A stretch of 59,359 nucleotides of DNA from an uncultured cyanobacterium (GTDB lineage Bacteria; Cyanobacteriota; Vampirovibrionia; Gastranaerophilales; Gastranaerophilaceae). Where the stretch lies: assembly GCA_945487905.1 (NCBI GenBank), contig CALYTW010000003.1, positions 1-59,359 on the forward strand. The letters run 5' to 3'. The translations under genes and the position numbers were made by a program. Every line of letters starts with the position of its first letter. Positions within the stretch are counted from its first letter, which is position 1. Below the pieces are notes generated by a model. It worked only from the letters and a program-made list of their open reading frames with translations, had not been told where the DNA came from and did no database searches. Below, piece after piece: positions 1 through 59,359 of this stretch.

Positions 1-66
1 TACATTTTCCTTCCAAGTCAGTAGTGATACAAGTCAAAATATTTACCCCCGAAACTGTACCTCGAA

Positions 67-99
67 GTTTGCGAAGAAAAACGAAGTTTTTCTGCAAAC
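67..99. other. long hairpin upstream of first gene
   Basis: The arms at 67-72 and 94-99 (GTTTGC/GCAAAC) and at 75-82 and 86-93 (AGAAAAAC/GTTTTTCT) pair with a two-base bulge and a GAA loop. No clean T run follows. It may be the terminator of a gene left of the window or a structured leader. The rest of 1-190 shows no coding region. Confidence 0.4.
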
Positions 100-147
100 T
101 CTCTTTGCCCTCTTTGTTAAGTTTTGTAACAAATTTTTCAAAATGTA

Positions 148-189
148 AAATTAGGATTTTTTTATATACTTAATATATATAAGATATAA
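148..189 (+). promoter_or_regulatory. AT-rich upstream motif shared with the gene at 16207
   Basis: The block starts with AAATTAG, continues with a T run and TATATA, then an ATATATATA stretch ending in TATAA, and lies just before the start codon. Nearly the same block lies at 16163-16205 before another lineage-specific gene. Both are preceded by TGTAACAAA and TGTAAA. It looks like a common promoter or regulator site. This is inferred from two copies only. Confidence 0.45.
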
Positions 190-205
190 CTTGGAAACAG
201 AAGAT

Positions 206-1285
206 ATGTACAACAGCTTAAACAACAATATATTTATGAACTACGGCGGATGCCAAATGGGCGGATATCAATATGGTATGGGTATCGCCGATTTATTTTC
301 CGGAGTAAACGGTCTTAACAGTATCTGGAATTTTAATAACTGCGGTCTTTCTAACTTTAGCTATGGCTGCGGATGCGGTAACAGCAATAACGCACTTGGC
401 TGGGGTATAGGTTATACTATTACGAACATTTTAGGAAATATCGGACTCAGCTGGATTGCAAGCGCAAGAGCAAACAAAGCAGCTGAAAAGAAAGCAGAAA
501 AAGAAGCAGCGGAAAAACAACAACAATCAGTAGAAAATGCTTTTAAATGTGTATTTGGTAATGATTCTACAACCCTAACCCAACTTTTAGAAATGGATGC
601 TGATAAAGCAAAAAAAGAGGTTCAAGATAAAAAGATTCTTGATGAATATAATGACGCAAAATTGCAGGAAGCAGAGAATACTCTTAGCACACAGGAATCG
701 AATCTGTCAACAGCTCAACAAGATTTAACAAAAGCTCAAGATGCTACAAAAAAAGCGTTGGCTAAGTGTGCCGAGTTATCAACTTCGGATTCTTCTTATT
801 CTAGCGTAAAGGATGAATATGATAAAGCTGTAGCCGCAGAAAAAGCAGCAAACGAGAAAGTAGAACTAATGCAAAAAGAAGTAAACAAGGCTCAAGAGGA
901 AGTAGATAAAATCAAAAAAGCACGAGAGGACTTCGCAAATGCTCAAAGAGTTTTAATAGAAAAAATAGATGCAAACGACAAAGTTAAAGAAGCAAACTTC
1001 AAAAGTTTAGCAGATGATGCTGACGGATATGATAGGACGGTTGACAAAAAAGTCAAACAATATAAGGCAAAATACGCTCAAGCTAATGGAAACAATGATC
1101 AAAAAGCAACTATTGATGACTTGAGAGCAATCGCACATCTTGCTATTGACGCTAATAAAGATCAGAGAATTAACTACAAAAAGCAGTTCGATGAAGTAAT
1201 GGAGAAACTTGGTGGAATAGATTATATTCCGGATGATTTAAGACGATTCTATAATGACGGCTTACGCAAGTATGTTGAGAAGTAG
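206..1285 (+). CDS. Gly/Asn/Cys-rich coiled-coil protein with EF-hand-like repeats
   Basis: Family not recognised. The N-terminal 75 or so residues are rich in Gly, Asn, Tyr and Cys (a GGCQMGGYQYGMG patch, then a CGCG patch). A hydrophobic glycine-containing stretch follows (about 76-95), then a long Ala/Lys/Glu/Gln coiled coil (about 95-260). Near the C-terminus are two calcium-loop-like segments, NGNNDQKATIDDL and DANKDQRINYKK, with the spacing of EF-hand or dockerin loops; the second has Lys instead of Glu at position 12. I chose ATG at 206; an in-frame TTG at 191 would add five residues. No signal peptide is obvious. The architecture suggests a structural or surface-associated protein, which is inference. 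The next gene (1677-2540) is also a coiled-coil protein on the opposite strand. Confidence 0.75.
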   Translation: MYNSLNNNIFMNYGGCQMGGYQYGMGIADLFSGVNGLNSIWNFNNCGLSNFSYGCGCGNSNNALGWGIGYTITNILGNIGLSWIASARANKAAEKKAEKEAAEKQQQSVENAFKCVFGNDSTTLTQLLEMDADKAKKEVQDKKILDEYNDAKLQEAENTLSTQESNLSTAQQDLTKAQDATKKALAKCAELSTSDSSYSSVKDEYDKAVAAEKAANEKVELMQKEVNKAQEEVDKIKKAREDFANAQRVLIEKIDANDKVKEANFKSLADDADGYDRTVDKKVKQYKAKYAQANGNNDQKATIDDLRAIAHLAIDANKDQRINYKKQFDEVMEKLGGIDYIPDDLRRFYNDGLRKYVEK

Positions 1286-1307
1286 ACATCGTAGAAATAA
1301 ATTTTAG

Positions 1308-1487
1308 GGATTCTTCGGCTAAAGCCTCAGAATGACGTATTTTGTCATCCTGAGGGAGCAAAGCGACCGAAGGATCTCTTTTATTTTAAATGGATTCTTC
1401 GCTTCGCTCAGAATGACGGGGGGGGGGAAAAAATTCAGAATGACGTGGGGAAAACTCAGAATGACGGGGGGAAAATTCAGAATGACG
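1308..1487. repeat. REP-like palindromic and tandem CAGAATGACG repeats
   Basis: This lies in the 391-base gap between the two coiled-coil genes. Unit 1 (1308-1337) runs GGATTCTTCGG to CAGAATGACG. Unit 2 (1343-1376) is an inverted copy, TGTCATCCTGAG to GAAGGATC. Unit 3 (1392-1418) repeats unit 1. After a run of ten G, the core CAGAATGACG recurs at 1436, 1457 and 1478, an exact 21-base period with G-rich and A-rich spacers. This core is a widespread interspersed palindrome in bacterial genomes. Short open frames across it are not genes. The remainder of the gap is C-rich spacer (1496-1560) and a terminator. Confidence 0.8.
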
Positions 1488-1599
1488 GGGTTCTTTGCCC
1501 TACCTTTACCCCTACCGTCCTGCGAACGCCCCTTTACCCCTTTACCCCCACACCTTATGGGAGGAATAACGCTCAAGACGATTTTTTCATGTCTATAAA

Positions 1600-1635
1600 A
1601 AAGAGGTTGTCCGCGTTTTTTGGACAGCCTCTTTT
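1600..1635. terminator. bidirectional rho-independent terminator
   Basis: The arms AGAGGTTGTCC and GGACAGCCTCT pair with one G-T wobble and are flanked by A and T runs on both sides. It can stop transcription from the plus-strand gene ending at 1285 and from the minus-strand gene ending at 1677. Confidence 0.8.
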
Positions 1636-1676
1636 TTTGTAAACAAAAGTTGTAATCAATCTGATCAATCTGAGAA

Positions 1677-2540
1677 CTAGATGTTATTATCGGCTTTCGG
1701 TCTTAATGCCAATGCACCGAGTGCAAGTGCGCTTGCCAGCACAACCGCATTAAGCCATCTCTTTGGTCCTTTGAGTTTTTCCATAGATTCTTTTATTGCT
1801 TTTTCTGCTTTAGATTTTGCATCCGAACCTTTTTTTGCTGCTTCGTCAATCAATTTTTTATGTTCATCGGAAACGGTTCTAATCTTGTCTTTATCCACAT
1901 TTAATTCGGCAGCTCTTTTTTCCAATTCTGTAGTTTTATCAGTAACTTTCTTTGTTACTTCTTCTAATTTTTCGAATTCATCTTTGAATTTTTCTTTTGC
2001 TGTATCAGTACTATTTTTGATGAATGCTTCAGCTTTTTCTTTCAAGGCTGAATCTTCTAATTTTGCTGCATCATCTTTAGAAAGACCTTCGATTGCAATT
2101 TCGCCGTTCTTGATACCGTCTTTGACTTTTGCCAGTAAAGCATCTTTTGTCGGTTGTACATTGTTTTTAGCTGTTTCTAATTCATTAATAATAGTTTTTG
2201 CTGTTTCATCTTTTGTCAGGGTTTCTGACCATGCACTATGTTGTTCAGTTAATTCTGCAACTTTTTTGTCAGCTTCAGCTTGAACTTTTGTATAAGCTTC
2301 TAATTCTTTGTCAATTGTCTCATACGCTTTCTTAGCGTCATCGCCTTTTGCAGCCTCTTTTGATTTTGTGAATTTGTCGTTGTCTTTGTATTCCTTTAAA
2401 ACATCATCAAAAGATGCATATTTTGGTTTTGTAAAGCCCCAAGGGGATGCTGCTCCTAACCCTGCACCTACTACCGCACCACCTAATAAATACGGTACTG
2501 CTGAAGGTCTGGAATTTTGTACCATCATTTCATCTGACAT
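1677..2540 (-). CDS. coiled-coil protein with N- and C-terminal hydrophobic segments
   Basis: Family not recognised. A short N-terminal tail is followed by a glycine-zipper-like hydrophobic stretch (GGAVVGAGLGAA, about residues 20-31). Then comes a long Lys/Glu/Ala/Thr coiled-coil region (about 40-258) and a C-terminal hydrophobic segment (VVLASALALGALAL, about 266-279) with a short charged tail. This suggests a membrane-anchored helical rod. A strong Shine-Dalgarno site (AAAGGAG) lies 8 bases before ATG, and TGTAACAAA lies just upstream. Composition resembles the first gene of the window, so they may act in the same structure; that is inference. Confidence 0.75.
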   Translation of the reverse strand: MSDEMMVQNSRPSAVPYLLGGAVVGAGLGAASPWGFTKPKYASFDDVLKEYKDNDKFTKSKEAAKGDDAKKAYETIDKELEAYTKVQAEADKKVAELTEQHSAWSETLTKDETAKTIINELETAKNNVQPTKDALLAKVKDGIKNGEIAIEGLSKDDAAKLEDSALKEKAEAFIKNSTDTAKEKFKDEFEKLEEVTKKVTDKTTELEKRAAELNVDKDKIRTVSDEHKKLIDEAAKKGSDAKSKAEKAIKESMEKLKGPKRWLNAVVLASALALGALALRPKADNNI

Positions 2541-2700
2541 AATTGATCACTCCTTTTGTTACAACTTACTATTAATTTAGCTTCTTACTAATACTAACGT
2601 TTGAAGGTTAAAAAAATTGCCTTTTTTTGAAAAAAACTTTACAAAACTTTACATGCAAAAAAAGTTTTTACGGGTTTTAGTAATAATCGGGGGTAAAATT

Positions 2701-3378
2701 ATGCAAATTCAAAATAACAATTCAACAACTTTCGGCTACGGTTACAAGTTTATTAGAATGCCAAAGGCAGCTAAAGAAGATTTGCCAGATATTATTAAAA
2801 AAGGTAAAACTATATACTACGGTTTTGAAGGAAAAAAATCAAATGTTTTCTTAGTAGCTAAGGATAATTTTCATGATATAGTCGCTTCTTTTATTAAAAA
2901 GTATAATCTTAATTACAGATTTTATCCGGAAGTTAAATCGGAAATGGATTTTAAAATTGGCCATCCTGAAAAACTTTCCGAAATTATTAGGGACATGAAT
3001 CCGAGTGAAATTAATTTTACAGATGAACTAAAAAAAAGAATAGCTGTTAGGACCGCTAAACAGAAAATACAAGAAAAAAGCCCTGAATACACTAAAAATA
3101 TACTAAACTCATTAAAAATCGAACCTGATTTATCAACATTACAATCAAAAAACGGAATAAAGATTATAGAAAATGTTAATAAAACCGAACGTGTATTAAT
3201 TTCTCCACCTGATAAAAATGACATTCACTATGTAAAAGTACAACAGCTTGTGTCCATGACTGATTGCGCAGACAAAAGATATGCCATGACTTCAGACGGA
3301 AAAATAGTAAAAAACTATTCAGATATAGATGAAATTTTGACTTTTAGCAAGCTTTTTAATCAGGCACAGGTTAAGTAA
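2701..3378 (+). CDS. hypothetical protein with N-terminal NNSTTFG motif
   Basis: Function not recognised; about 225 residues, soluble, Lys-rich. I chose ATG at 2701 because a GGGGGT ribosome site sits 7 bases upstream and the protein then opens with MQIQNNNSTTFGYGYKF. The longer frame from 2617 adds a hydrophobic stretch encoded across what looks like promoter DNA. Short Asn-rich leaders ending in a Phe-Gly or Phe-Lys pair are, from memory, common on hypothetical proteins of this lineage. The C-terminal part (LVSMTDCADKRYAMTSDGKI) resembles a small beta domain. It stands alone, followed by a separate promoter for the next gene. Confidence 0.65.
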   Translation: MQIQNNNSTTFGYGYKFIRMPKAAKEDLPDIIKKGKTIYYGFEGKKSNVFLVAKDNFHDIVASFIKKYNLNYRFYPEVKSEMDFKIGHPEKLSEIIRDMNPSEINFTDELKKRIAVRTAKQKIQEKSPEYTKNILNSLKIEPDLSTLQSKNGIKIIENVNKTERVLISPPDKNDIHYVKVQQLVSMTDCADKRYAMTSDGKIVKNYSDIDEILTFSKLFNQAQVK

Positions 3379-3507
3379 TAGTCTTATTTTTATAATCCTT
3401 GTATAATATTTCTCCAACTTTAGTATAAGATCTGTAAAAATTATTAAAGTTTTGGAAAATTATGCCGTTATATATTATAGAAAATATACATGTAGGAAGG
3501 ATTATTA

Positions 3508-4872
3508 ATGACTAGTAGAGAAGAAGAAACGGGAGCATCCTTATTTTCAAGAACACTTGATATAATGGAAAATGACCCCCTTGAAGAAATATTTGCCCTA
3601 AATATGGGAGATTTCGTTTCAGAGTTTTTAATTTCTGAAGATTTGGCCGATAAAATCAGCAAGAGCGCAAAAGATAAAACCGAAAGATTAAAATCCCAGC
3701 TCAAAGAACTTATATCTATATACTCGCTCGACAACACACTTTGCGTTTTAGGTTTTGATTCTAAGGACGAATATGTCGTCTATAATTCTATTGCAAAAAC
3801 CTTGACCCAAATCCTTGATGTTGATGCATGCCACATATATTTAACCCCTGAATTCACAAGAGGATTGTGTTTTGATAACAATTTCTTGGGACTGGTCGGC
3901 TCTTCTATTGATTTTAGCGATGATATTTATTCGAAAAAACTCGGCTACAGCGAAAACGACAAATCAATCGTTGTTCAATCTTTTAACAACCTCGAAAAAA
4001 TACAAATTAAAAATGTTTCGGAAATAGATAACTTTATTCCTAAAAAAGAACTCAATGAATTAGATGTAAAGTCTCTGTCAATTGTTCCTATGCATAACAA
4101 TGCTTATGTAGTAGGTGTTATTGTTATTGAAAATTATAAAGAAAAAACCATCAAACGTTCATATATGAACCTTACTGAAACAATCGCCAGATTGTTCGGT
4201 ACATCAATGCATTTGCAAAAAGCAATAGAACATGCTGAAATCTTAATAACTGATTCTACAATTACTCCCGAAGAATTACAGCAGACTAGAGCTGAATTAA
4301 CAGCTTTAATCGGTGATTTGGGTTCGCATCAGCAAGCCTTTGTTGAAAAATTAGCAGCATCCGTTGACGAAAAAGGACAGTATAAGGTTGCTCATTCACA
4401 AAATACTGCCGAACTTTCCAAGAAGATTTGCAAAGAACTTGAATTAAACGAAAAAACTACTGATTTGATTTACTACGCCGGTTTATTACAAAATATAGGC
4501 AAAATTACACTGCCTGAGTCTTTATTTACTCACAAAGGAAAACTGTCAAAAGATGAATGGGATAAGCTTCAAAACCATCCGAATGTAGGCGTAAATTTGT
4601 TAATGAATATAAACTTCCTATCCGAAGTTATCCCGTATATTCATTACCATAAAGAGCGTTGGGATGGAGGAGGTGAACCCGAAGGTTTGAAAGGCAACTC
4701 AATACCATTCGGTTCAAGAATAATTGCCGTTGCTGATGCTTATACGGCCCTTACGTCAGATAGGTCGTACAGACACGCAATGAGTAAAGAAGAAGCTTTA
4801 AATATTATGAAAGAAGAAGCCGGTATTAAGTGGGATCCGGATGTCGTAAATGCATTGTTTAATGTAGTTTAA
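3508..4872 (+). CDS. GAF plus degenerate HD-GYP domain protein
   Basis: Residues about 85-240 form a GAF-like sensor domain, and 285-454 form an HD-GYP domain, the family that usually hydrolyses cyclic di-GMP at a two- or three-iron site. The fold is clear (NHPNVGVNLL, RWDGGG, VADAYTALTSDRSYR), but key residues are changed. The HD dyad is Gln328-Asn329 (LLQNIGK), the paired His before Glu383 is His381-Lys382, GYP is Gly389-Glu390-Pro391, and the usual DAL is Thr413-Ala-Leu. Loss of catalysis and a binding or scaffold role are therefore likely (inference). A good AGGAAGG ribosome site precedes ATG, and an AT-rich -10-like sequence is at 3473-3478. It is transcribed alone. Confidence 0.85.
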   Translation: MTSREEETGASLFSRTLDIMENDPLEEIFALNMGDFVSEFLISEDLADKISKSAKDKTERLKSQLKELISIYSLDNTLCVLGFDSKDEYVVYNSIAKTLTQILDVDACHIYLTPEFTRGLCFDNNFLGLVGSSIDFSDDIYSKKLGYSENDKSIVVQSFNNLEKIQIKNVSEIDNFIPKKELNELDVKSLSIVPMHNNAYVVGVIVIENYKEKTIKRSYMNLTETIARLFGTSMHLQKAIEHAEILITDSTITPEELQQTRAELTALIGDLGSHQQAFVEKLAASVDEKGQYKVAHSQNTAELSKKICKELELNEKTTDLIYYAGLLQNIGKITLPESLFTHKGKLSKDEWDKLQNHPNVGVNLLMNINFLSEVIPYIHYHKERWDGGGEPEGLKGNSIPFGSRIIAVADAYTALTSDRSYRHAMSKEEALNIMKEEAGIKWDPDVVNALFNVV

Positions 4873-4961
4873 CCGTTAAACTTATTATTACTTAAAATTT
4901 GATGGACAAGTTTAATTTTTCGATATATTATTAACCTGTACACTAATTTTAGGGAATATAA

Positions 4962-6038
4962 ATGAGTAAAGATATACAAGAATTGGTCATCGGTATACCC
5001 AGAGGTATGTCGTACTACGGAAACTACCCCTTCTGGTATGGTTTCTTTTCAAGTCTGGGATTCAAAATTATTCTCTCAGATCCTACAACAAAACAAACTA
5101 TGTCTGACGGTTCTGCTCTGGTAATTACTGAAACCTGTCTGCCTATTAAAATATACCTCGGACATATTATTAATCTTATAAACAAAGGGGTAAAAAATAT
5201 TTTTGTTCCGTCTTTGCAGTCTATAGCACCTAAAATATACAACTGCTCTAAAATCAGAGGTTTACCAGATTTGGTAAGGAATGTTGTAAAAGGCGATTTC
5301 AATATTATTGAACCGACACTTGACAAATCCGTAAAAAATCAGGGCTTGTATACGTTTTTAAAAGAAGCCGTCCTACCTTTCGGAATAACAAATTTTGATG
5401 AAATAAAAAAAGCCTCAAAAAATGGATGGAGAGTATATAATAATTTTCTGGTTATGATGCGTTCGGGAATGAGTTATAAGAAAGCTCTTAAATACGCTAT
5501 AGAAGGAAAAGTTCTGATTGAAACACCCGAAAACGCAGGAATGATTAATGTTGCACTTATATCTCACGGCTATAATATTTATGACGAAAGAGCCTGCATG
5601 AAGATTTTTGATAAACTTGAACATATGGGGGTTAATGTTTATACTGCACTGCAATTAACTGAAGAACAAATGAATGAAGGCATTACATCAATCGGAGTCC
5701 ATAAATATTGGGCAAACAGCGATGAAATGGCAGGAGCTTCAGGCCATTATATTAAAGATAATAAAATTGACGGTATAATTACTCTTAATGCGTTCGGTTG
5801 CGGACCCGATTCGTTAATGATAGAAAGTATTACCAGAAAAGCAAAAGAGGCAGGAAAGCCGATACTTTCTCTTACGATTGACGAACATACGGGCGAAGCC
5901 GGTTTTATAACAAGACTCGAGGCATTTATTGATATGCTTTTCCGTAAAAAACGCTTAAAAATAGTAAATCATATTGATATTAACGAAGAAGATTTTATCC
6001 CGAAGACAAATGTTTGCGAAACAGCCTTAAAAGGTTAG
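4962..6038 (+). CDS. DUF2229 acyl-CoA dehydratase activase-related protein
   Basis: The opening IGIPRGMSYYGNYPFWYGFF and LSDPTTK, followed by ETCLPIKIYLGH and the C-terminal NAFGCGPDSLM, match DUF2229 and the 2-hydroxyacyl-CoA dehydratase-like fold. Conserved Cys residues (ETC, NCSK, FGCG) could hold an iron-sulfur cluster. In many anaerobes this region is the C-terminal part of a roughly 1,400-residue fusion with an ATPase activase; here it is a free-standing 358-residue protein and no activase lies beside it. The exact substrate is unknown. A terminator follows at 6071-6100. Confidence 0.8.
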   Translation: MSKDIQELVIGIPRGMSYYGNYPFWYGFFSSLGFKIILSDPTTKQTMSDGSALVITETCLPIKIYLGHIINLINKGVKNIFVPSLQSIAPKIYNCSKIRGLPDLVRNVVKGDFNIIEPTLDKSVKNQGLYTFLKEAVLPFGITNFDEIKKASKNGWRVYNNFLVMMRSGMSYKKALKYAIEGKVLIETPENAGMINVALISHGYNIYDERACMKIFDKLEHMGVNVYTALQLTEEQMNEGITSIGVHKYWANSDEMAGASGHYIKDNKIDGIITLNAFGCGPDSLMIESITRKAKEAGKPILSLTIDEHTGEAGFITRLEAFIDMLFRKKRLKIVNHIDINEEDFIPKTNVCETALKG

Positions 6039-6070
6039 AGCGGGAAAAATATTAAAAATATTAAATATAT

Positions 6071-6100
6071 AATAAAGCCGATTTAAAAATCGGCTTTATT
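6071..6100. terminator. bidirectional terminator between convergent genes
   Basis: A perfect 12-base inverted repeat, AATAAAGCCGAT and ATCGGCTTTATT, with a six-base loop sits between the DUF2229 gene (plus) and clpX (minus). The A and T ends serve as the U tract in either direction. Confidence 0.85.
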
Positions 6101-6101
6101 A

Positions 6102-7436
6102 TTATGCAATTTCTGATTTTGTTTTTTTATGAAGCTGTATTAATTCAGCGTGTTCCCCAAATCCCATCTGTGTCTCGGTTTTTTCTTCCTCTAACTCAAC
6201 CATTTCTTTTGGTATTGTAAATTTCTTGATTGAAGAATCAGAAGGAATTTCGTACATTATATCAAGCATTAATTCCTCTACAATGGATTTCAAAGCTCTT
6301 GCACCAGTTTTGCGTTTAATAGCTTTTTCCGCTATCATATCGACCGCCTCCGGTTCAAAGTCAAGTTCAACACCGTCCATTTCAAGGAGACATTTATACT
6401 GTTTAAGTACTGCGTTCTTAGGCTCCGTCAAAATCATTTTTAGAGTTTCCTTATTTAAAGCATCCAAAACTGCGTAAACAGGAACTCTGCCTATAAATTC
6501 AGGTATCAAACCGAATTTAAGCAAATCCTCCGGCTGAAGTTTTTTAAGAAGTTTTGCGGATGCTTCTTCTTTTTCGGCTTTAGTTTTTGCAGTCCTGCCA
6601 AAACCAACCGAAGAACCTTCTTTAACTCGGTGTTCAATAATTTTATCCAAATCTACAAACGCACCACCAACAATGAATAGAATATTGCTTGTATCAATTT
6701 GAATCATATCAGCCTGAGGATGTTTCCTTCCGCCCTGTGGAGGAACATTCGCAAGAGTACCTTCTATTAATTTCAATAAAGCCTGCTGCACACCTTCTCC
6801 TGATACATCTCTTGTAATAGAAGTATTTTCGGATTTGCGGGCTATTTTATCGATTTCATCTATATAAATAATACCTCGCTCAGCTTTTTTCGCATCATAA
6901 TCAGCATTCTGATACAATCTTAATAAAATATTTTCTACATCATCACCTACATAACCGGCTTCTGTTAATGTAGTTGCATCTGCAACAGCAAACGGAACAT
7001 CAAGTAATTTGGCAAGCGTCTGCGCTAAAAGCGTTTTCCCAGAACCGGTCGGGCCTACAAGAAGAATATTTGATTTTTGAATTTCTATCCCGTTCTTATC
7101 TTCTTCCTGATTATGTTTTAACCTCTTATAGTGATTATAAACAGCAACAGAGAGAACCTTTTTTGCATCATCCTGACCAACAATATGCTCATCCAGATAC
7201 GCTTTTATCTCATGCGGTTTCGGAATAGGCTTTTCTTCTGCATCTTTTTCTGCTTTTTTCTTTTCTTTACTTTCTTCTTTTTTCTCTTTAGACTCAAAAA
7301 ATTCTTCGTCTAAAATTTCATTACATAAATCAACACATTCATCGCAAATAAACACATCCGGCCCAGCAATCAGTTTTTTGACCTGATCCTGTGTTTTTCC
7401 GCAAAATGAACATTTTAGTCTGTCGTTTGATGGCAT
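6102..7436 (-). CDS. clpX: ClpX, ATPase subunit of the ClpXP protease
   Basis: ClpX unfolds tagged substrates and feeds them to ClpP in the cytosol. The N-terminal zinc domain has Cys 9, 12, 31 and 34. A charged Lys/Glu linker (about 46-70) joins it to the AAA+ core with Walker A GPTGSGKT (128-135), the [13 protein letters not shown] segment and Walker [10 protein letters not shown]. The C-terminal small domain is complete. At 444 residues it is slightly longer than the usual 420-430, mainly through the charged linker. clpP lies 37 bases upstream on the same strand, the classic clpP-clpX order. Confidence 0.97.
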
Positions 7437-7473
7437 ATCACTTTAACCTTTTATTCGTTTTATCTGCTAACTA

Positions 7474-8067
7474 CTATGACTCTTTTGAAATCACTTTGTC
7501 AATCATACCGTACTCAAGCGCTTCTTGAGGTGTCATAATATAATCTCTATCAGTATCTTTTTCTATTTTCTTAATTGATTGACCTGTATTTGAAGCCATT
7601 ATTTCATTCAATGTTTTTTTAATTCTCAAAATCTCCTGTGCCTGAATTTCAATATCGGTAGCCTGACCTTGAGCGCCTCCTAAAGGCTGGTGAATCAATA
7701 CTCTTGAATGCGGGAGAGCCATTCTCTTGCCTTTTGTTCCTGAGCAAAGGAGAAATGCACCCATGGATGCAGCCTGTCCCAGACAAATTGTCTGAACATC
7801 AGCTCTTATATGCTGCATTGTATCATATATTGCCAAGCCTGCAGTTACACTTCCTCCAGGAGAATTAATATAAAGCATAATGTCCTTTTCGGGGTTTTCA
7901 CTATCAAGTAATAACATTTGCGCTACTATCAAATTGGCAACCATATCATCAATCTGTGTTCCCAAAAATATAATTCTCTCTCTCAGCAATCTTGAAAAAA
8001 TATCAAAAGCCCGTTCGCCTCTTGAAGACTGTTCAATTACCGTAGGGACATAACTTGCATAGCTCAT
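7474..8067 (-). CDS. clpP: ClpP proteolytic subunit
   Basis: This is the serine peptidase barrel of ClpXP or ClpCP. The 197-residue protein starts at ATG 8067 ([13 protein letters not shown]) with an AAAGGAAAG ribosome site; the open frame runs on to 8295, but that part is promoter and intergenic DNA. The catalytic triad is visible: Ser101 (GQAASMGAF), His126 (LIHQP) and Asp175 (DTDRDY). The Gly-rich oxyanion segment [11 protein letters not shown] is intact. No propeptide is evident. Other AAA+ partners such as ClpC are not in the window, although a protein made only of Clp N-domains is encoded at 11561-12901. Confidence 0.97.
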
Positions 8068-8175
8068 ATTACTTTCCTTTCTTCTTATTATGTACAAATC
8101 TTTTTTATAATTATACATTACATACAAATCTTTGCCATAATAAATCTGTATGAATTTTAATGATAATATTATAGC

Positions 8176-8202
8176 ACAAAACAGCCTTTTAGGCTGTTTT
8201 GT
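8176..8202 (-). terminator. terminator after rubredoxin
   Basis: An 11-base perfect inverted repeat (ACAAAACAGCC and GGCTGTTTTGT, five-base loop) lies in the gap between rubredoxin and clpP, both on the minus strand. It probably ends the long upstream operon. Confidence 0.7.
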
Positions 8203-8243
8203 AAATTGAATATTTATGTATTTGTAAATACATAAAATTATCA

Positions 8244-8399
8244 CTATGCTGGCTTGAACATATCTTTGCCGACAGAACAAAGCGGGCAAGCCCAATCTTC
8301 CGGTATATCAGCAAATTCAGTTCCAGCGGGAATTCCGTTATCAGGATCTCCTACCGCAGGATCGTATTCATAACCGCATACAGAACATACATATTTCAT
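8244..8399 (-). CDS. rubredoxin
   Basis: A 51-residue electron carrier. The translation starts [17 protein letters not shown] and ends with [15 protein letters not shown], so both CxxC knuckles that bind the single iron are present, along with the usual PxxG and EDWACP segments. A near-perfect ribosome site (AAAAGGAGG) lies just upstream. It sits 38 bases downstream of the flavodiiron gene. Rubredoxin is the known electron donor to flavodiiron proteins, so the pair should form an oxygen- or nitric-oxide-scavenging chain in an anaerobe. The electron source feeding rubredoxin is not encoded nearby. Confidence 0.95.
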
Positions 8400-8437
8400 A
8401 ATTTTCCTCCTTTTTGCCGTTAATAAGGCATGCTGTA

Positions 8438-9640
8438 TTATATATTCAAGCTTTTAACAATTTTATCCGCTAAACATTCTAATTCAACTAACTGTTCTTC
8501 TTTTAGAGCTGATTTTATGCATATCGAGTCGTCCAAAATCTCATTTTTTGGTAACTTTTCTAATATAGTTCTCATTTGTCCTCCGCATGCAGGAGCCCAT
8601 GAGCCATTCTGAATCAATACAAATTTTTTATTTTGAATATTGTGAGCAACAACCTGATGAAGAAAACTTTCCATTGATTCAAAAATACCATTATTATACG
8701 TAGTTGTAGCAAGCAGAATATGTGAATATTTGAATAAATCTGACAAAACATAAGACGAATGAGTATATGATATATCATATATATTAACCTCAACACCTTT
8801 GTCTGAAAGCATGCCGGCAAGAATATTAACGGCATTTTCCGTTCCGCCGTATACAGAAGAATACGCCATTAAAACCCCGTGAGATTCAGGTTCGTATTTC
8901 GACCATAGATTATATTTATTAATAAATTCATGTATATTTTCCCTTATTACCAGCCCGTGAAGCGGGTAAATCGTTTTTATATCAAAATTCGAAGCTTTTT
9001 TGAGAAGCATTTGAACCTGCGTACCGTATTTACCAACTATATTTGAATAATACCTTCTTGCTTCATCAAGATATTCGTAATCAAAATTAATCCCGCAATC
9101 GCAAAGTCTGCCATTTATTGCACCAAAAGAACCGAATGCATCTGCCGAAAAAAGAGCTTTATCAGTTTTATCATAAGTTACCATAACTTCCGGCCAATGA
9201 ACCATCGGGGCTGAGACAAATACTAATTCATGATGTCCTGTATCTAGTGAATCACCTTCTTTTACGATTATTGCTTTTTGTTCGACGTCAATAGCAAAAA
9301 ATTGTTTAATCAAAGAAGTTGTTTTTGCAGTACAAACAATTTTTATATCAGGATAAACGGAAATTACATTCTCTATCAAAGCACAGTGATCCGGTTCCAT
9401 ATGCTGAATAACCAAATAATCCAATTTCCTACCATCAAGACCCGCCTGCAAATTCGAAAAAAATTGAGCAGAACAAGATTTATCAACCGTATCAAATAAC
9501 ACTGTCTTCTCATCTTTCAATAAATATGAATTGTATGAAATTCCATTTGGAATCGGATAAGCACTTTCAAAAAGCTTTAACCTTCTGTCAGAACACCCTA
9601 TATATAACAAATCATCCGTTAATTTTCTAATATTGTACAT
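8438..9640 (-). CDS. flavodiiron protein (FprA family)
   Basis: It reduces oxygen to water or nitric oxide to nitrous oxide in the cytosol. The N-terminal metallo-beta-lactamase-like domain carries the diiron ligands: HMEPDH (His80, Glu82, Asp84, His85), the His of VHWPEV (about 148), the Asp of SADAFGSFG (about 167) and the His of PLHGLV (about 228). From about residue 255 a flavodoxin domain follows ([14 protein letters not shown] and ATTTYNNG, the FMN loops). The 400-residue length is the class A size with no fused rubredoxin, and a separate rubredoxin gene follows. hpt lies 10 bases upstream, so it is in the same transcription unit. AAGGAG ribosome site. Confidence 0.94.
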
Positions 9641-9650
9641 TTCAAACTCC

Positions 9651-10175
9651 TTAAATATAACCTATGAAAGGCAGATTTCTGTATTGATTATTTAAATCAA
9701 GCCCGTATCCTACCAAAAATTTGTCTTCTACCTCAAAACAATAAAAATCTGCATCTATGTTAACTTCTCTTTTTACTTTTTTATCCAAAAGCGAGCAAAA
9801 TTTAAGACTTTTAGTACGAAAATTGTGATTTATAAAGTCTGTTAAAAATTTTGCAGTATGACCGGTATCAATAATATCTTCTACAATTAAAACATTTTTA
9901 TTATCCAAATCAGGCAGAGAAATATCAACCGCATTAACTTTTCCTGTAGAAGTTGTTCCCGAACCGTAGCTTGAGAGCCTTATAAATTCCATTCTTAATG
10001 GCATCGTCAATCTTTTTGCCAAGTCAACACCAAACATAACAGCACCCTTAAGAACACATATCATATATAGTTCTTCGTCTTTATAAAGATTATTCAATTT
10101 GTCAGAAAGTTCCTCAATTCCTTTTTGAAGTTCTGATTCAGTTAAATATGTGGTTATCTCTTTTGTATTTATCAT
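9651..10175 (-). CDS. hpt: hypoxanthine phosphoribosyltransferase
   Basis: It converts hypoxanthine or guanine with PRPP to IMP or GMP (purine salvage). The 174-residue protein has the PRPP-binding signature VLIVEDIIDTGHTAKFL (about 95-111), the VLKGAVMFGVDL loop (about 41-52) and the flexible SSYGSGTTSTG loop. It lies 12 bases after tilS and 10 bases before the flavodiiron gene. The tilS-hpt neighbourhood is common in bacteria and supports the call. Confidence 0.95.
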   Translation of the reverse strand: MINTKEITTYLTESELQKGIEELSDKLNNLYKDEELYMICVLKGAVMFGVDLAKRLTMPLRMEFIRLSSYGSGTTSTGKVNAVDISLPDLDNKNVLIVEDIIDTGHTAKFLTDFINHNFRTKSLKFCSLLDKKVKREVNIDADFYCFEVEDKFLVGYGLDLNNQYRNLPFIGYI

Positions 10176-10187
10176 AATATATTACCT

Positions 10188-11540
10188 CTATAAAAGCTCT
10201 ATTACATGCGTCGGAGTTTTGGTTACACCTATCTTATTGCTTAAACCTACTCCTGCAGCCCACAAAACATTATTATCCTGTGTTAATAAAATTATATTGT
10301 CACGGTTATGACGATTCACACCTTTGGAATTAAAATATTTTTTTAATTTCATTGTGCCTGTCATTCCGAAAGGATTTATTACATCGCCGTCCTGCCTTGT
10401 TCTTACAGTTAACGGCAATTTTATTTCCGATAAATCCACATACACAAAATTTGCTGTTGAATCAGGAAATATAAACAAATCTTTATCAACGTATTCTTTT
10501 AATACAAGGGTTTTTCCTCCAACGCTATAAGAACCTTCTTTAACGATTTGAATAGGTGCAAATGCAGGTTTGTCAGATGTTTGTTTCCTTTTCGGAATTT
10601 CTTCTATTGTTTTTTCATCAACATAGAGCCATCTTGCAGAGGTTAAAGAAATAGTACTGCCGTTTCTTTTATCTATATTCTGCTCAATAAAATTATAAAT
10701 TTCCTTAATTTTTTTATAATCATAATCAAGCTCAAGAATTTGAATATATTCGTGCAAAAATCGCATTTTTACAGGCTTTGAAAGTTTTTTGTATTCATAG
10801 GGAATCAGGTCTTTATTATCATTAAACACTTTTCCCCTAATTGTTGATAAATATTCTTCTATTATAGAGTCATCACTGACCGCAATTTCCGACAGGGTAT
10901 TAAGAGCATCTTTTACCGAAGGATTTATTTTTTCAAGTGCCGGCATAATGTTTAGTCTTATGTAATTTCTGCAATACTTAATATTATTGTTTGAAGAATC
11001 CTGATTTGGTGTAAGATTGTGTTTTTCACAATATTTCATAATTTCAGCTCTTGATGTTTTCAATAGCGGTCGATAAAAGCACTCCCTTTTTTCCGATATT
11101 CCTTTCAATCCTACCAGTCCTGTTCCCTTAACAGCTCTGTATAAAACAGTTTCTGCATTATCGTCCCTATTATGCGCTGTAAACACTGCATCTGCATCAA
11201 AGTTTTCCACACATTCCTCAAAAAATTCATATCTCGCCTGTCTTGCGGAGTTTTCATCTTTTTTTACATCTCCGGACGCTAATTTTGTAAAAAATTCAAA
11301 CCCTTTACTTGAAGCAAAAAGTCTGCAGACTTCCTGCTCTCTTAGAGCTTCTTCTCCCCTCCAATTGTGATTGAAATGTGCAGCTATAACTTTTAAATCA
11401 TCGTATTCAGGCAGATTTTTGATTTCCGACAAAATATCCAAAAGGCACATAGAATCATAACCTCCGGAAAATCCGACAACTATGACCTTGTCCTCCAGTT
11501 CATATTTTTTTAAAAAATCAATAATTCGTGATATTAACAC
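10188..11540 (-). CDS. tilS: tRNA(Ile)-lysidine synthetase
   Basis: TilS attaches lysine to C34 of the CAU-anticodon tRNA-Ile so that it reads AUA codons. The PP-loop ATPase motif SGGYDS (25-30) is clear, with the conserved HFNHNWRGEEALREQEV, HNRDDNAETVLYR and GLVGLKGI blocks behind it. The C-terminal half has the TilS substrate-binding domains (VRTRQDGDVINPFGM, KLKKYFNSKGV). The 450-residue length is normal. The start appears to be GTG at 11540 with a GGGATAGG sequence upstream. It begins 20 bases after the Clp-N gene and runs closely into hpt. Confidence 0.94.
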   Translation of the reverse strand: MLISRIIDFLKKYELEDKVIVVGFSGGYDSMCLLDILSEIKNLPEYDDLKVIAAHFNHNWRGEEALREQEVCRLFASSKGFEFFTKLASGDVKKDENSARQARYEFFEECVENFDADAVFTAHNRDDNAETVLYRAVKGTGLVGLKGISEKRECFYRPLLKTSRAEIMKYCEKHNLTPNQDSSNNNIKYCRNYIRLNIMPALEKINPSVKDALNTLSEIAVSDDSIIEEYLSTIRGKVFNDNKDLIPYEYKKLSKPVKMRFLHEYIQILELDYDYKKIKEIYNFIEQNIDKRNGSTISLTSARWLYVDEKTIEEIPKRKQTSDKPAFAPIQIVKEGSYSVGGKTLVLKEYVDKDLFIFPDSTANFVYVDLSEIKLPLTVRTRQDGDVINPFGMTGTMKLKKYFNSKGVNRHNRDNIILLTQDNNVLWAAGVGLSNKIGVTKTPTHVIELL

Positions 11541-11560
11541 AACCTATCCCACCGTCCCTA

Positions 11561-12901
11561 TTATTTTTGTATGTTACGATTGATTCCGTGCTTTATTTCT
11601 GATGCATCCACACCCAAATTATCCAAAACCTTCATTGCAATTGAAGCCGGCTCATCAATAATTGATAAAAGTAAATCGGTAGATTCAATCCTCTGCTTGT
11701 TTTGTTTTTTTGCGCTTTGCCATGCTTTCTCTAAAACTCTTTTGGCTCTGTTTGTAAATATTATCTCTTTATCAAAATATTCATTCCCGTAGCCGATAAG
11801 ACTTTCTACTTCATGTCTTGCATCTTTTAAAGTTATTTCCAAATCAGATAAAACCTCTGATGCAACACATGCGCCTTCGCCCAATATTCCCAGTAAAAAC
11901 ATTTCCGTTCCGACTACATTTCTTCCGATTCTTCTCGCTTCTTCTTTTGCCAGCTTCATTATCAAAAGCGTTTCCGGCATTTGTTTTTCTATTGGTCTTA
12001 TTATATCTTCTGCTAAATGCTTCTCGTTTATATTCATAGATTTAATAATATCATATGCAAGACCTTTTTTTGTATTTAATATGCCCAAAACTATATGCTC
12101 GGGGGTTATTACAGATGACCCGAGTTCTTTAGCCGTTTGCAAAGCCATATTCATCATATAAAAAGCGTTTGGCGTAAATATAATTTTTTTACCTTCAAAC
12201 TCCGATTGTCTGTTCCCGATTGACTTTACAAGCTCATCAAACTTATTTGCGCTAATTCCATATTCATTCAAAATTTCAGTCAGTTCAGAACCTTCTGTTT
12301 CAAGAATGGATTCCATTATCTGTTCTGTTCCCAAAATTTCATATCCTGAAGCAGACAATTTTGAAACAGCTCTGTCAAAAACATCTGATAAAGCTTCGCC
12401 TTCATATACCGATTCAAAACTGCTTTTTTCTTCGTCCTCGGTAGTTTCAGGGTGTTCAAGACGTTTGATTTTCTTTTGAACAAGTTTTGTTAACAAATCT
12501 CTTGCCATTGATATATCAAAATCATAATTCGACAGGATAGATTGAATATTTGAATTTTTATCCGCAATTACTGCAAGGAACAAGTGTTCAAACAGTATAT
12601 TGGAATTGCCGGATTTAGATGCAAGGTCAAGAGTATGTTTTAAAATTTCTTTAACATTATGACTGAATGGTATATTTTCAGAAGCCTTCGATGTAGTTAC
12701 AATATATTTTTCAACCTCCTCATTCAGATTTTCAGGAGTTATATTGTACATTCTGAATATTTTTAAAGATACTCCCTTGGCTTCTGTTACAAGAGCCATC
12801 AGCAAATGCTCCGGACAAACCTCAGAACATTTCATTTCTGAAGCAATTCTTTGAGACTCACTAACTACATTGACAGCTTTTTCAGTAAATCGTTCTAACA
12901 T
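11561..12901 (-). CDS. protein of six Clp-N half-repeats without an ATPase domain
   Basis: The whole 446 residues resemble the N-terminal substrate and adaptor domain of ClpC/ClpB (Clp_N). I count six half-repeats of about 65 residues: near 4-67, 79-143, 168-226, 239-305, 309-373 and 380-443, each with a pattern like FTxxAxxVLexA...hxI..EHLLLaIL. That equals three full domains. There is no Walker A, Walker B or M-domain. Such a protein could bind substrates or adaptors in competition with, or on behalf of, ClpC; that is inference. It sits 9 bases after the DUF1292 gene and 20 bases before tilS. clpP and clpX lie downstream in the window but in a separate unit. Confidence 0.8.
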   Translation of the reverse strand: MLERFTEKAVNVVSESQRIASEMKCSEVCPEHLLMALVTEAKGVSLKIFRMYNITPENLNEEVEKYIVTTSKASENIPFSHNVKEILKHTLDLASKSGNSNILFEHLFLAVIADKNSNIQSILSNYDFDISMARDLLTKLVQKKIKRLEHPETTEDEEKSSFESVYEGEALSDVFDRAVSKLSASGYEILGTEQIMESILETEGSELTEILNEYGISANKFDELVKSIGNRQSEFEGKKIIFTPNAFYMMNMALQTAKELGSSVITPEHIVLGILNTKKGLAYDIIKSMNINEKHLAEDIIRPIEKQMPETLLIMKLAKEEARRIGRNVVGTEMFLLGILGEGACVASEVLSDLEITLKDARHEVESLIGYGNEYFDKEIIFTNRAKRVLEKAWQSAKKQNKQRIESTDLLLSIIDEPASIAMKVLDNLGVDASEIKHGINRNIQK

Positions 12902-12910
12902 AGATGTTTT

Positions 12911-13192
12911 CTATTCCTCGTCATCATCGTCAAAGTCTTCGATATCAAGCGTCTGTATATATTCACAAACCTTGCCAAATTCATCTTCATCATCTATACT
13001 TTGGAAGTAACATTCATCCCCTTCTTCGATATATTCAAGTACTATTAGTTCAGCATCCTCATCATCTTCATCCAGAGGAAGCAAAAGTGCATAAGACTTC
13101 CCTTCGTACTCAATTATATCATAAACCTCACACTGTGTGGCAATACCATCTTCATCCATAATTTCAACTATGTTTTGTTCTTCTTCAGGCAT
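12911..13192 (-). CDS. DUF1292 family protein
   Basis: A small, very acidic protein (93 residues). The core (VEIMDEDGIATQCEVYDIIEYEGKSY, then ALLLPLDEDDEDAELIVLEY) is the DUF1292 pattern, known next to ruvX in many Firmicutes; its function there is unresolved. The last residues are a run of Asp and Glu. A strong AAGGAGG ribosome site precedes ATG. It starts two bases after the ruvX stop codon, so the two are probably translationally coupled. Confidence 0.85.
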   Translation of the reverse strand: MPEEEQNIVEIMDEDGIATQCEVYDIIEYEGKSYALLLPLDEDDEDAELIVLEYIEEGDECYFQSIDDEDEFGKVCEYIQTLDIEDFDDDDEE

Positions 13193-13194
13193 GT

Positions 13195-13593
13195 TTACCT
13201 CCTTAAATATTGTTCTAAAATCACACCGGCACTTTCCATATCTACAAGTCCCTTATTTTTTCTGAAATCAACCTTCCTTGAACGAAGTCTTGATTCAGCC
13301 TCCTCCGAAGTTAAGCGTTCGTCTTCAAGTATTATATCAAAACCAAGAATTTTTTGCGAAAAATCTATACAATCCTGAGCCTGAAAACCTATAGAACCGT
13401 CCATATTTTTAGGAACACCCACAACAATTTTTTCAACATTGTTTTCTCTGGCAATCCTGTATATTTCTGCCAATGCTTTTTCTTCAGGCACTCTGGGAAT
13501 ATGCGAATGAGGTACTGCTATAACCTGTAAATAGTCGCTCAGAGCTATTCCTATACGTTTTGTACCAACATCAAGCGCCATAACTTTATGCAT
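13195..13593 (-). CDS. ruvX: RuvX/YqgF, Holliday-junction resolvase-like nuclease
   Basis: An RNase H-fold protein implicated in Holliday-junction resolution and 16S rRNA 5' end processing. Seen motifs: MALDVGTKRIGIALSD with the first catalytic Asp, KIVVGVPKNMDGS, and EDERLTSEEAE with the Glu/Asp site, then DMESAGVILEQYL at the end. I took ATG at 13593, which overlaps the end of the upstream gene by 8 bases; ATG at 13581 (MALDVG) is also possible, and an upstream in-frame ATG at 13614 lies deep in the previous gene. It is followed two bases later by the DUF1292 gene, a familiar pairing. Confidence 0.92.
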   Translation of the reverse strand: MHKVMALDVGTKRIGIALSDYLQVIAVPHSHIPRVPEEKALAEIYRIARENNVEKIVVGVPKNMDGSIGFQAQDCIDFSQKILGFDIILEDERLTSEEAESRLRSRKVDFRKNKGLVDMESAGVILEQYLRR

Positions 13594-15181
13594 TATCCAC
13601 CCACTTGGCTTCAATACTTGAAATTATCATATCAAGCTGTAAAAGTTCAAAATCATCATTCTTTGGCTGAAGTCGTTTTTCAAACATGTTTGATGCCTGT
13701 CTGCAATTTTTTAACAAATAACGCTTGCCTACATAGTACTCATAAATACTTTTTCTTAAAATGTTTGTTAAAAACGAATAATTTAAGCCAAGAGAGTAAA
13801 AAATTTGTGAATTATCATTATCACCTTTAGTCTGTCTTAAATAAGAAGCAATATTGAATATTACACGCATACACTCCAATTCTTCCTGCGTGTATACGAT
13901 ATCAAAATTCTCTGCAACAAACTTGTCTAAATCAACATTAAAATCGTTTTTTTTGTATTCACTTGAAAGTTTATCAATAAAATCCTTAAATTGTGGGGTG
14001 GTAATTTCGTCAAAAAACCAATTTTGTACAAATTCGCTTAAGCATAACTTGTCAATTGTTTTTTGATTGAGTTCAATTTTTTCTTGTTTAATTTCAGGAA
14101 ATTCACTTTCTACGTCAAGTAAAGCGCTTTCCCAGCATATATACTCATAAGGAAGTACGTCATTTTTTTCATAAGTTATGTCAACAGCCTTTGAGAGCAA
14201 GTGTTTAACCACACCTGCCGATATTTCATACTTCTCTTGATAATTGTAAAATTTATCAACTATTTTATAAAAATCCTGCTCTGACATTGAATTAAACCCG
14301 AATGAATCCAATATTCCATAGTGCGGATTTATTACCGATGCCAAAAACTGCAAAGATTTATTTTCCCGCCTTCTTGAAAATATGACTGCTAAGTTTCCGT
14401 GTCCGTCCGGAAAAGAAATGTAAGACTTGTAAGGTTTTGACTCTTTCAAAATTTCTTTATAAAATTCTTCGGTATTATCAACCCTTATTCCTGAAAGTTT
14501 TAAGGTTGAAAGAGCCTTATTGATTTTTAAAAGCATTGATTCATTAACATGCTTTTTAGCGTTTTCCAATGCGTGAAATGCCAATTGAGAACGTGAACGA
14601 CCTAATATTTCAAGAGCTTCCTCTCCAACAGGAGTGTCTATGTAATATAAAAACACAGGTATCACAATGTTTGCCAAAGCATCACTCGTATAATCTTCTT
14701 CCAATGATTTTATCAAAAGGATTTTATCGCTGTCATTAAGCGCATTTAAAAAATCCATAAAATCTATCTGAGCTTCTGGATTCATAATTGCAGTATCCAA
14801 AAGTTCTTTTGTTTCTTGATTTATAAGCTCATTAAATTTTTCGAAATATCCGCTTATAACCTCATAATCAATTTGGGTTCCCAAATCTTTTAACATATTA
14901 AATGCAACCATTTTGACGTGGTCTGAACAGTCAGGGCGTTTTATTACGTCCCATAGTGCGTCATTTAATTCTTCTTTTTCAATAAGTTCAGTTAACAGCC
15001 AGCATATTATAAGTGATTTATGTTCGTCAGAATTTACCAGCTCCTTGATTAAAATATCAAAAACTGTTTTCTTATCTTCAATATTTTTCAAATCAGCCAA
15101 AAGAGACGGCGTCGGATTTGTCGTAGCGGATATCGCTCTAATTGTCGCTAAAATCTCCGCCTTAATTTGTAATTTATTCAT
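13586..15181 (-). CDS. helical-repeat (HEAT-like) hypothetical protein
   Basis: No named family recognised. The 531 residues are nearly all predicted helices in pairs (for example LIICWLLTELIEKEELNDALWDVI and VKMVAFNMLKDLG), resembling HEAT/armadillo repeats, with no enzyme motif. A short beta-like segment, ISFPDGHGNLAVIFSRR, interrupts near 270. A scaffold role is inferred. It is the first gene of a tightly packed run leading into ruvX (8-base overlap). A GGGGAAG ribosome site is present. A -10-like TATACT on the minus strand at 15208-15213 may start this operon; aroE lies 63 bases further upstream on the same strand. Confidence 0.75.
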   Translation of the reverse strand: MNKLQIKAEILATIRAISATTNPTPSLLADLKNIEDKKTVFDILIKELVNSDEHKSLIICWLLTELIEKEELNDALWDVIKRPDCSDHVKMVAFNMLKDLGTQIDYEVISGYFEKFNELINQETKELLDTAIMNPEAQIDFMDFLNALNDSDKILLIKSLEEDYTSDALANIVIPVFLYYIDTPVGEEALEILGRSRSQLAFHALENAKKHVNESMLLKINKALSTLKLSGIRVDNTEEFYKEILKESKPYKSYISFPDGHGNLAVIFSRRRENKSLQFLASVINPHYGILDSFGFNSMSEQDFYKIVDKFYNYQEKYEISAGVVKHLLSKAVDITYEKNDVLPYEYICWESALLDVESEFPEIKQEKIELNQKTIDKLCLSEFVQNWFFDEITTPQFKDFIDKLSSEYKKNDFNVDLDKFVAENFDIVYTQEELECMRVIFNIASYLRQTKGDNDNSQIFYSLGLNYSFLTNILRKSIYEYYVGKRYLLKNCRQASNMFEKRLQPKNDDFELLQLDMIISSIEAKWVDNA

Positions 15182-15244
15182 TCTATCTTCCCCAAACGGT
15201 TATCTGTAGTATAATTCTAACCAAAAATCCGTTTTATCGCAATA

Positions 15245-16087
15245 CTAACTTAAAGCTCTCAATGCAGAAATTTTCATTATATTTGCATCCGGAGTCTTGC
15301 CCGTCCAAATTTCAATAGCTCTTTGTGCCTGATATACAAGCATATCAAGACCTTCAATCGTTTTTAACCCTCTGGATTGAGCTTCTTTTATTAATACAGT
15401 TTCTATCGGATTATAAACTATGTCATAAATTATTGTATTTGCATCAATGTTGTCAAAATCTTTTCGTTCAAGAGGCATTTCATTGGCCATATACCCTTTC
15501 ATTCCGATAGGAGTAGCATTAACTATTATAGAAACACCGGACAAACTCCTTATATTTTGAATTTGATAAGCATTAAATTCTATTTTTGGGAAATGGTTTC
15601 TTAAATAATCTAATGTTTGATTAGAATTAATTATGTTCCTTGTAAACATATCGATTTGAGTTACCCCTCTTTCACTCAAACCGACAGTGGCAGCTCTTGC
15701 AGCGCCTCCTGTTCCTAATATCGCAGCCCTTGTACCGGTCAAATCAATTGAATCAGGGATTGCTTTTTTAAATCCGTAAACATCTGTGTTATATCCATAA
15801 AAACTTCTGTCCTCTCCTATTTTTACCGTATTTACACATCCCGCCACATTTGCATAATCATCTATATCATCCAAAAAAAGCGAAACAGGTACTTTCAAAG
15901 GTATTGTTACGTTAAATCCGTTATACCCGTTAGTTTTTAAATACTTTATTCTTTGTATTAAATCCTCAGGAGGAGTCTCCAATACATCATAAGAACCCTC
16001 AAGACCTAAACTTTCAAATCCGGCTTTCTGTATTACTGCAGATATTGAATGTCCTAAAGGATATCCGATTATTCCAAGTTTGTACAT
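15245..16087 (-). CDS. aroE: shikimate 5-dehydrogenase
   Basis: It reduces 3-dehydroshikimate to shikimate with NADPH in the chorismate pathway. Motifs: IGYPLGHSIS at the N-terminus, FNVTIPLK with the catalytic Lys65, GYNTDVYGF with the catalytic Asp (about 101), the NADP loop AILGTGGAARAA (about 125-136), NATPIGMKG, and the closing EGLDMLVYQAQ. The substrate loop reads HSISAVIQ where most family members have SxSPxxHN, a small divergence. Length of 280 is normal. An AGAGGGGG ribosome site is present. Confidence 0.94.
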   Translation of the reverse strand: MYKLGIIGYPLGHSISAVIQKAGFESLGLEGSYDVLETPPEDLIQRIKYLKTNGYNGFNVTIPLKVPVSLFLDDIDDYANVAGCVNTVKIGEDRSFYGYNTDVYGFKKAIPDSIDLTGTRAAILGTGGAARAATVGLSERGVTQIDMFTRNIINSNQTLDYLRNHFPKIEFNAYQIQNIRSLSGVSIIVNATPIGMKGYMANEMPLERKDFDNIDANTIIYDIVYNPIETVLIKEAQSRGLKTIEGLDMLVYQAQRAIEIWTGKTPDANIMKISALRALS

Positions 16088-16162
16088 ATATTTCCCCCTC
16101 TAATTTTTCATTATACTAAATTTACCAATTATTAACAAATGTAACAAAATTGTAAACACCTG

Positions 16163-16205
16163 AAATTAGACTCTTTTTATATATTTTATATATATAGAGG
16201 TATAA
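16163..16205 (+). promoter_or_regulatory. AT-rich upstream motif, second copy
   Basis: AAATTAG, T run, TATATA and ATATATATA ending in TATAA, closely matching 148-189, immediately before the ATG at 16207. TGTAACAAA (16140-16148) and TGTAAA (16151-16156) lie upstream as at the first copy. The AGAGG within it also serves as the ribosome site. Confidence 0.45.
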
Positions 16206-16206
16206 G

Positions 16207-17979
16207 ATGGTATTAGAAGTACAACAAAAAACTCTAACATACAATTCAAATGGTCCTGCTCCAACAGGTTCTGATACTAAACCCAACTGTATTTTTAATA
16301 AAAAAGGTGTTACAGATGTTATTAATGAACCGGTTAATACAGCAGCTCCAGAAAATGTAAATAAAGATTTATACGAAAACCTTACAAAGATTTTGGAAAA
16401 AATTGAAATAACTATGAGTCCACATGAACTTAATGAAATTATTTTGGAAGTGGGCGGAAAATCTAAAGCTGAGCTTTTGAATATTGAGCAATCAGAAATC
16501 AATAGACTTACAGAAATAATAGAAACAAGTATTGCGGTATTGAAAAATAAAAATATTGAAATAAATGCAACATCCATTATTAATATGTCAAAGCACTTAA
16601 AAATAATGGTTGATAATGGTTGGTCATTAAAAAGGGCAGTTAATGATGTTAAAAACAATTCCAATCAAGAAAGTATGGCTGATAAATTAAAAAGGGTTTG
16701 GCCCGGAGTATTTACAGCAGATTATAATTTTAGTGACCCTGCAAATAAAGAGCAAATTAAAGAATATGTACAAGACTACATAAGACTTTATAATAAGACT
16801 GAAAAATTAAGAAATACTGACTGGGCAAAAATGCTTGCTTGCTCAAAGAATGACAATGAGAGAGACGTTTTTGACGGAATATTGAAAGAAATAGACCCTC
16901 AATACAGAGCAAAATTTGTTCAAAGTTGGTTATACAGTTACGAAAAAGATGAAAATAAAATAAACGCAGCTAACAGAGTTAATATTCTTGGAGCTACAGA
17001 AGATACAAGCGACAAGGACACTCAATTCATTACTCATTTGGTAAGAAGCAATCAAAATGAGACTGGCATAGTAAAATCTGATAATGTAATTTATGAAACA
17101 GCTAATAAATTCGTTGAAGAAAAAGGCATAAAAGAATTAATTCACAAGGTTAAAGAGCAAGGCATTGAATCTTTAGATGATAAAGAAAGAGAGCTCTATA
17201 CTCAATGGACGCATTATCAATCTATAATTAAGGGCAGTTATACAGGTACAGTTGCCAACCAAAATGTTGATACTGAGTTTAAAGAAAGCCACCTCAGAGA
17301 TTTTGTTAACCCGCAAATATACAATTATGGCGAAGATACCTATAAAGAAATTATAGAATATGTAAAGAGCTACTACGAAAATCACAAAGATGAATTCAAC
17401 ATGGATTTAGCATCCTTTGAATCATTAATGAATAATGCAACAAGCGGAAACTATGATAATATTGTAAATGGTAATCCTATTGTTGATCCAAATACAGTTA
17501 CAAATAATTCATCTACAGTTTCAAGTGACAGCACATCAACCAACAGCGGAATGTTTGCTACTGTTACAGCAGATAAGTTGAAAGAACAAGCTGAGAAAGT
17601 TGATAGTTTAAAAATAGAACCTCCGAAAGAAGAAACCCCCGTACTCGTTAAAGGTTCTTTTGATAATGAAGTTTTAGCTAACGGTAACAGCGCATATTGG
17701 GTTAATGAGCAAATTAACGATATCGGTATTGTAAAATTTACCCGTTATGTCTTAAACAGCAGTAATGCAAGAGGCTCTTTAGCATTTGATAAAGGGTTAA
17801 ACTTCCTTGAAAGATGTGTAGGCGGATTCAAAGAAGTAATGTACGCTGGAATCCACAATACAACTAATGCTTGTATAGCTTTAAGAAAATCCTTTTCTCC
17901 TGATGAACTTAAAGATGTAAAAGCTCAAAATATTTATGTTGCACAACAGCTTAAAGAAATGCAAAAGGACAACGCTTAA
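16207..17979 (+). CDS. large hypothetical helical protein
   Basis: Function not recognised. The 590-residue protein has a Thr/Asn/Pro-rich N-terminus of about 50 residues, helical segments rich in Lys, Glu and Asn (50-410), a Ser/Thr/Asn-rich linker near 415-450, and a C-terminal helical part with LNFLERCVGGFKEVMYAGI. No signal peptide or membrane span. The upstream sequence is shared with the first gene of the window, suggesting joint regulation. It is followed by another unknown gene on the same strand with its own TATAAT (17989-17994), so they need not be an operon. Probably lineage-specific. Confidence 0.7.
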   Translation: MVLEVQQKTLTYNSNGPAPTGSDTKPNCIFNKKGVTDVINEPVNTAAPENVNKDLYENLTKILEKIEITMSPHELNEIILEVGGKSKAELLNIEQSEINRLTEIIETSIAVLKNKNIEINATSIINMSKHLKIMVDNGWSLKRAVNDVKNNSNQESMADKLKRVWPGVFTADYNFSDPANKEQIKEYVQDYIRLYNKTEKLRNTDWAKMLACSKNDNERDVFDGILKEIDPQYRAKFVQSWLYSYEKDENKINAANRVNILGATEDTSDKDTQFITHLVRSNQNETGIVKSDNVIYETANKFVEEKGIKELIHKVKEQGIESLDDKERELYTQWTHYQSIIKGSYTGTVANQNVDTEFKESHLRDFVNPQIYNYGEDTYKEIIEYVKSYYENHKDEFNMDLASFESLMNNATSGNYDNIVNGNPIVDPNTVTNNSSTVSSDSTSTNSGMFATVTADKLKEQAEKVDSLKIEPPKEETPVLVKGSFDNEVLANGNSAYWVNEQINDIGIVKFTRYVLNSSNARGSLAFDKGLNFLERCVGGFKEVMYAGIHNTTNACIALRKSFSPDELKDVKAQNIYVAQQLKEMQKDNA

Positions 17980-17988
17980 CAAACTTGC

Positions 17989-17994
17989 TATAAT
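17989..17994 (+). promoter_or_regulatory. -10 box for the gene at 18020
   Basis: TATAAT preceded by TTGC (an extended -10), 25 bases before the ATG at 18020. No good -35 is seen. Confidence 0.45.
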
Positions 17995-18019
17995 ACAGGT
18001 TTAGTGTGATAATTATCCT

Positions 18020-18715
18020 ATGAGTATTATTAAAGATATTATATATTCTATTCTTGCGTTGCAGGAAAGGTTTTTGAGAGCGAAATTGAACAAAACACTC
18101 GGAGTAAAGAACCGTTCCAAACGAAAAAAATTCTTCCAAGACGGTTGTTTATTAAGTCTTGAATCTATTGCAGAAGAAGAAAAAAATAAAATGGAAGAAG
18201 AATTAACCCTTCTTTTGAAGCAAACAAATTATGAGCCTGAGAAGCTTTTAGAGTATATAAAAAAACAAGGAACTTCCGTTTATTACGTAGAAAGTTCAAA
18301 GCCTCTTTATTCAATAGGAGAAAACGAAGGCTTTATTTATCCCCAAAAAGGAGGAAAGGCTCTTTATCTTGCTACGCTTACAGGATTAGGATTTAAACTC
18401 AAAACAGATGAAATGTTTATTTTAAACAGAGGAGAGATTAATAAATTTTACTTTATCTACCACCTGTATAATTGGTATGCATATAAACACGGAATTTCCG
18501 GTATGGATTCAGATTCTATAAATATGCTAAATAAATACCTGTTTAACGCAACTGAAGAAGATATTAACAAACTCCAGCTTGCTGATATTTATAAGTTAAA
18601 AGATGCAATAAAACAAGATAAAGCATCTATCGAGTTTGTGTTTAAACTTTGCCGTGATTTAGAAGGTGCAAAAAAAGCCCTTGGTAAACTAAAAGATACA
18701 GGAGCAAACATTTAA
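18020..18715 (+). CDS. hypothetical protein
   Basis: Not recognised; 231 residues. The N-terminus is amphipathic and basic (about 1-40, many Lys and Arg), followed by an acidic helical stretch (SIAEEEKNKMEEELTLLL). A compact middle domain follows (SVYYVESSKPLYSIGENEGFI, GKALYLATLTGLGFKL) and a helical C-terminus. No catalytic motif is apparent. It ends just before a terminator shared with rpoC2 on the other strand. Confidence 0.65.
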   Translation: MSIIKDIIYSILALQERFLRAKLNKTLGVKNRSKRKKFFQDGCLLSLESIAEEEKNKMEEELTLLLKQTNYEPEKLLEYIKKQGTSVYYVESSKPLYSIGENEGFIYPQKGGKALYLATLTGLGFKLKTDEMFILNRGEINKFYFIYHLYNWYAYKHGISGMDSDSINMLNKYLFNATEEDINKLQLADIYKLKDAIKQDKASIEFVFKLCRDLEGAKKALGKLKDTGANI

Positions 18716-18732
18716 TTTATAAATTTTGATAC

Positions 18733-18766
18733 AAAAAAAGAGGTGGTATTAACCACCCCTTTTTTG
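18733..18766. terminator. terminator at the end of the rpo operon
   Basis: A run of A, then AGAGGTGGT and ACCACCCCT as stem arms with a short loop, and a T run. It works for the plus-strand unknown gene and, in reverse, for the rpoB-rpoC1-rpoC2 operon ending at 18779. Confidence 0.8.
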
Positions 18767-18778
18767 TTTTTGTTAACC

Positions 18779-21700
18779 CTATTCTTCGTCAGGAAGAATC
18801 GCATCAGATCCGCCAACCAATTCAGGAGAGCCAAACATACCCTCAATTTCTTCCAAAATTGCAGATGGTTTTCTTGCCTGATTTCTCTGCTGTGCAGCAC
18901 GTTTCTGAGCTTCTTTATCTCTTTCTTCATTTGCATATGTCAAATGATGGAAGCCTGTACCTGCCGGTATCAAACGACCGATAATGACGTTTTCTTTCAA
19001 ACCTCTTAACAGGTCTTTCTTACCGTCAACAGCTGCCTCTGTCAAGATTCTTGTAGTTTCTTGGAATGAAGCTGCTGAAATGAAGCTTTCGGTATTCAAA
19101 GATGCCTTCGTTATACCTAAAAGCATATATTCACAAGTTGCTTCCTGACCTTCGTGTTCCCTTACTGCCTTGTTTTCATTTTCAAAGGTCTGAACTTCAA
19201 CGAGTTCTCCGGGAAGAAGATTCGTATCACCTGAATCAACTACACGAACTTTCTTTGTCATCTGACGAACAATGATTTCAATATGTTTATCTGCGATTTC
19301 TACACCCTGCGAACGGTAAACTCTCTGTACCTCGTCTACCAAATATTGTTGAGCTTCTTCCGGCCCGCAAAGTCGTATTACATCGTGAGGATTCAAAGGC
19401 CCGCTTGTCAAAGGCTGACCTTTTTTGATTTTTTGTTTGTTCTGAACTACAATACTTGCATCAATTGCAAATTTGATTTCTGTCCTTGAACCTTCATCTG
19501 ATACAAGATAAAGTCTCGGAACGTCGTCTTCAATTTCAATTTCCGCAGTACCGTCTGTCTCAGCAAGAATCGCACAATCTTTTGGCTTACGAGCTTCAAG
19601 AAGTTCTTCAACCCTCGGTAAACCTTGAACGATATCGCCTGTTTTTTCTCTTTCAAATACCAAAGAAGCTAACATATCGCCTCTAAGTACCAGAGAACCT
19701 TCACTTACCTGCAACATTGTACCTGGACTTATTAAATAAGGACGACCGTTTCTTATTGTTACAGAGTTAGCTGAAACACCCACAACCTGACCTGAAACAG
19801 GAGCTGTTTCTCCCGAAGAAGCAAGCTCTGAGTCAAGTTTAATAAAGCTTCCTTTTTTAACAGAAGGTTTACTCTTTGTTGAAACAGTTGTTTCATAGTT
19901 TTCGCAGTTAAGAAGAAGTCTTCTGGATTCGCCTATATCGCCTTTAATAGAAGCGACACCGTCATTTATAGCCAAGACTTCTGTTTTCGCTACCGCTGTT
20001 TTAGGTTCAATTACTTGTCCGTTATCTACAAGAAGTGAGGTCTGTAATGAAGAATTCATCTTTGAATTACCTTCTTGTTCACGACGAACGATTAATGTTT
20101 CTAGTACAACTACCTTTAATTCGCCGTTGTCATCCAGTTCTACCAAGCCTTTAAGGTGTGATAAATAGCCTTGCATTTGAAGGACTAAAGATGTTCTTGT
20201 TAATGTTGCACCGTCAAGGTTTCTAACCCTTGCACCGTCCTTAAACTGTAATTGAGTTACAGGAACTATATTAATCAATTCATCAGTCGTATTGAATTTA
20301 ATTGATACTTCCTTAGGTTCAATGTACATTGGCTGAACAGGTCTAACCAATATTTGAACAGGTTTATCTTCAAGAGATTCTTCTTCAAGAGATGAAGCAT
20401 CAATATCTTCGTCCAAATCATCTATGTCTAAATCATCAAAGTCCATTTCCATTAAAGTTACAATAGAAGTCTCTTTTGCTTTGACTCCCTTTGCAATCGT
20501 AGTGCCTGCTTCAACAACAGCACCTTCTTCCACCTTGAGTTCTGAAATACTTGGAAGCGTATGAACCTCTCCGGGTCTGATTGTTACTTCGTGAATTACA
20601 TCATTGAACTCTTTGAATTCAACAACACCGTCAATATGGCAGTAAATGTCTTTTACAACCTCTGTACCTGCCGTAACAAAAGTACCGTTTTCAACCATCT
20701 TAAGTGTTGAATCTTTATTTATTTGATGTACTTCCTCAGGAACAAATACTATATTACCTGGCTTTGTAACAATTTGATTTTCATCAACTTCAATATCTAC
20801 ATATCTAATTTCGCCTGATGAAGAAACAGAACATTCATCATCAACAAGCTCTGCCAATATCATTCCGTTTTCAACAGTTGTATCTACCGGAGCTTTAACA
20901 ATATATTTTTCTCCTGATTTCTTAACCGTCCATAGCTGTTCCTTTTTAGTCTGTTCAAATTTAGCATTCTTAGGAGTCAAAGATGCTATTACAATCGTAA
21001 TTTCCTTACCATGAACAATCTTATTTACTTTATTCTTGCCGGATTTAACTGCTTCGATTTCTAAATCTTCAGCATATCTGACTTCTCCGCCATGTTCGGA
21101 TATCATCAATGTCTCAGCAAGTTTATCTCCTGCTTTTACTTTCTGTTCATTTTCAACAAGGACTTTTGAACCGCCAGGAAGATTATAAACATCTCCGCCT
21201 ATAATCCATACTATACCGTTTTTGTTTGCGGTTCGTGAAATATTACCCTGTCTGTCTTTCTTTTCGTCAGCCACAAAATCTTCAAAAAGAACTTCGCCTG
21301 ACATATCAGAGTTAATATCCTTTGTTGCTTTTTCCGTTAAACGACCGCTGTCATTTGCATTCGGTTTGTATTCTGCAAGCTTATATCCTTTTTCAACTTT
21401 TTGTCCTTCTTCAAAGAAAATAGTTGCACCCGCAGGTATATGATAAGATTCTGATTTCTTACCGCTTGATATTTCAATGTCAGCTTCATATATAGAAACT
21501 TTTACAATATCACCATGACGGGTTCTGAGTTCTCTTGTTTTAAGCTTAGTAGAAATTGTTCCTGCCAAATTTGCAGTAATTTCTCTTGTAGCTTCTTTAA
21601 CACCAACCGCACCACCTGTGTGGAAAGTTCTCATTGTAAGCTGTGTACCGGGTTCGCCGATTGACTGAGCTGCGATAATACCGATTGCTTCTCCAACATC

Positions 21701-22651
21701 AACAAGTTTTTGAGTTGTTAAAGCCCAGCCGTAGCATTTTTGGCAGACACCGTATTCCAAAGAACAGGTCAAACCTGAACGAACTTTTAATTCTGAAAGA
21801 TTCAAGTGTGCAATCTTTTTAAGATCTTTTCTGTCCATTGTTGTATTTTTTGCAACGAGAACGGTTTTTCCGTCTTCATCAAGAATGTCTTGAGCAACCG
21901 TTCTTCCCAGTAATCTGTCGATAAGTGGAACAATAACGGTATCACCGTCCATAATCGGCTTCATGTTAATATATTTTTCTCCGCCACAATCAGCATCTCT
22001 AATGATTACATCTTGAGCTACATCAACAAGTCTTCTTGTTAAATAACCAGAGTCAGCTGTCTTAAGAGCCGTATCTACAAGACCTTTTCTTGCACCATAA
22101 GATGAAATAATGTATTCCGTTACCGATAATCCTTCTTTAAAGTTTGATGTAATCGGCATGTCAACGATTTGACCTTGTGCATCAGCCATCAAACCACGCA
22201 TACCAACCAACTGTGATACCTGTGATAAGTTACCTCTTGCACCTGAGAATGCCATCATATAAACAGGGTTTAATTTATCGAAATTTTCAACAACTTGTTC
22301 GGTTAACTTAGCCGTTGTTTCTGACCAGGTATCGATAACTTTTGTATATCTTTCAACCTCGGTAATTTCGCCCTTTAAGTATCTGCTTGTTGACTTTTCA
22401 ATCTCAACTTCTGCTTCCTTCAAAAGGTCTTTCTTTGTTTCAGGAACAGTTAAGTCTGCAATAGAAATAGTTACACCTGAACGTGTAGCATACCTATAGC
22501 CCAAATTCTTAAGAGTATTTGCCAATTCAGCTGTTTTTGCGCCACCGTATTCCAAATACATTTGGGATAATAATTTTTTCAAACCGCCCTTATCCATTTG
22601 TTTGTTAATGAAATCAGGTGTATGAGTTTTGTATGTAAATGTGTTTTCCAT
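18779..22651 (-). CDS. rpoC2: RNA polymerase beta' subunit, C-terminal part (RpoC2)
   Basis: This is the C-terminal part of the split beta' chain (1,290 residues). It opens with segments following the active-site half (MAFSGARGNLSQVSQLVGMRGLMADAQG), then the zinc cluster CSLEYGVCQKC with GEAIGIIAAQSIGEPGTQLTMRTFHTGG of the bridge helix and trigger loop. A very long insertion of tandem beta-rich modules follows (about 360-1010), consistent with the cyanobacterial SI3 insertion, before VFEREKTGDIVQGLPRVEEL and the conserved C-terminus (LRGLKENVIIGRLIPAGTG). Within the insertion there is an acidic loop (about 731-757, DFDDLDIDDLDEDID). The split is natural: rpoC1 lies 47 bases upstream with its own stop and ribosome site. 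Confidence 0.96.
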   Translation of the reverse strand: MENTFTYKTHTPDFINKQMDKGGLKKLLSQMYLEYGGAKTAELANTLKNLGYRYATRSGVTISIADLTVPETKKDLLKEAEVEIEKSTSRYLKGEITEVERYTKVIDTWSETTAKLTEQVVENFDKLNPVYMMAFSGARGNLSQVSQLVGMRGLMADAQGQIVDMPITSNFKEGLSVTEYIISSYGARKGLVDTALKTADSGYLTRRLVDVAQDVIIRDADCGGEKYINMKPIMDGDTVIVPLIDRLLGRTVAQDILDEDGKTVLVAKNTTMDRKDLKKIAHLNLSELKVRSGLTCSLEYGVCQKCYGWALTTQKLVDVGEAIGIIAAQSIGEPGTQLTMRTFHTGGAVGVKEATREITANLAGTISTKLKTRELRTRHGDIVKVSIYEADIEISSGKKSESYHIPAGATIFFEEGQKVEKGYKLAEYKPNANDSGRLTEKATKDINSDMSGEVLFEDFVADEKKDRQGNISRTANKNGIVWIIGGDVYNLPGGSKVLVENEQKVKAGDKLAETLMISEHGGEVRYAEDLEIEAVKSGKNKVNKIVHGKEITIVIASLTPKNAKFEQTKKEQLWTVKKSGEKYIVKAPVDTTVENGMILAELVDDECSVSSSGEIRYVDIEVDENQIVTKPGNIVFVPEEVHQINKDSTLKMVENGTFVTAGTEVVKDIYCHIDGVVEFKEFNDVIHEVTIRPGEVHTLPSISELKVEEGAVVEAGTTIAKGVKAKETSIVTLMEMDFDDLDIDDLDEDIDASSLEEESLEDKPVQILVRPVQPMYIEPKEVSIKFNTTDELINIVPVTQLQFKDGARVRNLDGATLTRTSLVLQMQGYLSHLKGLVELDDNGELKVVVLETLIVRREQEGNSKMNSSLQTSLLVDNGQVIEPKTAVAKTEVLAINDGVASIKGDIGESRRLLLNCENYETTVSTKSKPSVKKGSFIKLDSELASSGETAPVSGQVVGVSANSVTIRNGRPYLISPGTMLQVSEGSLVLRGDMLASLVFEREKTGDIVQGLPRVEELLEARKPKDCAILAETDGTAEIEIEDDVPRLYLVSDEGSRTEIKFAIDASIVVQNKQKIKKGQPLTSGPLNPHDVIRLCGPEEAQQYLVDEVQRVYRSQGVEIADKHIEIIVRQMTKKVRVVDSGDTNLLPGELVEVQTFENENKAVREHEGQEATCEYMLLGITKASLNTESFISAASFQETTRILTEAAVDGKKDLLRGLKENVIIGRLIPAGTGFHHLTYANEERDKEAQKRAAQQRNQARKPSAILEEIEGMFGSPELVGGSDAILPDEE

Positions 22652-22698
22652 TTTATATTTCCCTTTTTTCCTTATTAGCTTACTATCACGTCAGTTTA

Positions 22699-24408
22699 TT
22701 ACGCCAATGCCTTTCTGACTGCTTCGTTAAATATTATTCTTCCGACTGTTGTTTCAAGCCTCTTACCCTTTTCGTCTCTTACAACAATCTTGTCGTGAAG
22801 AGTAATTACTTTAGCCTCCAAAGCAGATATTGCATCTTGGAAACTGTAGAAGTACGCTTTTACATCCATATCAGGATTTTTCATAATCGTAAGGTAATAC
22901 ATACCCAAAACCATATCCTGAGAAGGTGTAATAATAGGTCTGCCGTTTGCCGGAGCTAAAATGTTATTTGTTGCAAGCATAAGCATCCTTGCCTCTGTTT
23001 GCGCCTCTATTGAAAGCGGTACGTGAACAGCCATTTGGTCGCCGTCAAAGTCAGCATTGAACGCTGTACATACAAGCGGATGAAGCTGAATTGCACGACC
23101 TTCAACGAGTTTAGGTTCAAAAGCCTGAATACCTAATCTGTGAAGGGTTGGAGCACGGTTCAATAATACCGGATGTCCGTCAATTATTTCTTCCAATATA
23201 TCCCAAACCTTTGCATCTGATCTTTCGATCATTTTCTTTGCCGATTTTATGTTTTGAACATATCCTCTTTCTATTAATTTATTAACAACAAACGGTTTGA
23301 ATAACTCAATAGCCATTTCTTTCGGTAAACCGCACTGATTAAGTTTCAATGTAGGACCTACAACGATAACAGAACGACCTGAATAGTCAACACGTTTACC
23401 TAACAAGTTTTGACGGAATCGACCCTGCTTACCTTCAATAATATTAGACAATGACTTCAATGCTCTGTTATTCGGACCTACAACTGTTCTTCCACGTCTG
23501 CCGTTATCGATTAAAGCATCAACTGCTTCTTGAAGCATTCTCTTTTCGTTTCTTACAATAATTTCCGGAGCGCCCATTTCAAGAAGTCTTTGCAAACGGT
23601 TGTTTCTGTTAATTACACGTCTGTATAAATCGTTTAAGTCTGATGTCGCAAATCTTCCGCCATCCAGCTGAACCATAGGTCTTAAATCCGGCGGGGTAAC
23701 AGGAAGCACATCCATTACCATCCATGTAGGATCGGTTTCTGATGAAATCAATGAATCAAGAAGTCTTAATCTCTTAATTAATTTACCTTTTCTTTGAACT
23801 GAAGTTACACCGTTAGCTAATTCGCCTCTGATTTCTTCAGCCAGTTCATGGATATTTACTTCGGAAAGAAGTTCTTTAACAGCTTCCGCTCCGATACCAA
23901 CCTTTAATTGAGATTCCTCATTCTCCATTATAAAGTCTTCGTATTCTTCTTCGCTCAACAACTGTAATTTTTTGAACGGAGAATCTGCCGGGTCAATAAC
24001 TACATAGTTATTAAAGTATATAACCTGCTCCAAATCCTTCAAAGTCATATCCAAAAGCAGCCCAAGATATGAAGGTATACCTTTTAAGAACCAGATATGA
24101 GAAACAGGAGCTGCAAGCTTGATATGTCCCATTCTGTGTCTTCTTACCTTTGAATCGGTAACTTCAACACCGCATCTTTCGCAGATGATACCTTTATGAC
24201 GAACTCTTTTATACTTACCGCAATAGCATTCCCAGTCCTTTGTAGGCCCAAAAATCCTTTCGCAGAATAAACCGTCTCTTTCCGGTTTTAATGTTCTGTA
24301 GTTAATTGTTTCAGGCTTAGTAACTTCGCCGTGAGACCATTGAAGTATTCTTTCCGGAGATGCAATACTAATCCTGATATAATCAAAATAATCTATACTT
24401 GTTGACAT
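22699..24408 (-). CDS. rpoC1: RNA polymerase beta' subunit, N-terminal part (RpoC1/gamma)
   Basis: The N-terminal, active-site half of beta' (569 residues). The zinc ribbon is CYCGKYKR with CERCGVEV; the clamp and lid regions follow, then [16 protein letters not shown] with the three Asp residues that hold the catalytic magnesium, and [13 protein letters not shown]. The chain stops soon after VLGMYYLT and the short [11 protein letters not shown] tail, where beta' continues in most bacteria. This separate gamma-type subunit is diagnostic of Cyanobacteria sensu lato and plastids. It lies 101 bases after rpoB. AAAGGAG ribosome site. Confidence 0.97.
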
Positions 24409-24479
24409 TTTCTAATTTTCTCCTTTTTTTGAAAATGTATCGAGGTATGAATGTATAGCTGATTTGAATTATTACAAAA

Positions 24480-24508
24480 CCTCTATACCTCTATCCCTCC
24501 ATACCTCC
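24480..24508 (-). repeat. purine 8-base repeat between rpoB and rpoC1
   Basis: Read on the minus strand, the gap has three and a half copies of an 8-base unit (GGAGGTAT, GGAGGGAT, AGAGGTAT, AGAGG). Each resembles a ribosome site but none is followed by a start codon in place. A related piece, in opposite orientation, is at 24442-24449. Confidence 0.6.
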
Positions 24509-24509
24509 G

Positions 24510-27500
24510 TTATATTTCGCCCATGGTTGTTGAAGTCTCAAAGAAATTGATATTCAACAACTCAGAATCTATATCCGAAAGAGTTCTCTTCGGTGCAGAT
24601 TTTCTCAAATCGTCCATATCACTCATCAAATCTACTTCTGTACCATTTTTCTTAGCTACTGTTATATCCAGACCGATACTTTGCAATTCTCTTACAAGTA
24701 CCTTGAATGATTCAGGAATTCCGGGTCTAGGAATATTGTCTCCTTTAACGATTGCCTCGTATGCTCTGTTACGTCCGTTAACATCATCCGATTTGATTGT
24801 TAACATTTCTTGCAGAGTATAAGCAGCACCATAAGCTTCCAATGCCCAAACTTCCATTTCTCCGAATCTCTGTCCGCCAAATTGAGCCTTACCACCAAGA
24901 GGTTGTTGTGTAACCAATGAGTAAGGACCTGTTGAACGAGCGTGAATCTTATCGTCAACGAGGTGGACAAGTTTCAATATATATGAAAGACCAACTGCAA
25001 TAGGCTCATCAAATGGTTCGCCGGTTCTGCCGTCTATCAAGTAAACCTTACCGTCTTCTCTAACCCAATCACAGCCTGACTCTTTTATACCTCTTAAAAG
25101 TTCTGCCTTCGTAGCAATTTCGGATTGGTTTTCGCCGTATCTTTCATCAAATGAAGGTGCTTCATAATGTTCTCCGGTTAAGTATGCGGCAAGACCTAAT
25201 AAGCATTCATAAGTCTGTCCCACATTCATACGGGAAGGAACACCCAGCGGGTTAAGAACTATATCAACAGGAGTTCCATCTGGCAGGAATGGCATATCTT
25301 CCTTGGGCAATATTCTTGAAACAATACCTTTGTTACCGTGACGTCCTGAAAGTTTGTCTCCTACTGATACTTTTCTCTTTTGAGCTATATAAACTCTTAT
25401 AACCGTATTTGCTCCCGGTGGCAACTCATCGCCTTTTTCTCTGTCAAATACTTTAACATCGACTACACGACCGCCTTCTCCATGTGGTACTCTCAAAGAA
25501 TTGTCCTTTACATCTCTTGCTTTTTCGGCAAAGATTGCTCTTAAAAGTTTTTCTTCCGGCGGATGTTCGCTTTCGCCTTTAGGCGTAACTTTTCCAACCA
25601 ATATATCGTCTGCATAGACTCTCGCACCGATACGAACAATACCTCTCTCGTCCAAATGTCTCAAAGCTTCCTCTGAAACATTCGGAATCTCTCTTGTAAT
25701 TTCTTCCGGTCCAAGTTTTGTTTGCCTTGCATCTATTTCTAATTTTTCAATATGAACTGATGTAAATATATCGTCATGTACGCATCTTTCGGACAGCAGG
25801 ATAGCATCTTCGAAGTTATATCCTTCCCAAGGCATATAAGCGACTAAGATATTCTTACCGATTGAAAGTTCTCCACAGCTTGTAGAAGCACCGTCGGCAA
25901 TTACATCCCCCGCCTTAACCCTGTCGCCTTCGTTTACAATAGGCTTTTGGTTAATACATGTATCCTGGTTTGAACGTACATACTTCATTAATGTGTGTAA
26001 GTGCTGTTTTCCGTTTACATCGCAAATTACAATTTCTTCGCCGACTACTCTTTCAACAACACCATCAACTTTTGCACAAACAACCATTCCAGAGTCTTTT
26101 GCAACTCTTCTTTCCATACCCGTACCTACTACAGGTCTTTCTGTAATAAGAAGTGGCACTGATTGACGCTGCATGTTTGAACCCATCAAAGCACGGTTTG
26201 CGTCATCGTGTTCAATGAACGGAATCATGGATGTAGCAACAGAGATAATCTGTATCGGGCAAACACCGATAAAGTCAACCTTTGAAGCTTCACACATAAT
26301 AAATTCAGAACGATAACGAACAGGAACTTGCGCATCTCTGAACGTATTGTCTTTGTTCAATTTAACGTCAGCCGGCGCACAACGATAGTTCTCGTCTTCA
26401 TCCGCTGTCATATAAACAACTTCGTCAGTTACAACACCGTCTTTCACGACAAAGAACGGAGATTCAATAAAGCCATAGTCATTAACTCTTGCGTGAGTTG
26501 CCAATGAACCTATCAAACCTGCGTTCGGACCTTCAGGTGTTTCAATAGGACAAATACGTCCGTAGTGAGAAGGATGAATATCACGAACTGCAAATCCGGC
26601 TCTTTCTCTCTGCAAACCGCCGGGTCCTAATGCTGAAACACGTCTCTTGTGAGTCAATTCAGCCAGCGGATTGATTTGGTCCATAAACTGTGATAACTGT
26701 GAAGAACCGAAAAATTCCTTCAAAGAAGCAACCAACGGTTTAGTGTTCAACAAGTTCAACGGAGTTAAAGTTTCAGAATCTTGTAACGTCATTCTTTCTT
26801 TAACAATTCTTTCAACCCTTGAAAGACCAACTCTAAATTGATTTTGAAGAAGCTCACCGACAGAGCGGATTCTTCTGTTACCCAAGTGGTCAATATCGTC
26901 CAACGAACCTTCGTCATAAGTCAAGTTAATTAAATATTCTACAGAAGCTATAATATCCTCTCTTGTAAGAGTTCTTACATTGTTAGGAATATTCAAATTT
27001 AACTTTTTATTTAATTTATAACGACCTACACGACCTATGTCATATTTCTTGTCATCAAAGAATCTTGATTCAAGAATTTGACGTCCTCCTTGAGCTGAAG
27101 CAGGATCGCCGGGTCTCAATTTTTTGTATAAATCGATTAAAGCATCATCAGTAGTCTCTGTCGTATCTTTATCCAAGGTCTTTTTCAAAAATTCAAAGTG
27201 AGTGAATAAAGATTCCATTTCCGAAACTGTTATACCCATTGCCTTTAGCAAAGTCGTAGCAAGGATTTTTCTGTTTTTATCAATCTTAACGTGAATGATA
27301 TCGTTAGAATCTGTTTCAATCTTTAACCATGCACCTCTATTAGGAATCATTGTGGCATTATAAAGCCTTTTACCCGTAGGAGATACTTCCCTTTTGAAGT
27401 AAACACCTGGAGAACGAACAATCTGTGAAACGATTACACGTTCCGCACCATTTACAATAAAAGTACCTTTTTCAGTCATAGTCGGAATATCGCCGATATA

Positions 27501-27824
27501 GACTTCTTGTTCTTTAATTTCACCGCTGTCACGGTTAACCAAACGAACCATTACACGAAGCTGTTTTGCATAAGTTGCATCATGTATGCGAGCTTCCTCT
27601 ACTGTGTATTTTGCATTGTCAAACGTGTAGTTCGGCAGGAAGTGTAATTCCAATCTGCCTGTGTAATCCTTTATAGGAGAAAACGCAAGCAATTCTTCCT
27701 TCAAGCCCTCTTTTAAAAACCATTCAAATGATTTTTTCTGCACGTCAATTAAATCCGGTAAATCGTCAAGTCTGGTATTCGGTATACCCATTGGCGTTAC
27801 TCTTTTTGCATATTTTGTCGACAT
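24510..27824 (-). CDS. rpoB: RNA polymerase beta subunit
   Basis: Catalytic core subunit of RNA polymerase (1,104 residues). Landmarks: [20 protein letters not shown], the rifampicin-pocket region [22 protein letters not shown] with [57 protein letters not shown] and the C-terminal [14 protein letters not shown]. The length is like the compact cyanobacterial form. In the rifampicin cluster the Asp (FMDQ), His (THKRR) and Ser (RRVSALG) positions are the susceptible residues. First gene of the rpo operon; strong GAGGTGA ribosome site. Confidence 0.98.
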
Positions 27825-27924
27825 TAATTCACCTCATCTATTCTAATGGTGTACGCACTACTTATATTAACTATATTTTACAAATTTCGGACATAATTAT
27901 CCCATAGTTTAACCATGTTATCTT

Positions 27925-27952
27925 ATCGTACAACATCAAAACACAGAGTCAA
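27925..27952 (-). promoter_or_regulatory. candidate promoter of the rpo operon
   Basis: On the minus strand TTGACT (27952-27947) is followed, after 16 bases, by TACGAT (27930-27925). This gives a leader of about 95 bases before rpoB. It is the best match in the 237-base gap, but weaker alternatives nearer the gene exist. Confidence 0.4.
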
Positions 27953-27991
27953 CTTAATAAGCGTATTTTTTACAATTTTTCAAGCCTTATC

Positions 27992-28011
27992 GTTACAATT
28001 TGTTACAATTT
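27992..28011. repeat. tandem GTTACAATTT repeat
   Basis: Two adjacent identical 10-base copies, GTTACAATTT, lie in the divergent region between rpoB and the small winged-helix gene. They contain the TTTGTTACA motif seen upstream of several other genes here, so this may be a regulator site. Confidence 0.45.
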
Positions 28012-28067
28012 GAAAAAAATAATTTATATTTACTGCAAAAAAATGATAAAAATTATAAAATTTGAGT

Positions 28068-28073
28068 TATAAT
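28068..28073 (+). promoter_or_regulatory. -10 box six bases before ATG (leaderless start)
   Basis: A perfect TATAAT is followed by TACAGT and then ATG at 28080. Transcription would begin at or within a base or two of the start codon. No ribosome site precedes the ATG, which fits a leaderless mRNA. Confidence 0.55.
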
Positions 28074-28079
28074 TACAGT

Positions 28080-28394
28080 ATGAGTTCTCAAACAGAAGAC
28101 ACAGAATTAAAAGCGGTCGGTCTGGAACTCATGTTCCTTACCCCTGAAAAATACAGTAATACTAACGGTATTACTGCTGTTGAGCTTGCAAAACTTGTCT
28201 GTCTTCCTGTTGAAACCGTCAAGAAAAAGCTTAATATACTAAAAGACAAAAATATCGTTCGTGTAAAAGGAATTAATCCGAAATTCTGGCTTTTCGACGA
28301 ATATAACTTTCAACGGCTTGATGACGATGACGAAATATTTCATCTGCTTTGCAACTTTGATGACGTAGACTTTGAAAAATATTTTACTTATTAA
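28080..28394 (+). CDS. small winged-helix DNA-binding protein
   Basis: About 104 residues from ATG 28080 (MSSQTEDTELKAVGLE); the frame extends six codons upstream to a TTG but those codons overlap the TATAAT box. A winged-helix fold is suggested by NGITAVELAKLVCLPVETVKKKL (helix-turn-helix) followed by LKDKNIVRVKGIN (wing). The tail is acidic (RLDDDDEI, NFDDVDFEKYF). Ligand and targets unknown. It is divergent from the rpo operon, so it could act on the shared spacer; that is inference. Its stop codon overlaps the stop codon of the convergent dxs gene by sharing TTAA. Confidence 0.7.
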   Translation: MSSQTEDTELKAVGLELMFLTPEKYSNTNGITAVELAKLVCLPVETVKKKLNILKDKNIVRVKGINPKFWLFDEYNFQRLDDDDEIFHLLCNFDDVDFEKYFTY

Positions 28395-30139
28395 AATATT
28401 CTTTCGATATCTTCAAGTATTAAATCTGATTTTAGTCTGTATCTCGTCAAGAGTTCATTCAGCGGAGTTCTGTCTGTAAATTCTTTTTTTGAACCATAAT
28501 TTAGGACTTTTATATCAGAACTTCCGTAAAATCTTGATATCATTTCCCCGAATCCGCCGTCCAAAAGTCCGTCTTCCAATGTTATTACCAGTTTATGTTT
28601 TTCTTTCAAGCCGTCCATTAACTCGTTATCAACTCCTGTCAAAAACCTTGGATTGATTAATGTCGGATTAAAACCGTATTTTGATTTTATTTTTTGAGTC
28701 AAATCTTCAGCCAAACCATAGAAATTACCTGCTCCCAGAATTGCAATTTCTTCGCCGGATTCTACAACTTTGTACTTATTTAACACCGAATAATCAGTTA
28801 AATCTTCAATTCCGGTTGAAACCAGCTCCGTGTTTGGAACTCTTATTGCAACAGGATGTTCTTTTTGTTCAACAGAATACTTAAGCATTGTCAAATATTC
28901 TTCTTTATTTGCCGGAGCAAGGTAAACCAAATTCGGAATATTTTTTAAAAGCGGAATGTCAAATGTACAAAGATGTGTTGCATCCGCACCGGAAATACCT
29001 CCCCAGTATACAAGAATAGTAAGCGGAGAATTATTGAGAGCCATGTCTTGCGACAATTGATCATAAGTTCTTTGAATAAATGAACTCATTACTGCCCAAA
29101 TCGGTTTTGCACCATTCTTTGCTAGCGCCGATGAATATGCGCAAGCATGTTCCTCCGCAATTCCTACATCTGTATATTGATTCCCTAATTTCCTCCTGAA
29201 TTCTGAATCCCATCCAAATACTCCGGGAGTACCCGCATTTACCGCTATTAAAGTTTTGTCATCTTTCGCTTTACTTAAAATAAACTCGTTTGTTACAGAA
29301 GCATAGCTTTCTGAAATTTTTGTTTCGGTTTTGTTTTCATCCAAAGTATGAGGTAGAATCCAGTGAAAAGCTTCTTTGTTTATTTCGGCATCCTTCCAGC
29401 CTTTACCTTTTTGCGTACAAATATGAACAACAACCGGGTGATTAATATCTTTTACTTTTTGGAATGTTTCAATCAAATCTTTAATATTATTTCCTTCTTT
29501 TACAAAATAATACTCAAATCCGAGCGCTTCAAAGAAATTATTTTTACAATTTCCGTCATTTTCTCTCAATTCTTTTAAATTTGCATACAACCCTCCATGG
29601 TTCTCTGCAATTGATTGATCGTTATCATTAACAACCACAATAATATTTGTACCCGGAACTGATGCATTATTCAAACCTTCAAAAGCTTCTCCGCCGCTGA
29701 GAGAACCATCCCCAATCAACGCAATTACATTATAGTTTTCTCCCTTAAGATCTCTGGCTTTGGCAACACCGGCTGCCAAACTCACAGAAGTAGAGGTGTG
29801 GCCCACTTTGAATAAATCCCATTCGCCTTCTTCCGGAGCTGTATACCCAGTATACTTGTGATATTTTTCAGGGTTTAAAAATCCTTCTTTTCTTCCTGTC
29901 AGGATTTTATGAGGATAACACTGATGTGAAACATCGAATACAAATTTATCCTTAGGACAATCAAATACATAATGTAAGGCAATCGAAGCCTCTACTATAC
30001 CTAAATTCGGTCCGAAATGCCCGCCCGTCGCATTTACTTTTTTTATAATTATCTCACGCATTTCTCCGGCAAGCTTTATCATCTCGTCAATACTCAAATT
30101 TCTTAAATCTTCAGGTAAATTTACTCTGTCCAGAATCAT
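28391..30139 (-). CDS. dxs: 1-deoxy-D-xylulose-5-phosphate synthase, short divergent form
   Basis: A thiamine-diphosphate enzyme that makes DXP from pyruvate and glyceraldehyde 3-phosphate, feeding isoprenoid, thiamine and pyridoxal synthesis. Motifs: GGHFGPNLG (catalytic His), DVSHQCYPHKILTGR, the ThDP-binding GDGSLSGGEAFEGLNN, and VGIAEEHACAYSSALA with the catalytic Glu. At about 582 residues it is shorter than the usual 620-640. The substrate loop reads YWGGISGADATHLCTFDI where typical DXS has DRAGxxGxDGxTHxGxFD. It could therefore be a DXS-like paralogue with shifted specificity. I chose ATG 30139 (AAGGGG ribosome site at good spacing) over TTG 30145. Last gene of the lysA-cdaA-yitT unit. 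Confidence 0.8.
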   Translation of the reverse strand: MILDRVNLPEDLRNLSIDEMIKLAGEMREIIIKKVNATGGHFGPNLGIVEASIALHYVFDCPKDKFVFDVSHQCYPHKILTGRKEGFLNPEKYHKYTGYTAPEEGEWDLFKVGHTSTSVSLAAGVAKARDLKGENYNVIALIGDGSLSGGEAFEGLNNASVPGTNIIVVVNDNDQSIAENHGGLYANLKELRENDGNCKNNFFEALGFEYYFVKEGNNIKDLIETFQKVKDINHPVVVHICTQKGKGWKDAEINKEAFHWILPHTLDENKTETKISESYASVTNEFILSKAKDDKTLIAVNAGTPGVFGWDSEFRRKLGNQYTDVGIAEEHACAYSSALAKNGAKPIWAVMSSFIQRTYDQLSQDMALNNSPLTILVYWGGISGADATHLCTFDIPLLKNIPNLVYLAPANKEEYLTMLKYSVEQKEHPVAIRVPNTELVSTGIEDLTDYSVLNKYKVVESGEEIAILGAGNFYGLAEDLTQKIKSKYGFNPTLINPRFLTGVDNELMDGLKEKHKLVITLEDGLLDGGFGEMISRFYGSSDIKVLNYGSKKEFTDRTPLNELLTRYRLKSDLILEDIERIF

Positions 30140-30152
30140 ATCCAATCCCCTT

Positions 30153-31049
30153 TTAATGTCCGTGTTTCTTAAATCTTATTCCCTCAACTTCGTGTACATC
30201 CTCGGTTACAATAAAAGCCTTCGGGTCAACTTCGTGTACAACTTCTTTTAGCTTTGCCATGTCAAATTTGTTAACTACACAGAATGTCATAACCTTTTCC
30301 TGTCTTGAATATCCGCCCATCGCCTTCATATAAGTAACACTTACATCAAGTTCTTTCATAATCGAATTACCGATTTCTTTGTAGTAATCGGATACTATAC
30401 GAACGGATTTTGCTTTATCCAAACCTTCAAGAACCATATCTATTGTTTTTGAAGCAATGTAATATGTTAAAATTGAATAAAAAGCCCTATCCCACTCAAA
30501 TACAAATCCTGCAACAGCATATATGAACAAATTTATAAACATTAAAAGTTCGCCCACAGAAACAATTTTAAGTTTTTTGGTAAGAACCAGAGAAACCATT
30601 TCCGTACCGTCTAACGAGGCATTGTTTCTCAAAATTAAACCTACTCCGATGCCCAGAAGTATACCGCCGAATATGGTTACCAGAAGCAAGTCTTCCGTAA
30701 TATGATGGAAATGAGAAACTACATTGGTAGCTATTGATAACATAGCTATAGCAAAAAAAGTATTTATAACAAATTTTTTGCCTATTGTTTTATAAGCAAG
30801 AAGTACAAACGGTATATTAATACAAAATATCAAAAGACCGAGGTTCCAGTTCGTCAAGTATGAAGCCATCATGGAAATACCGATTACACCGCCGTCAATA
30901 ATCTTATTTGGTAGTAAAAACATTTCTAGAGCAACGGCTACAATGAAAGCGCCTACTATCAGAAAAAAGCCCTTCTTTAAAAATTCCGTTATCAATTCTT
31001 TTTTTGTTTTAATCCTTACTGCCGGCTTTTTTTTCTGATTAAAAAACAC
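30153..31049 (-). CDS. YitT family membrane protein (DUF161/DUF2179)
   Basis: The N-terminal 200 residues have five or six membrane spans (FFLIVGAFIVAVALEMFLLP, LGLLIFCINIPFVLLAY, IFGGILLGIGVGLIL and others) with the family signature IIDGGVIGISM. The C-terminal soluble DUF2179 domain begins near 218 (VRIVSDYYKEIGNSIMKEL) and contains GGYSRQEKVMTFCVVNKF. The role is uncertain; a transporter or ligand-gated membrane protein is usually assumed. The start is GTG at 31049 with GAGGGG 8 bases upstream. It lies 29 bases after cdaA and 7-13 bases before dxs. Confidence 0.9.
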   Translation of the reverse strand: MFFNQKKKPAVRIKTKKELITEFLKKGFFLIVGAFIVAVALEMFLLPNKIIDGGVIGISMMASYLTNWNLGLLIFCINIPFVLLAYKTIGKKFVINTFFAIAMLSIATNVVSHFHHITEDLLLVTIFGGILLGIGVGLILRNNASLDGTEMVSLVLTKKLKIVSVGELLMFINLFIYAVAGFVFEWDRAFYSILTYYIASKTIDMVLEGLDKAKSVRIVSDYYKEIGNSIMKELDVSVTYMKAMGGYSRQEKVMTFCVVNKFDMAKLKEVVHEVDPKAFIVTEDVHEVEGIRFKKHGH

Positions 31050-31078
31050 TTATTTTCCCCTCTCTCCCATCTTTAAAA

Positions 31079-31963
31079 TTATTTACCGAGTAATTTATCA
31101 AATATATTTGAATGTTTTATTTCGTTACTTTTCGGCTTTATCCCCAATATTGATTCCAAATCCGATTTTAAGGTTGTTAAGTCCTCGTATTTTTTTAATA
31201 AACCGTCCATGCATACAGAAACATCTCCTGTTTCTTCCGACACAACAAGACAAGCTGCATCAGATACTTCTGACATTCCTATCGCAGCTCTGTGTCTGGT
31301 TCCGTATTTCCAGCTCAACTTCGGATCTTCTGTCAGAGGAAGCAAAACCCCCGCAGAATGTATTCTGTTTCCGTCAATTACCATTGCTCCGTCATGCAAA
31401 GGAGTATTCGGATGGAAAATTGTTAAAATCAACTCCGCTGAAACTCTGGCATCAATCACAGTGCCGACTTCCGAATATGCGGAAGCATCCATTGATTTTT
31501 TAAACACTATCAATGCACCTGTTTTTGTCTTAGTAAGATATTTAACCGCTTCAAGTATCTCTTTTATAACATCTACATCCTGTTCTTCTATATCAGAATA
31601 ATTCCAGCCTTGAAAAAATATTTTTTTTATAAAACCGGGTTGCCCCAAATAACCAAGGAATCTTCTCAGTTCAGGTTGAAAAATAACAATTAAGCTCAGG
31701 GCTATTAAAGAAACAAGAGTTTTGAAAAATCCGCCTATAATCTGCAGGTTAGCTATTATAAGAAGTTCACTGAATATCCACGCAAAAAACAAAATAAATA
31801 AACCTTTTATAAGCTTTTCGGATTGTGTATTTCTGATAAATTTTCGATAAAACACAAAAAGTATTCCTGCTACAAGCAAAACTTGAAGAACATTAATCCA
31901 ATTTAATGACCAGTTAAAAGGTCTAAATACATCGCGGGAAAAGGATATAATCGTGTTAATCAT
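31079..31963 (-). CDS. cdaA: diadenylate cyclase, CdaA type
   Basis: It makes cyclic di-AMP from two ATP at the membrane. Three N-terminal membrane spans (about 20-100, including FILFFAWIFSELLIIANL and LVSLIALSLIVIF) precede the DAC domain. Within it are the catalytic HDGAMVIDG (DGA) and GTRHRAAIG (RHR) motifs. A C-terminal tail of about 40 residues follows. The start codon overlaps the lysA stop (TAATG), so translation should be coupled to lysA, linking c-di-AMP and diaminopimelate/lysine synthesis. No ybbR partner (CdaR) follows; yitT does. Confidence 0.94.
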   Translation of the reverse strand: MINTIISFSRDVFRPFNWSLNWINVLQVLLVAGILFVFYRKFIRNTQSEKLIKGLFILFFAWIFSELLIIANLQIIGGFFKTLVSLIALSLIVIFQPELRRFLGYLGQPGFIKKIFFQGWNYSDIEEQDVDVIKEILEAVKYLTKTKTGALIVFKKSMDASAYSEVGTVIDARVSAELILTIFHPNTPLHDGAMVIDGNRIHSAGVLLPLTEDPKLSWKYGTRHRAAIGMSEVSDAACLVVSEETGDVSVCMDGLLKKYEDLTTLKSDLESILGIKPKSNEIKHSNIFDKLLGK

Positions 31964-33306
31964 TATCTTCTCAACCTATCGGGAATTAAATCTGCTCTTA
32001 TCAAATCATCGAGAGTTTCTCTATTTACTATAATATCAGATTGTGAATTATTTACAAGTAGCATTGCAGGTTTTTGTACACGGTTATAATTTGATGCCAT
32101 AGAGTAATTATATGCTCCTGTATTATAAACGCAGAGTATATCTCCTGATTTTGGAGAAGGAAGTTCCAAGTTTTCAATAAGGATATCTCCGCTTTCGCAA
32201 TATCTTCCTGCTATAGTAACACACTCTGTTTCTTTGCTGTTTATATCATCTGCAATTTCGGCATAATATTCTGCATGATACATTGACGGTCTCGGATTAT
32301 CTGCCATTCCACCGTCAACCGTTATATACTTTCTACCATTCGGCACTTGTTTCATACTTCCTATTGTATAAAGAGTAACACCTGCAGTCGAAATTATGCT
32401 TCTTCCCGGTTCTATATAAATTATCGGAGGATTAATTCCGTATTTTTGTGATGAAACCTTCACACTTTCTATAACAACTTTTCCAAAATCGGCAATTGAC
32501 GGAGGATGGTCTTTTTCTGTATACTTAACCCCAAGCCCCCCGCCTATATTAAGCTCATCCATTACCAGATTATATTTATTATTCAGCTCCGAAAGCGTTT
32601 TAATAAGTATGTCAATTTCGTCAGCATAAGATTGAAGTTCAAAAATCTGTGAACCGATATGTGCATGCAGACCTTTTATATTTATATTTTTATATTGATT
32701 TAAAATAAGCTCAACTACTTCATCAAGCTGTATTTTATCGAATCCGAATTTTGAATCAGTCTGTCCTGTTTTTATATAATCATGCGTATGGCATTCAATT
32801 CCGGGAGTAAACCTTATCAAAACATCTGCGATTTTATTTTTTTTCACAGCTTCTTTGTTTAATATGTCCAATTCATAAAAATTATCAACAGAAAATCTGC
32901 CAACACCAAATTCCAATGCGGATACAATTTCATTTACACTTTTGTTATTTCCGTTAAATGTAACGTTTGACATATCTGCACCCGATTTGTAAACAGTATA
33001 AAATTCCCCTTCAGACACTGTGTCAAAGCCAAAACCTTCATCAACCAAAATTTTGGATATTGCAGTATTACATAGAGCCTTAGAAGCATAGGTCATCTTT
33101 ATATTCTTATAACCGCTGAACGCATTTTTGTATTCACGGCAAACTTCTCTTAATGTACTTTCATCAATGACGTAAAGCGGAGTTTTAAATCTCTCTGCCA
33201 AATACTTCAAATTACATCCGCCAATATATAATTCGCCGTCTCTTTTAGTTGTAACCGGCTTTATACACTGATTTACGCCGGCATGTTCTCCTTGATTTAT
33301 TCCCAT
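31963..33306 (-). CDS. lysA: diaminopimelate decarboxylase
   Basis: A PLP enzyme that decarboxylates meso-diaminopimelate to lysine. The PLP lysine lies in MTYASKALCN; GFDTVSEGE, HAHIGSQIFE, NIGGGLGVKY and EPGRSIISTAG follow; the second-subunit catalytic Cys lies in RYCESGDI, then YNTGAYNYSMASNYN. I took ATG 33306 (447 residues) because GGAGGG precedes it; the frame reaches 33351 but the extra codons encode a hydrophobic stretch over the promoter. First gene of the lysA-cdaA-yitT-dxs unit, overlapping cdaA by one base. Confidence 0.95.
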   Translation of the reverse strand: MGINQGEHAGVNQCIKPVTTKRDGELYIGGCNLKYLAERFKTPLYVIDESTLREVCREYKNAFSGYKNIKMTYASKALCNTAISKILVDEGFGFDTVSEGEFYTVYKSGADMSNVTFNGNNKSVNEIVSALEFGVGRFSVDNFYELDILNKEAVKKNKIADVLIRFTPGIECHTHDYIKTGQTDSKFGFDKIQLDEVVELILNQYKNINIKGLHAHIGSQIFELQSYADEIDILIKTLSELNNKYNLVMDELNIGGGLGVKYTEKDHPPSIADFGKVVIESVKVSSQKYGINPPIIYIEPGRSIISTAGVTLYTIGSMKQVPNGRKYITVDGGMADNPRPSMYHAEYYAEIADDINSKETECVTIAGRYCESGDILIENLELPSPKSGDILCVYNTGAYNYSMASNYNRVQKPAMLLVNNSQSDIIVNRETLDDLIRADLIPDRLRR

Positions 33307-33442
33307 TTGCCCTCCGTATATCAAGTATACCATAATAAAAAAATAAACCATACAGACGATTTATTATAAAAATGCTAAAGTTTGAAAAATCATAGCCGAA
33401 TTTTAAATACGTACATACAGACAATATTCGTTCGGAGAAAAA

Positions 33443-35092
33443 ATGACAGAACAAACACTTACCCCGTTATTCATGCCGCTCAATGTTTCATGCGGTATAT
33501 TAGAAAAAGCACGTGCCGCACATGAAAAATATTTGATAAAACAGCAGGAAACCGATTTGGAGCAAGCTATAGAGTATTATGTTGATGCAATAAAATCATC
33601 TCCATCTCTTTCCGAAGCATATTACAGACTAGCCAGCCTTTTACTTATAAAAGGACAGATATCCGTATCCGGGGCATTGGAGCAGTGCAGAACCGCACTG
33701 ACACTTGAACCGAACAATCCGAACGCACACATATATACAGGTTATTTTCAATGCTTGAACGGCGATTTGAATTCTGCTGAAAAGGAATTCATGTCAGCGA
33801 TTTCAAATTCCGGAAAGAATTCTGCAAGACCCAGATTATTCCTGTCAAAAGTTTTGTTTAATAAAATCAAAACACATCAATCTAATGCAAAAGACATCGT
33901 AAGATTCTTATATTATTTTCTATCTGGAAGCGCAATGGTCATGTGGGATTGTCCTTCGATTAAGATGTTCTGCAAATTTTTAGCAAATGATTTTTCCGTA
34001 TTTTCATATATGGCTCTGGGCGGAACATTTGAGAAAATGAAATTATTCCCATCGGCGTTGGAAGCATACAACAAGGGCTTAGAAAAGACAGAACAGGGGA
34101 ATTTATTCTATCGAAAGATGGGGGACCTTGCTTTTGAATGCAACAACATTGATGCTTCTATTGAATATTACAAAAAAGCTCACGAACTTAATCCTGCGGA
34201 CAGAGAAATTTTGGTAAAACTTGCCACTTTAAATCAAACATATAAACCTGAAGAAATTGATACTACAATTGATTATTACAATTCATTACTCGAATTTGGA
34301 GAAGATTTAGATAAAATCTATTATGAACTTGGGCATTTATACCTAAAAAAATTAGATAAAGTTAATTCGGCTTCGGCATTCAAACTTGCTTCCGAATTAG
34401 ACCCTGACAATCCATACTATAACAACTCATTGGCTTATGCTTATGTAAAAGCCGAATTGTATGATGATGCAATCGAGTATTATCAAAAAGCAATCAAACT
34501 CAATCCTGATTCGGAGTGGACATCAATTGTATGCCATGCACTCGGAGCTATTTATGCCGAAATCAAAGAAAATCCTGATGCAGCAGAAGCCGTATTTAAT
34601 GCAGGAATGGTGCTTGATCCGAACAATGTCGATATTCAGCTTTCATTAGGCGATTTGTACATGACTCAAAATGATATTGACAAAGCCATTAAGACATATT
34701 GTGATGCTATAGCCGTTGACCCGCTGAACTTTTTGACATACGCAAAAGCAGGACTTGCTCTATGGGAAAAGGATTACCTTGAAGAATCAATTATTGCATT
34801 CCATAAATCAATTGAAATAAATCCTGATTTCGATATCTCGCAAAATAATCTGGGCGTAGTTTATTTAGACGGATACGGCGATCCAAAAACAGCATTGGAT
34901 TATTTTAAGCACGCAGTCGATATTAATCCAAATTATACACTTGCATATTTTAATATTGCCCGTTCGTATCAAGCCTTGGGAAATAAATCGCTTGCAGCGG
35001 AATATTACCAAATTACAATGGATTTGAATAAAATAACCGAAGAAATGTCTGATAAAGAAATCCGCAAACGTATTTTTGAGTTATTTGAATAA
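33443..35092 (+). CDS. tetratricopeptide-repeat protein
   Basis: A 549-residue scaffold built from about a dozen TPR units, clearest at 45-130 and from 215 to the end (for example ASIEYYKKAHELNPADREILVKLA, DAIEYYQKAIKLNPDSEW, TALDYFKHAVDINPNYTLAYFNIA). The consensus positions W/L, G/A, Y, A and P are kept. There is no signal peptide or membrane span, so it should be cytosolic. No enzymatic domain; TPRs bind partner proteins, which cannot be named here. It is divergent from lysA and ends one base before the convergent gltA-like gene. GGAGAA ribosome site. Confidence 0.9.
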   Translation: MTEQTLTPLFMPLNVSCGILEKARAAHEKYLIKQQETDLEQAIEYYVDAIKSSPSLSEAYYRLASLLLIKGQISVSGALEQCRTALTLEPNNPNAHIYTGYFQCLNGDLNSAEKEFMSAISNSGKNSARPRLFLSKVLFNKIKTHQSNAKDIVRFLYYFLSGSAMVMWDCPSIKMFCKFLANDFSVFSYMALGGTFEKMKLFPSALEAYNKGLEKTEQGNLFYRKMGDLAFECNNIDASIEYYKKAHELNPADREILVKLATLNQTYKPEEIDTTIDYYNSLLEFGEDLDKIYYELGHLYLKKLDKVNSASAFKLASELDPDNPYYNNSLAYAYVKAELYDDAIEYYQKAIKLNPDSEWTSIVCHALGAIYAEIKENPDAAEAVFNAGMVLDPNNVDIQLSLGDLYMTQNDIDKAIKTYCDAIAVDPLNFLTYAKAGLALWEKDYLEESIIAFHKSIEINPDFDISQNNLGVVYLDGYGDPKTALDYFKHAVDINPNYTLAYFNIARSYQALGNKSLAAEYYQITMDLNKITEEMSDKEIRKRIFELFE

Positions 35093-35093
35093 C

Positions 35094-36461
35094 TTAAATT
35101 GATTGTAAAGCTTCGTTTATAGCCTTTGCAGCTTTTTTACCCGCACCCATTGCATTAATGGCATTAGAAGTTCCGACGGGTGCTACATCGCCTCCGGCAA
35201 ATATCATTGGGATTGAAGTCTCTCTTGTATTCTCATTAACAGTAAAATATCCTTTTTTATCTGTTTCAAATACAACACCATCCGCCTCTGCCGATTTTTG
35301 AATAATAGGATTCGGTCCGGTTCCAAGTGCTACAATTACCGTGTCGACATCCAAAGTTTTATATTTTCCGGTGCTGACAGGTCTGCATCTTCCTGATTCG
35401 TCAGGTTCTCCAAGCTCCATTATTTCAAATTTCATACCATCTACACAACCTTCTTTATCAAGAATTTCATAAGGCGCCATTAAAAACTTAAATTCAACAC
35501 CTTCTTCTTTGGCATGCCTGATTTCTTCCAATCTTGCCGGAAGTTCTTTTTCGGTACGCCTGTACACAATATAAACTTTTTCAAATCCGACTCTGACAGC
35601 TGTTCTTGCCGAATCCATTGCAACATTTCCTCCGCCTATTACAGCAACAGATTTTCCTGTTTTCAAAGGAGTTGCATTTTCTTCGATATTTGCACCCATT
35701 AAATTAACTCGTGTCAAAAATTCGTTTGCAGAAAATACTCCGTTTAAATTTTCGCCTTTAATGTTCATCATTTTTGGTAAGCCTGCTCCGGAGCATATAA
35801 ATATTGCATCAAAACCATCATCCTTAAGCTGTTTTAGGGTTATAGATTTTCCTACAACAACATTTTTTTCAAAATTCACACCCATATCTTTCAGATTATT
35901 AATTTCTCTGTCCAGAATTTTTCTCGGAAGCCTAAACGGAGGAATTCCATACCTTAGAACACCGCCAAATTTATGCAGAGCCTCAAAAACCGTAACGTCA
36001 TGACCTGCTTTTCTTAAATCGGATGCCGCTGTTAAACCGGCACAGCCAGAACCTATTACAGCAACTTTTTTTCCTGTATTTTTTGAAACGACACTCTTAG
36101 CTGAGGTATTATCTCCTACATAGCGCTCCAAAGCACCAATTGCAACAGGTTCACCTTTAATACCCAGAACACAATTCCCTTCACATTGTCTCTCCTGCGG
36201 ACAGATTCTTCCGCACACAGAAGGAAGCATGCTTGTTTCCCTGATTATATCTCCGGCTTTTTGTAATTCGTTGTCTTTTAAAGCTTTTATGAAATCGGGA
36301 ATTTTTATGTTTACAGGGCATCCTGCAACACATCTGGGATTTTTGCAGTTAAGACATCTTGAAGACTCCTCTTTAACCTGCTCTGAAGTTAAATTGTCTT
36401 CTACTGCATCAAAATTATGTCTGCGTTCCATCATATCCTGTTCGTGCGGTTTTTGTCGCAT
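35094..36461 (-). CDS. gltA: glutamate synthase small-subunit family oxidoreductase (GltA/NfnB-like)
   Basis: An FAD/NADPH flavoprotein with two N-terminal 4Fe-4S motifs (CLNCKNPRCVAGCPVN near 36-51 and CGRICPQERQCEGNC near 84-98), the FAD loop VIGSGCAGLTAA (about 136-147) and the NADPH loop VIGGGNVAMDSARTA (about 274-288). At 455 residues it fits the stand-alone form called homotetrameric glutamate synthase small subunit. In anaerobes the same family includes NfnB (electron-bifurcating ferredoxin:NADP oxidoreductase); no NfnA gene lies beside it, so the choice is open. AAGGAG ribosome site. Confidence 0.87.
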   Translation of the reverse strand: MRQKPHEQDMMERRHNFDAVEDNLTSEQVKEESSRCLNCKNPRCVAGCPVNIKIPDFIKALKDNELQKAGDIIRETSMLPSVCGRICPQERQCEGNCVLGIKGEPVAIGALERYVGDNTSAKSVVSKNTGKKVAVIGSGCAGLTAASDLRKAGHDVTVFEALHKFGGVLRYGIPPFRLPRKILDREINNLKDMGVNFEKNVVVGKSITLKQLKDDGFDAIFICSGAGLPKMMNIKGENLNGVFSANEFLTRVNLMGANIEENATPLKTGKSVAVIGGGNVAMDSARTAVRVGFEKVYIVYRRTEKELPARLEEIRHAKEEGVEFKFLMAPYEILDKEGCVDGMKFEIMELGEPDESGRCRPVSTGKYKTLDVDTVIVALGTGPNPIIQKSAEADGVVFETDKKGYFTVNENTRETSIPMIFAGGDVAPVGTSNAINAMGAGKKAAKAINEALQSI

Positions 36462-36513
36462 AGTTTACTCTCCTTATTTTCTCTTTATATTATAATATCA
36501 AAAATTTTTATTG

Positions 36514-36519
36514 TATAAT
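36514..36519 (+). promoter_or_regulatory. -10 box seven bases before wecB ATG
   Basis: TATAAT followed by GTGAAGC and the ATG of wecB at 36527. The transcript would have essentially no leader, although GAAG could act as a minimal ribosome site if initiation is a few bases earlier. Confidence 0.5.
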
Positions 36520-36526
36520 GTGAAGC

Positions 36527-37645
36527 ATGAAAAACATAATTTTTATACTCGGAACACGACCTGAAATAATAAAACTGGCACCCGTTATAATAGAAATGAA
36601 GAAGAAAAGCAATTTTTTCAATGTTATTGTTTGTAACACAGAACAACAAAAAGAGCTTTCAAATCAGACATTAAATTATTTTGGCTTAAAAGCAGATTAC
36701 AACCTTGATTGTATGAGGAAAAATCAATCACTTTCCTCCGTTCAGGCAAGGATTTTAACCTCTTTAGACAGAGTTTTTGAAGAAAATAAAATTGATGGAG
36801 TAATAGTTCAGGGAGACACAATGACCGTGCTTTGCGGTGCATTGACAGGATTTTATCATAAAGTTCCGGTTTTCCATGTTGAGGCAGGTTTGAGGTCGTA
36901 TAACATTTATGAACCTTTTCCCGAAGAAATTATGAGACAAATGACCTCCAGAGTGGCAGAAATCCACTTTGCTCCTACCGTTGATAATATGGTAGCCCTT
37001 TTGAATGAGGGAATATCAGAGAAAAAAGTGCATGTTGTAGGTAATACTGTCATAGATGCTCTTTTCTGTTTGTCAGACAAAGTTATTGAAGAATCAAAAC
37101 GATTTTTTGAAGAAAAAAATATAATAATTAATGACAATTTAGTTTTAGTAACAGCTCACAGAAGGGAAAATCACGGAGAAAGAATAGACAGGATAATAGA
37201 TTCCATTGCTTTTCTTGCCGAAAAATACAAAAATCATACATTTGTTATTCCCGTACATCCAAATCCGAATGTACATGACAAGTTTTATAATAAATTTGAA
37301 AATTATGAGAACGTAAAACTTTTACCACCGCTGGATTACCCGAATTTGGTATATTTAATGAAAAACTCAAAGCTGGTTCTTACAGATTCAGGAGGGATTC
37401 AGGAAGAAGCTCCGACTTTCAAATGCCCTGTTCTTGTTATGCGATATGAAACCGAAAGACAGGAAGGTATTGAAGCAGGAGTGTCAAAGCTTGTAGGTGC
37501 TGATTCGGACAAAATTATCAAAGAAGCGGAAATAATATTATCAAAACCTAAACAAGAAACAAGATTAAATGTTAAAAATCCCTATGGCGACGGTACTACA
37601 GCAATAAAAATTGTTGAAATTTTAAAGGAATTTTATGATGAATAA
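36527..37645 (+). CDS. wecB: UDP-N-acetylglucosamine 2-epimerase, non-hydrolysing
   Basis: It interconverts UDP-GlcNAc and UDP-ManNAc for surface polysaccharide synthesis. Motifs: the opening IFILGTRPEIIKLAPVI, VIVQGDTMTVLCGAL, HVEAGLRSYNIYEPFPEE, TAHRRENHGERID, and TDSGGIQEEAPTF with the UDP-binding Glu residues. The 372-residue length is typical. The 3' end overlaps the acyl-ACP thioesterase gene by 11 bases, so the two are translated from one message. No other polysaccharide genes are adjacent. Confidence 0.94.
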   Translation: MKNIIFILGTRPEIIKLAPVIIEMKKKSNFFNVIVCNTEQQKELSNQTLNYFGLKADYNLDCMRKNQSLSSVQARILTSLDRVFEENKIDGVIVQGDTMTVLCGALTGFYHKVPVFHVEAGLRSYNIYEPFPEEIMRQMTSRVAEIHFAPTVDNMVALLNEGISEKKVHVVGNTVIDALFCLSDKVIEESKRFFEEKNIIINDNLVLVTAHRRENHGERIDRIIDSIAFLAEKYKNHTFVIPVHPNPNVHDKFYNKFENYENVKLLPPLDYPNLVYLMKNSKLVLTDSGGIQEEAPTFKCPVLVMRYETERQEGIEAGVSKLVGADSDKIIKEAEIILSKPKQETRLNVKNPYGDGTTAIKIVEILKEFYDE

Positions 37646-38384
37646 TGTTTTAGAAAATATAGTGTCGGAAGAAAAAACACACATAAGATATTCGGATATA
37701 GATTTTGACAAAAGCCTAAAACCTTTTGCTTTATTGAACTTTTTTCAGGATATTGCAAGCGATAACGCAGAAAGATTGGGATTCGGATATTCCAACATTT
37801 ACCCCAAAAACCTTATGTGGGTGCTTCTAAAATACAGGATAGAATTTTATAATTATCCAGTAGATATTCAGGATTTAATAATAAGAACAGAACCGAGAGG
37901 ATACAATAAACTGTTTGCATATCGTAACTTTGAGGTGCAAAGCGGAGATAATATTATTGCCAGAGCCTCCAGTATGTGGTCTTTGGTTGATATAAGCACA
38001 CTTTCTATAGCCAAAATAGAACCGAATATTGACAGTCCGTATTTTATTAAACACGAAAAAAACGAAAGAGATTTGGATTTTGAAAAGATTCCGCAGTTGG
38101 AACGTGTTGATTATGAAAAAGACTTTGAAGTCAGATACAACGACATTGATGTAAATATGCATGCAAACAACGGCAATTACATTATTTGGGCGTTAGAGCC
38201 TCTGCCTAAAGATTTTAGGCTCAAACATAAGCTTAAAAATATTGATATGATGTTTAAGAAAGAAATAAAAATTGGGGAAAAGTTAATTTCAGATGTACAG
38301 ATTAAAAATAACAAAACAATACATAAACTTATTCACTCCGAAAACGGAAATGAGCTTTGTGTATTAAATTGCGAATGGGTTTAA
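37635..38384 (+). CDS. acyl-ACP thioesterase
   Basis: A fatty acyl-[ACP] thioesterase of the double hot-dog family (PF01643 type). The first hot-dog domain has THIRYSDIDFDKSLKPFALLNFFQDIASDNAERLG; the second starts near 150 with FEVRYNDIDVNMHANNGNYIIWALEPLP, including the Asp-x-x-x-His-Ala-Asn signature of the catalytic site. The 249-residue length is right. It would release free fatty acids from fatty acid synthesis, for membrane remodelling or export. It overlaps wecB by 11 bases and converges on coaE, sharing TTAA at the stop codons. Confidence 0.88.
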   Translation: MMNNVLENIVSEEKTHIRYSDIDFDKSLKPFALLNFFQDIASDNAERLGFGYSNIYPKNLMWVLLKYRIEFYNYPVDIQDLIIRTEPRGYNKLFAYRNFEVQSGDNIIARASSMWSLVDISTLSIAKIEPNIDSPYFIKHEKNERDLDFEKIPQLERVDYEKDFEVRYNDIDVNMHANNGNYIIWALEPLPKDFRLKHKLKNIDMMFKKEIKIGEKLISDVQIKNNKTIHKLIHSENGNELCVLNCEWV

Positions 38385-38947
38385 ACAATTTTTGACAAAG
38401 CTTGTCCTAGCTTAAATTTCAAAGTTTCAAAATCTCCGTTATTGTTAATCACAAAATCTGCCATTTTTGATTTTTCCGAATCGGAAAGCTGTGCCTCTAT
38501 TCGCAATTTAGCCTCTTTTTCTGAAATACCATTTCTATTAATCAGTCTTGTTAGTCTTATTTGCTCATCTGAAACTATGTATATTATTTTATCAAACATA
38601 TTTTCAAAACCGGCTTCGAATAACTGCGGTACAGACACAAAAACTATGTCATAATTCTGATTAAAAATTTTTTCTAATTCTTTTTTTACAAGCGGATGAA
38701 CAATAGATTCAAGCTTTTTTAACTTTTCCGGATTTGAAAAAACTATTTGACCGAGTTTTTTTCTGTCAACCTGACCGTCCGTTAATATATCAAAGCTTTT
38801 AAAAGCTTCCTTTATTTCATTAGACTTGTCGAGGATTTTATGTGCAATCTTATCCGTATCAAAGACTGCATAACCCCTATCTTCAATTATTTTTTCGACA
38901 GTCGATTTTCCTGATGCAATATTTCCGGTGATAGCTATTTTAAGCAT
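38381..38947 (-). CDS. coaE: dephospho-CoA kinase
   Basis: The last step of CoA synthesis, phosphorylating dephospho-CoA with ATP. The P-loop is ITGNIASGKSTVEK (about 5-18), followed by the FDTDKIAHKIL acceptor region, SIVHPLVKKEL, IVFVSVPQLFEAGFE and LTRLINRNGIS with the lid Arg. The 188-residue length is slightly short but complete. It overlaps rluB by 8 bases on the same strand. Confidence 0.94.
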   Translation of the reverse strand: MLKIAITGNIASGKSTVEKIIEDRGYAVFDTDKIAHKILDKSNEIKEAFKSFDILTDGQVDRKKLGQIVFSNPEKLKKLESIVHPLVKKELEKIFNQNYDIVFVSVPQLFEAGFENMFDKIIYIVSDEQIRLTRLINRNGISEKEAKLRIEAQLSDSEKSKMADFVINNNGDFETLKFKLGQALSKIV

Positions 38948-39686
38948 TTTCAGCCTTCTTTATTTTATTTATAAATGACCTCAATTCATTAACCTGTTTG
39001 GGCTTCATTGGTTTTACCTGCCCCTTTTTTAAGCCTTCAAGTGTTATCGTTGCATGCTGAACTCTTTTTAATGACAAAACCTCATATCCAAGAACAGCAA
39101 ACATTTTACGAATCTGCCTGTTTATTCCCTGATAGAGAGTAACCCTTACCATAGAAGTTTTATTCGTAATCTCTATTGGAAAAATTTCTGCGTTAGCGAT
39201 TTTCTTTTCTCCGGTATCTGTCTCAATTTCTATACCGTCAAACATTTTTTTGCCATCGGCAGGTGTTACTTTACCGTTTACTGAAACTATATAAATTTTT
39301 GGGACTTTCACTGACGGATGAGTCATATCATTAATTAAATCTCCGTCATTTGTCATTATAATAAGTCCTGTAGACTCCTTATCAAGTCTGCCAATCGGTT
39401 TCAAGTGTTTCAATTCAGGCGGAATTACGTCATATATTGTTTTTCTGCCCTTTTCATCATCAGCTGAGGTTATGTATCCTGCAGGTTTATAAAACCTGTA
39501 ATACTCATGCTTCTGCGGTTTTATTAATTGTCCGTCTATTATAACTTTGTCATGGCTTTTAACTTGAAAACCGAGTTCGAATACTATTTTGCCATTTACT
39601 TCAACCTTTCCGTCCTCTATGAGTTCATCAGCTTTTCTGCGTGAACAAATACCGGAAGATGCTATAAATTTGTTTAATCTTTGCAT
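38940..39686 (-). CDS. rluB: 23S rRNA pseudouridine synthase, RluB/RsuA family
   Basis: It isomerises a uridine in rRNA. An S4 RNA-binding domain at the N-terminus (LNKFIASSGICSRRKADELI) is followed by the pseudouridine synthase core with GRLDKESTGLIIMTNDGD (catalytic Asp) and LYQGINRQIRKMF. The 248 residues fit RluB/RluE/RsuA; the substrate position cannot be told. Overlaps at both ends (13 bases with the upstream thioesterase, 8 with coaE) mark a tightly coupled three-gene operon. Confidence 0.9.
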   Translation of the reverse strand: MQRLNKFIASSGICSRRKADELIEDGKVEVNGKIVFELGFQVKSHDKVIIDGQLIKPQKHEYYRFYKPAGYITSADDEKGRKTIYDVIPPELKHLKPIGRLDKESTGLIIMTNDGDLINDMTHPSVKVPKIYIVSVNGKVTPADGKKMFDGIEIETDTGEKKIANAEIFPIEITNKTSMVRVTLYQGINRQIRKMFAVLGYEVLSLKRVQHATITLEGLKKGQVKPMKPKQVNELRSFINKIKKAENA

Positions 39687-40090
39687 TCCAAAGCCCTTTC
39701 AAGTTTGGATACAAGTTCATCAGGCATTTTGCGGTATATTTTACCTTCGTTATTTACCGCAACTACATCAACTTCTGCTTGTGTGTGTATTTGATTCGTT
39801 TCTGCATTCTTAATTATTTGAGTAAAAGTTGCAACAAGCTGAGTTAATTTTGTTAAACTTGTTTCAACCACTATATGCTCGTCTATTACTGCTGACGACT
39901 TATACCTTATATTTATATTTGTTACGGGAATTGCTATGTTATTGTTTTTTAACGCAACTAAATCAATTCCAATTGCAGAGCAAAATTCAACTCTTGCTGC
40001 TTCCATTAATCTCAAATAGGAGCCATGCCAAACAACTCCGTATGCATCTGTATCAGCATAATAAATTCTTTGTTTAAATTCGTGTTTCAT
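39674..40090 (-). CDS. acyl-CoA thioesterase, YbgC/FadM-like
   Basis: A hot-dog thioesterase of 138 residues, with the family signature RIYYADTDAYGVVWHGSYLR (catalytic Asp) near the N-terminus and ARVEFCSAIGID. Members hydrolyse short- to medium-chain acyl-CoA or 4-hydroxybenzoyl-CoA; the substrate here is unknown. It is the first gene of the operon with rluB and coaE. It lies 34 bases from a divergent glyoxalase-like gene. Confidence 0.86.
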   Translation of the reverse strand: MKHEFKQRIYYADTDAYGVVWHGSYLRLMEAARVEFCSAIGIDLVALKNNNIAIPVTNINIRYKSSAVIDEHIVVETSLTKLTQLVATFTQIIKNAETNQIHTQAEVDVVAVNNEGKIYRKMPDELVSKLERALECKD

Positions 40091-40124
40091 GATATTCTGA
40101 TTTTATCACAAATAAGGAGTTATT

Positions 40125-40508
40125 ATGAAATTTTTACACACAATGATTAGGGTTAAAGATATAAAAAAATCTTTAGATTTTTATACTAAAGTTCTTGATA
40201 TGAATATTGATTCCACAATGCGACTGGATGACTGCCGGCTGTATTTTCTTTCCGATAAGGATAAAACATGCCAGATTGAACTGACATTCAATGATGATAC
40301 TCCAGCAAACGGGTACGAAATCGGAAACGGATTTGGACATTTCGCTTTTGGAGTTGAATCATTGGATGAGTTTACAAAAAAATTGGAAAATTTAGGCTAT
40401 GAATACCTATACCCGCCGTTTGATTTAAACGGAAAAGGTTCTATGATAGCCTTTATACAAGATCCCGACGGATATGAAATCGAACTCATTGAAAAAGTCG
40501 TTTATTAA
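40125..40508 (+). CDS. lactoylglutathione lyase-like (glyoxalase I/VOC) protein
   Basis: A 127-residue VOC-fold protein with two beta-alpha-beta-beta-beta modules. The glyoxalase I metal ligands appear in place: His5 (FLHTMIRV), Glu56 (CQIELTF), His75 (FGHFAFGV) and Glu121 (GYEIELIE). The segment NGFGHFAFGV matches GloA. It would isomerise a methylglyoxal-thiol adduct, though the thiol used in this lineage is not known. AAGGAG ribosome site. It ends one base before the convergent SNF2 gene. Confidence 0.86.
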   Translation: MKFLHTMIRVKDIKKSLDFYTKVLDMNIDSTMRLDDCRLYFLSDKDKTCQIELTFNDDTPANGYEIGNGFGHFAFGVESLDEFTKKLENLGYEYLYPPFDLNGKGSMIAFIQDPDGYEIELIEKVVY

Positions 40509-43500
40509 TTAATCAACAGAGAAAATTTCTTTAATATCTTCCATCGTCAGTGATTTTGTGATGTTTCTGTCAATTGAAACTACACTGTCAACAAGGTCGC
40601 GTTTTCTGCCTTTAATTTTCTGAATTTTTTCTTCAACTGTATTTTTCGTAATAAGTCTGTATACAAATACCTTCTTCGTCTGCCCTATACGATAAGCACG
40701 GTCTGTTGCCTGATCCTCTACGGCAGGATTCCACCACGGATCGTAATGGATTACATAATCAGCACCGGTTAAGTTCAAACCTGTACCGCCAGCTTTTAAA
40801 CTGATTAAGAATATCGGAATATTCGGGTTATTGTTGAAGTTATTAACAGCAGATTCTCTGTCTTTAGTTTTACCGGTCAGGTATTCATAAGAGATACCTT
40901 CTCGTTCAAGCCAGCCCTTAATTATATCGAGCATGTCAACGAACTGACTGAATAAAAGAACTCTGTGTTTTTCTTCAATAATCTGTCTTAGCATACCTTT
41001 AAGGTATTCAAATTTACCTGATTGAATAACACCTTTAACATGCTCTTTGTCGTATAGTTTCGGATGACAACAGATTTGACGAAGTCTGAGCAGAGCGGAG
41101 AATATTGACATTCTGCTCTTTTCAAGTCCGTTAAGTTCAATACTCTTAAAGAGTTCTTCTTTTGTACTGTCAAGGACTTCAAGATAAAAGTCTTTTTGCT
41201 CATCCGTAAGTTCGCAGTATGCCATATTTTCAACCTTATCAGGCAAATCTTTTGCAACATCACGTTTCATACGGCGTAATATGAATGGGAAAATTTGCAG
41301 TTTTAACCGCTTTTCAACCGTTTTATCCTGACGCTCCATAATCGGCGTAACATACCTGTAATTAAATTCAGCAACATTGAACAGAAATCCCGGCATTAAG
41401 AAGTCAAATACAGACCAAAGTTCTTCAAGCTTATTCTCTATAGGAGTACCTGAAAGCGCCAGTTTGTGATCCGACTGTAATTCTTTAACCGATTGTGCCG
41501 TCTGAGAAATAGCATTCTTAATATTCTGCGATTCATCCAGAATCACATATCTGAATTTGAATTTCTTGAGTTTCTCAATATCACGTCTTACAAGAGCATA
41601 GCTTGTAATAATAATATCGTAATTAGGAATTTCTTTAAACAAGGCTTTTCTGTCCGCTCCTTGTATCTTTAAACAGGATAATTCCGGAGTAAATTTTTCA
41701 ATTTCGTTTTCCCAGTTGAATACAACTGTCGTCGGCGCCACGACAAGTGTCGGCATCGGGCCGTCAACTTCTTTTGCTTTCTGCAAAAGCGCCAACGCCT
41801 GAAGTGTTTTACCTAAACCCATATCATCAGCAAGAATCCCGTTTAAACCATACTGATATAAAAACCAGAGCCAATTAAACCCCTTAACCTGATATTCACG
41901 AAATTCCGCATGAACATCTTCTGGTAAATCAATACCTTCGGATGTGGTTGAAAATGTTGAAATTTGCTCCCAGAATTTTTGGAATTTGTCGCTCATTACA
42001 AGTTCAAATCCCTGATTTTGTAGCTCTGTAATCAAGCCTACACGATATGTTTTAACCAAAAATGTATTATCATCATTTCGGTATGCATCAAATGAATTGA
42101 ACGAACGCATAATCGCATAAATATTTTGCGCAGGATATTCAACAAACCCCAAACTTCTTACCCGAGCATATTTCTCCCCGCTTTGAATAGTTTCATAAAT
42201 ATCATCAAAGTTTATAACTTCTTCTCCAACCTGACCATATATTTGTATATTCATACTGTCAACAGATTCTTCGGAAAAGTCTATCTTTGCACACATTTTG
42301 AAAGATTCCGGAATAAGTTTAAAGAAGTTCATGTCATCATGTTCTTCAAATTTCCAGCCTTCGCCCGCCTGTTGAATATAGTAATTGTAAAAATCGATTG
42401 CGTTTTCTTTTTCAAGAGCCAGATTATTTGTCTGCATAGGAACGAACTTACATGCCAAAAGCATATTATAAGCCATTTGTTCGTGTTGATAATCCCTTTT
42501 TATCCAGTAAACAAGGTCATTCTCATCATCTTTTACCGACAAATACGGAGACTTGTCATTACTTTTGGAATAAGGAACTCTTACACCGGAATAGTCAAAC
42601 TCCAACGAAGCCTTCAAAGATTGGTCATAATCAATTCCAAGCGTAACAATATTAGTTGGCTTCTTATGCTCTAAAAGTAATTTGCTGATGTTCTCTGCGA
42701 TTGTAACCGGCATAATTTCCTTGAGATTAGGGAGTTCTTCGTACACAAATTTACCCCCATCCGCATCCTTTAAGTCGGTAAATGTAGACTTAATAATGCT
42801 TTGCGGCAATTCATTCATTGCAATATTTATCGGAAATATGAGATTTTTGTATCTTCCCCATTTAATTTGTCTTGAGAAATAATTTATTTCTTCAAAGGGG
42901 TAAGTTTCTTCTTTATCCGGACGAGTCCAAAAAAGTTCTAAAACTATATTTGTTCCGCCATTCACATTTGTGGTCGAAACATCCAAGTTTAAAGACCACA
43001 CATTGTCCGTAAACATTATACGTTCTTTTGTTTTTTCATCTAAAACTTCTTCTAAGTCAGCCATTTGAGGAAATACAGGCGCAAATTTTGTAATCGGAAT
43101 ATCATACCAACCTGCCTTTTTGTCCTGTTTCGAAATTTTAAGAAGAGTTTGGAATATTGCCAATTCTGCTTTTTGAGCTTCATTTAAGCTAAAATCAGGA
43201 TTAGTCTTCTGAACTTCAATCAGTCCTCTTAAAATAGCTTCAAGAGAACGTACTATCTTATTTGTAGCTCTATCTCTTACCAGTATAGAAAAAAAGTTTT
43301 GACGTCTTTTCGGGTTGAAGTGGAAAATATAATTGCCGTTCGGCTTTTTAATTTCAGGCGCAGCAATATCGCTCAAATCCGGATCTATACCGTTTTTTTC
43401 TTTGTTCCATTCATCAAAAGCACCCGTTTCAATTGCCTTCAATGCCACTGCAACAGAATGTTTGCACCATTCTTCCTTTAGAGGACAGTTGCACCTTGCC

Positions 43501-43697
43501 TCAACTTTGTTTTTCTTAAAAATGAGGTCTGTTATATAAAAATCCTGATAATTTCCCTTAACTTTTGCTTTAAAAAAATTTTTTTCAGGATAAGACTCCA
43601 ACAGCATATCCTTTTGATACAATTCATAACCGCGCCTCCAGCTTCCTGAAGTCGCATTCTTCTTTAAGAAATCATAATTAAATTTGAATTCACTCAT
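40509..43697 (-). CDS. SWIM zinc-finger SNF2-family helicase
   Basis: A 1,062-residue ATP-dependent DNA translocase. The N-terminal SWIM zinc finger has CNCPLKEEWCKHSVAVAL (about 93-110). A long middle region (about 110-600) is of the type seen in bacterial SNF2 proteins. The helicase core has LADDMGLGKTLQAL (motif I), VVAPTTVVFNW, YVILDESQNIKN (motif II), LSGTPIENKLEELW (III), LLFSQFVDML, SLKAGGTGLNLTGADYVIHYDPWWNP (V) and QATDRAYRIGQ (VI). Related to the RapA/HepA branch; the role may be polymerase recycling or DNA repair. No methylase or nuclease adjoins it, so a phage-defence role is not indicated. Confidence 0.92.
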   Translation of the reverse strand: MSEFKFNYDFLKKNATSGSWRRGYELYQKDMLLESYPEKNFFKAKVKGNYQDFYITDLIFKKNKVEARCNCPLKEEWCKHSVAVALKAIETGAFDEWNKEKNGIDPDLSDIAAPEIKKPNGNYIFHFNPKRRQNFFSILVRDRATNKIVRSLEAILRGLIEVQKTNPDFSLNEAQKAELAIFQTLLKISKQDKKAGWYDIPITKFAPVFPQMADLEEVLDEKTKERIMFTDNVWSLNLDVSTTNVNGGTNIVLELFWTRPDKEETYPFEEINYFSRQIKWGRYKNLIFPINIAMNELPQSIIKSTFTDLKDADGGKFVYEELPNLKEIMPVTIAENISKLLLEHKKPTNIVTLGIDYDQSLKASLEFDYSGVRVPYSKSNDKSPYLSVKDDENDLVYWIKRDYQHEQMAYNMLLACKFVPMQTNNLALEKENAIDFYNYYIQQAGEGWKFEEHDDMNFFKLIPESFKMCAKIDFSEESVDSMNIQIYGQVGEEVINFDDIYETIQSGEKYARVRSLGFVEYPAQNIYAIMRSFNSFDAYRNDDNTFLVKTYRVGLITELQNQGFELVMSDKFQKFWEQISTFSTTSEGIDLPEDVHAEFREYQVKGFNWLWFLYQYGLNGILADDMGLGKTLQALALLQKAKEVDGPMPTLVVAPTTVVFNWENEIEKFTPELSCLKIQGADRKALFKEIPNYDIIITSYALVRRDIEKLKKFKFRYVILDESQNIKNAISQTAQSVKELQSDHKLALSGTPIENKLEELWSVFDFLMPGFLFNVAEFNYRYVTPIMERQDKTVEKRLKLQIFPFILRRMKRDVAKDLPDKVENMAYCELTDEQKDFYLEVLDSTKEELFKSIELNGLEKSRMSIFSALLRLRQICCHPKLYDKEHVKGVIQSGKFEYLKGMLRQIIEEKHRVLLFSQFVDMLDIIKGWLEREGISYEYLTGKTKDRESAVNNFNNNPNIPIFLISLKAGGTGLNLTGADYVIHYDPWWNPAVEDQATDRAYRIGQTKKVFVYRLITKNTVEEKIQKIKGRKRDLVDSVVSIDRNITKSLTMEDIKEIFSVD

Positions 43698-43927
43698 TAG
43701 TGAACATTATCCTTCTTTTACGGGTTCTAACAATGTAAAATTGGCAGAAAAAAGCCTTTCCTCACTCTATCCTCAGCCAAAGGTGTATAACCTTGAGATT
43801 ATTATTGCACATTTTTTTATATAATGCAACAAGTGGTTTATTAAGGATTGTAAATTATAGTAAATATTTGTGCAAAAAATTTTTTTTTGAGTTTTCATGT
43901 AAATAATACAGATGAAAGGGGATTCAA

Positions 43928-45040
43928 ATGATTAATAAAGTAGTGTGCATTGACGGTTTTAGCAACAGTTCAAAAGTAAATTTCAAATCCAATAATGTTT
44001 TGGAAACAGAAAAAGCTTATAATTATTCAGATATAAGCACTGCAAACAAATTATCCATTCCTGAAGTAGCACCGGTAGAAATTCCGTCAGACTTGAATAC
44101 TGTAAGCGGAGAAAGAATATACAACTCAGAAGGAAAACTTCTTGAAATCAAAGATAACAATACAACAAGAGATTTGAGCTACAAAATTATGAACGATCAA
44201 GTTTATTATACTAAAATGCTTGATAAAACAAACGGAATTGTTGCCGAACAATACAACGTAGATGATAACATGGTTACAGTTATGTCTACACTTCCGAATG
44301 GAGTCACATACGAAACCGTATATGAAAACGGAACCCCGTCAATGAAAAGCAAAACAATGGTTAAAGATAATAGAAGATTATCTGTTTCATACGATAATAA
44401 TCTTCAGGAATATAATGTCATTGAATCCTCGAACGGAAGCAGAGACAAATTATTTAACATGGCCGTTTTTGACGGCAACAAACAATGCAAAAGTTCATAT
44501 GAAAGTGCAAATGGCGTAAGCAGGACTGTTTCTTTTTACAACGGAGTACCTTATTCGGTAAACGTTATGGTAGAAAGACCGATTGCAAATAATATAAAAA
44601 TAGAAAATATGAACATGGAAAACCTTGAACCTGCACCTTATTACAATGTAAATTATGATAAAATAACAGCAATTAACGGCGAAAAAGTATTTTATTCTAA
44701 CGGCAAACCTGAAAAAATAACCGCAGAAGACGGAACTGTATACAACTTCAATACAGACGGAAAATTAAGACAAGTGGTTAACGAAAATAAAAATATCAGA
44801 ATCGAAGATAAAAATCAGGTAATAATAGAAAAGATTTCCGAAAATACAACTAAGTCTACTTTCTATGGTAAAGACGGAATAACGGTTATTATCGAAAGCA
44901 ATGATGAAAGCAGATTAGCAAGCTATTACCCTAACGAACGGCTGGCTGAATATAATGAAACGGACAAAGATGGTTACAGAACAAGATATGAATTTAACAA
45001 GGACGGCATGGTAACTAATATATGGTCAAATAAAGATTAG
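43928..45040 (+). CDS. YD-like repeat hypothetical protein
   Basis: Function unknown; 370 residues, rich in Asn, Thr, Tyr and Gly. Imperfect repeats such as GERIYNSEGKLLEI, GEKVFYSNGKPEKI and YNFNTDGKLRQV resemble YD/Rhs or MORN-type beta repeats, here without a toxin domain. No signal peptide. The N-terminus holds SSKVNFKSNN, similar in feel to the Asn/Phe leader of the gene at 2701. A good AAAGGGG ribosome site is present. The stop codon overlaps that of yraN on the other strand. Confidence 0.7.
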   Translation: MINKVVCIDGFSNSSKVNFKSNNVLETEKAYNYSDISTANKLSIPEVAPVEIPSDLNTVSGERIYNSEGKLLEIKDNNTTRDLSYKIMNDQVYYTKMLDKTNGIVAEQYNVDDNMVTVMSTLPNGVTYETVYENGTPSMKSKTMVKDNRRLSVSYDNNLQEYNVIESSNGSRDKLFNMAVFDGNKQCKSSYESANGVSRTVSFYNGVPYSVNVMVERPIANNIKIENMNMENLEPAPYYNVNYDKITAINGEKVFYSNGKPEKITAEDGTVYNFNTDGKLRQVVNENKNIRIEDKNQVIIEKISENTTKSTFYGKDGITVIIESNDESRLASYYPNERLAEYNETDKDGYRTRYEFNKDGMVTNIWSNKD

Positions 45041-45381
45041 ATATTTTTTAAATGTTCAATCTTTAGTTCCGGTTTGAGTGTTATTGCAAGAGCATCTATA
45101 CGATATTTTTTATATTGAGGATGCTCTTGTTTGTATAGAAAGACTCCTTTTCTAATATTAGCGTATTTTGACTTTGTTATTGCCTCAAAAGGAGTTCCAC
45201 AAATGTTTGTCGTTCTAGTTTTTACTTCGCAAAAAACGAGAGTGTCTTTGTCAAGTGCAATGATATCGATTTCGCAATAGCGTAAAAACCTTTTATTCAT
45301 CTCAACGACAGTATAACCTTGTTTCTCAAGGTACGATTTTGCAATACGCTCTCCGTTTTTGCCTACTGAAATATTGCTCAC
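45037..45381 (-). CDS. YraN family (UPF0102) endonuclease-like protein
   Basis: A 114-residue protein of the restriction-endonuclease-like fold. Visible motif: NGERIAKSYLEKQGY, then RYCEIDIIALDKDTLVFCEVKTRT, a PD-(D/E)xK type site with Glu/Asp in EIDIIA and Glu-Val-Lys. The cellular role of the family is not settled. The start is GTG at 45381 eight bases after the HNH-like gene ends, so the two probably share an mRNA. Confidence 0.88.
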   Translation of the reverse strand: MSNISVGKNGERIAKSYLEKQGYTVVEMNKRFLRYCEIDIIALDKDTLVFCEVKTRTTNICGTPFEAITKSKYANIRKGVFLYKQEHPQYKKYRIDALAITLKPELKIEHLKNI

Positions 45382-45389
45382 ACACCACC

Positions 45390-46490
45390 CTAAACCTTAA
45401 CAGATTTTCTGTTTTTATTCATATATTCCTTTTCAAGTTTTCTAGCCTGCTTTTTTGAGTATTGATATCCTGACAAATCAAGATTAATCATACCCCCCGA
45501 CTCTTTGAAAACAGTTCTTCTTATATCATACGGATATGCTTGGTGTCCGGGAAATCCTCCGTTATTAATCAGATTTATCATATAATCAATAAATTTTTGA
45601 AAGAATTCAGGGGTCTGCGGAAACCTTTTTATAAATTTTTCCAAACTTTTACATCCTTTTAAACTGTTTGCCTTAACTGATGCAGGAACAAAGTTTTTCA
45701 TATTATTTTCTCCGCCGTTTGCTCTGGCAAGAAGATGATCAATAGTAAGTTCCGACATTCTTATCAGCCTTTTTGATATTTCTTCATGCGAACGATTTGC
45801 GTATTTTACTATAAAAGCATTTTCACTTGTTGCCGAAGATGGAAGATAATCCGCTTTATCAATAATATCTTCGAAAATTTCTTCCTCTCCGTTCTTTATT
45901 GCAATTCGTTCCAGTGATTCTATAAGAGTCTTTCTTTTAAAAGTATTCATCGGGTCATTATTCAATATCAAAGTCCTGCATTTTGTAGTTTTTGCTCTAA
46001 TATTTAATTCGGACTCCGGAGTTAGATATCGAGAAGTTCTATCAATCTCGTCCATTACGGCGAATTCTTCTAATTTAAGTTTTATTAAGGCATCGTCATA
46101 CCATTTCTTCAAAAGATCCTGAAACCGCATTCTAGGACTAGAGGGAGCAGATTCTTCAAATCTTTCAAACATTACCAGTTCGGTTTTCTGCATATATGGT
46201 TTATACTTTTTTAAGTAATTAACGGCTTTTTTTACCGTGGTACAAGTTTCAAGCTCTTTTTCGATTTTATTCATTTGCGAACCGTTAATCAAAAGAGCCC
46301 CGAAAAACGGATCAGGAACATTGTGCAATCGCTTTAAAGGTGTGCCTGCAGAAGTTGCATTACCAAGAAATACTAGATTAGAGCTTTCAAAAACATCACA
46401 AAAAAGCCGTTGTTCCTTTGCAGAGTCTGCCTGAGTATTGAATGATTTTGATAAACATACTCTAAATTCGTTGATAGCAGGTATTAACAA
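45390..46490 (-). CDS. HNH-like endonuclease domain protein
   Basis: About 366 residues. The recognisable part is near the C-terminal third: LTIDHLLARANGGENNMKNF then VPASVKANSLKG, an HNH-type pattern (Asp-His, Gly-Gly, Asn, Asn, Lys-Gly) though without the usual Cys pairs. The N-terminal half is helical and unassigned. I chose TTG 46490 because AGGAG sits seven bases upstream; another TTG at 46541 has no ribosome site. It could be a homing, mobile or housekeeping nuclease. It is adjacent to yraN and just before a tRNA gene that marks an element boundary, but it lies on the chromosomal side. Confidence 0.65.
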   Translation of the reverse strand: MLIPAINEFRVCLSKSFNTQADSAKEQRLFCDVFESSNLVFLGNATSAGTPLKRLHNVPDPFFGALLINGSQMNKIEKELETCTTVKKAVNYLKKYKPYMQKTELVMFERFEESAPSSPRMRFQDLLKKWYDDALIKLKLEEFAVMDEIDRTSRYLTPESELNIRAKTTKCRTLILNNDPMNTFKRKTLIESLERIAIKNGEEEIFEDIIDKADYLPSSATSENAFIVKYANRSHEEISKRLIRMSELTIDHLLARANGGENNMKNFVPASVKANSLKGCKSLEKFIKRFPQTPEFFQKFIDYMINLINNGGFPGHQAYPYDIRRTVFKESGGMINLDLSGYQYSKKQARKLEKEYMNKNRKSVKV

Positions 46491-46577
46491 TTTTACACTC
46501 CTCGCAAGATTAATAATATCAAATCTGCTCAAAAAACTCAATATGTATTAAAGAGAAAATTTGGAAGAAAAATTCTC

Positions 46578-46606
46578 TTGCAAATTTTTTTTCAGCGTAT
46601 TATATT
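46578..46606 (+). promoter_or_regulatory. promoter of tRNA-Asp
   Basis: TTGCAA (46578-46583), a 17-base spacer and TATATT (46601-46606). Transcription would start about 12 bases before the tRNA gene. Confidence 0.5.
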
Positions 46607-46625
46607 AAACGAGTGACAGATATAC

Positions 46626-46702
46626 GGGAGCGTAGCTCAGCTGGTTAGAGCGCTTGCCTGTCACGCAAGAGGTCGCGAGTTCGAGCCTCGTCGTTCCCGC
46701 CA
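46626..46702 (+). tRNA. tRNA-Asp (anticodon GTC)
   Basis: A 77-base cloverleaf. The acceptor stem is GGGAGCG with CGTTCCC, the discriminator base is G and the 3' CCA is encoded. The D-arm is TAGCTCAGCTGGTTAGAGC, the anticodon arm CTTGC-CTGTCAC-GCAAG with GTC at its centre, and the T-arm carries TTCGAGC. The discriminator G and GTC fit aspartate. Its 3' part is the likely integration site of the element to its right. Confidence 0.95.
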
Positions 46703-48279
46703 TTATTAAAACACTTCTTAGGAAGTGTTTTTTTGTTAGTAAAATCAGTACTTTCAGACGGTTCGATAGTGGATTTTTTAAGTTCATGTTCTTTAGATAA
46801 TCTAAATAGAATGTCAAATGCTGGATGTAGCTCTACATCTAGCTTTCCGTCATAATATGTTGCGTTCGATAGTACAGTTTGAGTGATAAATCGCTTATCT
46901 TCAACTGTTCCGTTCATGAACATGTTGTATGAGTCCTTAGCAAATGCCAGTAATTTCTCGCATGTATCATAGAATTTAACATCAGCTTCATTTATTCTAT
47001 TTAGCTGTTCAATTAATTCAGCTTTTTCAGTATGGTACTCTTGATTTATCTTCTTCCAGAAATCTTCTTCGATAGTTCCATCACATCTGTCATCATAGGC
47101 TTGTCTTATGCGTTTGTTAAGCTGTTCAATTTTTCTGCTAATGTTAGCTTCTGCTTTCCCCTGATAATCATTCTTATCATCATGGATTTCTTTAATAAAG
47201 CTCTTTATTTCTTCTATCAACTCTCTTGAAACATGGAAACTCTTTAGAAATTCTGCCAATACCTTATCTATGCTTGTTTGAGAGATATAAGACAACTTCT
47301 TACAACCTTTTCTGTAAAAGTCATTACAGTGGTAGTATATGTATTGTTTACCACTTTTCTTTTTCTTCAATTCTGGTGTCAGCATACCGCCACAGATACC
47401 ACATTTAAACAATCCTTGATAAGGAAATTGAATATCATGAGTTCTTGTCCTTACAACACCACCTAAACGCTCTTGTATCGCATTAAATGTGCTTAGGTCA
47501 ATAATCCCTTCATGTTGTGCATTAGTACAGATAAATCCTTTGAACTCAAATTGTCCAATGTAAAAGATGTTCTTAAACATTCGTTCAATGGTAGATTTGG
47601 CTAACTTCTTCCCATTTCTATTAGTCAATCCCTGTGGGTACAACATATCGTTAATTGTTTTAGCCGAATAATTACCAGTTGCATACATTTCAAATGCTTT
47701 TCTTACAACAGCTCTTTTATCCTCATCAACAGCTATGATATGTTTCCCCAATTTGTCCATAGTATTATAATAACCAACTGGGGCAATAGAAGGATATACT
47801 CCGTCTTCTATCTTTGCTAATATGCCCTTTTCTGCTTCTTCTTTAAGATTATCTATATACTGTTTAGAAAGAACAACTCTTAAGCCATATATCATCTTAT
47901 CTTGGCTCTTTGACTTTTCTGATATAATAGAACCTTCTTTAACAAAATGTATCTCAAGTCCTTCAATTTCATCTAAATCAACAACATCTTTGAAGTTTCT
48001 TGTTATTCTATCTGTCTTTTCAACTAACAGCTTATTAACATCTTTATGTGATTTCAGATACTTGAGCATTAAATTAAACTGCTTACGACCAGATTTCTTG
48101 GCACTCATAGCTTCTCTAAAGAACTCAACAATTTCAAATCCTTCATCTTTAGCATATTTCCTTAGCAGTTTCTCTTGTGCAGAAAGAGAATATCCTCTTT
48201 CTTGTTCATGCGAGGACACCCTGATATAAATTACACACCTGTTAGTTTCAATAATTCCGCCAGATTTCTTCTTTACCAT
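46645..48279 (-). CDS. large serine recombinase (element integrase)
   Basis: A site-specific integrase of about 544 residues. The N-terminal resolvase domain has CVIYIRVSSHEQERGYSLSA (nucleophile Ser) and VEKTDRITRN. Next are the recombinase domain (about 165-270), a zinc ribbon CGICGGML with YHCNDFYRKGC, a coiled coil (about 385-450) and a C-terminal tail. I chose ATG 48279 with AAGGGG upstream; GTG 48288 is also open. Unusually, the last 35 or so residues are encoded across a terminator and the antisense strand of the tRNA-Asp gene, with the stop codon inside the tRNA. The tail is therefore probably derived from the chromosomal target after integration. Confidence 0.9.
   Translation of the reverse strand: MVKKKSGGIIETNRCVIYIRVSSHEQERGYSLSAQEKLLRKYAKDEGFEIVEFFREAMSAKKSGRKQFNLMLKYLKSHKDVNKLLVEKTDRITRNFKDVVDLDEIEGLEIHFVKEGSIISEKSKSQDKMIYGLRVVLSKQYIDNLKEEAEKGILAKIEDGVYPSIAPVGYYNTMDKLGKHIIAVDEDKRAVVRKAFEMYATGNYSAKTINDMLYPQGLTNRNGKKLAKSTIERMFKNIFYIGQFEFKGFICTNAQHEGIIDLSTFNAIQERLGGVVRTRTHDIQFPYQGLFKCGICGGMLTPELKKKKSGKQYIYYHCNDFYRKGCKKLSYISQTSIDKVLAEFLKSFHVSRELIEEIKSFIKEIHDDKNDYQGKAEANISRKIEQLNKRIRQAYDDRCDGTIEEDFWKKINQEYHTEKAELIEQLNRINEADVKFYDTCEKLLAFAKDSYNMFMNGTVEDKRFITQTVLSNATYYDGKLDVELHPAFDILFRLSKEHELKKSTIEPSESTDFTNKKTLPKKCFNNGGNDEARTRDLLRDRQAL
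46708..46734 (+). terminator. tRNA-Asp terminator inside the recombinase frame
   Basis: AAAACACTTC and GAAGTGTTTT form a perfect stem with a TTAG loop and a T tail, six bases after the tRNA CCA. The same bases are read in reverse as codons near the end of the recombinase. Confidence 0.8.
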
Positions 48280-48341
48280 AAGGAACACCCCTTACTTGTA
48301 TTGTATCACAAATAAGGGGTTCTGGCAGCTGTATGTTTCAT

Positions 48342-48503
48342 TTACATAGCTTTGTTATTCATTTCAACTAATTTATAAAGATACTTGGCTATCTGCTTTT
48401 TATTCTCCTCATCAGTTGTTTTTATAGTGGGCGAATGCACAATAACGGTTATGTTATCAACATTAAATGTGATGTCGGAATTGTTGTTATTTCTTTTTTT
48501 CAT
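48342..48503 (-). CDS. small basic/Asn-rich protein of the element
   Basis: A 53-residue frame starting MKKRNNNNSDITFNVDN and ending LYKLVEMNNKAM. It is supported by a near-perfect ribosome site (AAAAGGAGG) seven bases before ATG. It sits directly upstream of the recombinase on the same strand, 62 bases from its start. No family recognised. Small proteins next to integrases are often excisionase-like directionality factors, but the sequence shows no helix-turn-helix that I can identify. Its coding region contains the ATAACGGTTAT palindrome repeated upstream. Confidence 0.65.
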   Translation of the reverse strand: MKKRNNNNSDITFNVDNITVIVHSPTIKTTDEENKKQIAKYLYKLVEMNNKAM

Positions 48504-48558
48504 AGCGTAGCCTCCTTTTCTTTTGCGTGCTACGCACAGCTTGACAGGCTACGATAAC

Positions 48559-48583
48559 CAGAATAACGGTTATTGTTATTCTG
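48559..48583. promoter_or_regulatory. inverted repeat around ATAACGGTTAT
   Basis: CAGAATAAC and GTTATTCTG flank a seven-base centre. The inner ATAACGGTTAT also occurs at 48442-48452, inside the small gene. A related pair, AAACTGTTAT and ATAACAGTTT, lies at 48643-48670. Possible operator upstream of the small gene and recombinase; no protein can be assigned. Confidence 0.4.
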
Positions 48584-48594
48584 AAAATTTAGGT

Positions 48595-48627
48595 GCAAAA
48601 AACAGCTACTATCATTGAATAGTAGCC
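48595..48627 (-). terminator. terminator of the restriction-modification operon
   Basis: On the minus strand GCTACTAT and ATAGTAGC pair around six bases, followed by a T run before 48595. It lies after the stop of the 329-residue gene and should end the mod-res-X transcript. Confidence 0.7.
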
Positions 48628-48668
48628 GTATTACAATTTAGAAAACTGTTATTCTGGTAAATAACAGT

Positions 48669-49658
48669 TTAGTCTTCCCAGATATTTGTTATTATGTAGC
48701 AATTTAGAAATTTATCGTATTTCATAAGTGGCTTATCAGAACCGCTAATCTCTTTATATTGCTGATTAAGACGGTTTACTGCTGTTGTGAGTTCTCCCAT
48801 TCCACAGTATAATTTATTTCTTCGGTCTTCTCCTATTAAATCTTCTTTATAGATTTCATAGTTCTTAGCAGGTGCATATCGTTTAATATAGTCGTAAAGG
48901 TCTTGTACGCTTGGGGCAAAGTGTGTTCTTCGTTTACTCTTACTCTGTTTAATTTGTGGCTTCTGCTTCTTTGTGTCTTCAACAAAGTCGAAACAATCAA
49001 TAATACATTTAAAATCAATAACCTCACTATCTTCATTCAGCTTGATATTAGCCTTGTGAAGCATTATTGTTTCTTTAATAATTCCGTAACAAATAGGTTT
49101 AATGTATTTAATGTCATTAACATGGAAATACGACAAGTTGTATTTATCTGCTGTTAATACACCCAGTAAATTTTTTTCGTGAGCTTCCTTTAGCAACATA
49201 TTTTCATAATCATTAACAAGGTCATCAACTTCATAGCGTGTATAATAACTGGTTAATGCTTGTATTAATTTATCGGTATCATCTATTGATAATGTTAGTT
49301 TATATCCGTCATCTTCTTTCTTGGCACAAAGTGTCCAACTATTAGAACCACAATATATCTCTTTATTGTTTTCTTTACTATTCACTAATGATGATACTGT
49401 ATTTTCTGCGACAAGTTCTTCTATGTCTTCACCGTCATATATTTCATCTGATTGTTTATCTTCATTGTCTTCATAATCATAGTAGTAGTAAGCAAAGGCA
49501 TTTCCCATGCTTTCAAACAATTTAATCGTTTCAGAAAGTTGGTCTTCTGTTTTTACTTTCCATACGACATCTCCGTACATTGCAGAAACAAGCATTGCCA
49601 TAACCTTATTAGGTATGTCATCATTAAAGACTTCAAGTAATGCTTTTTCTACTATCAT
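48669..49658 (-). CDS. unknown third gene of the type III R-M operon
   Basis: Not recognised; 329 residues. The N-terminal part begins MIVEKALLEVFNDDIPNKVM and has a Tyr/Asp/Glu-rich acidic stretch (about 57-85, with YYYYDYEDNED). The middle is mixed alpha/beta (VSSLVNSKENNKEIYCGSN). A basic linker (about 235-247, KQKPQIKQSKSKRRT) leads to a C-terminal region of about 85 residues, DLYDYIKRYAPAKNYEIYKED, that could be a winged helix. No nuclease or ATPase motif. It starts 26 bases after the res stop codon with a TGGAGT ribosome site and is followed by a terminator, so it is co-transcribed with mod and res. A role in the system, such as control, anti-restriction or an added defence function, is plausible but unproven. 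Confidence 0.7.
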   Translation of the reverse strand: MIVEKALLEVFNDDIPNKVMAMLVSAMYGDVVWKVKTEDQLSETIKLFESMGNAFAYYYYDYEDNEDKQSDEIYDGEDIEELVAENTVSSLVNSKENNKEIYCGSNSWTLCAKKEDDGYKLTLSIDDTDKLIQALTSYYTRYEVDDLVNDYENMLLKEAHEKNLLGVLTADKYNLSYFHVNDIKYIKPICYGIIKETIMLHKANIKLNEDSEVIDFKCIIDCFDFVEDTKKQKPQIKQSKSKRRTHFAPSVQDLYDYIKRYAPAKNYEIYKEDLIGEDRRNKLYCGMGELTTAVNRLNQQYKEISGSDKPLMKYDKFLNCYIITNIWED

Positions 49659-49684
49659 GTGTACTCCAGTAATTATTTTATTTA

Positions 49685-52279
49685 TTATAGCTTACTCATA
49701 GCTTCGTTAAATTGAGCTTGTCTATCGGCAACATTAAAGAATGGGAATCCTACTATCTTATAATTGTTATCATCTATAAGTGTTTTAACTGGTCTCCCGG
49801 ATTCTTCAATTTGTAATAAAAATTCTTCTTTCCATGTGTCTTTATCAATAAGGTGTGAACCTTTAGGTTCAATAAATATCTGGTATTGGTCTGTAATGTT
49901 ACCTTCTTGTTTTGTCATAACAAGAACATAGTCTGGTTCAAAGCGTTCTCCACCATTAAATGAGAATAATTTTAACTGTCTTTCATTCCTTATTAGATAA
50001 ACCTTATCATATTTGTTCTTTAAGTCTTGTACGTGGTCTTTGAAGTATGCAACAAACTCTTTTTCTTCACTTGTTCCATAGTTATCGGTAAATACAAACC
50101 AATCCTCATTAGAAAGATTAACCTTCAAGTGTTCTGATATTGCACCATTTGATTGCGATACACCTTGACCGTCTCCATGAGGGTCTGTGTAACTTACGGT
50201 CTTATCTCTGAATACTTCACATAATTTTCTAGGCTTAAATTCCTTTGTTCCTTCGTAAGTTTCTTCAATGTCTGAGATTCTATTTGATATTTTACCTAAA
50301 GTATATTTCAAGGCTAAATATAACTGTTCATTAGTAATATCAGATTCACTAATTCTTATACTCAGCTTGATATTCCCTAAATACTTAGAATCCGTTATGA
50401 ATTGTTTAATTGATGTTAGATTAGGATAATATTGTTTAAGTATATTGAATTTAAAAATATTATACTGTCTTAAAGCCTTATGCACGATAGGATAAGGAAT
50501 ATTAGAAATAACAAATTCTTTCAAGATTCCTCTTTCTCCTGTGCTTGTGTCATCTGCTGAAGTTTCCAATAAGGTAGTTGTGCTTGAAGCACCTGCTGAT
50601 AGGTCGTAACTATATATTGTATCTCTGACAGACGGTAAAAGTTCAGTTATTGTATTTCTTGATTTAACAGCTCTTTCATTTTCAAAGATTAAACCATGTT
50701 TATATAGGTTATCATTCTTGAAGTCTTCTTTAAGGATATAAGAACATTCTTTAATGTTATCTGGCATTAATCCTATACCTCTCATAGCTGTTGTAAGTTC
50801 TGAGATATATGTGGAATTATTCATACAATGATAATAGAGAGTTTCACAAACTCTTAATTCATTTTCTATATCTTCATCAAACTTACGCAAGAATCTTTCT
50901 GCTTTATCCGTAGTCGTAAATGGACAATATCTCGCACCACGACCTATTAACTGAGCTTCTTGAATAGTTTGTTTTCCCGGACCGCCATGTCTTTCTGCAC
51001 TTCTTGTTTCATAAAGTCTAACTATATCAAACAAGTTAAGAACATCCCAACCCTCATTTAATTGGTCAACAGCAAAGATACAGCGAATCAGATTGTTTCT
51101 GTCTTCTAAAGAGTTAATCTGTAATTGATAATTTCCCTTTTCTTCTTTACTGTTTACTGAAACACATTTCTCATCTGAAAAGTCTTCTCTGATTTCTGCA
51201 ATCAGTTCCTCTGTTGTTAAATGTTTATCAAAGTATTCAAACATCTTAACAAGTAATGGATGACTATTCTGTGTTCTAATCCTTGTTAAATCTGCTTCTG
51301 ATAGGTTTTCAATAAGCGGTCTGAATTGTTCTTTATAGAAACTTTTACTTGAATCTATCTTATCACTTTTAAATAAGATTACAGGCTTAATGGTTTTCTT
51401 ATTATCTTGAAACAGCTTCAATCTGTACTGACTTAATAGTATTGCTTGTAATACTCTGTCAATTAAAGGTACATGAGATTGAAAAGTCTTAACTTCCTTT
51501 GAATAGCGGTCTTCTCTAAACTTTCTTAAAGGATAGTCTATTATAATTTTTTTCTCGTATGAGGTTTTAATGTATGTATTTTTCAAATCACAAGTTGCCG
51601 TAAATTCAAGTAATACATTATCTCTATCGGAATTAAATATTCTATTAACTGTTGTTTCCCAGTTACTTTTGTCTTCTTTCTCCGATTTAGATAAACCTTT
51701 TTTAGTCTCTATATTAAGGTGGTGTGCTTCGTCAGCTATCAATACAATTTTCTTTTCTGCAAAGTCATCATCAGTCAAACCATTCTCTTTGAACTGATTA
51801 AGACTCATGTGTAATCCTTGAATAGTAGTAAAACAAATGTTAATGTCTTCTTGATTGCAACCTTGAAAGTTATCTACTGTGCGAACCTTTATAATTTCAC
51901 CGTCAATGTTGATTTCATCATTAAACAAGTATTTACTAGAAGTCTGGTTAATAAAGTTATCCTTAGTCTTTTGAACAATGTTATCTGTATTAACAAAGAA
52001 TAAGAAATTCCTATAACCCTTCTTGTACAGATATAAGATTAAACCCGCCATTATAAGAGTCTTACCGCTACCTGTTGCCATGTGAAATAGCACTTGTGTA
52101 GGTTTATGACATTTTTCACTTTCAAAGTATGTTATAAAGTTTCTAAAAGCTAGTTCTTGATATGGTCTGATAGAATATTTCTGAGTAAGGTTCTTTGTTA
52201 CATACTTAGGTAATTCCTTGTATGCTTCTGGTGCAAACTCTCTAAGTGCCTTTATATCCTCGAATAAGAATGTTCCCAT
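49685..52279 (-). CDS. type III restriction enzyme, Res subunit
   Basis: The helicase-nuclease subunit of a type III system (864 residues); with Mod it translocates or slides on DNA and cuts near an unmethylated site. Walker A ATGSGKT (68-74), the DEAH-type box IADEAHHL, CIFAVDQLNEGWDVLN (motif V) and EAQLIGRGARYCPF (motif VI) define the superfamily 2 core. At the C-terminus FEPDYVLVMTKQ followed by YQIFIEPKGSHL is a PD-ExK nuclease site. All key residues appear intact. It starts two bases after the mod stop codon with its own GAGGGTG ribosome site. Confidence 0.94.
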   Translation of the reverse strand: MGTFLFEDIKALREFAPEAYKELPKYVTKNLTQKYSIRPYQELAFRNFITYFESEKCHKPTQVLFHMATGSGKTLIMAGLILYLYKKGYRNFLFFVNTDNIVQKTKDNFINQTSSKYLFNDEINIDGEIIKVRTVDNFQGCNQEDINICFTTIQGLHMSLNQFKENGLTDDDFAEKKIVLIADEAHHLNIETKKGLSKSEKEDKSNWETTVNRIFNSDRDNVLLEFTATCDLKNTYIKTSYEKKIIIDYPLRKFREDRYSKEVKTFQSHVPLIDRVLQAILLSQYRLKLFQDNKKTIKPVILFKSDKIDSSKSFYKEQFRPLIENLSEADLTRIRTQNSHPLLVKMFEYFDKHLTTEELIAEIREDFSDEKCVSVNSKEEKGNYQLQINSLEDRNNLIRCIFAVDQLNEGWDVLNLFDIVRLYETRSAERHGGPGKQTIQEAQLIGRGARYCPFTTTDKAERFLRKFDEDIENELRVCETLYYHCMNNSTYISELTTAMRGIGLMPDNIKECSYILKEDFKNDNLYKHGLIFENERAVKSRNTITELLPSVRDTIYSYDLSAGASSTTTLLETSADDTSTGERGILKEFVISNIPYPIVHKALRQYNIFKFNILKQYYPNLTSIKQFITDSKYLGNIKLSIRISESDITNEQLYLALKYTLGKISNRISDIEETYEGTKEFKPRKLCEVFRDKTVSYTDPHGDGQGVSQSNGAISEHLKVNLSNEDWFVFTDNYGTSEEKEFVAYFKDHVQDLKNKYDKVYLIRNERQLKLFSFNGGERFEPDYVLVMTKQEGNITDQYQIFIEPKGSHLIDKDTWKEEFLLQIEESGRPVKTLIDDNNYKIVGFPFFNVADRQAQFNEAMSKL

Positions 52280-52281
52280 AT

Positions 52282-54306
52282 CTATACACCCTCACTATAG
52301 AAACTTCTTGCAAAGGCTTTTTCTTCTTCAGTTACAGCAAGGTCTTCATCTTCCATATCACAGTAATTAACATATAACAAGTTTTTATCTAATACTTGAA
52401 TTAAGAAACTACGCTTGTCTTCTGTTGATAGTTCTTTGAAGTCTTGTTCTGATTCTTTAAGTTTGTTTATATCTGCTTTATAGCTTATAAATTCAGAATC
52501 TGTGATTTCTTTATACAAGTCATTTAACTTATTATCATCTGCAACTTGTATTTCATCTATATACTTGTGGTTAAGTTCCTTTAATTCACAATAAACAAAA
52601 CTTCCACCGCCATGCCAGTTGACAGATTTAGAAATACCACCTTGTTCACCACTTAACACATTTATAAGTCTTACAAGGCTGTCATTGTCATTATAATTAA
52701 GTTGCTCAATACCTATATACTGCCTATTTAATTTATGTGCAACAGCACAGGTTGTTCCACTTCCTACATGAAAGTCTAAAACAATGTCTGATTCTTTTGT
52801 TGCCAATTCAATAATTCTTCTTAATAGTTTTTCAGGCTTCTTACCATTTTTTAATTGAACTCCACCTTCCTTTGCAATACCGTCCCAACTTATGTCTTGC
52901 CATAAATCAGTTAGTAATTCTGTTGAAGTTGGTGTTCCGTCTATGTTCTTGACCTTCTTAGAATAGAATGATAATGCTCCCCCATTAATAACATATCCTT
53001 GTTCTTCACCATCAGATTTATTGTAAACAAACACTTTATCTCTCTCTGTCTTAGAACGTTCCATAAGGGCTTTTAATTCTTGTGTTGGTTTTTGAGGGTC
53101 TCTAATACTTACAACTCTATTAGCATTCTGTAAAGCAAATTCAGCAATTAGAGAATCCCTTATAATTTTCCAATAATCGCCCCATTTAGCTTGTGCGTTT
53201 TTCGCTGCTTGTTGCCATGTGCTTCCAAGTTCAATACCATTCATTTTGTATATAACATTATATAGCTTTTCTAATTTCCAATTCTCTGGATTATCATCTG
53301 GATTTTCAATATATAAGTCATAATTAGAGTCGTAGCTTGTTGGTACATACATTTTCTTAAAGTCAAAACAATTTCTATCTTTAGCATAGAATAGTATGTA
53401 TTCAGTTACATCTATTGGACCGGGATTTACCGTCTTAAAACCCGCAGGAGAAGCTGTTTTAACAGAGATTATCTGTACTAAATTATTCTTTCCAAAGATT
53501 TCATCTAACAAAGGTATCAAGTAACCTAATTCATGATAATCAATTTGTACGAACAAGCCCCCTTCTTTGCTTAAAAGGTTATACGCTTGTATAATTCTAT
53601 TACGCATGAATACCAACCAACTTGAATGGTTAAAGTTATCATTGTAGTTAAAACTATCACTACCAGTATTGTATGGTGGGTCTATGTATATGCACTTTAC
53701 TCTACCCTCATATCTTTTTAATATTGATGATAATGCAAGTAAGTTATTTCCTTTAATTAAAAGATTATCTTTGTCATCAAATTCAGTTATACTGTCTTCT
53801 CCGTCTTTAGTATATCTTTTCATATTAGTAAATACTTTAGGTGCAAGAAGTCTATCAACATCATCTGGTGCAAGCAATTCATTATAGAATATTTCTCCTC
53901 TTTTCTGGTCTTCCTTAGTTTGACCACCTTCTAATACACAGTCTTTATAAGGGAACGATAGTACAACGTCATTTTTAGAAGAAATGAATTGTTCCTTGCT
54001 ATCTATTAAACCGATAGTATTCTTAAATCTTGTATATGAATCTTGAAGAAATGCCTTGTTATTTATAGCCCAACCAAATGCAGTTTTATCAAATACTAAT
54101 GTTCCGTCGATATCCGTAAAGAACTTTTCTTTCATTCTATCATTGGATAAAAGTAACTTAATCAAATCTTTATCCATTTTCATAGCACACTCATAGACTT
54201 TATTTCTCAATAAGTCTTTACCGTTATCAGCATAGAATCTCTTTTCAGGGTCTTGTTCTAACAATTCTAATAATTCAAAATAAAATCCTTTTCTTTCTTC
54301 TGTCAT
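52282..54306 (-). CDS. type III DNA adenine methyltransferase, Mod subunit
   Basis: It recognises the target sequence and methylates adenine on one strand (674 residues). The catalytic DPPYNTGSD (about 209-217) comes before the S-adenosylmethionine loop LDFHVGSGTTCAVAHKL (about 510-526), the order of beta-class enzymes typical of type III Mod. The region between the motifs (about 270-480) is the expected target-recognition domain. I chose ATG 54306 with AAAGGA upstream; the frame runs to 54372 but those codons overlap the promoter. First gene of the mod-res-X operon. Confidence 0.94.
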   Translation of the reverse strand: MTEERKGFYFELLELLEQDPEKRFYADNGKDLLRNKVYECAMKMDKDLIKLLLSNDRMKEKFFTDIDGTLVFDKTAFGWAINNKAFLQDSYTRFKNTIGLIDSKEQFISSKNDVVLSFPYKDCVLEGGQTKEDQKRGEIFYNELLAPDDVDRLLAPKVFTNMKRYTKDGEDSITEFDDKDNLLIKGNNLLALSSILKRYEGRVKCIYIDPPYNTGSDSFNYNDNFNHSSWLVFMRNRIIQAYNLLSKEGGLFVQIDYHELGYLIPLLDEIFGKNNLVQIISVKTASPAGFKTVNPGPIDVTEYILFYAKDRNCFDFKKMYVPTSYDSNYDLYIENPDDNPENWKLEKLYNVIYKMNGIELGSTWQQAAKNAQAKWGDYWKIIRDSLIAEFALQNANRVVSIRDPQKPTQELKALMERSKTERDKVFVYNKSDGEEQGYVINGGALSFYSKKVKNIDGTPTSTELLTDLWQDISWDGIAKEGGVQLKNGKKPEKLLRRIIELATKESDIVLDFHVGSGTTCAVAHKLNRQYIGIEQLNYNDNDSLVRLINVLSGEQGGISKSVNWHGGGSFVYCELKELNHKYIDEIQVADDNKLNDLYKEITDSEFISYKADINKLKESEQDFKELSTEDKRSFLIQVLDKNLLYVNYCDMEDEDLAVTEEEKAFARSFYSEGV

Positions 54307-54355
54307 GATTCGTCCTTTGGTTATAGCTATACCCATATTAACAAATCTTAACATT

Positions 54356-54383
54356 ATTATAAAGAACGGCAATCATACATTAA
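54356..54383 (-). promoter_or_regulatory. promoter of the mod-res-X operon
   Basis: On the minus strand TTAATG (54383-54378), a 16-base spacer and TATAAT (54361-54356) lie about 50 bases before the mod ATG. It lets the operon be expressed apart from the upstream XRE gene. Confidence 0.5.
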
Positions 54384-54400
54384 TAGGATTTCAGAGGGTA

Positions 54401-54712
54401 TTACATTAAGTCTATCATATTGTTAATGCGTATTAATTTATCAAGATTACAAGTACATAATTTATTGTTTATCAATTCTATAATCTTAGCTATATCTTTC
54501 TCTGGTTCTGGTAACAATAATTCAACAGGGGAAATGTTAAATACATCACATACTTTATCAACCGTTTCTGCTGTTGCTTGATACTTGTTATGTTCAAGGT
54601 TTCTATATCCTTGAACACTCATGTTAATTTTCTCGGCAAATTGTTCCTGTGTAAGTTTCTTACTTACACGCAGTCTTTTTATGCCACCATTAATCATTTC
54701 TTGATAACTCAT
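54401..54712 (-). CDS. XRE-family helix-turn-helix regulator
   Basis: About 103 residues. The N-terminal HTH domain contains KRLRVSKKLTQEQFAEKINM and VQGYRNLEHNKYQATAETVDKVCDVFNI, the Cro/C1 pattern. The C-terminal 35 residues are helical with CTCNLDK. I chose ATG 54712 (MSYQEMINGGIKRL); a GTG at 54727 is also open. It lies just upstream of mod on the same strand, the usual place for a control (C) protein of a restriction-modification system, and is divergent from the SLOG-like gene. TGTAACAAA (54734-54742) lies in its upstream region. Confidence 0.85.
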   Translation of the reverse strand: MSYQEMINGGIKRLRVSKKLTQEQFAEKINMSVQGYRNLEHNKYQATAETVDKVCDVFNISPVELLLPEPEKDIAKIIELINNKLCTCNLDKLIRINNMIDLM

Positions 54713-54757
54713 AACTATTATTCTCACTTATCTTGTAACAAATTAAAACTAATCATA

Positions 54758-54787
54758 TAGACAAGCAGGTACTACTTATAGTATGCT
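54758..54787 (+). promoter_or_regulatory. promoter of the SLOG-like gene
   Basis: TAGACA (54758-54763), 18-base spacer, TATGCT (54782-54787), about 25 bases before the ATG at 54812. It overlaps the divergent upstream region of the XRE gene. Confidence 0.4.
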
Positions 54788-54811
54788 TTGACTGTTATAA
54801 GGACAGTATGA

Positions 54812-55255
54812 ATGGACGGTAAAACTTGTTTCTTAATGGGTAATAGACACACACCTAGCAATATAAGAGAACCGCTTGCGGAAGCGGTTGAAACGCATAT
54901 TGCTGAATATGGAGTAACAACATTTACAGTAGGTCGTTACGGTGCGTTTGATAGTATGGCTAGAGAGGTGCTGAGAGAGGCTAAGAAGCAACATAATGAC
55001 ATTGAACTATATTTACTTACCCCTTACGCATTGACACAGAAAATAGACACTCCAGAGGGCTTTAATGGAACATTTTACCCAGACGGTCTGGAGAAAGTAC
55101 CGTTAAGGCTTGCCATTCCACAGGCTAACAGGTATATGGTGCAGAACTCCAATTATTTAATAACATACTGTCATCACATAGGAAACACCAGAAACATTGT
55201 TGAGTACGCCCAGAAACGAGAGAAAAAGGGCTTAATAAAGGTAACTTTGCTATAA
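54812..55255 (+). CDS. SLOG-like Rossmann-fold protein
   Basis: A 147-residue protein. TCFLMGNRHTP at the start, FTVGRYGAFDSMAREVLREAK and YLITYCHHIGNTRNIVEYAQKREKKG fit the SLOG/LOG-like nucleotide-binding fold (the group including DUF1273, YpsA and DprA-related proteins). SLOG proteins in mobile elements and defence loci are proposed to sense or make nucleotide-derived ligands; the ligand here is not known. The last residues match the family pattern. AAGGAC ribosome site. It diverges from the XRE regulator. Confidence 0.7.
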   Translation: MDGKTCFLMGNRHTPSNIREPLAEAVETHIAEYGVTTFTVGRYGAFDSMAREVLREAKKQHNDIELYLLTPYALTQKIDTPEGFNGTFYPDGLEKVPLRLAIPQANRYMVQNSNYLITYCHHIGNTRNIVEYAQKREKKGLIKVTLL

Positions 55256-55262
55256 TAAAGAG

Positions 55263-55402
55263 TGTCAATAAATTTATAAATTCTTTATACACTAAATTTA
55301 GTCAGATTTAAGGTTGTTGGCAAATGTCTAACAATAACCGAAAACCCTTGCTATTATTGAAAGAGAAGAAAATGCTGCGGAATGTAACAAATGTCAATAA
55401 AT
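55263..55402. repeat. separated TGTCAATAAAT direct repeat
   Basis: TGTCAATAAAT occurs at 55263-55273 and again at 55392-55402, the second next to TGTAACAAA. It lies in the 224-base gap between the SLOG-like gene and the next operon. A 44-codon frame within this gap runs over the promoter and is unlikely to be real. Confidence 0.35.
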
Positions 55403-55416
55403 GTAAGATGATTTTC

Positions 55417-55454
55417 TTGACAAATAACATGTTATCGGTTATACTAATAGTATA
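55417..55454 (+). promoter_or_regulatory. strong promoter with two embedded palindromes
   Basis: TTGACA (55417-55422), a 17-base spacer and TATACT (55440-55445). A perfect palindrome ATAACATGTTAT (55424-55435) fills the spacer, and TATACT-AAT-AGTATA (55440-55454) is a second inverted repeat covering the -10 box. This looks like a repressed promoter for the three genes that follow. Confidence 0.75.
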
Positions 55455-55479
55455 AGGTACAAAACAAAAGGAGATAACA

Positions 55480-55761
55480 ATGAGAAACAATGAAATCAGA
55501 ACCGCAGTAGCAGAACTTCAAGAACTTTATGCACAAGCAGATACCATTAAGGCATTGATAGTTGAACGTGAAAGTGCTATCAAAGACGAAATGGACGCTA
55601 GAGAAATTGAAACTTTGGACTTGGGAAATTGTGTGATTCGTTGGACTTCACAAGTAGCAGACAGAATCATGACTCGAGATGTAAAGGAATACCTAAAGTC
55701 AATGAATGTTTTAGATAAGTTTATTAAGTCAGTTTATTCAAAGAGATTTAGCATAGCATAG
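55480..55761 (+). CDS. small phage/plasmid-type hypothetical protein
   Basis: A 93-residue protein of a kind common in mobile elements. An N-terminal helical hairpin (AVAELQELYAQADTIKALIVERES) precedes a small beta segment (IETLDLGNCVIRWTSQ) and a basic tail (YLKSMNVLDKFIKSVYSKRF). No enzyme motif. First gene behind the strong regulated promoter, with AAAGGAG eight bases before ATG. Followed 37 bases later by the small resolvase. Confidence 0.7.
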   Translation: MRNNEIRTAVAELQELYAQADTIKALIVERESAIKDEMDAREIETLDLGNCVIRWTSQVADRIMTRDVKEYLKSMNVLDKFIKSVYSKRFSIA

Positions 55762-55798
55762 GGCATTTGCCCTACTGCTATTGCAGGAGGATTAAGTA

Positions 55799-56488
55799 AT
55801 GGAAGAATACAAAGCAGAATACTATTGTTATATCCGCTGCAGTACCGTCCAACAGAGTTATAATAGACAGTACAAGCAACTTTTAGACTTTTGCCAAAAA
55901 GAGAATATTAAGATTAACCCTGCAAATATATATAGTGAAAAACGGACCGGGAAAAATCAAGACCGTCCGAAGTTTAAGGAACTTGTGCAATTATTACTTG
56001 ACCGAGAGGCAAAGGGCATACATTGCTGTCTTTGCCTAATCGAGTTAAGTAGAATGAGCAGGAGTTACCAATTAACCAAAGATACATGGAACACATTAAC
56101 GAGTGCGGGGGTTGATATTGTAGTTACATCATTCCCTTTATTAGATACACGGAAAAAGGATAATGGGGCAGTTAATTTAATGCTGACTGATATTGTCTTT
56201 GCGGTTCTTAATTATTTAACGGAGCAGGAACTCAACGAGAAAGCCGATAGGTGCAATAATGGTCGTGAGGTTGCCAAAAATAAAGGTGTTAAGTTTGGCA
56301 GGAAAGAATTAACTATTAAAGACCTACCTAAAGAGTTTATTGACGTGATGAAATCCGCAACGGGTTCAGAAACAAAAACCGCTTTACTTGACTCTGTGAA
56401 TGGTAAGTTAGTCAGAATGAACAAGAAACCATTATCAAGAGGCACTTTCTACAATTACATGGAACTGTATAAAGGTGTTGTAAAATGA
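55799..56488 (+). CDS. small serine recombinase (resolvase/invertase family)
   Basis: A 229-residue site-specific recombinase. The catalytic Ser is in YCYIRCSTVQQSYNRQ, the Arg residues in LIELSRMSRS, and FAVLNYLTEQELNEKADRCNNG is the long helix joining to the DNA-binding region. The C-terminal part (SRGTFYNYMELY) has a short helix-turn-helix look. It may resolve dimers of a circular form or invert DNA; no crossover site could be assigned. AGGAGG ribosome site. It overlaps the next gene at ATGA. Confidence 0.88.
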   Translation: MEEYKAEYYCYIRCSTVQQSYNRQYKQLLDFCQKENIKINPANIYSEKRTGKNQDRPKFKELVQLLLDREAKGIHCCLCLIELSRMSRSYQLTKDTWNTLTSAGVDIVVTSFPLLDTRKKDNGAVNLMLTDIVFAVLNYLTEQELNEKADRCNNGREVAKNKGVKFGRKELTIKDLPKEFIDVMKSATGSETKTALLDSVNGKLVRMNKKPLSRGTFYNYMELYKGVVK

Positions 56489-56736
56489 ATGACAAACAGG
56501 TGCAGGACTTAATCAGAGGTCAATTTCTCAATCAAATGATTTTTCGCATAATGGACAATGCGAGGGCAAATCGGGGCAGGGTTCAGCAGGGGCAACAGGT
56601 TCAATGCGTTCATCAAGTGCCGTTAATCGTGGATATTGTGTGCGGTGCAGTTATACTCTTTTGGGTTGTGGTGCTAGGTGGTACTTTATTATTGTCAATT
56701 CTCGGACTTATTATGCTAGTTTTCAATATTAGTTAG
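56485..56736 (+). CDS. small membrane protein
   Basis: An 83-residue protein with a polar N-terminal half (about 1-45, rich in Gln, Asn and Arg) and a hydrophobic C-terminal segment long enough for one or two spans (VDIVCGAVILFWVVVL then GTLLLSILGLIMLVF). It starts inside the end of the resolvase (overlap of 4 bases) and is therefore translationally coupled. Function unknown. Confidence 0.65.
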   Translation: MNDKQVQDLIRGQFLNQMIFRIMDNARANRGRVQQGQQVQCVHQVPLIVDIVCGAVILFWVVVLGGTLLLSILGLIMLVFNIS

Positions 56737-56915
56737 GTCGTGTGCCGCAGTCTGTAAACTCCGTAGCACTCATAAAAAAGTTGGTAGGCATATAACCATG
56801 AAAAATCGCTTTAAAGGTAAAATGCTTCTATCGGTGCAAATGTCTTTATTTATAAGGGTTTTGGCGGTCAATGTATAAGGGAACGTTTGTTGTGGTAGGG
56901 GTTCGCATGCCTGCA

Positions 56916-56952
56916 TTACCCACTATGTCCGTATATCAGACAATGTGGGTAA
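56916..56952. other. hairpin in the resolvase-side intergenic region
   Basis: TTACCCAC and GTGGGTAA form an eight-base stem, extended imperfectly by ATGTC and GACAAT, around a 15-base centre. It lies in the 270-base gap 56737-57006 between convergent units; no gene is supported in that gap. It may be a terminator without a T tract, or a recombination or nicking site. Confidence 0.4.
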
Positions 56953-57006
56953 AATAAGGGATATGAAAAGAGGGGAGTTTAACATTCTCCTATACTGTAA
57001 TTGAGG

Positions 57007-57207
57007 CTATTTTTTATCTAGTCCGGGCAACAATTTCTTCATATATGCTGCACGAACTTTACTATGTAATTTTTCTGCCTTTTCAGTTGGTGTGGGAGGT
57101 GTAGCAACTCTGCTAACCTTTATTACACCGTCTTTGTGCTTTTCTTCATAATCCTTTAGCACTTGAAGTGCTATTTTTTCAACAAGATTCTTTTCTTCTT
57201 CTTTCAT
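57007..57207 (-). CDS. small charged hypothetical protein
   Basis: A 66-residue protein rich in Lys and Glu. An acidic then basic helix (KEEEKNLVEKIALQVLKDYEEK) is followed by a Pro/Thr linker (ATPPTPTEKAE) and a basic C-terminus (KLHSKVRAAYMKKLLPG). A good AGAGGG ribosome site supports it. It lies about 100 bases downstream of the larger gene at 57307-58629 on the same strand and may share its message. Confidence 0.6.
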   Translation of the reverse strand: MKEEEKNLVEKIALQVLKDYEEKHKDGVIKVSRVATPPTPTEKAEKLHSKVRAAYMKKLLPGLDKK

Positions 57208-57306
57208 GATATTTCCCTCTTTCTTTATTTAAAATCTAATTTTACACACGCTAGGATGACCGTTAAGGCGGTTAAAATAAATTCTAGGTATATTTAACCT
57301 GTCTTT

Positions 57307-58629
57307 TTAGCGTGCGTCTATCTCTGCGTTTGCTTTTAAAAATGCCTCGCTCGGTATAAACTTCTTTGCTTTGGGGTTCGGTGGAGTAGGTTCATCAAGT
57401 TCATCATCAGATGATGTATTTGATGATTCTTCTCCGGGCTCTTCATCATCAAGGTTAAAATAATCCGTTTGTTTTGGTTGTTGGAATTTATATAATCTGA
57501 ATGACAATAGGTTATTATTTCGGATGTCCTCAACTGTTACAGTATTATCATTATCCGGGTTAGCAAATGGGCGAACTGCTTGATATTTCTCTAGTATAGA
57601 AAAATAAGTTTTTAGCCTGTCTGCTGCGTCTGATAAGGTTCTTATTTTAATTTCCGATAGTTTAAGTAACTCTTTTGTTTTAATGTTGATAAAATAAGGT
57701 TTCTTAGGATTGTTATTAAAATTGCGTACTATAAAGTAAAGAATGAATTTATGGTTATGGGGGGTTATATCATTTACCAATTCTAAAGGTACTTTTGTGT
57801 ATGGTGGTCTTGATAAATTGCCCATGAATGTATCTGAATATGTTAGTTTATAATATTCATTCTCAATGTTATATTCGTTTAGCATGCCTGTGGAACAGGC
57901 AAGGTCAAGAAAGTTTTTAACGGCATTAGAATTGTTATTTTGGTTACGGAAGTAGTCCGGGAGGACTGCAAGTATATCCTTAGAGGATATGTAGCACTCA
58001 TTCCGCTTGTGTTTGGTGATAGAGGATTTTTCCGCTATGAATAGCAATGTACAATATAACTTGAAGTGCTTAAAATCTTTAAATCTCATATCATTATTGA
58101 GTGCCTTTGCGTATAAATAGAAACTTGGATGTTTCATAGCATATTCAAAATAAAACAAGTTGTTTGGTTTACTATCAACAGTATCGGCAAACAGACCGCA
58201 AAGCGGTTCAATTGCCGGGGTTGTTGTTTCTTTTGGTTTTTCTTCCTGTTTCTTTTTAGGCTTTTGGCGGTGGAAGATGTTAATGTTATCGGAATATTTC
58301 AGGTCAATTATACTTGTCAATTCATATTCACCATTGGGGTTGGGTACATCTTTGTTTAAGATAATGAAATCACGCAATTTTTGGTTCTTTGTACCTGCAA
58401 ATAATATAATGTATTTAATGCCGTTTACGGCAATGTAGCCAATATTCGGCACTTTAGAATACCACATGTCAAAAGCTGCGTCGCTATTGATTTTACATAG
58501 GCAATAAGGTAATTCAACCTTTAATGGTAACGACTTCAAAGGATGTATTGATTCCGCCTCTTTTAATGTATCGGTTATTGTTTTAATATTCAACTGTTTT
58601 AGTTGTAGTAGGATTTCTGATTTGAACAT
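57307..58629 (-). CDS. possible replication initiator-like protein of the element
   Basis: Not confidently assigned; 440 residues. The N-terminal 110 residues are mixed alpha/beta (YIAVNGIKYIILFAGTKNQ), a Lys/Glu/Pro linker follows (about 120-140), and the central part (about 165-380) looks like two winged-helix units (FKLYCTLLFIAEKSS; KFILYFIVRNFNNNPKKPYF), as in plasmid Rep proteins. The tail is acidic and Pro/Ser-rich. A TATAAT lies six bases before the ATG with no ribosome site, suggesting a leaderless message. The next upstream spacer carries a nested hairpin cluster (58834-58888) that could be an origin. The replication role is a guess from this context. Confidence 0.55.
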   Translation of the reverse strand: MFKSEILLQLKQLNIKTITDTLKEAESIHPLKSLPLKVELPYCLCKINSDAAFDMWYSKVPNIGYIAVNGIKYIILFAGTKNQKLRDFIILNKDVPNPNGEYELTSIIDLKYSDNINIFHRQKPKKKQEEKPKETTTPAIEPLCGLFADTVDSKPNNLFYFEYAMKHPSFYLYAKALNNDMRFKDFKHFKLYCTLLFIAEKSSITKHKRNECYISSKDILAVLPDYFRNQNNNSNAVKNFLDLACSTGMLNEYNIENEYYKLTYSDTFMGNLSRPPYTKVPLELVNDITPHNHKFILYFIVRNFNNNPKKPYFINIKTKELLKLSEIKIRTLSDAADRLKTYFSILEKYQAVRPFANPDNDNTVTVEDIRNNNLLSFRLYKFQQPKQTDYFNLDDEEPGEESSNTSSDDELDEPTPPNPKAKKFIPSEAFLKANAEIDAR

Positions 58630-58635
58630 ACTAAT

Positions 58636-58641
58636 ATTATA
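58636..58641 (-). promoter_or_regulatory. extended -10 box six bases before the ATG at 58629
   Basis: Minus-strand TGGTATAAT followed by ATTAGT and ATG. The transcript start would fall on or next to the start codon. Confidence 0.55.
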
Positions 58642-58734
58642 CCATGCAAATGTTGAAAAAGATGTAATATTTGTAAGAAATAGTGTAGTAATATATGGGG
58701 GTATTATATAAACAATGCAGTCAAAATTAAAAAT

Positions 58735-58764
58735 AGTGCATGTAACTATTTTCTATAATGCACT
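58735..58764. other. AGTGCAT/ATGCACT inverted repeat
   Basis: AGTGCAT (58735-58741) and ATGCACT (58758-58764) form a seven-base stem around a 16-base centre, in the 281-base gap upstream of the 440-residue gene. No gene is seen in this gap. Confidence 0.35.
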
Positions 58765-58833
58765 AGGCATAAGCAAAAATAGGATTTTTTAACTTACTTA
58801 TAAGCAGTGCCTTTATAATACTAATTTATTTAA

Positions 58834-58888
58834 TACAACCCCTCCCCCGACACTGGGGGGAGGCAAGGAACGCTTTCCTTTTGTTGTA
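58834..58888. other. nested cruciform-like structure
   Basis: An outer stem TACAAC (58834-58839) with GTTGTA (58883-58888) encloses two hairpins: CCTCCCCC with GGGGGAGG (58841-58863) and AAGGAA with TTCCTT (58865-58880). This three-way junction stands out for its GC content in AT-rich DNA. It may be the terminator of the gene at 58911, or a replication or transfer origin. Confidence 0.5.
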
Positions 58889-58910
58889 CGGTTCATTTTG
58901 TTTAAGTCAA

Positions 58911-59309
58911 TCATCCGCACTGTCTAGCCTTTGTCAGGCTGTCCTGATACCGCCTAATGATTTCCTCGTAGAAATACTTAACGAATCTTTCTTCGGTATC
59001 ATCTGAATAAGGTTCGTCAAATGTATCTAGTAGTGCTATATTGATGTAATGACTGAATGGCAGGTGATGTTGGCATGCCTGTATTTTCAATCTGTCAAAA
59101 ATGTCATCACTTATATCAACGTGCTTTAATTTAAGCGGTCCGGGCGGGGCTGATACATCTGAATACCTTTTGTTGTTTTCGGCAATGTACCACAATAACG
59201 CAGGTACAAGACTTTTTAGTGTAACATGATATGTGCAGGCAATCGTTTTTAATTTGTACTGCACTTGGGGGGTTAAATATACACCCTTACTTGAATTTGT
59301 ACGTGTCAT
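58911..59309 (-). CDS. duplicated ribbon-helix-helix-like protein
   Basis: A 132-residue protein with two similar segments of about 37 residues: GVYLTPQVQYKLKTIACTYH (about 9-45) and HVDISDDIFDRLKIQACQHH (about 63-98), each a short strand followed by two helices as in ribbon-helix-helix DNA-binding proteins such as CopG/MobC types. A Pro/Gly linker (SAPPGPLKLK) joins them, and a helical, charged tail follows. A single chain could mimic an RHH dimer. It may regulate plasmid-like functions or serve in mobilisation. A TAGGAG ribosome site is present, and a -10-like TATAAT on the minus strand is at 59335-59330. Confidence 0.6.
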   Translation of the reverse strand: MTRTNSSKGVYLTPQVQYKLKTIACTYHVTLKSLVPALLWYIAENNKRYSDVSAPPGPLKLKHVDISDDIFDRLKIQACQHHLPFSHYINIALLDTFDEPYSDDTEERFVKYFYEEIIRRYQDSLTKARQCG

Positions 59310-59359
59310 TTTCTTCTTTCTCCTATTAAATTATAGTTATACCAGATTGAAACAACTCA

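Follow-up and report, generated by a model that had tools for sequence, protein, structure and literature searches.

The stretch of DNA analysed here (the window) is contig C3, 59,359 bases long, from a genome of 1.66 Mb in 115 contigs. A gene for a large serine integrase ends inside a tRNA-Asp gene on the opposite strand, at the near end of an integrated element that reaches the end of the contig. The features of this junction were as follows.

46626..46702, plus strand: tRNA-Asp (GTC), the integration target; called by ARAGORN and the sole full-length match in its own genome.
46645..48288, minus strand: large serine integrase gene, 547 aa as listed, in its integrated form; from the open reading frame list and Pfam.
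46645..46647, minus strand: integrase stop codon, supplied by the host tRNA D-loop as the antisense of TTA; at the same position in relatives.
46648..46695, minus strand: host-derived tail NDEARTRDLLRDRQAL, antisense tRNA in place of the circular-form C-terminus; the tail tracks the host tRNA allele in relatives.
46679..46684, plus strand: tRNA T-loop GTTCGA, putative zinc-domain motif of the attB half-site; from relatives and the rule of PMC3783163.
46697..46704, no strand: att core CCGCCATT at the tRNA 3' end, within which the crossover would fall; common to the near and far ends of seven related elements, putative in the window.
46708..46731, plus strand: element-borne tRNA terminator, the antisense of which forms integrase linker codons; from the terminator scan, the fold and relatives.
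46705..59359, no strand: integrated element of at least 12.65 kb, reaching the contig end; a homologous element of 11.5 kb is present in G076.

The integrase frame on the minus strand had been predicted to terminate within tRNA-Asp, and the coordinates and the ARAGORN call agree with this. Its stop is drawn from a D-loop in which TTA stands within GGTTA. The start used in some relatives (MVKKK) is equivalent to position 48279 in the window. Pfam domains Resolvase, Recombinase and Zn_ribbon_recom (PF00239, PF07508, PF13408) all scored above their curated cut-offs, and the integrated form retains a whole catalytic domain (residues 19-164). In the predicted structure of a full-length relative, a coiled-coil insertion was formed by two long helices (339-386 and 392-443). 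The C-terminus reads ...CFNNGGNDEARTRDLLRDRQAL up to the stop codon (over a longer stretch of the tail, ...KKTLPKKCFNNGGNDEARTRDLLRDRQAL). Its last 18 residues, GGNDEARTRDLLRDRQAL, are the antisense of the tRNA (codons 46648-46701), and the codons that precede them are the antisense of the terminator hairpin, an exact match to the original description. This hairpin (46708-46731) was matched in the terminator scan and folded at -11.4 kcal/mol (z -3.8). Across positions 46703-46740 one DNA serves, on opposite strands, as tRNA terminator and as integrase linker, so that terminator sequence and protein linker must coevolve.

Further into the element, these genes were annotated.

48669..49658, minus strand: 329-aa protein with no Pfam or PADLOC match; a 343-aa protein is in the same place beside the integrase in G076.
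49685..52279, minus strand: type III restriction enzyme, cargo (PADLOC REase_III, 1.7e-125).
52282..54372, minus strand: type III methyltransferase, cargo (PADLOC MTase_III, 1.3e-187).
54401..54727, minus strand: HTH regulator (Pfam HTH_3).
55799..56488, plus strand: small resolvase-type recombinase (Pfam Resolvase).

The homologous element of G076 carries a related type III restriction-modification pair. A search of the window's own genome for the far end of its element, using the near-end DNA, the CCGCCATT core (43 matches, part of them inspected) and the tail profile, yielded nothing convincing. The C67 and C41 matches were inspected and rejected as this far end.

Close relatives of the integrase (53-93% identity) were found in MAGs named Candidatus Gastranaerophilales or uncultured bacterium. 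The stop codon was located 58 nt inside the tRNA-Asp 3' end in 12 of the 14 relatives fetched by protein similarity (L148-L161) and also in G018 and G097; every full-length relative that ends in tRNA-Asp has its stop 58 nt from the tRNA 3' end. Because the position is identical in those 12 and in G018 and G097, an integrase ending inside a tRNA is not a product of chance. Relatives that have an identical sequence before the core (...STIEPPETQSESIKKAPEGANFKNGG) differ in their endings by the host tRNA-Asp allele, NGG being followed by NDEARTRDLMRDRHAL, TDEARTRDLLRDRQAL or DDGYRTRDLLRDRQAL. The terminators fell into sets: that of the window is nearly the one of a relic in G005, a second is common to G076, G102, L151 and L161, and a third to G011 and L158. 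The terminator sequence tracks the integrase across hosts, even across different tRNA bodies (G037, L151, L161). Since the tail follows the tRNA allele and the terminator follows the integrase, the crossover was placed at the tRNA 3' end and the terminator was assigned to the element. The original prediction had derived both the tail and the terminator from chromosomal target DNA. This stands for about the last 16 residues, which track the host tRNA allele, and falls for the terminator, as an identical terminator accompanies an identical integrase across different hosts. A terminator belonging to the element had been named as something that would undo the idea of a host-derived tail; the terminator does belong to the element, yet all that this changes is the length of the host-derived part, which comes down to about 16 residues.

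Both ends were present on one contig in seven elements of 3.5 to 11.5 kb (L149, L150, L151, L152, L156, L158, L161). At each of the seven far ends the sequence is ...GGTTCGATATAAGACGCATTATTTCCGCCATT or a variant of it, and a different terminator comes next. Far-end flanks were compared with the sequence that follows intact tRNA-Asp elsewhere. The majority of those tested matched intact tRNA-Asp loci of other genomes (L189, L192 and L197 matched G028; L195 matched G017; L186 matched G021; L150 matched G008), and a few, L151 among them, had no match among these loci. The comparison with empty sites, proposed at the outset as a check, thus gave flanks that correspond to the sequence directly after intact tRNA-Asp in other genomes and are the displaced host terminators. 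In these relatives the host's own terminator is displaced to the far end of the element, and the terminator beside the tRNA arrives with the element. It is barely credible that the crossover lies beyond the terminator, with the terminator and the whole tail chromosomal as first supposed. Such a crossover would accommodate G010:C30, in which tRNA-Asp is followed by a G076-type terminator with no integrase after it, but is contradicted by the tracking of integrase by terminator across hosts and tRNA bodies and by the second, host-like terminator at far ends. The crossover beyond the terminator that G010 suggests was rejected; the likeness of G010 covers only the first 50 bp past the tRNA, and an element remnant is the best reading of it.

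A degenerate mini-element with a broken integrase end and a broken far tail was found in G005 (L074 / L103; G005:C9 63789-64178), at a partial tRNA-Asp 3' fragment. This suggests that a tRNA fragment may be usable as an integration target. A dispersed repeat containing GAGTTCGGCGGATTTGCGGACGGACGAC-like sequence adjoins tRNA genes in many genomes of the genus; sites include L068:18652-18830 (G076, upstream of tRNA-Asp) and positions downstream of tRNA terminators in L115, L106, L098 and L009:740-1010. Immediately upstream of intact tRNA-Asp, G076 has a truncated copy of the 5' end of that gene, with repeat-related sequence after it.

A rule proposed from the structure of an A118-family integrase places the zinc-domain motif 5 bp further outward in attP than in attB (PMC3783163). 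In the tRNA half-site the T-loop GAAC stands at a fixed distance from the core. The T-loop motif is 12 bp from the core in the attB half and 17 bp from it in the attP half of relatives. GAA[C/T] was found at exactly +5 bp outward in 11 of 14 attP halves of relatives (8 of 9 groups); the attP halves of the tRNA-Ala group had no GAA[C/T] motif at +5. The shift supports the assignment of the att sites. The constant spacing between an unvarying T-loop motif and the 3' end also suggests how one integrase family may reach many tRNA genes.

When the near end was joined to the far end at the core, the integrase frame continued without a stop for exactly 38 codons after NGG in 7 of 7 elements; NGG was followed by NNASYIEPYILKLQQQLADKCSTKLIYMLNLWAVRKVA and a stop in one example and by NYVANIERFLDRLKVQLSEQHSQKVIFMLKFLKERKIA and a stop in another. 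The prediction that the circular form encodes a different C-terminus was borne out by these joins. A tail profile was used to search 286 genomes of the order, yielding about 19 strong copies, of which only one, in a tandem array (G244 = L156), was contiguous with an integrase ORF. The integrase frame of the far-end tail had 0 stops in 11 of 11 distinct copies, and the other five frames had 26-51 stops each. Pooled pN/pS of the same 11 copies was about 0.46, with the closest pairs near 0.2. Identity among tail copies drops to about 0.3, which is background, right past the stop codon. By these measures the far-end tail is coding sequence that is in frame with the rest of the gene only in a circle or a tandem array; purifying selection acts on the far-end tails, and the position of their stop is fixed. 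A tail swap on integration is near certain in the relatives, judging from both of their ends. In the window element, whose contig ends before the far end, we infer the same swap. Tandem arrays with a second element at the same tRNA were observed in L156 (L156:1-1401), L151, L175 and L185, so that the outer integrase would regain a circular-type tail from the far end of the inner element.

Integrases at 30-45% identity were found to end antisense in tRNA-Glu, Asn, Gly, Val, Ser, Gln, Ala, His and tmRNA. The ORFs of 62 more family members stop in or at antisense tRNA-Arg, Asn, Ala, Asp, Ile, Val, Gly, Gln, Pro, Leu or tmRNA. Circular tails were obtained for several target groups beyond the first tRNA-Asp group. 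The Asn, Arg, Ala, Ile, His, second Asp and second Asn groups were recovered by core match plus terminator; for the Arg tail the core match was just 9 nt, but this tail has an identical, contiguous counterpart in L256. A tmRNA-type integrase was contiguous with its tail amid phage genes (RecT, exonuclease, helicase loader and endolysin; G075).

Several further arrangements were recorded in the family. The G075 integrase, at L177:10102-11685 (G075:C1), is full-length and still joined to its circular-form tail in a phage region with no tRNA nearby, and the same region encodes a protein resembling reverse transcriptase (L177 17841-18962). Elements at tRNA-Ala and tRNA-Ile (L270, L272, L273, L275-L278, L281-L284) have two large serine recombinases, of which the additional one lies immediately upstream and has an end that is FRKIRKR-like and not in a tRNA. 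The C-termini of L244, L255, L262, L263, L265, L266, L267 and L271 run into sequence that was not recognised as tRNA (e.g. ...YPSEVDSRIKY) and have no [VIA]A end. These ends could be unrecognised targets or decayed sites.

Circular tails were 15-39 residues long and differed in sequence between groups, and 25 of 27 ended in [V/I/A]A; as group members are related, the group count of 8 of 10 is the safer one. The exceptions were one tail ending KSA and one (tRNA-Ile, L278) that reads into a tRNA fragment. Ends of this type were found in 1.7% of 1,071 background proteins and in 0 of 62 integrated tails. Past the core, tails of the Asn, Arg, Ala and Ile groups are only 15-17 aa and have little in common except [VIA]A; those of the Asp and tmRNA-like groups are 38-39 aa and conserved along their entire length. 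That the alternative C-terminus is a conserved coding sequence with a common [VIA]A end, in a design that is family-wide, had been missed in the original prediction. Proteolysis tags of the ssrA type are characterised by a free C-terminus of the kind LAA, LVA or IAA. A tmRNA tag of this lineage, GNNVIKADFGRAAALAA, ends LAA. The best reading of the tail sequences is that integration would cut an ssrA-like degron off the integrase; [VIA]A is a short motif and [V/I]A differs from classical LAA, which counts against a degron. The predicted tail structure consisted of two helices at low confidence (pLDDT 49-60), with the last residues disordered. Such predicted disorder would be expected for a degron and is not proof of one. 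Given the low-confidence two-helix model, the 38-aa tails may do more than carry a degron.

If the swap is real and the circular tail is instead a docking or architecture module (for synapsis, directionality-factor binding or dimerisation), loss of the tail would bias the enzyme against integration or toward excision. We regard this as rather unlikely. The Asp and tmRNA-like tails, with their full-length conservation and two predicted helices, would suit such a module, and in serine integrases it is the C-terminal part that controls directionality (PMC3783163). The short Asn, Arg, Ala and Ile tails, with almost only [VIA]A in common, fit a C-terminal signal better than a domain. It is less probable again that the swap is a by-product, in which attP overlaps the int end by chance, the enzyme can do without its C-terminus and nothing in its regulation depends on the antisense-tRNA tail. 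The conserved Pfam domains do stop well ahead of the tail, and antisense tRNA tails of varied sequence and length are all tolerated, but a by-product would leave unexplained both the purifying selection on far-end tails with a fixed stop position and an unusual C-terminal dipeptide common to different groups.

Serine integrases show strict directionality, which is normally explained by a separate directionality factor. The degron mechanism favoured here starts from what the sequences of relatives show: attP lies within the 3' end of the element's own integrase gene. In a circle or tandem array, int runs across attP into the opposite element end and encodes the conserved tail ending [V/I/A]A. 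Integration at the tRNA 3' end (core CCGCCATT) detaches this tail and adds about 16 antisense-tRNA residues with a stop in the D-loop, and the element brings a new terminator for the tRNA, the DNA of which also provides the integrase linker codons. The circle would then yield a short-lived integrase, through an ssrA-like degron; integrase made from the integrated copy would be stabilised, awaiting a directionality factor. Through the swap, re-integration of an excised element would be limited and the enzyme tied to the state of the element. For target choice the zinc domain would read the tRNA T-loop, of which the attP half-site would hold a copy 5 bp further out. This proposal as a whole (attP inside int, tail swap at integration, and a circular tail that is or contains an ssrA-like degron) is judged fairly likely. 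Counting against it are the L278 tail with its tRNA fragment, the tail ending KSA, the tRNA-Ala group with no motif at +5, and several family members with unassigned ends (L244, L255, L262-L267). The wider claim of a widespread family of tRNA/tmRNA-targeting serine integrases, in which the enzyme's own recombination acts as a protein-stability switch with an antisense-tRNA cap and zinc-domain reading of the universal T-loop sets the target range, is evenly balanced in our judgement.

Integration-dependent immunity systems use a tyrosine integrase, and the domains found here are those of a serine recombinase. In those systems a viral repressor carries an ssrA-like tag that is removed by integration, and Int also has a proteolysis signal (PMC4557955, PMC9635641, PMC6109161). 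The tagged repressor is a precedent for an ssrA-like tag that integration takes away (PMC4557955). No report was found of integration removing the Int proteolysis signal in integration-dependent immunity. Mycobacteriophages BPs and Brujita (PMC4557955, PMC6109161, PMC9635641) resemble the present elements in having attP in coding sequence near a 3' end. The split gene in BPs and Brujita is the repressor, whereas here attP lies in int itself, and the serine integrase alters its own end and takes up host-encoded residues. Self-disrupting recombinases have been described as exclusively archaeal tyrosine enzymes (PMC8371274). Archaeal SSV-type suicidal integrases (PMC8371274) likewise have the recombination site inside their own gene, with the 3' part separated by integration; they are tyrosine recombinases that lose the catalytic domain, whereas the bacterial serine integrase described here keeps it and is altered only at its extreme C-terminus. 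The A118/LI integrase (PMC3783163) has the same domain order, and its zinc-domain motif is likewise displaced by 5 bp between attP and attB, but the family here targets tRNA/tmRNA 3' ends antisense and has attP within int. In ICEKp1, integration displaces the tRNA terminator, and int expression depends on the integration state (PMC13023037); the switch there is a promoter, whereas here it would be the protein C-terminus, plus a replacement terminator brought by the element. The open-access literature yielded no account of a serine integrase exchanging its own C-terminus, which is weak evidence of absence.

A reaction of this kind would rewrite its own catalyst and form a built-in record of the element's integration state. 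It would make the enzyme a bacterial serine counterpart of the self-disrupting recombinase, with the catalytic domain kept. For genome engineering, an integrase sequence taken from an integrated copy may end in a C-terminus that is not the right one, and its integrated origin would then show in an antisense-tRNA tail such as GNDEARTRDLMRDRHAL.

IMG/VR was scanned with two integrases and gave no relatives. Among public phages and plasmids, all relatives were under about 30% identity. Two faecal phage records carried an integrase that likewise ends in a tRNA, tRNA-Glu in one and tRNA-Leu in the other.
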